Positions 1-39,290 of a stretch of 39,290 nucleotides of DNA are shown here, in pieces. Source of the stretch: Alkalicoccus daliensis (GTDB lineage: Bacteria > Bacillota > Bacilli > Bacillales > Salisediminibacteriaceae). Below the pieces are notes generated by a model, which searched no databases, was not told the origin of the DNA, and saw nothing but the letters and a program-made list of their open reading frames with translations. The stretch spans positions 1 to 39,290 of the forward strand of contig NZ_FNIL01000019.1 in the NCBI RefSeq assembly GCF_900103955.1. The letters are read 5' to 3'. Positions within the stretch are counted from its first letter, which is position 1. The number at the start of each line of letters is the position of its first letter. A program made the position numbers and the translations under genes.

Positions 1-292
1 GCGAGATTAAGGAAGGGTCGTGCAAGTCGAAGGCGGTCGCCGTCTCCTGAAGAGAAGCACCTGTCTGGTTCCTAAAGTGTAATACATGCAGTTTGAATTG
101 GACAGAATAAACTGGTTTGGAACGTGGTTTCTGTACTCCTTTTACTCCGTAATGTTGATAGGCACGAACCCACCGTTTGATGGGAGTGACACTAGGGATC
201 AAGTATTTCTTCGCCAATAACCGGTATCCCAGCTCTCCTTGCATATACTCCTTCACAATCATTAATTTAAATTCCTCACTATACATTGTCAT
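1..292 (-). mobile_element. IS3-family transposase orfA, 5' part (truncated by window edge)
   Basis: On the minus strand an open frame starts at ATG 292 and runs off the left edge after about 97 codons. It begins MTMYSEEFKLMIVKEYMQGE and continues with a helix-turn-helix-like stretch containing VTPIKRWVRAYQHYG. This is the usual start of IS3-family OrfA proteins, which bind the element's terminal repeats. A second ATG lies two codons downstream (286). The left terminal repeat sits immediately upstream, at about 321-341. The catalytic OrfB of this copy would lie outside the window. An orfB 3' end of a same-orientation IS3-type element occurs at the opposite window edge. Family assignment is from motif recognition; the exact IS name is not known. 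Confidence 0.82.
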
Positions 293-294
293 AC

Positions 295-339
295 AAAAAC
301 ACCCCAGAAGTTAGATTTTTAACTCTAACTTCTGGGGTG
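295..339 (-). terminator. Hairpin plus U-tract upstream of transposase orfA
   Basis: Positions 300-315 and 324-339 are a perfect 16-bp inverted repeat (arm CACCCCAGAAGTTAGA) with an 8-nt loop. On the minus strand the hairpin is followed directly by five U residues and then, two bases later, by the orfA ATG at 292. It has the form of an intrinsic terminator. Its 3' arm also holds GGGGTG, the only Shine-Dalgarno-like run in front of orfA. The outer arm coincides with the IS terminal repeat. Both the terminator role and the occlusion of the ribosome site are inferred. Confidence 0.65.
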
Positions 340-385
340 CACTACCCAAGCTTCCGCCGGTAAGCGAAGGAGAACCTTATACATA
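321..385. repeat. IS left terminal repeat and outer flank, inverted copy of 38918-38985
   Basis: Read on the minus strand, this end gives a TATAAGGTTCTCC block, then CCGGCGGAAGCTTGGGTAGTG, then CACCCCAGAAGTTAGAG leading into orfA. The right-hand IS end reads almost the same on the plus strand, with TGACCCCTAAAAGTTAGAG as the inner part. The IS terminus proper is probably at about 341 (TG...). The similarity extends roughly 45 bp further outward than a normal IS3 inverted repeat. Either this element has long terminal repeats, or both copies sit in halves of a palindromic repeat. Confidence 0.7.
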
Positions 386-432
386 GCATATAATCAATAT
401 AAGAAATTCCTCACTTTATAAACACGCTGAAT

Positions 433-464
433 AGAGGCTGTGATCCGTACAGCCTCTTTTTTAT
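433..464 (+). terminator. Rho-independent terminator reading rightward
   Basis: An 8-bp stem (AGAGGCTG / CAGCCTCT, 433-440 and 450-457) is followed on the plus strand by a T-rich tract. There is no complete plus-strand gene to its left, only IS sequence. It may be left over from a gene displaced by the IS, or may act weakly on the minus strand behind the acyl-CoA dehydrogenase gene, which ends at 461. Confidence 0.6.
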
Positions 465-1603
465 TTTCCCTGCCTCCTGTGGACAATTGCTTCTTCAGCA
501 AGCAGTGAAATGACTGCGTCATCCATCGGCGGGTTATGCAGCCCCGCACGCACATCACGGTAGTAGCGCTGCAGTGGATTTTCTCTTGAAAGACTACGTG
601 CCCCGGTAATTCTCATCGCTAAATCCACGATATCTACTGCATTATTTGTCACGGTGTGCTTCGCTGCGGCAAGCTGGCCTTTCCAGAGCCGTTTTTCCTC
701 AAAAGAAGCTTCTTCAAATTTACGTGCAGTATCGTATAATACTGCTTCACTCTGCCGGTACAGCAGCTCCATCCTCCCTAGTTTTTCTCTTACGTGCGCC
801 GTATCAGAAATGGTTCCATTAAGACTGTTAGGGGAGTAACTCAAGCTGAAATCAAGCGCATATTCAAACGCCGCTTCTGCAATCCCCAGATAGCAGGCAG
901 GAATGTGCAGGAGCCAGCCATGGACTATTTCTTTTTCCGCTATCGTAAGCTCAATTTTGTGGTCAAGGGGGACCTTTACATCAGTTAACAATAAATCGTG
1001 GCTTCCTGTTCCTTTCATTGCGATAGAATCCCATGTTTCTTCTATTTCGATTCCTTCTGTATTCATCGGCACAAAAAACTGGGAGACTTCTTCTGTTTCT
1101 TCTACCGTGGCAGTTACAGCTGCAAAATCGAGTGCAGGAGCCATCGTCGTAAATGTTTTTCTGCCATTCAACACCCAAGCACCTCCGCTTTTTACTGCTG
1201 TTGTTTCAGGTTTGCCGCCTCTCGTAGGACTTCCCGTTGCTTTTTCTGTAGCAGCTGTATTAAACAATGAACCCTTCAGTGCCTGTGCACATAATTTTTC
1301 AAAATGGTCTCCTTTCCATAAGTCATAGGAGCCGGTGTGATAAATGAGGCCTACGTGCCAGCCGATCGATAACGCGGTCGCTCCATCTGCTTTTGCGAGC
1401 CGTTGCTGGAGGTGAAGCATCTCGTTTAAATCAGCTCCAAACCCTCCCAATGATTCCGGTACAGTCAGACCGGTGTAGCCGGCCTCCCTTAATAAATTCA
1501 AATTATCAAATGGGAACGTCCCGTTCTGATCGTGCCGCATTCCCGCTTCTTTTATTGTTGATTCATGCAGTTCCAGCCAATTGTATAAGTCTTTTATATT
1601 CAT
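461..1603 (-). CDS. Acyl-CoA dehydrogenase family flavoprotein (YdbM/DszC-like group)
   Basis: The 380-residue protein has the acyl-CoA dehydrogenase order. An alpha-helical N-terminal domain contains VPESLGGFGADLNEM (about 48-62). A beta middle domain contains the FAD-contacting run NTAATEKATGSPTRGG. A helical C-terminal domain ends with RYYRDVRAGLHNPPMDDAV. That C-terminal signature resembles the YdbM/DszC-type branch rather than classical fatty-acid dehydrogenases. I could not place the usual catalytic glutamate, so the substrate may not be an ordinary acyl-CoA. The start is chosen for GAGGTGAGG a few bases upstream of ATG 1603. It is a single-gene unit, divergent from the acetyltransferase gene. 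Family membership is secure; substrate is unknown. Confidence 0.85.
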   Translation of the reverse strand: MNIKDLYNWLELHESTIKEAGMRHDQNGTFPFDNLNLLREAGYTGLTVPESLGGFGADLNEMLHLQQRLAKADGATALSIGWHVGLIYHTGSYDLWKGDHFEKLCAQALKGSLFNTAATEKATGSPTRGGKPETTAVKSGGAWVLNGRKTFTTMAPALDFAAVTATVEETEEVSQFFVPMNTEGIEIEETWDSIAMKGTGSHDLLLTDVKVPLDHKIELTIAEKEIVHGWLLHIPACYLGIAEAAFEYALDFSLSYSPNSLNGTISDTAHVREKLGRMELLYRQSEAVLYDTARKFEEASFEEKRLWKGQLAAAKHTVTNNAVDIVDLAMRITGARSLSRENPLQRYYRDVRAGLHNPPMDDAVISLLAEEAIVHRRQGK

Positions 1604-1688
1604 TTCCTCACCTCATTATTTGTAGTTTGTATGATAACTCACTCCTCCGTGATAAGCTAGGAATATAAAACCTTTAGGAGGATTTTGC

Positions 1689-2243
1689 ATGACTGAAAAA
1701 GAAAAAATGATTGCCCAGCAGGAGTATAACCCGCAGGATGAGGAACTGGTAAGAGACAGATATATATGCCGGCGGATGATCAGGCAGTTCAACGATATGA
1801 ATGAAGAACATGAAATTGACAGAGCGGAAATTCTGCGGGAAATTCTCGGCGCAGCCGGCACCAATATTTACGTCGAATCCAACTTCCGGGTGGACTACGG
1901 CTATAACGTGCATGTCGGAAAAAACTTTTATGCGAACTTTGACTGTATCCTTCTTGATGCCGCTCCAATTCATATTGGAGATAACTGCAAGCTCGCACCC
2001 GGCGCTCATATTTACACTGCCACACACCCCTTAAATCCCGAAAAGAGAGCTTCCGGTATTGAAACTGCAAAATCAGTGAAGATAGGAAACGATGTGTGGA
2101 TTGGCGGTGGAGCCATTATCAACCCAGGCGTTACCATCGGAGACGAGGCAGTTATAGCGTCCGGTTCCGTAGTAACAAAAGATATTGAGAGCCGGACGGT
2201 AGTCGCGGGAAATCCTGCCCGCCCCATAAAAAACGTATATTAA
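1689..2243 (+). CDS. maa: Maltose/galactoside O-acetyltransferase (hexapeptide-repeat family)
   Basis: This 184-residue enzyme transfers acetyl from acetyl-CoA to sugar hydroxyls. The first 60 residues form the Mac helical domain. A left-handed beta-helix follows, built from hexapeptide repeats such as VHVGKN, IHIGDN, VKIGND and VTIGDE. The catalytic histidine is in YTATHPL. The C-terminal AGNPARPIKNVY is typical of the maltose O-acetyltransferase (Maa) subgroup. Length matches the family. AGGAGG lies eight bases upstream of ATG 1689, and a strong terminator follows the stop, so the gene is a stand-alone unit. The physiological sugar is not certain for any Maa homologue. Confidence 0.9.
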   Translation: MTEKEKMIAQQEYNPQDEELVRDRYICRRMIRQFNDMNEEHEIDRAEILREILGAAGTNIYVESNFRVDYGYNVHVGKNFYANFDCILLDAAPIHIGDNCKLAPGAHIYTATHPLNPEKRASGIETAKSVKIGNDVWIGGGAIINPGVTIGDEAVIASGSVVTKDIESRTVVAGNPARPIKNVY

Positions 2244-2253
2244 TTTTTAAAGA

Positions 2254-2284
2254 AGAGGAGGCAGTCGTGCTCCTCTTTTTATTT
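2254..2284 (+). terminator. Terminator after maa
   Basis: Stem AGAGGAG / CTCCTCT (2254-2260, 2270-2276) with a 9-nt loop, followed by TTTTTATTTT on the plus strand. Confidence 0.85.
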
Positions 2285-2540
2285 TACTGCAATAAGCACT
2301 TCTCCCCCCACCTTCCTTGATCCCCATTTTTCAGATGAATATATTTTCCTGTTATGCAAACAATTAATTTACATTAATGCCTTTCTTTTTCCTTCATTCA
2401 TGAAATGTATGTATATAGATTAATAAAACACAGGACTATTGTTACCTTTATTTCTTCCAGAAATAATTCTTATTACCTTTCTATCTAATAAAGAATATAC
2501 TTATAACGATTCCATATTAGATTGAATTTCGGAGGCCGTC

Positions 2541-5500
2541 ATGAAAATTATTTCAGGTATTATTATTCTTATTATTGCAGGCACAGCACCGCTTCTTTTC
2601 TGGTTATTTCAAGAGGAGAGAGAGCTTACAGTAAGCGTGATAGATAAAACAGTTCCCACAGAATCTTACCGGGAACACCAAAGTGTTCACTGGCTGTTAA
2701 ATCATCATAAATATACAGCTGAGGGCAGTTATGATGCCTCCAGTGATTATTACGGTTTCCATCCGGATGAAAGCAGTGAAACCTACGAAATAAAAGAACT
2801 TCCTGCATCTTATGAAGATACAGATCTTATTTATGTAACAGATACATATGGCGTTTATGAAGAAGACCTCCCATGGACAGAAGAAACATCTGACGGGCCG
2901 CCCGAGCTGATTTACGGCGGCTGGACAGAAGAGGAATGGCAGGCTGTAAACCGGGCAGTAGAAACTACTACTACAGACCTGGTGATGGAGTTCAACACGT
3001 TTGCTTCGCCTACATCTGAAGCAGTACGCACAGAAATTCTGGATCGTCTCCAATTAACCTGGGAAGGGTGGACAGGCCGTCATTTTGAAGACCTCTCCCC
3101 TGAAGCTGAAGAAGTAGCACCGTGGCTTATTTCCCGGTATGAAGAAGCAAACGGCGAGTGGAATTTTGATGGACCCGGCTATGCTCTCGTAAATGATCTG
3201 ACCGAGGAAATTGCTGTGCTGCCGGTAAATGAAGAGTATTTTACAGAAGATAATATTTCTCTCGCATTTACGGAAAACGGCCAGGAAATGTTCAATTTGG
3301 AGGACAGTCCTTCCTATCCTTACTGGTTTGATATAGTAACACCGGAGTCTGAAGAACAAATCCTCGCTTCTTATGAGTGGCATTTGACTGAAGCTGGTGC
3401 CGATGTGCTGGATGAATATAACATTCCTGCTTCCTTCCCAGCAGTACTGCATCACGAAGTCACCGGTTCTCAAATTTACTATTTTGCCGGGGATTTTGTT
3501 GATATAGAAGATGCACCCGGATTTTATCAATATGGAGGATACGCGGCGTTAAAGTCATTGATTACACCCGAGTCGATATATCCTGAATCCAGCTTTTTCT
3601 GGAATACTGTCAGCCCTATGTTAAAAGTAATCTTCGCTGAAGCTTCCTCCGACGAAAATGAAGCGTGGCAGATGCCGATGGAAATAACACAGGCATCGTC
3701 CGCGGATATTTCTTATTCTTCACGCGTAGCTGAAGATCATTTTGAGGTTTATCAGGACGGTGAATGGGTGGAGCTTCCCATCAAAGGAGTAAATATGGGA
3801 ATGGCCAAGCCTGGTTATGCTCCCGGGGAAGCAGCGATTACAAGAGCAGAGTACAGACGCTGGTTTGAACAAATTGGCGAAATGAATGCCAATACGATTC
3901 GAAACTATACGCTCCATCCCCCTGCTTTTTATGAAGAACTGCTCTCTTATAACCTGGAAGCAGAAGAACCTTTATATTTGTTTCACGGTGTATGGATTGA
4001 CGAGGAACCGCTGGAAAAAACGCGGGATGCTTTCACACCGGAAATCATAGAGAAATTCGAAAAAGAAATGCTGACAGTCGCCGATGTAATTCACGGCAAT
4101 GCACAAGTAGAACAGGTTCCTGGGCATGCCTACGGTAACTATCAGGCGGACATCTCCCCCTACGTTATCGGATGGATCATCGGAATAGAGTGGTACCCGG
4201 TGATGGTTGATAATATGCTGACAGAGTATCCTGATCTCGGCGACTACGACGGAAAATATATTTACACAGAAGACGCCGATCCAATGGAATACTGGCTGGC
4301 AGAACGGCTCGATACTTTATTCACCTATGAAAAAGAAGAGTATGCAAGCATGCGCCCTCTCAGCTTTACAAACTGGGTAACGACAGATAATCTGGACCAT
4401 CCGGCCGAACCTTCTGAACAGGAGGATATGGCAGTAGTTGATCCGAATCATATTCATACAAAAGAAGATGCAGAGGCAGTAGGAATGTTCGCTTCTTATC
4501 ACGTATATCCATATTATCCTGATTTTCTGAATCTGGAAGAGGAGTACCTCGAATATGAAGATCACCGCGGCAATCCAAACAGCTATGCAGGTTACTTGAA
4601 CGACCTGGAAGAATCTCACGAGCTGCCGATACTTGTTGCTGAATTTGGAATTCCAGCCTCACGCGGACGTACCCACAGCAATCCCTATGGCTGGGATCAG
4701 GGATTTATTTCCGAGCAGCAGCAGGGGGAAATTGTTTCCTATTTATATGAGGTAATAGAAGCGGAAGGAATGCTCGGCGGACTTGTATTTACCTGGCAGG
4801 ATGAATGGTTTAAGCGGACCTGGAATACAATGGATTATGATGATCCTTACCGCCGTCCCTACTGGTCCAATGCGCAGACAAATGAGCAGCAGTTTGGGCT
4901 GTTAAGCTTCGACCTGCATAAAGTGAGGATCAACGGTGAAGATGACTGGGCAGAAGGAACTGTGCTTGCCGAAAACAGCTCCGGAGATTTAAAAGAACTT
5001 ACTGTTGATCATGACGAACGGTATTTATATGTAAAATATACCGGTGAATTCAGTGCAGAGGATGAAGTAGTCACCCATTTCAGTATACGTCCAGGGGAAG
5101 GCGTGAATGTAGGCGGCTTCGGAGCTGACTTCCGCCTCACACTGGCAGAAGATTCTGGTGAAATGGAAATAGCCGGAGACTATGACACTTTTTACTTTGA
5201 TTATGAAGACTCACTTCCTGAGGATGAAAGAACTTCTCCGGAAGATCTGGAGGAAACGTTCCATCCTATCCGCCTGGCACTGAACAAAGAAATTACCCGC
5301 CCGGATACAGGAGAAGTTCTGCCGTTTGAATATGATCGGACAGGAATTTTTCAGGAGGGAATTGCAGACCCTTCCCATGAAGACTATAATTCTCTAAATG
5401 ATTACGTTTTTAATGCAGAAAATGATATTATTGAAGTCCGTATTCCCTGGATGTTATTCAACGCGAAAGATCCAAGTCTGAAAGGTTTTATAGGTGAAAT

Positions 5501-5693
5501 GGAGGAAGACTGGTCTGAAAGCTTCATGAAAATAGACCAGATTGAAATGCAGGTTTCGTTAATGCGTAACGGAGAAACATTGGAGGAGCTCTTCCCTGCC
5601 GATGGTTATACATGGGAAGATTGGGATATTCCTGAACACACAGAAAGATTAAAAGAATCTTATTATATTCTCCAGGAAGCATTTGAAGAGTAA
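2541..5693 (+). CDS. Large membrane-anchored acidic protein with GH-A-like (TIM-barrel) domain
   Basis: The 1050-residue product starts with one hydrophobic segment (residues 2-22, no lipobox) and is then predicted extracellular. Residues about 20-400 are highly acidic and not assignable. A barrel-like domain begins near 415 with GVNMGMAKPGYAP. It contains WIIGIEWYP (Glu about 550) and PILVAEFGIPAS (Glu about 701), then GLVFTWQDEWF. This pattern fits the acid/base and nucleophile strands of retaining clan GH-A glycosidases. From about 815 on, a beta-rich tail resembles DOMON/CBM9-like sugar-binding modules. The strong Asp/Glu bias fits a protein working in a salty exterior. RBS CGGAGG precedes ATG. 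It is followed by a TSUP permease gene 69 bp downstream. The catalytic role is inferred; the substrate, probably a polysaccharide, is unknown. Confidence 0.62.
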   Translation: MKIISGIIILIIAGTAPLLFWLFQEERELTVSVIDKTVPTESYREHQSVHWLLNHHKYTAEGSYDASSDYYGFHPDESSETYEIKELPASYEDTDLIYVTDTYGVYEEDLPWTEETSDGPPELIYGGWTEEEWQAVNRAVETTTTDLVMEFNTFASPTSEAVRTEILDRLQLTWEGWTGRHFEDLSPEAEEVAPWLISRYEEANGEWNFDGPGYALVNDLTEEIAVLPVNEEYFTEDNISLAFTENGQEMFNLEDSPSYPYWFDIVTPESEEQILASYEWHLTEAGADVLDEYNIPASFPAVLHHEVTGSQIYYFAGDFVDIEDAPGFYQYGGYAALKSLITPESIYPESSFFWNTVSPMLKVIFAEASSDENEAWQMPMEITQASSADISYSSRVAEDHFEVYQDGEWVELPIKGVNMGMAKPGYAPGEAAITRAEYRRWFEQIGEMNANTIRNYTLHPPAFYEELLSYNLEAEEPLYLFHGVWIDEEPLEKTRDAFTPEIIEKFEKEMLTVADVIHGNAQVEQVPGHAYGNYQADISPYVIGWIIGIEWYPVMVDNMLTEYPDLGDYDGKYIYTEDADPMEYWLAERLDTLFTYEKEEYASMRPLSFTNWVTTDNLDHPAEPSEQEDMAVVDPNHIHTKEDAEAVGMFASYHVYPYYPDFLNLEEEYLEYEDHRGNPNSYAGYLNDLEESHELPILVAEFGIPASRGRTHSNPYGWDQGFISEQQQGEIVSYLYEVIEAEGMLGGLVFTWQDEWFKRTWNTMDYDDPYRRPYWSNAQTNEQQFGLLSFDLHKVRINGEDDWAEGTVLAENSSGDLKELTVDHDERYLYVKYTGEFSAEDEVVTHFSIRPGEGVNVGGFGADFRLTLAEDSGEMEIAGDYDTFYFDYEDSLPEDERTSPEDLEETFHPIRLALNKEITRPDTGEVLPFEYDRTGIFQEGIADPSHEDYNSLNDYVFNAENDIIEVRIPWMLFNAKDPSLKGFIGEMEEDWSESFMKIDQIEMQVSLMRNGETLEELFPADGYTWEDWDIPEHTERLKESYYILQEAFEE

Positions 5694-5762
5694 ATGCTGT
5701 GCAATAAGGAGAACTCTTCAAGAAATTTCTTCATCGTTTTTGCAAGATAAGGGAGGGTTTGG

Positions 5763-6509
5763 ATGGATTTAAACTTAACCGCACTGCTTATCGTTATCGG
5801 CTGCGGACTGCTTATTGGTATTTCAAAAACAGGACTGCCGACATTGGGAATTTTTGTTGTTGCGGTTATGGCGACTGTTTTTCCGGCAAGAGAATCCATT
5901 GGAATTGTCCTCCCCATGCTGATTATTGCAGATATCGTCGCCGTTACTTATTATCGGAGAAATGCTGACTGGGCAACGCTGTTCCGATTAATTCCCTGGG
6001 TAAGCGGCGGGCTGCTTCTCGGATTTTTGTTTTTGTTTTTTATCGATACAAGCCGGGCGATCGAAATTGCTTTAGGAATTATCGTCATTTCAATGGTCCT
6101 GCTGCAGATCCGCAACAGCCTGGTGAAAAATAAAAAAGCGAGCGGAGACTATTCCACTGTTTTTCTTGTTTTCATCGGCACGCTTGCCGGGTTTACTACA
6201 ATGATTGGAAACGCAGCCGGTCCGGTAATGGCTATATTTCTGCTTGCTGCCGGCCTGCAGAAGCGGGCTTTTATTGGAACAGGAGCATGGTTCTTTCTCG
6301 CAGTCAATTTAATCAAAGTTCCTTTGTACAGTTCTCTCGGATTAATTACTGCCGATACCCTTATTCTGAACGCCTGGATGATCCCCGCGATTTTAATCGG
6401 GACATGGATTGGCATCCGCCTGCTGCAGCATATTCCGCAGAAATGGTTTAATTACTCTATTTTGATTCTCGCACTGCTCGGAGGGATCCGTTTATTTATT
6501 GGTGCATAG
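5763..6509 (+). CDS. TSUP-family (TauE/SafE) anion permease
   Basis: The 248-residue protein is almost entirely hydrophobic with about eight membrane segments arranged as two repeats. The repeat signatures are GISKTGLPTLGIF near residue 20 and GTLAGFTTMIGNAAGPVMA near 140. This is the sulfite exporter TauE/SafE (TSUP) family, whose members move sulfite, sulfonates, sulfoacetate or other organic anions. GGGAGGG lies just upstream of ATG. The stop is only 66 bp from the nei start, with no terminator between, so co-transcription is possible. It is far from the sulfate locus at 28-37 kb, so a role in sulfur export is possible but not shown. Confidence 0.88.
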   Translation: MDLNLTALLIVIGCGLLIGISKTGLPTLGIFVVAVMATVFPARESIGIVLPMLIIADIVAVTYYRRNADWATLFRLIPWVSGGLLLGFLFLFFIDTSRAIEIALGIIVISMVLLQIRNSLVKNKKASGDYSTVFLVFIGTLAGFTTMIGNAAGPVMAIFLLAAGLQKRAFIGTGAWFFLAVNLIKVPLYSSLGLITADTLILNAWMIPAILIGTWIGIRLLQHIPQKWFNYSILILALLGGIRLFIGA

Positions 6510-6575
6510 TATTTGTTATTTTCTGCAGAATATCATAAACTCTTTACAGATTTTGCGGAGAGGAGACAACTTTAT

Positions 6576-7397
6576 ATGCCGGAAGGACCCGAAATCCGCA
6601 AAGCAGCGGATCAAGTAGAAAAAGCATTAAAAGGAAAAAAGGCAATCGATGTTTATTTTGGGCTGGAACGACTGGAAGGCTATGAGGAAGTGCTTACTGG
6701 AGCAGAAGTCACTGGTGTAGATACGAAAGGGAAAGCGATGCTGACAAGGTTTGATAATGGCTATACGGTATATTCACATAATCAATTGTATGGAAAATGG
6801 ATCATCCGTAATGCTTATAATTATCCGAAAACAAACCGACAGCTGCGCTTTGCTGTGCACAATGAGAAAAAATCAGCCCTTCTCTACAGCGCTTCGGAAA
6901 TAGAAGTACTGCCGGACGAAGAAGTAGCATCGCACCCTTTTATTGAAAAAGCAGGACCTGATGTATTCAGTGAAACAGTGACAGCTGATATGCTTTATGA
7001 TCGTTTTCATGAAAAACGTTTTTATAAACGGAAATGGGCGGGTCTTCTACTGGACCAGTCTTTTGTGGCTGGCATCGGAAACTATCTGAGAAGTGAAATT
7101 CTTTATACAGCCAGAATCCATCCACAGCTTCGTCCTGCCGATACCTCAGAAGCCTCTCTCAGAAAAGCTGCACAGTTTATTATAGACCTGATGTGGCAGT
7201 CCTATCATCACAAAGGAATTACGACAGACCTGGACCTTGCGGAGAAACTAAAAAAAGAAGGAAAACCCCGCCGTGATTACAGACACTGGGTTTTCTCCAG
7301 GGAAGACAAGAGCTGCTTTATCTGCGGCACCCCAATCACGAAGATCCAGGCAGGTTCCAGACGGCTGTACTACTGCGAGGAGTGCCAGAAAGTTTAA
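6576..7397 (+). CDS. nei: Endonuclease VIII (oxidised-pyrimidine DNA glycosylase/AP lyase)
   Basis: The frame is open from 6513, but the protein must start at ATG 6576 because members of the Fpg/Nei family use Pro2 as the Schiff-base nucleophile. That start gives MPEGPEIRKAADQVEKALKG (273 residues) and has AGAGGAG upstream. Nei-specific runs include YSHNQLYGKW, LLYSASEIE, GPDVFSE, AGLLLDQSFVAGIGNYLRSE (H2TH domain) and a C-terminal zinc finger with CFICG and CEEC. The enzyme removes oxidised bases and nicks the strand. Resemblance to E. coli Nei is strong along the whole length. The upstream neighbour is the TSUP gene. Confidence 0.95.
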   Translation: MPEGPEIRKAADQVEKALKGKKAIDVYFGLERLEGYEEVLTGAEVTGVDTKGKAMLTRFDNGYTVYSHNQLYGKWIIRNAYNYPKTNRQLRFAVHNEKKSALLYSASEIEVLPDEEVASHPFIEKAGPDVFSETVTADMLYDRFHEKRFYKRKWAGLLLDQSFVAGIGNYLRSEILYTARIHPQLRPADTSEASLRKAAQFIIDLMWQSYHHKGITTDLDLAEKLKKEGKPRRDYRHWVFSREDKSCFICGTPITKIQAGSRRLYYCEECQKV

Positions 7398-7435
7398 ATG
7401 GAATTTTTGCATATCATAAACTTCCCTCACATAAA

Positions 7436-7480
7436 GAGCCCCTTTCCTCATTAGTTATTATGAGGAAAGGGGCTCTTTTA
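7436..7480 (+). terminator. Bidirectional terminator between nei and the Usp-like gene
   Basis: A perfect 15-bp stem (GAGCCCCTTTCCTCA and its complement, 7436-7450 / 7461-7475) with a 10-nt loop and TTTT on the plus side. It lies between convergent genes and can serve both. Confidence 0.9.
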
Positions 7481-7528
7481 ATACGTCTGTTGATTAGCCT
7501 ATATTATTTAAATGGCATCTCGTGTTTT

Positions 7529-8188
7529 CTATTTAAAAAACTCATCCAAATTCTCTGTATGATGAGAGTGCACTTCTCCTTCCGTCACCCGCAGGACAAA
7601 TGGTTCCTCTCCTACATTCACCTTTAATAATCCTGTCATAAAGTCGGTGTGCAGATTCTGGTAGAACACTCCGCGGTAAGCAGGTACACCCGGCTCATCC
7701 AACGTCATTTTATAAGTATTATTTTCTTTTAGTAAATACCCTGTAATACCTTTACCGTAATCAGATTCTGAAGACGCAGATGACTTTTTCACTTTGTAAA
7801 TTGTTACATCTACTTCATCCAATTCATGAAAAAGCTCATTTACCAGAGAGCCCCGGATCAATAAGTCCCACCGGCTTCTTACAGCCTGTCCCAGAATAAT
7901 ATGCTGCACATCGTTGGCCCGAGCTACTTCCCCTATTACTTCACTCACTCTCTGGCCGGACTTTAAAGGATGGAAAATCATCGTAGCTCTGTATTTATCG
8001 GCCCATTGCTGAATCTCGTCCCGTTCTTCCTCTCTGCTGATATCTTCTTCGGATTCCGGTCTGTAGACATGCAGTACGATACATTCACTTTTAAAAGCCT
8101 TTTTCTCCTGTTCTCCCCGTTCAATAAGTTCTTTCGCATTTTTATAGTTGGAGACACATATTAAAATATTATCTTTTTTCTCAAGCAT
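7529..8188 (-). CDS. UspA/KdpD-like universal stress domain protein
   Basis: The frame is open up to 8209, but ATG 8188 has AGGAGG eight bases upstream and gives MLEKKDNILICVSNYKNA (219 residues). Residues 8-140 resemble the UspA-type domain found in KdpD and solo stress proteins. It has an N-terminal beta strand ILICVS, a LHVYRPES strand, and HIILGQAVRSRWDLLIRGSL near residue 110, where the nucleotide-binding G-x9-G(S/T) motif is usually found. The last 75 residues form a separate, unassigned domain with a VHSHH cluster at the end. The gene is flanked by terminators on both sides. A stress or nucleotide-sensing role is inferred from the family. Confidence 0.68.
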   Translation of the reverse strand: MLEKKDNILICVSNYKNAKELIERGEQEKKAFKSECIVLHVYRPESEEDISREEERDEIQQWADKYRATMIFHPLKSGQRVSEVIGEVARANDVQHIILGQAVRSRWDLLIRGSLVNELFHELDEVDVTIYKVKKSSASSESDYGKGITGYLLKENNTYKMTLDEPGVPAYRGVFYQNLHTDFMTGLLKVNVGEEPFVLRVTEGEVHSHHTENLDEFFK

Positions 8189-8273
8189 GCTCTTCCCTCC
8201 TGACCCCATATTCTTTAAAATTATTTATCTATTAGTTCAGTTTCGACAGTTGTCCCCTCATTCCTGCTTTCAT

Positions 8274-8308
8274 TCAGCAAAAACCGTGCTGAATTATCTC
8301 AGCACGGT
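8274..8308 (-). terminator. Terminator after the DUF2188 gene
   Basis: Stem ACCGTGCTGA / TCAGCACGGT (8283-8292, 8299-8308) with a 6-nt loop. On the minus strand it is followed by a run of U residues, just downstream of the DUF2188 stop codon. Confidence 0.85.
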
Positions 8309-8314
8309 TCCGAA

Positions 8315-8515
8315 TTAATTGAAATCCCGTTCTTCTTCCACTTCCATCTTATTATTGTAAATTAATAGACGGGCTGGGGATTTTTCTTTTGCCATCTGCT
8401 CTGCGTGTGCAATTGCTTCATCTTTCTGGTCAAAAGACGTTTCAGGCGCTACGTCTTCAATTTTTACCATCCATTCGGTAACATCTTTGTTTGGTCTTAC
8501 AGAATATTCCTTCAT
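8315..8515 (-). CDS. DUF2188 family small protein
   Basis: The 66-residue protein MKEYSVRPNKDVTEWMVKIE... has the DUF2188 pattern. A strand pair with a central tryptophan (W15) is followed by a helix with FDQKDEAIAHAEQMAKE and a strand ARLLIYN. No biochemical role is known to me. GAGGAG lies upstream of ATG 8515. The gene is divergent from the SDR gene, and both have sigmaB-like promoters of the same design, which suggests a general-stress role (inference). Confidence 0.85.
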   Translation of the reverse strand: MKEYSVRPNKDVTEWMVKIEDVAPETSFDQKDEAIAHAEQMAKEKSPARLLIYNNKMEVEEERDFN

Positions 8516-8566
8516 TTTAACACATCTCCTCTTTCCAGAGTTTTAATTCTTTGCTATACAAAACTA

Positions 8567-8591
8567 TTACCACTTTTGCTCTTACTCAAAC
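8567..8591 (-). promoter_or_regulatory. SigmaB-like promoter for the DUF2188 gene
   Basis: On the minus strand GTTTGA (8591-8586) and TGGTAA (8572-8567) are separated by 13 nt. The B. subtilis sigmaB consensus is GTTTAA-N12/15-GGGTAT. The site lies about 50 bp upstream of the ATG and mirrors the divergent site at 8605-8629. Confidence 0.5.
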
Positions 8592-8604
8592 GACTTTTTA
8601 TTAA

Positions 8605-8629
8605 GTTTACTTCTTCGTGAAATTGGTAA
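8605..8629 (+). promoter_or_regulatory. SigmaB-like promoter for the SDR gene
   Basis: GTTTAC (8605-8610), a 13-nt spacer, then TGGTAA (8624-8629) precede the SDR start by 35 bp. It shows the same -10 variant and spacer length as the opposite-strand site at 8567-8591. Confidence 0.5.
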
Positions 8630-8663
8630 TAAGTACCTTAACTACAATGAAGGAGGCAATATT

Positions 8664-9545
8664 ATGAAGTATGAAGAAATACGCAAACTGCAGACAGAAG
8701 GGCAGCCAAAGCAGCACCAGGACCGCCAGCCCGGATTTGAAGATAATGAAATGGATCCTCAGCCTGTGTATGATGATCCTGATTATAGAGGAAGCGGCAA
8801 ACTCGAAGACCGAGTAGTACTTATAACAGGCGGTGACAGCGGTATTGGAAGAGCAGTCGCTATTGCAGCTGCAAAAGAAGGCGCAAAAGTTGCTATTGCA
8901 TACTGGGATGAGCACGAGGACGCAGAAACAACGAAAAAGCTCGTCGAAGAAAAAGGCGTATCCTGCATTCTTTTTGACGGTGATCTCGCAGATGAAGAGC
9001 ACTGCCAGAAAGTCGTAAAGGAAACAGTAGATCATTTCGGCCAGCTGAACTGCCTGATTAATAACGCTGCAGAGCAGCATTTCGCAAAAGATCTGCGTGA
9101 CATTTCGAAAGAGCAGATGGAAAGAACGTTTCAATCTAATATTTATGGTCCATTCCATATTACCAAAGCTGCGCTCGATCACCTTGAGCCCGGCAGCACA
9201 ATAGTCAATTCAGTCTCTATCGTTGCGTATAAAGGAATGCCTGTATTAATGGACTATGCGGCGACAAAAGGTGCCCTCGTAGCACTGACGCGTTCGCTTT
9301 CCGAAAATTTAGTTGCAGATGGCATCCGTGTAAATGGGGTGGCTCCCGGTCCAATTTGGACACCGCTGATTCCAGCTTCCTTCCCGGAAGAACAGGTAGC
9401 TGAATTTGGAACTTCCAGTCCCATGGGACGTCCAGGACAGCCTGCAGAATTAGCTCCCGCTTATATTTTCCTGGCTTCAGACGATTCTTCCTACGTATCC
9501 GGCCAGGTAATTCATGTAAATGGCGGCCAGGTAGTAAACAGTTAA
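8664..9545 (+). CDS. SDR-family oxidoreductase, general stress protein 39-like
   Basis: The 293-residue protein has an N-terminal extension of about 45 residues (QPKQHQDRQPGFED) typical of the YdaD/YhdF/YhxC group. The classical short-chain dehydrogenase core follows: cofactor loop TGGDSGIGRAVA, NNAAEQ, catalytic Ser in NSVSIVAYKG, YAATKGAL (Tyr-xxx-Lys) and GPIWTPL. It should reduce or oxidise small carbonyl or hydroxyl substrates with NAD(P); the substrate is unknown for this group. AAGGAGG precedes ATG 8664. The B. subtilis relative YdaD (GS39) is a known sigmaB-dependent stress protein, which agrees with the sigmaB-like promoter here. It is a single-gene unit ending at a strong terminator. 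Confidence 0.9.
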   Translation: MKYEEIRKLQTEGQPKQHQDRQPGFEDNEMDPQPVYDDPDYRGSGKLEDRVVLITGGDSGIGRAVAIAAAKEGAKVAIAYWDEHEDAETTKKLVEEKGVSCILFDGDLADEEHCQKVVKETVDHFGQLNCLINNAAEQHFAKDLRDISKEQMERTFQSNIYGPFHITKAALDHLEPGSTIVNSVSIVAYKGMPVLMDYAATKGALVALTRSLSENLVADGIRVNGVAPGPIWTPLIPASFPEEQVAEFGTSSPMGRPGQPAELAPAYIFLASDDSSYVSGQVIHVNGGQVVNS

Positions 9546-9560
9546 AGCATCACTGCACAC

Positions 9561-9605
9561 AAGCAGCCCTCTTGTCAAAATGACAAGAGGGCTGCTTTAT
9601 TCATT
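9561..9605 (+). terminator. Bidirectional terminator after the SDR gene
   Basis: A perfect 17-bp stem (AAGCAGCCCTCTTGTCA and its complement, 9561-9577 / 9581-9597) with a 3-nt loop, followed by a T-rich stretch. It is shared with the converging HesB-like gene. Confidence 0.88.
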
Positions 9606-9609
9606 CATT

Positions 9610-9909
9610 TTATTCTGGTTCCGGGTAGCTGAAAGTCAGTTCCTGCTTTTCTTCATCATATTCTATCGTCAGATCATATCCGTCAAAATACCACAAATCT
9701 GCTTCTTCCACAAAAAACGTAATGCCGTCTTTTTCCGTTGTAACTCCTGATTTGATAGGAGTTTCGTGCAGGGAGAATCCTATGGAAAACCCGCTTTGTA
9801 CAGGGCTGTCTCCTCCGTATTGCGCGAAAAACTTTATTTGGTCTCCTTCATCTACTCCTACTTCTTCTTTAAACCAGGACAATGCTTGATCAGTAACTTC
9901 TAGTTTCAA
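9610..9909 (-). CDS. HesB/IscA-fold protein of the YneR type, without cysteines
   Basis: The 99-residue protein follows the HesB/YadR fold order: MKLEVTDQALSWFKEEVGV, a GDQIKFFAQYGG strand, SIGFSLHE, a GITFFVEEADLWYFDG strand and a final beta hairpin. It contains no cysteine at all, so the three Fe-S ligands of true IscA/SufA are missing, as in B. subtilis YneR. It is therefore unlikely to be an Fe-S scaffold of the normal kind. The start is TTG 9909, preceded by AGAGGTGG at good spacing. It lies 15 bp behind the ferredoxin gene, so the two are probably co-transcribed. Confidence 0.8.
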   Translation of the reverse strand: MKLEVTDQALSWFKEEVGVDEGDQIKFFAQYGGDSPVQSGFSIGFSLHETPIKSGVTTEKDGITFFVEEADLWYFDGYDLTIEYDEEKQELTFSYPEPE

Positions 9910-9924
9910 CTTTATCCACCTCTC

Positions 9925-10164
9925 TTACTTTCCCTGAAAGAATTCTTCTGCTTTTTTTAAGTAAATTTCCTGATCGGGTGCTAATTCGTGCTCATCCAGG
10001 ATAGCGTCCACCGGACAAACAACTACACATGCACCACAGTCTATGCAAACATCCGGATCAATATAAAACTGCGCTTTGCCTTCTTCAATACAATCAACCG
10101 GGCAGACATCTACACATTCGCCGGCCTTCTCACCTTCGCAAGGACTTGTAATAACAAACGCCAT
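9925..10164 (-). CDS. 7Fe-type ferredoxin [3Fe-4S][4Fe-4S]
   Basis: A 79-residue cytosolic electron carrier. Cys9, Cys17, Cys21, Cys40, Cys43, Cys46 and Cys50 match the spacing of Bacillus and Thermus 7Fe ferredoxins. In those, Cys9, Cys17 and Cys50 would hold the [3Fe-4S] cluster and Cys21, Cys40, Cys43 and Cys46 the [4Fe-4S] cluster. Cys25 is extra. Motifs ECVDVCPVDCI and YIDPDVCIDCGACVVVCPVD are diagnostic. GGAGG lies upstream of ATG 10164. It is the first gene of a probable two-gene unit with the HesB-like protein. Its redox partner cannot be read from the sequence; sulfite reductase here is the NADPH-type CysJI. Confidence 0.93.
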   Translation of the reverse strand: MAFVITSPCEGEKAGECVDVCPVDCIEEGKAQFYIDPDVCIDCGACVVVCPVDAILDEHELAPDQEIYLKKAEEFFQGK

Positions 10165-10346
10165 TTTATTACCTCCTTCTTCGGTCTCTATTAAATTCTT
10201 ATTCCTTTTTTAACTATGTTTCAAACCTCTCCCTGCATATTATATACTCGTCCTGGTATAATTATGCTGTATTTAGAAAAAGATAAAACAAGTTCGTGTA
10301 GGAACCATACATTAGACTGCTGCATTATTAGAAAGGGGGATTATTT

Positions 10347-10670
10347 ATGATTGAATTTTCCACACTGGACGAAATTGAACAGGTTATTCACAGCCAGCCG
10401 CTTGTACTGGTTTATATCTCCCGTGAAAACTGCTCCGTCTGCCATGCGCTGCTGCCACAGGTGGAATGTATACTTGAAGATTTCAAAGAAGTAACGGGTA
10501 TTTTCCTCTCTGCAGATAAATTACCTGAAGCCGCCTCCAGATTTGAAGTGCTGACTGCTCCTGCTGTTCTTTTGTATGCAGATGGAAAAGAAAAATGGCG
10601 CGGTGCCCGTTTTATTCAGCAGATGGAATTAAGACATCAGCTCACGCAGTGGACGAATGCTTTAAAGTAA
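10347..10670 (+). CDS. Thioredoxin-like protein with CSVC active site
   Basis: The 107-residue protein has the thioredoxin fold: strand PLVLVYISRE, motif ENCSVCHALLPQVE with the redox pair Cys-x-x-Cys, FLSADKLPEA, then the cis-proline region VLTAPAVLLYADGKE. There is no signal peptide, so it is cytosolic. The CSVC motif differs from CGPC of TrxA and is found in YdbP/YusE-like accessory thioredoxins; which of these it corresponds to is not certain. AAAGGGGG precedes ATG 10347. It is a single gene. A weak GGGAA/TTCCC hairpin follows at about 10686-10702. Confidence 0.85.
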   Translation: MIEFSTLDEIEQVIHSQPLVLVYISRENCSVCHALLPQVECILEDFKEVTGIFLSADKLPEAASRFEVLTAPAVLLYADGKEKWRGARFIQQMELRHQLTQWTNALK

Positions 10671-10847
10671 AAATTTTTTTTCAGGCTGGGAAATGCCTTC
10701 CCTCTTTCTTTCTGAAATAAATAATTTGTTGGGATTAATAGAAATCACGGGATGTTTTCGATATACTGGTTAAGTGACCATTTATAGTTAAAGTATTATG
10801 TATAGAAGCAATGCAGAAACGATAAATTTTGTGAAGGAGGGGTTTGA

Positions 10848-11669
10848 GTGCAAACAGAAAAGCAGCTTCAAAAAGAAGCCATGAAAATGCTGAAGGATAC
10901 GAGCCGGACATTTTATATCCCTATTACGCTGTTGAATCCGTCTCTTAAAAAAACTGTTGCCTCCGCCTACCTGTGTATGCGTGCAATCGATGAAATTGAA
11001 GACAGTGAAATACTGGATAATCAAACAAAAGCATATCTGCTTCAAGAAACAAGTAAGATGCTTCACACCACTTTTGATCCTGAAGCATTTAAAGAATTAA
11101 CTTCCCCTTACGCCTCGAAGCTGCCCGAAGTGGCCCTGCGTCTTGGAGACTGGCTGGATACCTGCCCCGAAAACTATGTTCATAAAGTAAAGGAATTTAC
11201 TTCTACGATGGCCGAAGGAATGGCTTACTGGGCAGAACACAACTGGAACATCCAGACGAAAGAAGATCTCGATGACTATACCTATTATGTGGCAGGACTC
11301 GTTGGGGTGATGCTTTCTGATATCTGGGAGTGGCACGATGGTACGAAAACAGACCGGGAGCTGGCAATTGGCTATGGACGAGGCCTCCAGGCGGTAAACA
11401 TATTACGCAATGTAGAAGAAGACAGAGAACGAGGGGTTTCCTTCATTCCTGAGGGCTGGACAATGGATGATATGTTTCAGTATGCGGAGAAGAATCTTGC
11501 ACTCGGAGACGAGTATATGAAAGACATTAATACAAAATCTATTCTGCTGTTCTGCCGGATCCCTCTTGCATTAGCTAAGAAAACGCTGAAAGCACTGCGG
11601 GACGGCAGGGAAAAAATGTCCCGGTCGGAAGTGGAAGAAACTGTAGAACAAATTAAAAACGACGCTTAA
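10848..11669 (+). CDS. Squalene/phytoene synthase family protein (YisP-like)
   Basis: The 273-residue all-helical protein belongs to the trans-isoprenyl head-to-head synthase family. The first Asp-rich motif is RAIDEIED (Asp48, Asp52). The second, NILRNVEEDRERG, has Asn188 where most phytoene and squalene synthases have Asp, while Asp192 and the RG pair are kept. No desaturase or carotenoid gene is nearby, so it is a solo gene like B. subtilis yisP, whose product acts on farnesyl diphosphate and influences biofilms. GTG start at 10848 with AAGGAGGGG upstream. Squalene or phytoene synthesis cannot be excluded, and the Asn change makes the activity uncertain. Confidence 0.8.
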   Translation: MQTEKQLQKEAMKMLKDTSRTFYIPITLLNPSLKKTVASAYLCMRAIDEIEDSEILDNQTKAYLLQETSKMLHTTFDPEAFKELTSPYASKLPEVALRLGDWLDTCPENYVHKVKEFTSTMAEGMAYWAEHNWNIQTKEDLDDYTYYVAGLVGVMLSDIWEWHDGTKTDRELAIGYGRGLQAVNILRNVEEDRERGVSFIPEGWTMDDMFQYAEKNLALGDEYMKDINTKSILLFCRIPLALAKKTLKALRDGREKMSRSEVEETVEQIKNDA

Positions 11670-11715
11670 GATTGTGGCGGCCGAAATTTTATTATTGATA
11701 GATTTTAAATTGAAA

Positions 11716-11756
11716 GGCTGCCTGCATTGAATAAAAATGCAGGCAGCCCTTTTTTA
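11716..11756 (+). terminator. Bidirectional terminator (squalene synthase-like / pseudouridine synthase)
   Basis: A perfect 12-bp stem GGCTGCCTGCAT / ATGCAGGCAGCC (11716-11727, 11737-11748) followed by TTTTTT. It lies between convergent genes. Confidence 0.9.
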
Positions 11757-12443
11757 ATATTCATGCTGCTGTATTATGTTAAAAGCATCCCATGGATATT
11801 CCTTTGGCGGGTTCGCTTTAAACGACATCATTTCTTTTTTAACCGGATGCTCAAAGGAAAGCTCATGCGCCCAGAGCGCAATTTGTTCTCCCGGCTTATT
11901 TACACTGCTGCCATATTTTTGATCCCCATAAATAGGACATCCTATTTCTGAAAGCTGTACCCGGATTTGATGGGAGCGTCCAGTATATAACGCTACGTTT
12001 ATAAGAGCCAGCTCTCTATGAGAAGCAATCACGTTATATTCTAGCAGTGCCTTTTTTGCACCTTCCTTGCCTTTCGGTTTTACATAAACTTGATTTTTAT
12101 TTTTATCTTTCCATAAATAATGTTCCAGCCGGCCAGCATCTTTCTGCGGCTTTCCTCTTACTGCGGCGAGATATTTTTTATCAAAAGCCTGGCGTCTCAT
12201 CGCATCTGACAACCGTGAGGCTGCTTTTGAAGTTTTTGCGAAAACCATGACGCCGCCTACCGGACGATCCAGTCTGTGTACCAGTCCTAAATATACATTG
12301 CCTGGTTTCTGATATCTGACTTTAATGTCCTCCTTCAGCAGCGTAAGCATATCTTTATCTCCAGTAGCATCTTCCTGCACAGGAATGTTCACAGGCTTTT
12401 CTACGACGATCACATGGTTATCTTCATAAATAATTGGAATCAA
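11754..12443 (-). CDS. RluA-family pseudouridine synthase
   Basis: The 229-residue enzyme isomerises uridine in rRNA or tRNA. It has the RluA core: YEDNHVIVVEKPVNIPV near the start, GLVHRLDRPVGGVMVFAKT (catalytic Asp in HRLDRP, about residue 59), KKYLAAVRG, and LYTGRSHQIRVQLSEIGCP. There is no S4 domain, so it is a short stand-alone type. The start is TTG 12443 with AAAGGG upstream; no better in-frame start is seen. It is a single gene converging on the squalene synthase-like gene. The exact RNA target cannot be told from sequence. Confidence 0.92.
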   Translation of the reverse strand: MIPIIYEDNHVIVVEKPVNIPVQEDATGDKDMLTLLKEDIKVRYQKPGNVYLGLVHRLDRPVGGVMVFAKTSKAASRLSDAMRRQAFDKKYLAAVRGKPQKDAGRLEHYLWKDKNKNQVYVKPKGKEGAKKALLEYNVIASHRELALINVALYTGRSHQIRVQLSEIGCPIYGDQKYGSSVNKPGEQIALWAHELSFEHPVKKEMMSFKANPPKEYPWDAFNIIQQHEY

Positions 12444-12588
12444 TATTAACAGGCCCTTTCTTGCAGTAAATGTTTTTCAACTCATGTATTCTGAAATTAT
12501 GTGCTGCACGGACACTTAGTTAAGCTGGGTTACTGCACGCTTATATAATAACCCTCTGTCTCTTTTAAAAAATGAAAAACAAAAATTT

Positions 12589-13239
12589 TCACTCTTGATT
12601 TTTCATTTTTTCGATTCGCTTCTCCAGTGGTTCCCGCCACGCATCGGCCAGGGCCGGCACAGCAAGCAGCATTTGTGCAGCAGCCTCATTCTTTGTATCA
12701 TGATACATAATTCGGTTTGCTTCGGCTACCGTGACTTTTCTTTCGTCTGTTTCCACCCGCTCAATCTGATCTCCGGGAGCAACCGTACCTTCCTCCAGTA
12801 CCCGGAGATAATATCCGGTATATCCAGTATCCCGGAGGAGCACGGGAAATTCCTTTATGCCGTGTCTTGCTGCTAATTTATAACAAGGCTGCCGCGGCTG
12901 GGAAATCTGCACAAGTGCGTCTCCCCATGTGAAAATATCTCCAATATGAACTTTGTCTTCGGCCAGGCCTTCCACCGTGAAGTTCTCTCCGAATGCTGCT
13001 TCGGGCAGTTCAAACTGCAGTTCCTGTTTCCAGTACGGATAATGCTCTGCAGCATAGACGCAGGCTGCTTTATCTTCTCCACCGTGATTTACGGTATCGC
13101 CCTGGCCGTCTGATTCCAGTTGCAGCCTGGAAAGAAACAAAGGTTTTAATACTGGATCTTTTTTTATCCCAGTAAGAATCATTTTCCCCTGCCAGGGAAT
13201 TTCCACAGGCCTGCCGACATTCATCTGTAATATCTTCAT
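12589..13239 (-). CDS. MOSC domain protein (YiiM/YflK-like)
   Basis: The frame is open from 13263, but ATG 13239 has AGAGG at good spacing and gives MKILQMNVGRPVEIPW (216 residues). A MOSC domain spans about 15-150 with VNHGGEDKAACVYAAEHYP, AFGENFTVEG and the conserved cysteine in QPRQPCYKLA. The C-terminal helical part (about 165-216) matches the 3-alpha domain of YiiM. E. coli YiiM protects against N-hydroxylated base analogues through the molybdenum cofactor, so a similar detoxifying reductase role is likely. No molybdenum cofactor genes are in the window. It is a single gene with no clear terminator. Confidence 0.88.
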   Translation of the reverse strand: MKILQMNVGRPVEIPWQGKMILTGIKKDPVLKPLFLSRLQLESDGQGDTVNHGGEDKAACVYAAEHYPYWKQELQFELPEAAFGENFTVEGLAEDKVHIGDIFTWGDALVQISQPRQPCYKLAARHGIKEFPVLLRDTGYTGYYLRVLEEGTVAPGDQIERVETDERKVTVAEANRIMYHDTKNEAAAQMLLAVPALADAWREPLEKRIEKMKNQE

Positions 13240-13363
13240 TGTTACAACCTCTTTTCCAGACAATTTAATACGTTTATCATATCACAGCAGAGGTAAATTG
13301 ATAAAAGACGATGACGGCATTACCATAGAAGTTATATATTTGTGAATCTCTATGTACAGATTC

Positions 13364-13393
13364 CCGGCGGAAGCTTGCCGGCCGGTCTTCCGC
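13364..13393. repeat. GC-rich palindrome sharing a 14-mer with both IS flanks
   Basis: GCGGAAG (13367-13373) pairs with CTTCCGC (13387-13393) around a 13-nt GC-rich loop. The 14-mer CCGGCGGAAGCTTG at 13364-13377 also occurs exactly at 38945-38958 and, inverted, at 347-360. This suggests a dispersed REP-like repeat. It lies in a short AT-rich intergenic region. Confidence 0.6.
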
Positions 13394-13527
13394 TCTATCC
13401 AATACCTGCAGAGTTAAAACATACCTGCCCAGGCGAAATCATAGAAGCTTGGTGCTTTCCTTGTCTAAATTTCATCGTTCTTTCTGCATAGGCGGTGCCC
13501 ATTAAAACTGTAAAAGCAGGTGATATT

Positions 13528-13731
13528 TTGAGCAACCTGGAACGGGATCAATACTTAAAGTCGGTAGCTTCTTTTTTGACTGCCCAGTATGGAATAGATG
13601 ATAGAACCGCATATGAGCTGATTAAACAAGCGGAATTAAAAAAGCGGTATCATCTGAATGCTGACGACTTACTTACCGTGAATCCTAAGAAACAAGCGGA
13701 ACTTCTAATGAAGCAAGACAGAATGCAGTAA
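13528..13731 (+). CDS. Small hypothetical protein
   Basis: The frame is open from GTG 13495, but TTG 13528 has AGGTGA six bases upstream and is the likelier start. It gives MSNLERDQYLKSVASFLTAQ... (67 residues). The product is charged and predicted all-helical, with a Lys/Glu-rich middle (ELIKQAELKKRYH) and no cysteine, signal or membrane segment. I do not recognise the family. It stands alone between the MOSC and DegV genes, and no terminator is visible. Confidence 0.55.
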   Translation: MSNLERDQYLKSVASFLTAQYGIDDRTAYELIKQAELKKRYHLNADDLLTVNPKKQAELLMKQDRMQ

Positions 13732-13913
13732 CAGGACACCCACAATTAGCAGAAGTTAATTTCAGGTCATCCATTAAAAAATAACACTGTATATTCAGCT
13801 CCTCCTCTTTTAAAAAGCACTGTTAATGATCATAGTTTATAGGAGAAAAATTCACTTCTACCCGGCAGGTGATGAAAGAAAGATCTCTTATATTAACATC
13901 AGTATCAGCACAC

Positions 13914-13948
13914 AAAAAAGAGAGCTGCCCCGCTGGACAGCTTCTCTC
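13914..13948 (-). terminator. Terminator after the DegV gene
   Basis: On the minus strand, arm CAGCTTCTC (plus 13938-13946) pairs with GAGAGCTG (13920-13927) with one bulge, followed by a UUUUUU run (plus 13914-13919). Confidence 0.75.
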
Positions 13949-13955
13949 ACGGGAT

Positions 13956-14822
13956 TTATTCAGATTTCACATCATCATTGTTCCAAATCAGCGCAAGTGT
14001 CCCTTCTCCTGCATGGGCCGCAATCGTAGAGCTGATTTCCCCGGTCACCACGCGCAGATCCGGAAAGTTTTCTTTTATCCTGCTCTTTAAATCTTCTGCT
14101 TTCTCCAGAACATTTCCGTGCATCACCTGTACTTCATTGAGCTTCCGTTTTTCTAATGCCTGTTCAAGCAGCTCGATCATTCGTTTGATTGCTTTTTTCT
14201 CGGAACGTACTTTCTGGAACAAATCAAACTTACCTTCATTCGTAATTCTGATAATCGGTTTTATCTGCAGTAAATTTCCTAATAGATAGGAAGTGCCGGA
14301 CATGCGTCCGCCTTTGTAAAACTGCTCCAGGCTTCCAAGCAGAATATAGCTTTCTGATTTCGGAGCGGAACTGCGAAGCTGCGTACTTATTTCTTCGACA
14401 CTTTTACCCTGTTCCTGCATTTCCATTCCTTTATGCATTAAAGTAGTAATACCGTAAGACATCGTTAATGAATCAATGACTTCGACCGGAAATCCTGAAA
14501 TTTCCTGTCCCTGTACAGCACTGGAATAAGTGCCGCTTAATTCGCTGGAAATATGAATTGATACTGCTGCATCGTATTTTTCTTTAAAAGAATCATAAAG
14601 CTCCGCAAATTTACCTGCGGAAGGCTGAGAGGTTTTAGGCACCTCTTTGTTTTCTCTAATACGTTTATATAGTTGATCTACCGTTAAATCTACACCATCT
14701 TCAAAGGTTTCTTTATTAAAGGTAATGGATAAAGGAAGTACATACACGTCCGGGTGTGCTGCTAATTCTTCTGTAATATAAGCTGTGCTGTCAGTGACCC
14801 ATGCTATCCGCTTTTCTGTCAT
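13956..14822 (-). CDS. DegV-family fatty-acid binding protein (FakB-like)
   Basis: The 288-residue protein has the DegV layout. It starts with IAWVTDSTAYITEELA (ligand-contacting TDST), followed by YVLPLSITFN, KTSQPSAGKFAELY, HISSELSGTYSSA, DSLTMSYG, GSLEQFYKGGRMSG and a C-terminal domain with VRSEKKAIKRM. DegV proteins bind one fatty acid and present it to the fatty acid kinase FakA for incorporation into phospholipid, so it is probably a FakB paralogue. FakA is not in the window. The start has GAGAGGAT before ATG 14822. It is a single gene ending at a terminator. Confidence 0.92.
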   Translation of the reverse strand: MTEKRIAWVTDSTAYITEELAAHPDVYVLPLSITFNKETFEDGVDLTVDQLYKRIRENKEVPKTSQPSAGKFAELYDSFKEKYDAAVSIHISSELSGTYSSAVQGQEISGFPVEVIDSLTMSYGITTLMHKGMEMQEQGKSVEEISTQLRSSAPKSESYILLGSLEQFYKGGRMSGTSYLLGNLLQIKPIIRITNEGKFDLFQKVRSEKKAIKRMIELLEQALEKRKLNEVQVMHGNVLEKAEDLKSRIKENFPDLRVVTGEISSTIAAHAGEGTLALIWNNDDVKSE

Positions 14823-15043
14823 AGCTATCCTCTCACTTTCTTGGTGTTTACTATAATCTCTATGTTACAACATTTTATCACCAGGTACTACTCTCAGATT
14901 CTAATTGTGTGAATTTTTTATGAAAGAAAAAAATGGAAGTTTCTAACTGACTTTTCACAAGTTGAGTTTACAGTAGAGAGTTATTATGTGTTCGCCGGCA
15001 TTGCTGTTGAGACAGCCATTTCCTGAGCGCACCGTCTCAGGCC

Positions 15044-15092
15044 AAGCGCAGAATTAATTCTTTTTAGCAAAACTTTTATTTTCAAGGCAGCC
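15044..15092 (-). repeat. Dispersed repeat of about 48 nt, copy 1
   Basis: Read on the minus strand this is GGCTGCCTTGAAAATAAAAG, then TTTTGCTAAAAAGAATTAAT, then TCTGCGCTT. It matches 19288-19337 on the plus strand with about seven substitutions and one gap. In both places it borders hairpin-rich intergenic sequence. Confidence 0.7.
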
Positions 15093-15432
15093 ATTCCAGA
15101 ATAAAAGTTCTTTGTTTACTTTTTCATTCGATAGACTGGTGATGAAGATAGAGGCCTCTTATTCTGTCATCAGCCGCAGTTATCTATATACGATGACGTA
15201 TTATCTGCTTTTAGCAGCAGGCATTCTGTTATTAGTGTGTGTATCTGTTACTAAAAAGAAGGAATCTGATTTTAAGAACACCATTTCCCTGGTTATCTGT
15301 CATTAGTAATTTCGAATCTGCTATTAACAAATAAGCACCTCAGCTGCCCTCTCCTCTTCATTCGTCCTGCCTCCTCATTTTACCAATTAGCAAGTTACCC
15401 ACAAAAGTAGTAACTTGTCATTTCCTAAACAA

Positions 15433-15472
15433 TAAAAAAGCTTCAGTCGAGTGGTTCCCGACTGAAGCTTTT
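15433..15472 (-). terminator. Terminator after ppdK
   Basis: Stem AGCTTCAGTCG / CGACTGAAGCT (15439-15449, 15459-15469) with a 9-nt loop; A/T runs flank both sides, so on the minus strand it ends in UUUUUU. Confidence 0.9.
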
Positions 15473-15473
15473 T

Positions 15474-18131
15474 TTAAACTGATAAAGGTGTCTGTGCTTT
15501 TTTGATAGCTGCCTGCGCTGCCGCGAGCCGGGCTACCGGCACACGGAAAGGTGAACAGCTTACATAATCGAGGGATTCATTTTCACAAAACGCAATGGAA
15601 GAAGGTTCTCCTCCATGCTCCCCGCAAATACCAGCTTTCAAACCGGGCTTTGCTTCTCTGCCCAAACTAACTCCCATATGCACCAGCCTGCCGACACCTT
15701 CCTGATCAAGCTTTACGAAAGGATTTGCTTCCAAAATGTCATCATCGACATAGCGCTGCAGGAATTTTCCTTCCGCATCATCCCTGCTGTATCCAAATGT
15801 AGTCTGTGTTAAATCATTTGTTCCAAAAGAGAAGAAATCTGCTTCCGCTGCAATTTTATCAGCAGTCAGCGCGGCACGGGGCACTTCGATCATCGTCCCC
15901 ACCGTGTATTCAATATTTACCCCTGTTTCTTCAGCTGCTGCGGCAGCTGCATCCACCACCACCCGGCGCATTGCTTTCAGTTCATTCACATGGCCTACGA
16001 GCGGAATCATGATTTCCGGAGATACAGACTGCCCGCTTAATTTCAGGCTGGAAGCCGCGTAGAAAATAGCTTTTGCCTGCATTTCGTAAATTTCCGGATG
16101 CGTCATGCCAAGGCGGCAGCCGCGGTGGCCCAGCATTGGATTAAATTCATCCAGTTCACGCACTTTTCGCAGCAATTGCTGTTTTTCTTTTGTTTTTTCT
16201 CCGTATGGATCATGCATTTCTAATTTAGTGACTTCAATCAGCAGTTCTTCTTTATCCGGGAGAAATTCATGGAGCGGTGGATCCAGCAGGCGGATTGTTA
16301 CCGGCAGATCGCCCATTTCCTTGAATATTCCCGTAAAGTCTTCCTGCTGCATAGGAAGAAGTTTTCTTAATGCTTCTTTTCTCTCATTCATTGTCTCTGC
16401 AAGAATCATTTCTCTTACAATCGGCACTCTTGCTGCATCCATAAACATATGCTCTGTACGGCAGAGACCAATACCTTCCGCGCCGAACCCACGCGCTTTC
16501 CCCGCATCTTCAGGATTATCTGCGTTCGCACGGACCTTCATGCGGCGGTGCGCATCTGCCCAGGTAAGGAGCAGCTGAAACTCATTGGACAATTCAGGCT
16601 CTACCATCGGAACTTCTCCTGCAAGCACTTCTCCTGTTGTTCCATCGATAGTAATTGTATCCAGGTAGGAAAGCGTTGTTTCTCCCATGGTAATCGTTTT
16701 TTTCTGCATATCTATTTTCATGCCTTCACATCCGCAGATACAGGCTTTCCCCATTCCCCTCGCTACTACAGCGGCGTGACTCGTCATGCCGCCTCTGCTG
16801 GTAACCACAGCTTCTGCTGCAATAATCCCGTGTATATCATCCGGGGTAGTTTCAGGACGGATGAGGATAACTTTTTCTCCTTCTTTCACCAGCCTGTCTG
16901 CATCGTCTGCATCAAAGACAATTTTTCCTGTCGCAGCTCCTGGTGATGCAGGAAGTCCCTGTACGAGTACTTCTCTTTTAAATCCTTCATCGATACGCCG
17001 GTGCAGCAGCTGATGCAGCTGATCCGGATCAACACGGAGCAGTGCTTCTTCTTTTGTAAGGACATTTTCTTCGACCATATCTACTGCAATTTTAATGGAC
17101 GCCGGTGCTGTCCGTTTTCCGTTCCGCGTCTGTAATAAATACAGCTGGCCTCTTTCCACTGTGAACTCAATATCCTGCATATCCCCATAGTGCTCTTCCA
17201 GCCGCTTACAGGTTTCTGAAAACTGCGCGAATACTTCGGGCATCGCCTGCTGCATAGTAGAGATTGGCTGCGGAGTGCGGATACCAGCTACAACGTCTTC
17301 CCCCTGAGCATTAATTAAGTATTCTCCATATAATTTTGCCTCGCCGGTAGACGGATTTCTTGTAAAAGCTACTCCGGTGCCTGAATCTTCTCCCATATTC
17401 CCAAATACCATGCTCTGAATATTTACGGCTGTCCCCAGATCATGTGGAATGTGGTGAAGCCGGCGGTAAATATTCGCTCTCTCATTATTCCAGGAATCAA
17501 ATACTGCTTCTATGGATAAAAGGAGCTGCTCGTGCGGATCTGTCGGAAACTCTTTCCCGGCATGCTCTTCTACCAGCCCTTTAAAAATATCTATCATAAT
17601 CTTCCAGTCTTCTGTCTGCATTTCAGGATCTGTCTTATATCCTTTATCTTCCCGGTAGCGTTCCAGCTCCCTTTCAAAAAAGTAGCCGTCCACTCCGAGT
17701 ACTACATCCGCGAACATTTGAATAAAACGGCGGTAGGAGTCGTAGGCGAACCTTGGATTTCCGGTAAGATCTCCCATCCCGATTACTGTTTCATCATTCA
17801 TTCCCAGATTCAGTACGGTATCCATCATTCCCGGCATGGAAAATACTGCACCGGACCGGACGGATACAAACAGCGGATTCTGAACAGATCCGAGCTTTTT
17901 GCCGGTTTTCTGCTCCAGTTGCTGAAGAGATGTGAACAGTTCTTCTTTCACATGCAAGGAAAGCGTTCTGCCTTCTTCATAGTAATTTTTACAGGCGTCC
18001 GTCGAAACTGTAAATCCAGGCGGCACCGGCAGCCCAATCTTGGTCATCTCTGCAAGGTTCGCCCCTTTCCCTCCGACAATATGCCGCATTTCGCGGTTAC
18101 CTTCTTCAAACATGTAAATGAATTTGTTCAC
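15474..18131 (-). CDS. ppdK: Pyruvate, phosphate dikinase
   Basis: The 885-residue enzyme interconverts pyruvate + ATP + Pi and PEP + AMP + PPi. It has the N-terminal nucleotide-binding domain (GGKGANLAEMTKIGLPVPPG at about 21-40) and the swivelling phosphohistidine domain with GGMTSHAAVVARGMGKA. His452 is the phosphocarrier and Thr450 the regulatory phosphorylation site. The C-terminal PEP/pyruvate barrel contains GLCRTEHMF, GHRGCRLG, FSFGTNDLTQ and GICGEHGG. Length is standard. Its ATG overlaps the stop of the upstream regulator gene by four bases, so the two are translationally coupled. It probably serves gluconeogenic PEP supply. Confidence 0.97.
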   Translation of the reverse strand: MNKFIYMFEEGNREMRHIVGGKGANLAEMTKIGLPVPPGFTVSTDACKNYYEEGRTLSLHVKEELFTSLQQLEQKTGKKLGSVQNPLFVSVRSGAVFSMPGMMDTVLNLGMNDETVIGMGDLTGNPRFAYDSYRRFIQMFADVVLGVDGYFFERELERYREDKGYKTDPEMQTEDWKIMIDIFKGLVEEHAGKEFPTDPHEQLLLSIEAVFDSWNNERANIYRRLHHIPHDLGTAVNIQSMVFGNMGEDSGTGVAFTRNPSTGEAKLYGEYLINAQGEDVVAGIRTPQPISTMQQAMPEVFAQFSETCKRLEEHYGDMQDIEFTVERGQLYLLQTRNGKRTAPASIKIAVDMVEENVLTKEEALLRVDPDQLHQLLHRRIDEGFKREVLVQGLPASPGAATGKIVFDADDADRLVKEGEKVILIRPETTPDDIHGIIAAEAVVTSRGGMTSHAAVVARGMGKACICGCEGMKIDMQKKTITMGETTLSYLDTITIDGTTGEVLAGEVPMVEPELSNEFQLLLTWADAHRRMKVRANADNPEDAGKARGFGAEGIGLCRTEHMFMDAARVPIVREMILAETMNERKEALRKLLPMQQEDFTGIFKEMGDLPVTIRLLDPPLHEFLPDKEELLIEVTKLEMHDPYGEKTKEKQQLLRKVRELDEFNPMLGHRGCRLGMTHPEIYEMQAKAIFYAASSLKLSGQSVSPEIMIPLVGHVNELKAMRRVVVDAAAAAAEETGVNIEYTVGTMIEVPRAALTADKIAAEADFFSFGTNDLTQTTFGYSRDDAEGKFLQRYVDDDILEANPFVKLDQEGVGRLVHMGVSLGREAKPGLKAGICGEHGGEPSSIAFCENESLDYVSCSPFRVPVARLAAAQAAIKKAQTPLSV

Positions 18132-18952
18132 TTTACTGCACTCCTCTCTACTTTTAAAACATCCAGAATATAGCTTGCAGTTTCTTCCACTGCTTTATTG
18201 GAGACATCAATGACCGGACAGCCGATTCTTTTCATAATTTTTTCCGCATATTCCATTTCTTCTAAAATCCGCTGCATACTTGCGTACTCTGCTTTTTCGT
18301 TCAAGCCCATTGACTTGAGCCGCACTCTGCGGATATCGTTTAATTTTTCAGGAGAAATTATTAGCCCGATACACCGGTCCCTGCGGATTTGATACAGCTC
18401 TTCCGGTATAGGAACTTCCGGCACCAGCGGGACATTTGCGACTTTCAGCTGTTTATGCGCAAGATACATGGATAAAGGGGTTTTCGAAGTTCGGGAAACA
18501 CCTACCAGTACAAGGTCTGCTTTTTTTAATCCTGAAGGATCCTGTGCATCATCATACTTCACCGCAAATTCGACTGCTTCAATTCTGCGGAAATATTCTT
18601 CATCAAGCTTTCTCATCATACCCGGCTCATTTTTAGGTGCTGCACCAAAGGTTTCCGAAATAGTTTCCACCAGCGGGTGCAGGAGATCTACCGTTTTAAT
18701 GCCGGAAGCTTGCGCGAGGGCTTTAATTTCCTGGTTCATTTCCTCAAGTGCAAAGGTGTAAGCTACCACAGAGGTTGTTGTTGCAGCTGTTTCCATAATG
18801 CGCCTCAGCTTATCAACTGTATTAATATGAGAAAATTTCACCGTATCCACCTGTGCCAGATTAAATTGCGTTAAAGCCGCGTGTACCATTCGATCCGCTG
18901 TTTCTCCAATAGAATCAGATACAATGTATATTTTTTGCTGGTGATGGTTCAT
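18128..18952 (-). CDS. yqfL: Bifunctional PPDK regulatory protein (Ser/Thr kinase and Pi-dependent phosphorylase)
   Basis: The 274-residue protein of the DUF299 family switches PPDK off by ADP-dependent phosphorylation of its active-site threonine and back on by phosphorolysis. It starts IYIVSDSIGETADRMVHAAL and has a P-loop GVSRTSKT at 151-158 and a C-terminal IGCPVIDVSNKAVEETA. GGGAGGG precedes ATG 18952, and the frame overlaps ppdK by ATGA. The tight pairing with ppdK makes PPDK rather than PEP synthase its target. An extended -10 promoter lies about 40 bp upstream. Confidence 0.95.
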   Translation of the reverse strand: MNHHQQKIYIVSDSIGETADRMVHAALTQFNLAQVDTVKFSHINTVDKLRRIMETAATTTSVVAYTFALEEMNQEIKALAQASGIKTVDLLHPLVETISETFGAAPKNEPGMMRKLDEEYFRRIEAVEFAVKYDDAQDPSGLKKADLVLVGVSRTSKTPLSMYLAHKQLKVANVPLVPEVPIPEELYQIRRDRCIGLIISPEKLNDIRRVRLKSMGLNEKAEYASMQRILEEMEYAEKIMKRIGCPVIDVSNKAVEETASYILDVLKVERSAVK

Positions 18953-18991
18953 TTAAGCCCTCCCTTTTAATGTGACATACTAATAAAAATA

Positions 18992-19000
18992 AGTATATCA
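18992..19000 (-). promoter_or_regulatory. Extended -10 promoter for yqfL-ppdK
   Basis: On the minus strand TGATATACT is a TGnTATA(A/C)T extended -10 element about 40 bp upstream of the yqfL start, in very AT-rich sequence. No convincing -35 hexamer is seen at 17 nt. Confidence 0.5.
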
Positions 19001-19287
19001 TATTGGAAATAAATTTAAACATATTAAATTGAATTTTTTTTATAATTTTTAGAAGAGTTTTGTAGTTCAGTGCCATTTGAAAAATTGAGTGCTGACATAA
19101 TATTTACTCTTGACCTGGATCTCCGCTGACTATCCTTTTTTTATAAGATCTTCCATACGTCTTCTTTTCTCCGGCCTTGTTTATACCCTCTACAAGCTTG
19201 CGTTTTTTAATGTAATGCATTTAAAAATATCTTATTCTCAAATAAACTGTGAAATGCAGCAGGAAGCTGCTGTGTTTCTAAAAAATA

Positions 19288-19337
19288 GGCTACCTTGAAA
19301 ATAAAAGTTCCGCTAATAAGAAGTAATACTGCTGCTT
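19288..19337 (+). repeat. Dispersed repeat of about 48 nt, copy 2
   Basis: Begins GGCTACCTTGAAAATAAAAG and continues to CTGCTGCTT. It matches the minus strand of 15044-15092. Its end overlaps the first arm of the structured element at 19324. Confidence 0.7.
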
Positions 19338-19549
19338 CACTTTCGGAGAGGCTTACCCAAGGGCTTGTTCTCGACTAATTTCTCTCTCAGGGCACGGCTT
19401 CCATCGATCCACAGACAGCAGGGCAGAGACCGCCATGCTGTCTTGAAGAACCAGGATCGATTCCGCTCGTGCTTCGTGACCTTCCAGAAGGACACTTGGA
19501 TTCTCCAACGGCGCTCGTGCGTCCTCTCCTTCGTTACACAGCAGTATTA
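19324..19549. repeat. Structured intergenic element A
   Basis: It is bounded by a perfect 11-bp inverted repeat TAATACTGCTG / CAGCAGTATTA (19324-19334, 19539-19549). Nested inside is GGAGAGG / CCTCTCC (19345-19351, 19523-19529). A central long hairpin has two perfect 8-bp stems: ATCGATCC / GGATCGAT (19403-19410, 19454-19461) and AGACAGCA / TGCTGTCT (19413-19420, 19436-19443). A small hairpin CCTTCCAGAAGG lies near 19480-19491. GCTCGTGC occurs twice (about 19465 and 19513). The nested pairing looks like a folded RNA or a non-autonomous palindromic element. No ORF is credible inside. Confidence 0.6.
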
Positions 19550-19588
19550 ATTTTCATACTTCATGGTGCAAAAATTTTGCATGAGTGT

Positions 19589-19927
19589 CTCTGTTAAAGG
19601 TTAGTGTTGATAAAAGAAAGGTACGCCTAAGGCTCTTTTTTCTTCGCTTGCCGCGGAGAAAACCTTCAGCTATCCCTTCGAAATAAGCAGGGTTCCGCGC
19701 AGCCAATCCAAGCAAGACTAAACCGTCTTTCTTGGATTCAAGAGCCCGGCTGGCTTCCCACCTGCTTTACGAGTTCGTCTGCAGTGCGAGACGAACCTTC
19801 GATCTTCACGCTTTCTTTTTCCGCAGGCGTCTAAACCGCCTTGCCTTCTACATTCTTAAAAAAAGAAAGAGTAATTTATAAAAAGCTGTCTTCCTTCTTT
19901 TATTATCAACACTGAACATTAACAGAG
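19589..19927. repeat. Structured intergenic element B with terminal inverted repeats
   Basis: The ends are imperfect inverted repeats of about 33 nt (left CTCTGTTAAAGGTTAGTGTT..., right end ...AACACTGAACATTAACAGAG). Inside, ACGCCT (19623) pairs with AGGCGT (19825), and TTTTCTTCGC pairs with GCGGAGAAAA (about 19638-19661). AGCAGG pairs with CCTGCT (19686 / 19761). AATCCAAG-AAGAC pairs with GTCTT-CTTGGATT (19705-19738), and GTTCGTCT pairs with AGACGAAC (about 19773-19796). This is a five-way arrangement of compensating stems with no coding frame. No clear target-site duplication flanks it. It resembles the large GC-rich structured intergenic repeats common in haloalkaliphilic bacilli, but I cannot name a family. 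Confidence 0.6.
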
Positions 19928-19935
19928 CTAAAAAT

Positions 19936-19980
19936 AAATAACTGTCTTCAGCTTGTTGACTGAAGACAGTTATTTAAAAA
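19936..19980 (-). terminator. Terminator after the SinI-like gene
   Basis: A perfect 16-bp stem AAATAACTGTCTTCAG and its complement (19936-19951, 19960-19975) with an 8-nt loop. A/T runs on both sides allow bidirectional use. It ends the minus-strand transcript just after the SinI-like stop codon. Confidence 0.9.
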
Positions 19981-19983
19981 GCT

Positions 19984-20133
19984 TTATATGCATTTTTTCT
20001 TACCCTCCATCATTACACTTTCATTTGTTTGCTTCATCTGCAGAAATGATTTTACGTCCTCAGGGGAAAGCCCGATTTCTCTGGCTTCCTTCATCAATGA
20101 AGCCCAACCTTCTGCTTTAATTAAGTTCGCCAT
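19984..20133 (-). CDS. SinI-type antirepressor, small protein
   Basis: A 49-residue minus-strand gene that is easy to miss. Residues 8-32 (WASLMKEAREIGLSPEDVKS...) line up with the SinR-binding helices of B. subtilis SinI (WVELMVEAKEANISPEEIRK), keeping Trp, LM, EA, SPE and the final Leu. SinI proteins pair with the C-terminal helices of SinR and release matrix and biofilm genes from repression. A partner SinR is not in the window. The ATG at 20133 has GGGG eight bases upstream, set in an unusual leader: a c-di-GMP-I aptamer ends 40 bases before the start. A strong terminator follows. Family call is confident; the biological target is inferred. Confidence 0.82.
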   Translation of the reverse strand: MANLIKAEGWASLMKEAREIGLSPEDVKSFLQMKQTNESVMMEGKKKCI

Positions 20134-20141
20134 ATCCTATA

Positions 20142-20175
20142 CCCCACCCTATGTTAAGTATTTTTTCTACATAGG
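20142..20175 (-). promoter_or_regulatory. Expression-platform hairpin of the riboswitch
   Basis: On the minus strand CCTATGT (plus 20169-20175) pairs perfectly with ACATAGG (plus 20148-20154). Its 5' arm shares three bases with the 3' strand of aptamer helix P1 (plus 20173-20177). Its 3' arm runs into the ribosome site GGGTGGGG (plus 20142-20149). Formation of P1 and of this hairpin should therefore compete. There is no U-tract, so control would be at translation. The direction, probably ligand = ON, is inferred. Confidence 0.5.
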
Positions 20176-20259
20176 TAGCCCGGCTGTCTTAGAGTGATCC
20201 CCATCCCCTTAGATCCGTAGCTTTGCGTCACTGTTTTTCAACAGCTTTGCCTTTTACCT
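20173..20259 (-). promoter_or_regulatory. c-di-GMP-I (GEMM) riboswitch aptamer
   Basis: The minus strand reads AGGTAAAAGGCAAAGC, a TGTT-GAAA-AACA hairpin with a GNRA tetraloop, GTGACGCAAAGCTACGG, a CTAAGG...CTCTAAGA tetraloop-receptor region, then ACAGCCGGGCTACCT. These are the conserved blocks of the GEMM class I aptamer, in order and spacing. P1 is AGGTA/TACCT. By alignment to Vc2, the G before CAAA (G20), the A in GCAAAGC (A47) and the C in AGCCGGG (C92) are all present. G at position 20 favours c-di-GMP over 3',3'-cGAMP. It sits 40 nt upstream of the SinI-like start. No terminator is seen between it and the response regulator gene upstream. Confidence 0.9.
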
Positions 20260-20389
20260 GCAGACTTATATGTTTGCACTTCCTCCTTTCCTATTCATTG
20301 CCCTTCCCAAAACCCGCTGCGTCTGATTGATTAATACCTACTATACTTAGGAAAAGTTAAAATAAGGTTAAAAAATAAAAATATTCAAA

Positions 20390-21079
20390 TTATTTTCCGG
20401 AAAATTTATAACCGAATCCTCTCACTGTTTTTATATAACGAGGTTCTTTCGGTTTGTCTTCAATTTTTTTACGCAGATTACGAATGTGTACGGAAACAGT
20501 TTTTAAATCTCCATACATATCGAGCCCCCAAATTTGATTGTATATCTGTTCCGCACTGAACACCTGCTCCTTATGTTTCATTAAAAACAAAAGCAACTGA
20601 TATTCCTTTGCATAAAGCTTAACTTCCTGCTCATTTTTATATACCTGGTACTTTTCTGTGTCTACAAGAAGATCGTTTACCCGCAGAATTTTTTCATTCC
20701 GGGAAAATCCAAACCTGCTGCGGCGTAGATTTGCATTTATTCTCGCTTCAAGTTCCGCCAGGTCGTAGGGCTTAGTTAAATAATCATCTCCTCCTGCATT
20801 CAGTCCTTCAATTTTATCTTCAGATGTACGCTTGCAGCTTGTGAAAATTATCGGTTTTTCTGTTATTTCTCTCATTTTTTTACAGACCTCATATCCTTTC
20901 ATGCCTGGAAGAAGAATATCAAGCAGCACCAGCTCCGGTTCTTCTTTTGTCACAAATTCCACTGCTTCCGCCCCATTTTCCACTGCATGTACAGCAAATC
21001 CCTTTTTTTCAAGGTACAGAGAGGTTATTAATCGTATGTCATCATCATCTTCGACTATTAATATTTTTGCTTTATCCAT
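20390..21079 (-). CDS. OmpR/PhoB-family response regulator
   Basis: The 229-residue protein has a receiver domain (1-118) and a winged-helix DNA-binding domain (about 132-228). The receiver has acidic residues ED in ILIVEDDDD, phosphoacceptor Asp54 in LVLLDILLPG, Thr80 and Lys103 in LTKPYD. The effector domain has QLLLFLMKHKEQVFSAEQIY and YIKTVRGFGYKF. Its start overlaps the kinase stop by eight bases, so the pair is translationally coupled and should form one two-component system. The riboswitch and SinI-like gene lie directly downstream on the same strand. The regulon is unknown. Confidence 0.94.
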   Translation of the reverse strand: MDKAKILIVEDDDDIRLITSLYLEKKGFAVHAVENGAEAVEFVTKEEPELVLLDILLPGMKGYEVCKKMREITEKPIIFTSCKRTSEDKIEGLNAGGDDYLTKPYDLAELEARINANLRRSRFGFSRNEKILRVNDLLVDTEKYQVYKNEQEVKLYAKEYQLLLFLMKHKEQVFSAEQIYNQIWGLDMYGDLKTVSVHIRNLRKKIEDKPKEPRYIKTVRGFGYKFSGK

Positions 21080-24000
21080 AATACTCCATCCCCTTTTCCT
21101 CAGATTTTTTTACAGCTGGAAGCGTGAAAGAAAGCACAGTGCCGTTTCCTGGTATACTTTCTGCCCATATCGTCCCCTGATGGTGCTCAACTATTTCTTT
21201 CGTAATCGCAAGGCCCAGACCTGTTCCCTGTATTGCTTTTTTCTGTTTGTAATCAGTCACTTTATAGAACCTTTTGAAAATAGACTGGAGTTCTTCCGCT
21301 TTAATCCCTTCTCCATTATCATAAATACTGATTCTTAATTTCGTATCACCTTCAGCATCTGCAGGCAAGAGCGCTGCTTCGATTTGAATAAAAGGATCTT
21401 CTTTCACGAATTTACGCGCATTCCCGATTAAATTACTAAACACCTGAAGCAGTCTTTCTTTATCGATGCATACAAAGTAATCATCTTCATTCGTTATTCC
21501 TTTTAAAACAGGCGGCGGAAAATGAATGCCCGCCTCTTTCAGTTCCCAGGAAAAATAATGATACATTTCTTCAAGAAAAGCATGGATTTCAATTTCCTGC
21601 AGCATCATATTCATGCTGCCGGACTCCAGCTTCACCAGATCAAACAAATCAAAAATAAGTCTGTCGAGCAGATGAATTTTCTGCTGTACAATTTTTAAAT
21701 ACTTTTCATCGTTGGCATCAATGAAACCTTCCTTTACCGTCTGAATATAATTCTGCAGGAAAGTAACAGGAGTGCCAAGCTCGTGTGAAATATTGGAAAG
21801 CATTTCAATACGGGAAGCTTCCATTTCCGTCAGCTGCTCATTTTTATATTCGAGTTCGCTGTTTTTTGTTTCCAGCTCGCTCGTTCTGATTTCTACTTTC
21901 CTTTCGAGAATTTCATTTAAGCCCTCAAGTTCTATTCTCCTTTCTTCCAATTCGAAGACGGCCCGGGAAAGTTTAATATGTGTTTCCACCCGTATAAGCA
22001 GCTCTCTTCTGTCCACAGGCTTGACTAAATAGTCATTCGCGCCTGTCTCATAAGCTGCCAGCCTGTCTTCAATTAGTCCTCGGGCTGTCAGCATAAGTAT
22101 AGGAAGCTCTGTATAAGAATATGTTTTCCGCAGTTCTCTGCAGGCGTTATATCCGGAAATCTTAGGCATCATCACATCCATAATGATCAGGTCATAGTTT
22201 CCACTGCTTACTTTCTCCAGCACTTCGCTTCCATTTGATACTGCCGTCACTTCGTATCCTGCAAGACGCAGATAATTAGTAAGCACGCGCACATTCACTT
22301 CTTCATCATCCGCAATTAAAATTCTTCCCTGAAGCATCTCCCTGCTTACGGGAGCCTCCGGTACAGGAGCTGCATTCATATGTTCCTTTTCCAGCTGCAT
22401 GTTTTTTTGATGTGCCTCTTCAGCAACCGGGAAAGAAAAAGAAAAGGTGGATCCTTCTCCCAGTTGAGATTGCAGCGTAATTTCTCCTCCCTGCAGTTCA
22501 ATCAGGCGTTTTGATAAATGCAGCCCTATTCCCATTCCCTCTTTATACGAATGATCAGCGTTTGTTCCCCGCTGAAACGGATCGAAAATAAGCTGCAGTT
22601 CGTTTTCTGAAATGCCTATTCCTGTATCTTTCATAAATAACGTTACTTTTTCGGCGTCGGCTTTTCCTTCAATAATTATGCTGCCTTCTTTTGTGTACCT
22701 GACAGCATTAATCAATAAATTGTAAAGAATCTGCTGTATCCGGTGTTCGTCTGCATAAATTAAAGGCAGCTTTTTCACTTTATTAATAATTTCAAGAGTT
22801 GGCTTGTTGTTCATCACACGGATCATCTGCACTACCACATTCAGCGTTTCAACAATATCCACTTTACTGATGCGAAGATGGAAATCTTTATTTTCCAGTC
22901 GTGAAAAATCTGTAATATCTCCGATTAAAAGTGCCAGACGTTCTCCGCTTTTTACAATAAGATCTAAATTATACCTGGTCAATTTCGTTTGTTTTCCTGC
23001 AGCTCCTTCTTTTAAGGATTCTGCAATGCCGATCATTCCATTCAGCGGAGTCCGTAATTCGTGTGAAGTCATTGCAAGAAATTCATTTTTTAGTTCATCA
23101 GTGCGCTGGAGTGTTTCCAGCATTTCCTGCCGTGCTCTATCTTTTTCCTGGCGGATAATATTGATCTTGTTTGTTAAAGCAAAAGAAAACAGAATCAGTT
23201 CTACAGAGGTAAATATCTGCCAGGCGTATTTCGTAAAGAAAGAATATGGAACCACTCCCAGGTCGGTGGAAATAGAAATAATCACCCCAACGACGAAAAA
23301 CTGCCAGGCAAATATAAAGTAAATGGCAGGATGATAACCTTGACGGAATCGAATGACAGCTGTGGTCAACACTACAAACACGGTAAGTATACTTGCGACA
23401 ATGGATATTTCCAGCGCAATACTGTAGGAAAAAATCCATATAAGCAAAATAATTATATTTGCTGCGATAGCAATCTGAAAATAGCGGAGTGCTTTGGGAA
23501 TTAACTTTCGAAGCTCGAGAAAGTTACGGGCAAAAAGAAGCGCCATTATATTGGAAAGCGTCAGGAAAAAAATAATTGCCCGGTTATTCCACCAGACTGC
23601 CTCCGGCCAGATAAACTGATAGGCAAGTCCGGTAAAAGACAGAAACGTAAAAAGATTCACGACTATGAACATTACATAGTATAAATAGCTTGAATTTTTA
23701 AGGCTTAAATAGATAAAGAAATTGTATACAGCCATTACGCCAGCAAGTCCTGCAAGCAAGCCTAGAATCAAATAATCGGACTGTGTATTCTCGCTGTATA
23801 CAGTCTGATTACTGAAGGTAATAGGCAGCTGCATCGCTCCTTCTGTCTCGTGTCTCATATAATAAGTATAAATGCCTTCTCTTTCTGAAAAGTCATATCT
23901 AAAAACGAAAACTCTGTTATTCAGTTCCCGTTGATTGTAGGGGAATAAGTCTCCTGCTTCTCTCGTTTCCACATCATTATCCGGACCAACCTCATAAATC

Positions 24001-24311
24001 ACAACATTGTCCATCGTAGGATTATCTAATTTTAAGTACCACATGTCCTCTGCAGTGGAAGCATCTACCATGAATTTGGCCCAATATACTGATTCAGTAT
24101 ACCCGTAACTCGGGGCTGCGCCGGTTACTTCTTCAAATTCCAGCTCCTGTACTTCTTCCAGCTGGAGCTCCCCGGTCTCATCTTCCAGTACTTCCATATG
24201 CATATGAATATTGGCAATGCCTTCTTCCTCGTCCAGTTCATGCAGTATTTCTGCATGCACAGAAGGGACAAAAAACAATAATAATATTAACATCACTACC
24301 ATTTTTTTCAT
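21072..24311 (-). CDS. Seven-transmembrane dual hybrid histidine kinase (7TMR-DISM)
   Basis: A 1079-residue membrane sensor. It has a signal peptide (1-20, ending VHA), an extracellular 7TMR-DISMED2-like beta domain (about 28-165) and seven membrane helices (about 180-390). The first HisKA has His417 (TSHELRTPLNG), and the first HATPase has DTGIGIS and GMGIGLHLSK. A receiver domain follows with Asp712 (LIIMDVMMPK) and KPVDRRE, then a coiled coil (about 790-835). A second HisKA has His843 (ISHELGTPVTFLQ) with a second HATPase (DNGEGI, GTGLGLAI). DISM receptors are thought to sense carbohydrates or other small ligands. Two complete kinase cores around one receiver allow an internal relay before the separate OmpR-type regulator encoded next. 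ATG 24311 has CGGAGGG upstream. Confidence 0.93.
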   Translation of the reverse strand: MKKMVVMLILLLFFVPSVHAEILHELDEEEGIANIHMHMEVLEDETGELQLEEVQELEFEEVTGAAPSYGYTESVYWAKFMVDASTAEDMWYLKLDNPTMDNVVIYEVGPDNDVETREAGDLFPYNQRELNNRVFVFRYDFSEREGIYTYYMRHETEGAMQLPITFSNQTVYSENTQSDYLILGLLAGLAGVMAVYNFFIYLSLKNSSYLYYVMFIVVNLFTFLSFTGLAYQFIWPEAVWWNNRAIIFFLTLSNIMALLFARNFLELRKLIPKALRYFQIAIAANIIILLIWIFSYSIALEISIVASILTVFVVLTTAVIRFRQGYHPAIYFIFAWQFFVVGVIISISTDLGVVPYSFFTKYAWQIFTSVELILFSFALTNKINIIRQEKDRARQEMLETLQRTDELKNEFLAMTSHELRTPLNGMIGIAESLKEGAAGKQTKLTRYNLDLIVKSGERLALLIGDITDFSRLENKDFHLRISKVDIVETLNVVVQMIRVMNNKPTLEIINKVKKLPLIYADEHRIQQILYNLLINAVRYTKEGSIIIEGKADAEKVTLFMKDTGIGISENELQLIFDPFQRGTNADHSYKEGMGIGLHLSKRLIELQGGEITLQSQLGEGSTFSFSFPVAEEAHQKNMQLEKEHMNAAPVPEAPVSREMLQGRILIADDEEVNVRVLTNYLRLAGYEVTAVSNGSEVLEKVSSGNYDLIIMDVMMPKISGYNACRELRKTYSYTELPILMLTARGLIEDRLAAYETGANDYLVKPVDRRELLIRVETHIKLSRAVFELEERRIELEGLNEILERKVEIRTSELETKNSELEYKNEQLTEMEASRIEMLSNISHELGTPVTFLQNYIQTVKEGFIDANDEKYLKIVQQKIHLLDRLIFDLFDLVKLESGSMNMMLQEIEIHAFLEEMYHYFSWELKEAGIHFPPPVLKGITNEDDYFVCIDKERLLQVFSNLIGNARKFVKEDPFIQIEAALLPADAEGDTKLRISIYDNGEGIKAEELQSIFKRFYKVTDYKQKKAIQGTGLGLAITKEIVEHHQGTIWAESIPGNGTVLSFTLPAVKKSEEKGMEYYG

Positions 24312-25084
24312 AAAGTCCCTCCGATATCTCTGACGTGAAAACTTGCCTGCAGATATTAATATAGTATCGCGGTATTAGAAAGAAGGGCGCTTAATGCTGG
24401 AATATCCGTACAAAGGTAAAATTAAGGAGCAGGTGCAGCAATATTCCCTATGAAGTTCATGCAGCAGTGCAGCCTTTTAAGCCAATAATCATCAGTGACA
24501 GCAGTTTGATTTTGAGAAGAACGTACTCCTAAATTTAAAATAGTACTTTTAACTTATTTTTTTACCAATTACCAATGTATTAGTCACATTTTTATTGTTT
24601 CTTACCATTATAGCAACTTTTCAGAAAAATAGGTTAATTACATTCAATTTGTGTATTAATTTATGTTTTTCCAAAGTGGTTCACCGGCCTTCCTTTGATA
24701 AATCTCTATATACTAGCATTTTTAAATCTCTATTTAACTTAGCCTCGAAAAATTATGAGTATTTATTTTTATAATTTTCTACTCCTGACGCCACAAACTG
24801 CTTTTCCCAATCAGAACTTTAAAGTAATAATATAAAAAAGTAGGGGGATAAATGACTGATTTATTAATTCAGCAGGTAATACTGTCATTTTGAAATTCTT
24901 TTGGCTTCACGATTTATCGCAATTCAAAAAGAGTCACTATAATTGGAAGTACTTCATTGTTTTTTGGATGACATTTACCCACAAAAAAACTTCTGGGAAT
25001 ATTAATATTCCCAGAAGTAATACTTCACAGCGCAAAGCCGTAATATTTCTATATTTAATCACTTAAAATACCTGCGTTACTCTC
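24312..25084. other. Long AT-rich intergenic region upstream of the kinase gene
   Basis: No gene is supported. The left part is the leader of the kinase operon, with AT-rich -10-like sequence near 24355. A plus-strand GGGGG-ATAA-ATG at about 24842 opens a 13-codon frame only. An imperfect inverted repeat TTTTGAA...TTCAAAA lies around 24890-24930. The right end holds the terminator of the acidic membrane-protein gene (24983-25018). I see no riboswitch, tRNA or repeat shared with the rest of the window. Confidence 0.6.
24983..25018 (-). terminator. Terminator after the acidic membrane-anchored protein gene
   Basis: A perfect 30-bp palindrome (arm ACTTCTGGGAATATT, 24989-25003; complement 25004-25018), followed on the minus strand by seven U residues. 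Confidence 0.88.
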
Positions 25085-26824
25085 TTAAAAGGTTTCTCCA
25101 CTGAAATATGCATCGATCTCTTCTTCGAGCTCCTGCAGATCTTCTTCCTCTAAAACATCTGTTTCTTTTGCGATATCAAGAAGCTGCTGCTGCGCAGTAA
25201 ACAAATAGTACAAACCTGCGTCAACTCCTTCATAGAAATCATCTACCATATACTGTTCGTGTGTACCCTCTTCGATATAATCTGTATAAAAATCCAGCAT
25301 ATCAATTGCCAGGCTGTGTTCAAACATCCCGTCAATGTAGTACTCTCTGATAAAATTAACTTCTGCTGTGTTCAGTTCAATGCCCATTAAATCGTACATT
25401 ACTGGATCCGCCTGATTTCTATAGCTTTCTATATGCGTAGAGATGGTAATTTGATGCTCCACTGAGTCAATAATGTTTCCGAGATAAAATAAACTGTCGT
25501 ATTCCGAATATGCATATAAGGTGTCAAAGAAAACTGCCAGATCTGCTTCTATTTCCTCTTCTGAGGACTGAATAGCAGGCGGTTCTTCTTCCAGATTCTC
25601 TTCATAAAATTCAAAATCCATATCTGCATCTTCATATTCATACATATAAGGGTCATATTCCATCATAAACTCTTCCATTTCCCAGTCGATCTGGTATCCG
25701 ATATCATTCAGCTGCTCCTCTGTAATATCTTCTCTATCCTTTCCATAGAATACATAAGAAACTTCGGTACCATATTCATACTCACTGTGTACTTCTCCAC
25801 TCATTTGTAATGTTTGTCCTTCTTCTTCAAAAGACACAGTAATATCCATCAGGCTTTCCTGAATTTTATTTCCTGATATTAAAAATGCTGCATCCACAAA
25901 TAGATCTACTTCCTCAAATTCTTCCCTTGCATCTTCCACATCTTCCATAGATTCTTCAATCGGCTGCTCCGAGGATTTTTCAAATGCCTCTCTTGCCTCT
26001 TCATCCTCTTTTACTTCTTCCAATGCATAAAGTAATGAATCAATAAGAATTTTTTCATCTGTTTTTACATGAATCCAGTTATCTTCCTCTGTGACGAGTT
26101 CATCTTCTCCATGTTCTCTCATATAATCGAGCATTTTTTCTACAATAAATGAGCCGAGATAGCGGTCATCTGCATCTTCAGCAAAGATACTTTCCTCCAG
26201 ATCGAGAGAATCTCTGTACTGTTTTCCAGAAAATCCTTCTTCCAACACAGGAAGAAACCTTTCGTTTAATTCTCTGGAAAAGAATTCGCCCACTTCTTCT
26301 CCCTGTGTTAATTCCTGCAGTTCTTCCTGCAGCTCAGGAATATTAGGAAGAATTTGATGAGAGACTGTATTTATCAGATCCGATCCGAATGCTGCATAGG
26401 GATCCAAATCTACAGCCATATTATTTTCACCTTCATCAAAATAAAGTGCAAAAGGAACGAGCAAAGATACATCTTCTCCATAAACCTCCCCTTCAATTCC
26501 AAAAGAAGAGCTTACTTCTATTATTTTATTTTCACTGTCCCATATCAACCCACTGGTCCCTGACATGTTTTTCAAAATATCCTGCATTATATGAAAATAT
26601 GTTTCTTCCTCTCCATAAAGACCCAGCTCTTCTGAATCAATATCCATATCCAAAGACATGTTATAAGTACTTGTCACTTCCACTTGATTTTCTTTTGTTA
26701 AGCTTTCCATTGCCCGTGCTAACTTTATTTCAGGAGAAGTTAAGAATGAATAAAGCACTGCTCCTCCGATAATTAAAAGTAACCCTAACGTTGCTCCTAC
26801 ACCTAATTTTCTTTTGCTGTCCAC
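25085..26824 (-). CDS. Acidic membrane-anchored extracellular protein of unknown function
   Basis: I do not recognise the family. The frame is open from TTG 26848, with GTG also at 26836. GTG 26824 has AAGGGTGG eight bases upstream and gives MDSKRKLGVGATLGLLLIIG (579 residues). A short positive N-terminus and one hydrophobic segment (about 6-27) anchor a large outside domain. That domain begins SPEIKLARAMESLTKENQVE and is extremely rich in Glu, Asp and Tyr, including EEVKEDEEAREAFEKSSEQP and a MEYDPYMYEYEDADMDFEF-like stretch. There are no cysteines or known catalytic motifs. The organisation recalls other bacillar proteins with repeated cystatin- or LolA-like beta domains, but this is a guess. 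It is a single gene with a strong terminator. Confidence 0.7.
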   Translation of the reverse strand: MDSKRKLGVGATLGLLLIIGGAVLYSFLTSPEIKLARAMESLTKENQVEVTSTYNMSLDMDIDSEELGLYGEEETYFHIMQDILKNMSGTSGLIWDSENKIIEVSSSFGIEGEVYGEDVSLLVPFALYFDEGENNMAVDLDPYAAFGSDLINTVSHQILPNIPELQEELQELTQGEEVGEFFSRELNERFLPVLEEGFSGKQYRDSLDLEESIFAEDADDRYLGSFIVEKMLDYMREHGEDELVTEEDNWIHVKTDEKILIDSLLYALEEVKEDEEAREAFEKSSEQPIEESMEDVEDAREEFEEVDLFVDAAFLISGNKIQESLMDITVSFEEEGQTLQMSGEVHSEYEYGTEVSYVFYGKDREDITEEQLNDIGYQIDWEMEEFMMEYDPYMYEYEDADMDFEFYEENLEEEPPAIQSSEEEIEADLAVFFDTLYAYSEYDSLFYLGNIIDSVEHQITISTHIESYRNQADPVMYDLMGIELNTAEVNFIREYYIDGMFEHSLAIDMLDFYTDYIEEGTHEQYMVDDFYEGVDAGLYYLFTAQQQLLDIAKETDVLEEEDLQELEEEIDAYFSGETF

Positions 26825-27297
26825 TTGGCCTGCCACCCTTCTATTCAATTATTTCCATGTATAATTATTACATAAAAATTCAAAGGTGAATTTCCTGTTT
26901 TTGTATGAATAAAAGGATACATATTCCAAATATGGCGTATGGAAGAAAAAAGAGAATGATGTCGAACCTCCTACTTCCGGCATAAGTAGATAGAGAACTA
27001 CCTGCTGTTTCTTTAATTCTGCGGGACATCTTCCCATCATCCATTGAGCAAACAATCTTTTAAAAGTGAAAAAGTACAAAGAATCTTTTGTTATTTACAA
27101 AAAATCTTTTTATCATGACAGGGATGTTAAAAAAAAACAGAAAGCGGCACAGTTTCCTTTTAAAATTTTCTATAGAACCATGATAAAATGAACTTCATAA
27201 CCAATTCACAACCGAAGATTTTTAATATCTAATTATTTTGCGGCACAACTCCTCAGCGCAGTCCGCATAATTAAACCGATAAAAGGAGCAAGATGAA
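26825..27297. other. Intergenic region between two divergent genes
   Basis: AT-rich sequence separates the minus-strand acidic-protein gene from the plus-strand precorrin-2 dehydrogenase gene. It contains a small hairpin CTACTT/AAGTAG (26971-26989), a TGATAAAAT -10-like box near 27180 and a TGCGG/CCGCA hairpin in the dehydrogenase leader (about 27239-27268). A 76-codon minus frame here (26849-27079) has no start codon context and looks spurious. Confidence 0.5.
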
Positions 27298-27915
27298 ATG
27301 AGCATGCTGCCCTTATTTGTAAATCTTAAAGGTAAAAAAGTATATATTATTGGAGGAGGTACAGTTGCACTGCGGCGAATTCAACATCTGCAGAAAAGCA
27401 ATGCTTCTCTTATCGTGATCAGTCCTGAGGCGGAAGATGAAATTCAAACCATGCACTCTCATCAACAATTAACATGGAAGAAGAAAGAATATGAAGGAGA
27501 AAAACTGGCAGACGCTTCCCTGATTATTTTAGCGGCCGGCAATAAACAGGTTCATGATGCAGTGTATGAGAATGTCTCCAGTACCACTTTTATAAATGAT
27601 GCCATGAACGCAGCTTGGGGAAACGCAGCGGTACCCGGGACTGTACAGCGGGGAAAATTAAATATTGCAGTTCATACGAACGGAGCAAGTCCGAAACTCA
27701 CAAAACAAATTACAGCGTCGCTGGAGAAAAATTTTGATCATGATTACGGTGAGTATGTAGATTTTCTCTATGAAGCGAGGCAGTGGCTGAAAAAAACAAA
27801 TTTTTCTGCCGGAAAAATGCAGGCTTTGCTCGAAGAATGGCTTTCAGAGGAGTATCATGCTAAAGAAGCACAGCAGAAAGTACTCCAAATGTTAAAAAAC
27901 CAAGCGCAGCAATAA
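27298..27915 (+). CDS. ylnF: Precorrin-2 dehydrogenase (siroheme synthesis, YlnF/Met8 N-terminal type)
   Basis: The 205-residue protein oxidises precorrin-2 to sirohydrochlorin with NAD. It begins MLPLFVNLKGKKVYIIGGGTVALRRIQHL (Rossmann GGG at about 18-20), then ILAAGNKQVHDAV with the catalytic-Asp region INDAMNAAWGNAAVPGTVQR. A dimer domain carries IAVHTNGASPKLTKQI and a small C-terminal helical part. It provides the step missing from the sumT-sirB cluster on the opposite strand, which together make siroheme for sulfite reductase. AAGGAG lies ten bases upstream of ATG 27298; ATG 27304 is an alternative. In B. subtilis ylnF is the last gene of the cysH operon; here it is detached and convergent to cysI. 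Confidence 0.93.
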   Translation: MSMLPLFVNLKGKKVYIIGGGTVALRRIQHLQKSNASLIVISPEAEDEIQTMHSHQQLTWKKKEYEGEKLADASLIILAAGNKQVHDAVYENVSSTTFINDAMNAAWGNAAVPGTVQRGKLNIAVHTNGASPKLTKQITASLEKNFDHDYGEYVDFLYEARQWLKKTNFSAGKMQALLEEWLSEEYHAKEAQQKVLQMLKNQAQQ

Positions 27916-28344
27916 GGAAAAAACATAATAAAAACTGCTCAGTTTGCGGACTTCCCCGGAACAAAAGGTGTAAGTATAAAAAAAGTTTTGCCTGCTTTAC
28001 ACTACTTCTGCTTCTGGAAAAATTTGCTGATTTACTCTCATTGGGGCCGCTTTACTCTTGCGTTATGGTAAATTACTGATTTTGTACAGACTTAACTCCC
28101 GCGTAAACCATTTACTCCTACACTGGAATACTTTTCTCATTTTTAAAGTGACGAATTTCCATTTATTCATTTTTCCAGCACTGGAATTCATTTTTTACCT
28201 CACGCATCTGCAGCGCGCCGACGCAAAAAAACGCTCAGATTTTATGCGGTGCTTCTTGCCTTATGCTATTACGCAAGTCTTTCTTATTCCTCGACAACAA
28301 AAAAGCAGCCGCTGATTCTCAGAGAATCAGCGGCTGCTTTTTAA
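27916..28344. other. Intergenic region with degenerate TTTACTC repeats
   Basis: No gene is supported. TTTACTC or close variants recur (about 28029, 28050, 28109, 28193), and CACTGGAAT followed by a T-rich stretch occurs twice (about 28119 and 28182). A 14-bp palindrome TTCCAGCACTGGAA lies at about 28176-28189. The spacing is irregular. The right end is the bidirectional terminator between ylnF and cysI. Confidence 0.5.
28301..28343 (-). terminator. Bidirectional terminator at the end of the sulfate operon
   Basis: A perfect palindrome with arm AAAAGCAGCCGCTGATTCTC (28301-28320) and its complement; it has A/T runs on both sides and sits just downstream of the cysI stop. Confidence 0.92.
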
Positions 28345-30054
28345 TTATACGGTATGAAAGTTCAAGCCGGAAGTTACTTCTTTAATATACTCAGCACGGA
28401 TAACAAAATCACCAAAATGCTCTCCCGGGAGCTTGTCTTTTGCGTAATGACGAAGCATCGGTTCAAGAATTTCCAGGATTTCCGCTTCTCCGATATTTTC
28501 CCGGTAAAGCTTATTTAAACGGTCTCCGTTAAAGCTTGCACCAAGATAAAGATTGTATTTTCCCGGAGCTTTTCCGATAAAAGCAATTTCTCCAAGACCT
28601 GGTCTTGCACACCCATTTGGGCACCCTGTCATGCGGATAATTATTTCCTGCTCCCGCAGTCCTGCATTATCCAGTACATCATCAAGTTTATCAATCAGCG
28701 TTGGAAGGTACCGTTCAGATTCTGCCATCGCAAGTCCGCATGTTGGAAAAGCAACACACGCCATGGAATTCCTGCGCAGTGCTGAGTTTTCTTTTCCATC
28801 AGTCAGCCCATACTGTACCACCAGCCGCTCGATGTTTTCCTTTTCCGCCTCACTCACATTTGCCACAATCAAGTTCTGGTTCGGAGTCAGCCTGAAATCA
28901 CCTTTATGGATTTTCGCAATCTCCCGAAGTCCTGACTGCAGCGGATAATTCGCATGATCAGCAACTCTTCCATTTTGTATAAATAACGTAAGATGCCACA
29001 TACCTTTATTTTCCACCCAGCCGTAGCTGTCTCCATTGTTGTCAAAGGAAAATTCCCTTGCCGGCTTCATATCCCAGCCGAGCCGGTCATTTAATTCCTG
29101 CCTGATCCAGTCAAGTCCCATCCGGTCCACCGTATATTTAAAACGGGCATATTTCCGCTCAGAGCGGTCGCCGTAATCCCGCTGAATCGTCAGAATTTTC
29201 TCAGCTACCTCTTCTACTTTCTGCGTAGGGCAGAAGCCGAGTACCTTGGCAATCTGAGGGTAAGTTTTATCATCGCCGTGGGTCATCCCCATTCCACCGC
29301 CGACTGTCACGTTAAATCCGAGAAGCCGGCCATTTTTTACAATGGCGATAAAACCAATATCCTGTGTATATATATCAACATCATTTGACGGCGGAACAGC
29401 CACGCCAATCTTGAATTTTCGAGGCAGATACACCTTACCGTACATCGGCTCAGTTTCTTCTTTCGTATCTACTACTTTTTCTTCATCAAGCCAGATTTCA
29501 TGATAGGCTCTGGTTTTTGGAAGCAGATGCTCACTGATTTTTTTGGAAACCTGGTACACTTTTTCGTGCACCGCTGACTGGTACGGGTTTACATTGCACA
29601 TAACATTTCTGTTTACGTCTCCGCAGGCGGCAATGGTATCCATTAGAGAAGCGTTCATTTCCTGCATGCTCTTTTTCATATTCCACTTTAAAATACCATG
29701 CAGCTGAAAGGTCTGGCGGGTCGTGAGCTTCATCGTATTATTTCCGTACTTTTGTGAGAGTTCATCCATTTTCAGCCATTGTTCCGGTGTCGCAACACCT
29801 CCGGGGAGACGGACACGGACCATAAATTGATACGCTGGCTCCAGTTTTTGTTTTTTTCTTTCCAAGCGGAGGTCACGGTCATCCTGCATATAGCTGCCGT
29901 GGAACTTCAGCAGCTTTGTTTGTTCCTCCGGGATGCCTGCTGTAAGTCTGTCTTCAAAGTGCTTGACCAGTTCTCCACGCAGATTGCTGCTTTGTTCTTT
30001 TATTAATTCTGTTTCACTGGGAGGCCCAGCATCATATTTCGAGTATTTTGTCAT
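28345..30054 (-). CDS. cysI: Sulfite reductase (NADPH) hemoprotein beta subunit
   Basis: The 569-residue enzyme reduces sulfite to sulfide with six electrons on siroheme coupled to [4Fe-4S]. The cluster and siroheme cysteines are in [10 protein letters not shown] and [14 protein letters not shown], and siroheme-binding runs [12 protein letters not shown] and GDVNRNVMC are present. The frame is open to 30084, but ATG 30054 has AAAGGAG at eight-base spacing and gives [16 protein letters not shown], the usual start. It is the last gene of the sulfate operon, 136 bp after cysJ with a hairpin in the gap, and is followed by a strong terminator. Confidence 0.96.
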
Positions 30055-30136
30055 GATGACTCTCCTTTCTAATCGCCGATTCATTGCAACCGGTAAAAAT
30101 ACATTGTATTTGCATCATCGGGAAGGAAGTTCCGCG

Positions 30137-30176
30137 CTGTGGCGCAGCCCGAATAATAATTCAGCTGCGCCAGCAG
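30137..30176 (-). other. Hairpin between cysJ and cysI
   Basis: GGCGCAGC (30141-30148) pairs perfectly with GCTGCGCC (30164-30171). The stem extends four further pairs through one bulged G, to about 12 bp. There is no U-tract, so it is more likely an mRNA processing or stability element than a terminator. The 136-bp gap is the largest inside the operon. Confidence 0.55.
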
Positions 30177-30190
30177 ACCTGCAGTATATT

Positions 30191-31999
30191 TTAATAAACG
30201 TCCCGCTGGTAACGCTTTGCCTGACGCATTTCAGATAAATATGCATCTGCTTCTTCTTCCGAAACGTTTTTCTGTTCACTTACTACCCTTACCAGTGCTT
30301 GATGAACATCTTTGGCCATTCGTTTTTCATCTCCACATACATATACGTGTGCACCATCTTCGAGCCACTGAAACAATTCTTCTCCCTGCTCCAGCAGTCT
30401 GTGCTGCACATAAACCTTTTCTTCCTGATCCCGGGAAAAGGCTACTTCCATATTTGTCAGAATTCCTTTTTCCATCCATGCCTGCCATTCCGTCTGATAA
30501 AGGAAATCAGTGACAAAATGCTGGTCTCCGAAGAAAAGCCAGGAGTTGCCTGCCTGCTCGCTTTCTTCCCGCTCTTCCATAAAAGAACGGTAGGGAGCGA
30601 TGCCGGTACCGGCACCAATCATAATAATCGGTGTTTTACTGTCTTCCGGCAGTTTGAAGTTCTGATTGGACTGCACAAAGACTGGCAGCGTATCTCCCGC
30701 TTCAGACCGCTCTGCACATTGTACACTGCAGACGCCGCTTCTGGCACGCCCATGGGCATCATAGCGCAGTGCTCCCACCGTAAGATGTACTTCATCCTCG
30801 TTTGCTTTTAAGCTGCTGGCGATAGAGTAGAGCCGCGGAGGAATTGGACGCAGCTGTCCGATAATTTCTCCTGCTCCGGCGGACCAAGGTGCAAAATCCT
30901 TTAAAAGATCCAGCAGATCCCGTCCTTCCAAGTACGCTTTTCTCTCTGTTTCATCTTTTATCAGTTCCTGCAGCTTTTCAGAAAAAGGTGCCAGCTTATC
31001 AAGGAGCGGCTTTGTGAGCGTAGTAATATCGTAAGTGGAAGTTAATGCTTCTCTTACAGGGAGAGCAGTGCCCTCTTTTCCTGTTTCCACCGGCTCTTCG
31101 GGATCCCAGTTCATTTCCTGAAGAAGATTTTCTACGAGAACAGGATCATTTTGTGGAATAATGCCAAGGCTGTCGCCTGGCTCATAAGTAAGGTTGGAAC
31201 CTTCAAGGTCCAGTTCTAAATGTCTTGTTTCTTTATTCGATCCTCTTCCGTTCAAGTTAATATTCTCCAGAATTTCTGCATGGAATGGATTCTTTTTTGA
31301 GTGTTTCGGCGTTGCTTTATCAGCAGAAGGAGCAGTTTCCCTCGGAGTTTCCGCAGGGGCTGTGAGAGAAGCTTCCAAATTGGAACGGACTCCTTCAAAC
31401 CAGGATTCTGCATCGTCTTCATAATCTAAATCGCAGTCTACTCTTGGGTAGAAACGTTCTGCTCCCAATTCTTCCAGGCGCTTATCAAAATCTTTGCCTG
31501 TCTGGCAGAAAAATTCATAAGAGCTGTCTCCTAAAGAAAGCACAGAAAATCGGACGCCGGTAAGCTTCGGCGCACGCTTGGACTGAAGAAAATCATAGAA
31601 CGGAATCGCGTTATCCGGTGGCTCTCCATCTCCGTGTGTGCTTGTAATAATCAGAAGATCTTCTTCCTCTTTTATCTGCTTTGGCTTGTAGGAATCCATG
31701 TTGCTGAGCTTCACCTTAAAAGCAGGGGCAAGCTTTTCTGCAAATTCCTCCCCAAGCGCCTGGCCATTGCCTGTCTGTGAGCCTACGAGTATCGTGATGG
31801 CACGTGTTTCTGCCGGGGAAGCAGAAGCTTCCGGCGTTTCTGCACTTTCTGATAATACAGCAGGAGCGGTCGAAGCAGCACTCGCAGCAACAAAGCCACT
31901 CAGCCACTGCTTCTGCCCTTCTGTCATCGTAGGTAATAGCTGATTTAATAATTCAGTCTGTTTTTCGTTGAAAGGACTGTTACTTGTCTGCAAATGCAC
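30191..31999 (-). CDS. cysJ: Sulfite reductase (NADPH) flavoprotein alpha subunit
   Basis: The 602-residue diflavin reductase passes electrons from NADPH through FAD and FMN to CysI. The flavodoxin domain (about 65-210) has ILVGSQTGNGQA and STHGDGEPPDNA. The FAD domain has RLYSIASS, and the NADPH domain has IGAGTGIAPYRSFMEERE, a WLFFGDQH strand and a C-terminal aromatic VY. The frame can start at GTG 32008, but GTG 31999 has AGAGGTG at better spacing. It gives MHLQTSNSPFNEKQTELLNQ, which matches the start of B. subtilis CysJ. It is preceded closely by sirB and followed by cysI. Confidence 0.95.
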   Translation of the reverse strand: MHLQTSNSPFNEKQTELLNQLLPTMTEGQKQWLSGFVAASAASTAPAVLSESAETPEASASPAETRAITILVGSQTGNGQALGEEFAEKLAPAFKVKLSNMDSYKPKQIKEEEDLLIITSTHGDGEPPDNAIPFYDFLQSKRAPKLTGVRFSVLSLGDSSYEFFCQTGKDFDKRLEELGAERFYPRVDCDLDYEDDAESWFEGVRSNLEASLTAPAETPRETAPSADKATPKHSKKNPFHAEILENINLNGRGSNKETRHLELDLEGSNLTYEPGDSLGIIPQNDPVLVENLLQEMNWDPEEPVETGKEGTALPVREALTSTYDITTLTKPLLDKLAPFSEKLQELIKDETERKAYLEGRDLLDLLKDFAPWSAGAGEIIGQLRPIPPRLYSIASSLKANEDEVHLTVGALRYDAHGRARSGVCSVQCAERSEAGDTLPVFVQSNQNFKLPEDSKTPIIMIGAGTGIAPYRSFMEEREESEQAGNSWLFFGDQHFVTDFLYQTEWQAWMEKGILTNMEVAFSRDQEEKVYVQHRLLEQGEELFQWLEDGAHVYVCGDEKRMAKDVHQALVRVVSEQKNVSEEEADAYLSEMRQAKRYQRDVY

Positions 32000-32029
32000 C
32001 TTCTTCACCTCTTACAATTATTTGCACAG

Positions 32030-32818
32030 TTAAATCCACCATGCTTTACTTTCTTCTACACCATAAGATTCGGAAACTCCATGATCTGACTGCACTGCCT
32101 GCACAGCCCGATCTGCTAATGCAGCAACAACGGAGGGATGGGAGCCTAAATAGCCGCAGAGCTCTATTGTTAAGCCCTGTTCTCTTAAATTTTGCACTTT
32201 CTTTTCCATCTCCTGCATTAAAAGACCGGTAAACCAAAGATATGGAATTACAAAAGTTATGGAATGTTTTTTTTGTTTCACTGCTTCCAGACCTTCATCA
32301 AAGCTTGGCTTGCTGGCAGCAAGATAGCAGGTATCAACACTTTTTACTCCAAGCTTTTTCTTCAGCCGTTTTGCGATCAGCTTTGTCGCCTGTTTTGTTT
32401 CCGGAGAACGGCTTCCCCGTCCAACCAGCAGCAGGTGCGCATCTCTGGGTACGTCCCTTCCGGTTTCGTGTATCCGGTCAATCAGCACTTCTACGAGCCG
32501 CTCCTGCACCCCAAGAGGCCTTCCATAGGTAACTTTAATATCCGGATAGTTCTTTTTTACCTTAGCAAGCTCTTCCGGAATATCCTCATAATAATGACCT
32601 GCGCTCATCAGCAGGACCGGTACGACTGCAATTTTAGTAGCACCCTGTTCTGCAAGTTTTGTAAATCCTTCTGCAATATCAGGAGCAGCGAGTTCAAGAA
32701 AAGCAGTTTCCTGCAGCGGTACGTCGACACGCTTCTGCACTGATTCCATAAACTCCATTGCTTCTACTTTTGTTTTTTCCACTCTGCTGCCATGACTGAC
32801 ATAAAGAACGGCCTGCAT
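32030..32818 (-). CDS. sirB: Sirohydrochlorin ferrochelatase (CbiX/SirB family)
   Basis: The 262-residue enzyme inserts Fe2+ into sirohydrochlorin to make siroheme. It has the two-lobe chelatase fold. The metal-binding histidines are in VLYVSHGSR (His9) and LLMSAGHYYEDIP. The second lobe begins with LLLVGRGSRSPETK. Equivalent to B. subtilis YlnE. AGGAGG precedes ATG 32818, and the gene follows sumT by 11 bp in one operon. Confidence 0.94.
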   Translation of the reverse strand: MQAVLYVSHGSRVEKTKVEAMEFMESVQKRVDVPLQETAFLELAAPDIAEGFTKLAEQGATKIAVVPVLLMSAGHYYEDIPEELAKVKKNYPDIKVTYGRPLGVQERLVEVLIDRIHETGRDVPRDAHLLLVGRGSRSPETKQATKLIAKRLKKKLGVKSVDTCYLAASKPSFDEGLEAVKQKKHSITFVIPYLWFTGLLMQEMEKKVQNLREQGLTIELCGYLGSHPSVVAALADRAVQAVQSDHGVSESYGVEESKAWWI

Positions 32819-32829
32819 AGCATTTCCTC

Positions 32830-33582
32830 CTATCCGACTACAGCTTTTACCGGCATGTGCTCAAACCATTGCAGCTCCTGCCTCAGCTTTACAACTTCCC
32901 CTATCACAATCATTGCCGGCTGCTCAATACATGCCGCCCCTTCAGAAATATCTTTCAGGGTGCCGGTAATCGTTTTCTGATGGCTGGTTGTTCCCCACTG
33001 AATTAAAGCCGCAGGTGTATGTTGATCTTTTCCATGCCTTATTAAAGTTTCGCAGATACGGGATAGTTTTGCCACCCCCATATAAATGCAGAGGGTTTCG
33101 GCAGACTGTGTTAAATGATGCCAGTACGCTTCATCCTTTAAATCCCGGACGCCGGTAATAAAAGTAACAGAAGAGCTGTAGTCGCGGTGTGTAACAGGAA
33201 TTCCTGCATAAGCCGGCGCAGCAACTCCCGAAGTTATACCAGGCACGATTTCAAAGGGGATAGACCGGCTGGAAAGTGCCTGTGCTTCTTCTCCGCCTCT
33301 GCCGAACACAAAAGGATCTCCTCCTTTTAACCGGGTGACAGCTTTCCCGGCTCTGGCCAGGCTGCAAAGCAAGTTGTTTATTTCTTCCTGCTGCATCACA
33401 TGATTGCCAGGCTGTTTTCCGCAGTAAATCAATTCAGCTCCTGTTTTGGCCTCTGTTAATAATTCCTGGTTGATCAGGCGGTCATAAAGAATAACATCAG
33501 CATGCTGTACTGCTTTCAGGCCTCTTACTGTAATCAGGTCAATATCTCCGGGACCAGCTCCCACAATTTTCACCGGCTGCAT
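32830..33582 (-). CDS. sumT: Uroporphyrinogen-III C-methyltransferase
   Basis: The 250-residue enzyme methylates uroporphyrinogen III twice with SAM to give precorrin-2, the first step of the siroheme branch. Motifs are VGAGPGDIDLITVRGLKAVQ, VILYDRL, VTRLKGGDPFVFGRGGEEA and VPGITSGVAAPAYAGIPVTH. The frame is open to 33699, where it would overlap cysH. ATG 33582 with AAAGGAG at eight bases gives the normal MQPVKIVGAGPG start and normal length. Equivalent to B. subtilis YlnD; it lies 14 bp behind cysH. Confidence 0.95.
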   Translation of the reverse strand: MQPVKIVGAGPGDIDLITVRGLKAVQHADVILYDRLINQELLTEAKTGAELIYCGKQPGNHVMQQEEINNLLCSLARAGKAVTRLKGGDPFVFGRGGEEAQALSSRSIPFEIVPGITSGVAAPAYAGIPVTHRDYSSSVTFITGVRDLKDEAYWHHLTQSAETLCIYMGVAKLSRICETLIRHGKDQHTPAALIQWGTTSHQKTITGTLKDISEGAACIEQPAMIVIGEVVKLRQELQWFEHMPVKAVVG

Positions 33583-33596
33583 GTCTTCAACTCCTT

Positions 33597-34328
33597 TTAC
33601 TTCTTTGCTGAACCAGGAAGATGAAGTCCACATTCTGTTTTCATCGTTCCCTGCCAGCGTCCACCTCTGCTGTCTCCAGTTTCTACTGCAGTAGTACACG
33701 GCGCACAGCCAATACTTGGGTATCCCCGATCATGAAGCTCGTTATAGTCCAGATGATGTTCCTGGATATAATTCCATACATCATCCCAGGTCCAGTAGAT
33801 TAACGGGCAGACTTTGACAGAGTGAAAACGCTCATCTTTATTCACAAAATTTGTGTTTTTCCGGCTTTCCGACTGCTCTCTGCGCAGCCCGGATATCCAG
33901 GCGGGCACTCCCGTTAAAGCTTCTTCCAAAGGAAGTATTTTTCTGATATAGCAGCATTGATTCGGATCTGTCTTCCACAGTTCTTCTCCGTATTGGGAAG
34001 CCTGTGCTGCGATTGTTAATTCCGGCTGCTTCATTTCAATCTTTAAAGATGGGTACCGCTTTTTCACTTTTTCAATAAGCTCATACGTTTCTTTGAAATG
34101 AACTCCTGTATCAAGGAAGACGATATGCGCGTCTTCTTTTATTTTGGCAATCATATCAATTAATACAATTCCCTCTGCACCAAAGCTGCAGGCATAGACC
34201 AGGTCTGATCCGTAGGCATCGTAAGCCCATTGTAAAATTGTATCGGCACCTTTATTTTTATCATCGGGAGTCCAATCTGAAAAAGGGTCTCCTGAAAAAT
34301 TCTCATATGTCACTTTTTCAGCTGCCAT
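33597..34328 (-). CDS. cysH: Phosphoadenylyl/adenylyl-sulfate reductase with Fe-S cluster
   Basis: The 243-residue enzyme reduces activated sulfate to sulfite using thioredoxin. The nucleotide-binding run is [16 protein letters not shown], followed by [16 protein letters not shown]. The paired cysteines CCYIRK and GCAPCT are the [4Fe-4S] signature of APS-type reductases, and the redox cysteine is in the C-terminal TECGLH. B. subtilis CysH of this type accepts both APS and PAPS. The frame is open to 34352, but ATG 34328 has GAAGGAGG at eight bases. The stop of cysC is one base away, so the two are tightly coupled. Confidence 0.95.
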
Positions 34329-34329
34329 A

Positions 34330-34959
34330 TTAATTGCCTCCTTCTGCTGCACCTTCCTGCGGAATATAACCGCTCTTCTCCAGGTACTGCAGTATTTGCT
34401 TTACGGATTCTTCCAATCCGGCACTCGTGGTGTCAACAGTCAACTCTGGATTTTCAGGTTCTTCATAAGGATCATCAATACCGGTAAATCCTTTAATCTC
34501 TCCAGCGCGTGCTTTTGCATATAATCCTTTTGGATCGCGTTTTTCACACGTTTCTAAACTGCATTTTACATAAACTTCAATAAATTCATCCGGCGCAAGT
34601 ATTTCTCTTACCTGCTGTCTGTCCGCCTGATAAGGAGAAATAAAGGCAGTTAGGGTAACAAGCCCTGCATCTACCATCAGCTTGCTTACTTCACCGATGC
34701 GGCGGATGTTTTCCGTACGGTCCTCCGCTGAAAATCCCAGGTTATTATTCAGGCCGTGCCGGACGTTATCTCCATCCAGACGGTACGTGCGCAGCCCTTT
34801 TTCAAACAATTCCTTTTCCACTGCCACTGAGAGCGTGGACTTTCCTGAACCGGATAAACCAGTAAACCACAGTACTGCACTTTTATGCTGATTTAATTTC
34901 TGGCGGGCTTCCTTTGTTACATGTGATTCGTGCCAGACGATATTTGATGAAGAACTCAT
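34330..34959 (-). CDS. cysC: Adenylyl-sulfate kinase
   Basis: The 209-residue enzyme phosphorylates APS to PAPS. Walker A is [11 protein letters not shown] (about 34-44). Further runs are [51 protein letters not shown] and [17 protein letters not shown]. It is about ten residues longer than typical. AAAGGAGGAG precedes ATG 34959. It lies between the SLC13-type permease and cysH genes. Its presence beside an APS-type CysH implies that both APS and PAPS routes are open. Confidence 0.96.
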
Positions 34960-35000
34960 CTTTCTCCTCCTTTAATTTCTGCTGCTTCCGCGGCTGTATT

Positions 35001-36263
35001 TTAGAGCCAAACGAAAGATACAATTCCTACAGTGACAACTAAATATAAAACATTCAGCGGCATGCCTACTTTTATATAATCTGTAAACCGGTATCCGCCG
35101 GGACGGTAAATAATTAAGTTTGTCTGATAGCCGATCGGCGTGGCAAAGCTTGCGGAAGCCGCGATTGCGATAGCTACAAAAAATCCGGTCGGGTCTGCCC
35201 CAAGCTGCTGTGCAGTGGCAAAAGCTACAGGAAACATCAGAACTGCAGCGGCATTATTGGTAATCACTTCAGTAAAAATAGATGTGAGTAGAAAGATAAC
35301 GATAAGCGCTCCTACTACTCCCCATCCACTGGACAAGCTCACGAGATGCTCCGCCAGATATGATGCTGTGCCCGACTGCTCCATCGCCGTACCAATTCCA
35401 ATGGCTGCTGCAATTAAGAGAAGTACTTCAAACTGCACAGATCGAACCATTTTTGTAAGTGTCACAACACGCGTCAGGATTAACACCGCAGAGGCAGCAA
35501 GTGCCGCTTCAAACATCGAGAGCACTTCAAATGCTGCCATTAAGACCATGGAAACAAGAACAATGATAGAAAAATATGATTCAAACCCTGCTTTTTTCGC
35601 TGTGTTTGCAGCTTTTGGCTCGTTCGCCGGCGCTGCATAAGACAGCTCCGCCTGTCTGTTTGGAAGAAGTTTGTAGCCAAAAGTCGACATATATATGATT
35701 CCGATCAGACATGCAGGAAGACCCACAATTGCAAGCTGAAACATAGAAAAACCTTCGAGGCCCCGGTCCAGCATAAATCCGTGCACGATTAAATTCGTGG
35801 AAGTTCCGATTAAAGTTAACGTACCTCCAAAGATTGCAGCAAACGAAAGCGGCATAAGAAATTTGGAGGGAGCGATACCTTTCCGCTCGCACCACCTTCT
35901 TATAATCGGCGCGAATATCACTACAATCGGGGTATTATTTAAAAACGCTGACAAGCTGGCAATGGGAAACATCATCTGCATGACGGATCTTCTTGGACCC
36001 TTTCCCGTACCCAGCCCTTTTAATACCATGGAATGGAGCAGCTGATTTTGCTGTACAGCACCTGCGACGATAAAAAGCAGCCCCACGGTCCACATTCCTT
36101 CATTCATAAAACCGTTAAGCGCTCCTGCCGGTTCCACTACCCCTAAAAATAATAGAATCAGAAGTGTGACGCTCAAAATAATATCCGGCCTTGCTATCTC
36201 TTTGATTAAACAGAGCAGCATAAGGAGGACTATTGTAAGAACGATTCCTATTTCGATCGTCAT
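35001..36263 (-). CDS. SLC13/DASS-type anion permease, probable sulfate importer
   Basis: The 420-residue protein has about eleven membrane segments. It shows the two-repeat layout of the SLC13/ArsB-NhaD superfamily: SLSAFLNNTPIVVIFAPII near 105-125, LTLIGTSTNLIVHGFML near 150, then FTEVITNNAAAVLMFPVAFA and SFATPIGYQTNLIIYRPGGY near the end. The two NNTP / SxTN hairpins are the substrate and sodium sites of this group. Its place between sat and cysC points to sulfate uptake, probably Na+-driven, in place of the PiT-type CysP of B. subtilis. The frame is open to GTG 36272, but ATG 36263 has AGGAGG upstream. Sulfate specificity is inferred from context. Confidence 0.85.
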   Translation of the reverse strand: MTIEIGIVLTIVLLMLLCLIKEIARPDIILSVTLLILLFLGVVEPAGALNGFMNEGMWTVGLLFIVAGAVQQNQLLHSMVLKGLGTGKGPRRSVMQMMFPIASLSAFLNNTPIVVIFAPIIRRWCERKGIAPSKFLMPLSFAAIFGGTLTLIGTSTNLIVHGFMLDRGLEGFSMFQLAIVGLPACLIGIIYMSTFGYKLLPNRQAELSYAAPANEPKAANTAKKAGFESYFSIIVLVSMVLMAAFEVLSMFEAALAASAVLILTRVVTLTKMVRSVQFEVLLLIAAAIGIGTAMEQSGTASYLAEHLVSLSSGWGVVGALIVIFLLTSIFTEVITNNAAAVLMFPVAFATAQQLGADPTGFFVAIAIAASASFATPIGYQTNLIIYRPGGYRFTDYIKVGMPLNVLYLVVTVGIVSFVWL

Positions 36264-36290
36264 GGCGCCCACCCTCCTGTTACGATCTGT

Positions 36291-37451
36291 TTATGTTGTT
36301 GTTGTCTGCTTAAGACCTTTAATAAGGACATCTGCCACTTCCGGCCGCGAAAATTGCTTTGGCGGTTTTTCTCCATTGCGCAGCATTTCCCGCACCTTCG
36401 TTCCGCTGAGATGAACATGATATTGTTTATCATGCGGACACGTTTTTGCAGAAGCCATATTTTCGCAGGCTTCACAGAAGAATGCATGCTCGAACTTGAA
36501 AATTTGAATTCCGAGTTCTGCTTCAAACTGTGTAATAAAATCCTGTGCTTCGTAAGTTCCGTAATAATCGCCGACACCAGCATGATCCCGGCCGACGATG
36601 AAGTGGGTACACCCGTAATTTTTTCTGACAATTGCATGAAGGATCGCTTCTTTCGGTCCGGCATATCGCATCGCAGCAGGATAAATTACCAGTCTTGTAC
36701 GGTCTTTCGGATAATATTTATCCAGTATTACTTCATAGCTTTCCATGCGGATTGCTGCAGATACATCATCTGATTTTGTCTCGCCGACTAATGGATTTAA
36801 CAGGAGGCCGTCTACCGCTTCCAATGCACATTTTTGAATATATTCATGGGCACGGTGGACGGGATTTCTTGTTTGAAACCCAACGATTGTTTTCCAGCCA
36901 AGCTCTTCAAAAAGCGCCCGTGTTTCTTTCGGATCCAGATGATAAGCATCAAACTCACTGTGATCCGGCCTGTTGAGGAGCTCAATTTTTCCGCCAAGGT
37001 AAAATTCCCCTCTGGCATATAATTTCGCCACTCCAGGATGTGCTTCTTCTTTCGTGCCATAGATTCTTTCCGCTTCTTTTTCTTTATCATACGTATAAAT
37101 TTCTTCTACCTGCAGTGTTCCATAAATTACTCCGTCTTCTCCTTTAAGAGACACTTTGGAACCTAACGCAGTATGCTGAATTTCTTCTTTTGTGGCAGAA
37201 AGTGTAATCGGCACACTCCAGACTGTGCCGTCAGCCAGCCTTGAAGCTGCAATGACAGCCTCATAGTCTTCCTGTTTCATAAAACCTTCCAGCGGACTAA
37301 ATCCACCGATGCCGATCAGTTCCAAATCAGAAACTGTCCAGGCAGAGATCGTTAAATAAGGTAATTCTGCAGCTTCCTTTAAAGCGGCTTCTCTATCTGC
37401 TCCTGTTTTTTCAAGTTGAACCAGCTTTCCACCATGCGGGGTAATCGCCAT
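36291..37451 (-). CDS. sat: Sulfate adenylyltransferase (ATP sulfurylase)
   Basis: The 386-residue monofunctional enzyme makes APS from sulfate and ATP. Motifs are [25 protein letters not shown] (nucleotide-binding QxRNPxHxxH), [14 protein letters not shown] and [10 protein letters not shown] zinc-binding segment [18 protein letters not shown] precedes the terminal [23 protein letters not shown] lies upstream of ATG 37451. It is the first gene of the sulfate operon, with a leader of about 140 nt and a promoter at about 37599-37625. Length and motifs are typical of the bacillar Sat. Confidence 0.97.
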
Positions 37452-37500
37452 GTAAATCCCTCCAGTAATTAAATTCTCGTTAAAATATCCCTATACTTAT

Positions 37501-37525
37501 AATTCATCCCTTTTTACTATGAATT
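37501..37525. promoter_or_regulatory. Inverted repeat in the sat leader, possible operator
   Basis: AATTCAT (37501-37507) and ATGAATT (37519-37525) form perfect 7-bp arms around 11 nt, about 50 bp upstream of sat. The spacing suits a dimeric repressor such as CymR, but I cannot match it to a known consensus. Confidence 0.35.
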
Positions 37526-37598
37526 AAAATAAAAAAAGAAGCAGCAAATTTATGCTGATTTTGTAATTATAAAGTGAGTAAATTCTATTGTTCCTAAG

Positions 37599-37625
37599 AT
37601 TATATCATTTTTATTAAGAATGCAA
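37599..37625 (-). promoter_or_regulatory. Promoter of the sulfate assimilation operon
   Basis: On the minus strand TGATATAAT (plus 37599-37607) is an extended -10 with a perfect TATAAT. TTGCAT lies 15 nt upstream (plus 37620-37625). It is about 150 bp from the sat ATG. The short spacer lowers confidence in the -35. Confidence 0.55.
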
Positions 37626-37747
37626 TCGTAAATCTGAAAAAATTCACATTTTCAACTTATTTTCCTGCTGTGCAATGATTGAAAAAGCACTGTGACATGT
37701 TGATAGAGGACACCCCTCGTACTTTGTGCCTAAATTATCCTAATATT

Positions 37748-37772
37748 GTTTATTTTAATAAGTACGGGGTAC
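37748..37772 (+). promoter_or_regulatory. SigmaB-like promoter of ectD
   Basis: GTTTAT (37748-37753), a 13-nt spacer and GGGTAC (37767-37772) match the B. subtilis sigmaB consensus GTTTAA / GGGTAT at ten of twelve positions. It lies about 135 bp upstream of the ectD start. The -10 lies in one arm of an inverted repeat (ACCCCTCGTACTT near 37709 and AAGTACGGGGT at 37760-37770). Confidence 0.55.
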
Positions 37773-37905
37773 AGACAAGTGGACGAAGGAGCCTTTAATT
37801 GTAAATTAAACACATAATCAATAATGTTTTCAATCTTATTATCATCAGACTTTAGATGATTAATAAAGGCTGCCTTCGTAAAAATTTGTCAGGAGGAATG
37901 TTAGT

Positions 37906-38832
37906 ATGGTAAAAGATCTTTATCCTTCCCGTGTCAGTAATGAAGTAAAGATGCTGGAGCGCCAGGACCCCGTGATTCACAGCGAAGATGCTGAAAGTAA
38001 AGGTCCACTCACAAAAGAACAGCTGGACTTTTATGAAGAGAACGGTTACCTGCTGCTGGAAAGATTTTTCGAAAATGAAATTCTTGAGATCCTGAAAGAA
38101 GAATTGGAAAAGACGATGGAAGCTAACAAGGATCGTGAAGGACCGGATGTAATCAAAGAGCCGAGCAGTAACGAAGTCCGCTCTATTTTTGAAATCCATA
38201 AGGACGGCGACTTCTTTGAACGTCTTTCTACAAACGAACGTCTTGTCTCCATTATGGAACAGATCCTGGGCAGTGAAGTTTATATTAACCAGTCCCGCAT
38301 TAACTTCAAACCAGGATTTAAAGGAAAAGAGTTCTACTGGCACTCTGATTTTGAAACTTGGCACGTAGAAGATGGAATGCCTAGAATGCGTGCTCTAAGC
38401 TGCTCTATCGTGCTTACAGATAACTACGAATATAATGGTCCGCTGATGCTTGTGCCAGGTTCTCACAAGTATTATGTATCCACTGCTGGTGAAACACCTG
38501 ACAATAACTTTGAATCTTCCCTGCAGAAGCAGGAAGTCGGTGTTCCTGATGAGGAGAGCATGAGATGGCTCGTAGATAAAGCAGATGGCAGAATTGACAG
38601 AGCAACTGGCCCGGCAGGTTCTGTACTCTTGTTTGACTGCAACACAATGCATGGTTCTGCAGGTAATATTTCTCCTTACCCGCGCAGTAACGTGTTCTTT
38701 GTGTATAACTCCATCAAAAACCAGCTGGAGCAGCCATTCAGCGGTAAGGATCCACGCCCTGAATTCCTTGCCAACAGAGAAAATATTCAGCCGATCAAAG
38801 CAACGTCCGAGCTGAAATCCACAGTGAAATAA
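37906..38832 (+). CDS. ectD: Ectoine hydroxylase
   Basis: The 308-residue Fe(II)/2-oxoglutarate dioxygenase hydroxylates ectoine to 5-hydroxyectoine, a compatible solute for salt and heat stress. The iron triad is His146 and Asp148 in FYWHSDFETWH plus His249 in FDCNTMHGSAGN, positions nearly the same as in characterised EctD proteins. The signature FxWHSDFETWHxEDG(M/L)PRMRA is present, as is PRSNVFFVYNS for 2-oxoglutarate. AGGAGG lies nine bases before ATG 37906. ectABC is not adjacent, so ectoine must come from elsewhere in the genome or from outside. A terminator follows. Confidence 0.97.
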   Translation: MVKDLYPSRVSNEVKMLERQDPVIHSEDAESKGPLTKEQLDFYEENGYLLLERFFENEILEILKEELEKTMEANKDREGPDVIKEPSSNEVRSIFEIHKDGDFFERLSTNERLVSIMEQILGSEVYINQSRINFKPGFKGKEFYWHSDFETWHVEDGMPRMRALSCSIVLTDNYEYNGPLMLVPGSHKYYVSTAGETPDNNFESSLQKQEVGVPDEESMRWLVDKADGRIDRATGPAGSVLLFDCNTMHGSAGNISPYPRSNVFFVYNSIKNQLEQPFSGKDPRPEFLANRENIQPIKATSELKSTVK

Positions 38833-38844
38833 TGGACATTAAAG

Positions 38845-38876
38845 AGCTCCCGGCAAATAAATGCCGGGAGCTTTTC
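38845..38876 (+). terminator. Terminator after ectD
   Basis: A perfect 11-bp stem AGCTCCCGGCA / TGCCGGGAGCT (38845-38855, 38862-38872) with a 6-nt loop, followed by TTTT. Confidence 0.9.
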
Positions 38877-38917
38877 AGAGTGTTTATAAAGTAAGAAATT
38901 TTGTGTATTTATGATTT

Positions 38918-38985
38918 GCTAAGTATAAGGTTCTCCTCCGCTTTCCGGCGGAAGCTTGGGTAGTGACCCCTAAAAGTTAGAGTTT
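38918..38985 (+). repeat. IS right terminal repeat and outer flank, inverted copy of 321-385
   Basis: Begins TATAAGGTTCTCCTCCG, followed by CCGGCGGAAGCTTGGGTAGTG and the probable IS terminus TGACCCCTAAAAGTTAGAG from 38964. The outer part matches the minus strand of the left flank with about three differences over roughly 45 bp. Confidence 0.7.
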
Positions 38986-38987
38986 TC

Positions 38988-39290
38988 TTATGAAGCTGAT
39001 TGGATGGTTTGATTCCGATATTGGATGGGGCTCAATCCGTCCAATTTTGCTTTTACACGTTCATGATTATAGTACTCCATGTAGCTCTCCAGTTTTCGTT
39101 TCAGTTCTTCATACGAAACCAGGTCTTCTCCGTGATACATCTCCTGTTTGAGAATCCCGAAAAAATTCTCCATCATGGCATTATCTGCGCAGGTTGCTTT
39201 TCTGGACATACTTTGAAAGATTCGATGTTTCTTTAAGGTTTTTACCCACTTTTTGTGTTGGTAGTGCCAGCCTTGATCCGAGTGGATCGT
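38988..39290 (-). mobile_element. IS3-family transposase orfB, 3' part (truncated by window edge)
   Basis: The minus-strand frame is open from the right edge to the stop at 38988 (about 100 codons). It contains IHSDQGWHYQHKKW with the second catalytic Asp, and ADNAMMENFFGILKQE with the catalytic Glu 36 residues after it, as expected for the DD(35)E integrase core. It ends with YMEYYNHERVKAKLDGLSPI, the classic IS3 OrfB tail. The first catalytic Asp lies outside the window. It has the same orientation as the orfA fragment at the left edge. Confidence 0.9.

Follow-up and report, generated by a model that had tools for sequence, protein, structure and literature searches.

The analysed stretch of DNA, here called the window, comprises 39,290 nucleotides from Alkalicoccus daliensis. 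On its minus strand, an aptamer of the c-di-GMP-I (GEMM-I) riboswitch family precedes a short open reading frame (ORF) for a SinI-type antirepressor, which is followed directly by an intrinsic terminator (Table 1). In an Rfam covariance-model search of the whole window, this aptamer was the sole match at the gathering threshold (E 3.9e-13), its score being more than twice that required for membership in RF01051. Another match to RF01051, at 23612-23701 on the plus strand, was rejected as a further riboswitch, as its 18.2 bits are under the threshold. The G and the C that contact the ligand in aptamers of the c-di-GMP rather than the cGAMP type are both present in the window aptamer. When 49 SinI-linked aptamers were aligned, all were seen to have the G before CAAA (G18 of the alignment), and 47 the leading C of the 3' CC (C93); we take these positions to be G20 and C92 of Vc2, the ligand-contacting bases. 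Just upstream of the aptamer, a possible reading frame of 10 codons was seen within a purine-rich stretch (20266-20298, minus strand).

Table 1. Features of the aptamer-sinI locus in the window, with the genome's second pair in the last row (positions in L009)
Feature	Position	Strand	Basis
c-di-GMP-I (GEMM-I) riboswitch aptamer	20171..20261	-	RF01051 over the full model (1-87 of 87), 75.1 bits, gathering score 35
P1 5' strand (CUGCA + GGUA)	20255..20263	-	P1-forced fold, partners 20167-20171 and 20174-20177
P1 3' strand (UACC, UA unpaired, UGUAG)	20167..20177	-	overlaps the anti-Shine-Dalgarno strand 20169-20175
Anti-Shine-Dalgarno strand CCUAUGU, common with P1	20169..20175	-	free fold, partner ACAUAGG 20148-20154
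Masked region ACAUAGGGUGGGGU with the Shine-Dalgarno sequence	20141..20154	-	free fold
SinI-type antirepressor ORF, 49 codons, ATG start	19984..20133	-	PF08671, 41.1 bits (cut-off 31.4)
Intrinsic terminator	19935..19976	-	directly 3' of the ORF; 18-pair stem and U-run
Second GEMM-I/SinI-like pair, C12 (L009)	1321-1470 and 1501-1587	-	aptamer 43.2 bits, SinI 27.4 bits

The only Pfam family found in the 49-aa product at E values up to 1 is PF08671 (SinI), which spans residues 8-32; the domain is standalone, without an HTH domain. Alignment with SinI of B. subtilis (1b0n chain B) extends over residues 8-35 (E 0.0075). The stretch matched by PF08671 is the region of known SinI-SinR pairing. Judged from this domain, the protein may bind SinR and block its DNA binding. 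With NF046031, the NCBIfam equivalog model of B. subtilis-type SinI, 29.6 bits were obtained where the cut-off is 80, and the protein is thus not classed as a SinI equivalog in this narrow sense. The initial annotation, made from the letters of the DNA alone, had described a GEMM class I aptamer on the minus strand 40 nt before a 49-codon gene with a SinI-like product, and had proposed Infernal with RF01051 as a check. That search returned a strong full-length match, the SinI-like nature of the product is borne out by PF08671 and by the alignment, and the start does lie downstream of the aptamer; the distance from the last aptamer base to the ATG was measured as 37 nt instead of 40.

The position of the terminator directly after the ORF makes sinI look like a one-gene transcript, although the scan of 2.2 kb by which it was found gave two sites where 1.6 are expected by chance. 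Upstream of the aptamer and sinI lie a response regulator and a large histidine kinase, with no sinR there, and downstream follow a PPDK regulator and an 885-aa ORF that is probably PPDK itself. The same surroundings are met elsewhere in the genus Alkalicoccus, in which SinI-domain matches were obtained in 6 of 8 genomes and 11 aptamer-SinI pairs were found. At all five other loci of the window type (L034, L035, L036, L037, and L047), a response regulator is located upstream and ppsR downstream; ppdK follows in four of them, the stretch of L035 ending too early to show it. Because the neighbours recur in five out of five cases, a chance pairing is very unlikely. An ORF not conserved in related genomes had been named in the initial annotation as an argument against a riboswitch in front of a SinI-type antirepressor. 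Together with the covariance-model match, the conservation of the ORF and its neighbours in the genus speaks for such an arrangement. In a second sinI group of the genus (L160, L162, and L169), the SinI-linked aptamers carry CACAAAATGACGG where CGCAAAGCYACGG is usual; they score 70-76 bits against RF01051.

In the genome from which the window was taken (3.78 Mb, 28 contigs), PF08671 exceeds its cut-off twice, in the window ORF and in a protein of 111 aa (C15) encoded away from it. The latter combines an HTH_3 domain (64.3 bits) with a C-terminal SinI domain (51.8 bits) and is therefore of the SinR type. A third, weaker SinI-like ORF, on C12, also encodes 49 aa and stays under the cut-off; a GEMM-I aptamer ends 30 nt before its start, which makes it the second pair of the genome. 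In the free fold of this second leader (L174), the anti-Shine-Dalgarno layout is different: CGAAUC, near the ribosome site, has GAUUCG of the 5' strand as its partner. A SinR-type gene was found beside neither sinI of this genome. Two of its four over-threshold GEMM-I aptamers stand before SinI-type ORFs. The highest-scoring one of the genome (86.8 bits; L006, 1501-1589, plus strand) is followed by an ORF at 1634-2506 (290 aa) without a Pfam match at E 0.01, and another (85.3 bits; L007 on C14, 1501-1584, plus strand) precedes a long ORF that appears FapA-like by eye, on a contig that also has three GGDEF matches. The genome has 16 GGDEF matches, and these proteins could supply the c-di-GMP ligand. 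The TasA family PF12389, looked for as a SinR target, gave no match in the genome.

The partner of the short protein could be one other than SinR, either another HTH protein or another carrier of a SinI domain, and paralogues could differ in their targets. That the window sinI has a response regulator and a histidine kinase as neighbours instead of sinR would agree with this, as would an 85-aa HTH protein without SinI domain that is encoded directly after the SinR-type gene (L001, 1762-2019, plus strand) and is a possible second repressor. On the other hand, the stretch that PF08671 matches is that of SinI-SinR pairing, and the C15 protein has the only other over-cut-off match in the genome. 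A different partner is considered the less likely reading, though by no means a remote one, and the C15 protein is preferred.

The pairing of aptamer and sinI was followed through the family in a sample of 35 genomes from 8 genera, in which the PF08671 profile search gave 118 matches. As standalone SinI ORFs were counted those in an open frame shorter than 105 aa, together with G028:C7 (a 54-aa ORF in a 140-aa frame), which amounts to 80 ORFs; the other 38 matches were set aside, the presence of an HTH domain being checked for the C15 protein only. An aptamer precedes 60 of the 80 ORFs. At least 52 of these follow from the matches listed, in which the aptamer lies 52-80 nt ahead of the SinI domain on the same strand, and 8 of the 28 ORFs without a listed aptamer proved to have one over threshold when the locus itself was checked. 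At the remaining 20 of the 80, no confident aptamer was found, one of them having a weak match of 24.4 bits. Standalone SinI ORFs are present in 29 of the 35 genomes, and each of these 29 has at least one aptamer-sinI pair; two or more pairs occur in 19 of the 35. GEMM-I is also present in the six genomes in which PF08671 gave no match. Matches to PF08671 in frames of 105-179 aa were regarded as SinR-type; 27 of the 29 pair-bearing genomes have one, the other two (G006 and G017) being 80 % and 76 % complete, respectively. For only 15 of the 52 listed pairs, the opposite strand carries a SinR-type match no more than 6 kb away. Fourteen of the 19 genomes with several pairs have a single SinR-type PF08671 match, which adds some weight to the idea that SinI paralogues have different targets.

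The order was sampled with 81 genomes drawn evenly from 47 families. Among the matches listed, a SinI domain occurs in at least 55 of the 81 and GEMM-I in at least 71. Aptamers were counted at the 80 listed SinI matches that lie in a frame shorter than 105 aa and outside the family of A. daliensis, using a covariance model built from the 49 family aptamers. Upstream on the same strand, an aptamer was detected at 41 of these 80 ORFs, in 35 of 47 genomes and in 26 families (counted by hand, among the matches listed), while a confident one was absent at 39. A sinR-like gene, defined as a tblastn match to the HTH part of the C15 protein at E up to 1e-5, a set that may include other HTH relatives, is convergent at 15 of the 41 pairs (at 3 also in tandem), in tandem only at 18, and not present in the stretch at 8.

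A scan for the joint pattern in a collection of named sequences gave at least 119 stretches, of which 80 were made into loci. These were chosen by a pattern that requires both aptamer and SinI, and they serve for verification, not for an estimate of frequency. The covariance model scored 78 of the 80 (the misses are L195 and L235), and in all 78, the SinI ORF comes after the aptamer. A sinR-like gene, by the same definition, lies within 2.5 kb at 55 of the 78, in tandem at 24 and convergent at 31; some of the 23 loci without it are near the end of their stretch. Genera represented include Neobacillus, Peribacillus, Lederbergia, Oceanobacillus, Virgibacillus, Thalassobacillus, Evansella, and Salipaludibacillus, and Ferroacidibacillus organovorans is also among the named loci. 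One record, titled Chryseobacterium sp. ISL-80 (L206), contains an aptamer-sinI locus that resembles those of Bacillus, next to a sinR-like gene convergent to it; filed under a Bacteroidota name, it is probably mislabelled. The proposal made in the initial annotation to look in other genomes for GEMM-I within 100 nt before SinI-domain ORFs thus had a positive outcome in the family, the order, and the named loci.

With an ORF this short and a search space this large, the riboswitch of another gene might stand beside a spurious ORF by chance. Recurrence on the same strand and at a similar distance in the family and the order, the conserved neighbours in the genus, and the terminator right after the ORF all argue against it. 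Chance neighbours were rejected on the recurrence and the conserved neighbourhood, and we give this explanation hardly any credence.

How the aptamer might act on sinI is suggested by the anatomy of the leader. P1 and the hairpin that masks the Shine-Dalgarno sequence use the same bases (Table 1), so the two states are mutually exclusive. At low c-di-GMP, CCUAUGU in the 3' strand of P1 would pair with ACAUAGG and mask the Shine-Dalgarno region. At high c-di-GMP, P1, stabilised by the ligand, would reclaim CCUAUGU, upon which the ribosome site would be exposed and SinI made. SinI would then bind and disable the SinR-type repressor, the C15 protein, and the targets of the latter would be derepressed. 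We consider it probable (about 0.7) that the GEMM-I riboswitch exerts translational ON control on a one-gene sinI mRNA and that the SinI produced disables the C15 protein. Aptamer, SinI domain, gene order, recurrence, linkers, and the possible pairings can be read from the sequences; that c-di-GMP binds, that it turns SinI synthesis ON, that it does so at translation, and that SinR is the partner are predictions from these. The initial annotation had given neither sign nor mechanism, and it is from the leader anatomy that we infer translational activation.

If the riboswitch serves sinI, translation is very likely the level of control. The linker between aptamer and start codon measures 19-48 nt in the family (69 nt in one case) and 15-38 nt in the 78 named loci. 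The longest U-run in it counts 0-5 residues in 59 of the 60 family loci, 7 in one, and 1-5 in the 78 named loci, and a terminator-like stem with U-tract was seen in none of these 60 and 78 linkers. Short linkers without a terminator indicate control at the ribosome site. Transcription termination or mRNA stability might be controlled instead of translation initiation, and there is a precedent in B. thuringiensis Bc1, which works via terminators next to a translational effect (PMC11218506). The short linkers (37 nt in the window) and their short U-runs, however, leave little room for a stem and U-tract before the ORF, and the terminator of the window locus was found after it. Terminator-type control of sinI was rejected on the linker lengths and U-runs, and termination and mRNA stability together are given about the odds of a long shot.

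Pairing of the anti-Shine-Dalgarno strand was compared in six loci of the genus, that of the window and the five others of its type. All 39 countable cells of CCUAUGU and ACAUAGG are paired; in one compensatory pair UA is replaced by CG, and a GU change occurs once. Displacing the partner by 1-3 columns reduces the paired share to 13-67 %. Of 500 shuffles, 36 scored at least as high in pairing and covariation as the real alignment, 316 had at least as many compensatory pairs, and every one had at least as many pair types. Against these shuffles, six such close sequences leave the hairpin unproven.

Folding of the 60 family pairs gave a mean unpaired probability of the Shine-Dalgarno sequence of 0.34 in the free fold versus 0.64 with P1 forced, a mean rise of 0.30. 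The family start codons were picked by a simple Shine-Dalgarno score, so that individual starts may be wrong, and the 60 include L127, the core of which was mis-set in the P1 analysis. With shuffled flanks (n = 300), the free value was 0.46 and the mean rise 0.16, and 47 % rose by more than 0.15. Since shuffled flanks also raise the accessibility, the effect of forcing P1 is partly generic and, as a test, weak when taken alone. At the window locus, the unpaired probability went only from 0.45 to 0.57.

A more specific signal was obtained by permutation, in which each locus keeps its own strands and the Shine-Dalgarno regions are permuted across loci. The family set, which includes related loci, gave an anti-Shine-Dalgarno energy of -11.03 kcal/mol; the permuted mean was -9.70 (sd 0.26), and none of the 300 permutations went as low. 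For 45 non-redundant loci from outside the family, the energy was -8.79 versus -7.67 (sd 0.29), and again 0 of 300 permutations were as low. Outside the family, the 3' strand alone gave -7.71 versus -6.70 (sd 0.27), while the 5' strand alone showed no excess in the 45 loci (-5.88 versus -5.58, sd 0.26). Within the family, the partner of the Shine-Dalgarno sequence is the 5' strand at some loci and the 3' strand at others, and neither dominates at several. As a whole, folding provides moderate support for the switch.

The sign of the switch could be the opposite one, in which case c-di-GMP would lower SinI synthesis and SinR would stay active. OFF-type c-di-GMP switches are on record in Bacillus, that of mcpA being called "off" and that of cbpA "on" (PMC7793685), and one of the 60 family loci lost more than 0.15 in accessibility of the Shine-Dalgarno sequence when P1 was forced. 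In 42 of the 60 (70 %), however, the accessibility rose by more than 0.15, as P1 competes with the masking pairing for one strand and thereby opens the site, and the locus-specific pairing was found again in the 45 outside loci via the 3' strand. In B. thuringiensis, raised levels of the cyclase CdgF led to increased expression of sinI, in line with an ON switch; as spo0A expression rose too, this effect may be indirect (PMC7793685). We regard the opposite sign as improbable and, given a riboswitch for sinI, the ON sign as likely.

In general, c-di-GMP acts towards sessile life. A rise in c-di-GMP that raises SinI and inhibits SinR fits this usual direction. To our knowledge, the SinI/SinR biofilm switch of B. 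subtilis has no direct c-di-GMP input, and no GEMM-I over the cut-off was found in the B. subtilis control genome. The A. daliensis genome resembles that of B. subtilis in having a standalone SinI domain and a SinR-type protein, and many relatives have a sinR-like neighbour, in some cases arranged in tandem as in B. subtilis. It differs from B. subtilis, in which sinI is set by Spo0A at the level of transcription (PMC8876208). Compared with GEMM-I riboswitches at large, the window element is a full-length aptamer over threshold like the others, but it precedes a gene for an antirepressor of about 50 aa instead of an enzyme, adhesin, or motility gene, and its leader has a short, probably translational platform. 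In the B. cereus group, cbpA and cap are presumably one gene. Bc2 of B. thuringiensis cbpA/cap is a c-di-GMP riboswitch of this group and serves a surface function, but it acts on a collagen adhesin and not on a regulator (PMC4933901, PMC7793685).

The pairing itself has been published before: an RNA-seq study of B. methanolicus MGA3 lists "(c-di-GMP)-sinI" (BMMGA3_08510) in its Table 4 among four c-di-GMP riboswitches (PMC4342826), contrary to the suggestion in the initial annotation that it could have gone unnoticed. This is the same combination of aptamer and sinI as in the window, present in the available part of that paper as a single annotated entry without mechanism, sign, or distribution (PMC4342826). 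No aptamer-sinI pairing was found in the available parts of PMC7793685, PMC8876208, PMC10240345, PMC5864091, and PMC11218506. Prevalence, use in multiple copies, sinR neighbourhood, and mechanism were not found in the open-access papers that the searches covered.

On a wider scale, we tentatively propose, with slightly less than even confidence, that a translational ON riboswitch for c-di-GMP on sinI is a common and perhaps ancestral wiring in Bacillales. In this wiring, several sinI paralogues per genome would often act jointly on one SinR, B. subtilis would be without the input, and an AND gate with the phosphorelay would exist where Spo0A boxes lie upstream. If this is true, the second messenger sets antirepressor synthesis directly at the RNA level in many relatives of Bacillus, often beside a sinR-like gene. 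Upon confirmation, one short leader would join two central biofilm circuits, and the model organism B. subtilis would be the exception in this respect. Spo0A boxes were searched for as exact words of what we take to be the box motif. There is none upstream of the window aptamer; within 200 nt upstream of the aptamer, such words occur at 14 of the 60 family loci, several of which look orthologous, so that they should not be counted as independent. Loci with a box include L129, L143, L157, L158, L165, L170, and L173.
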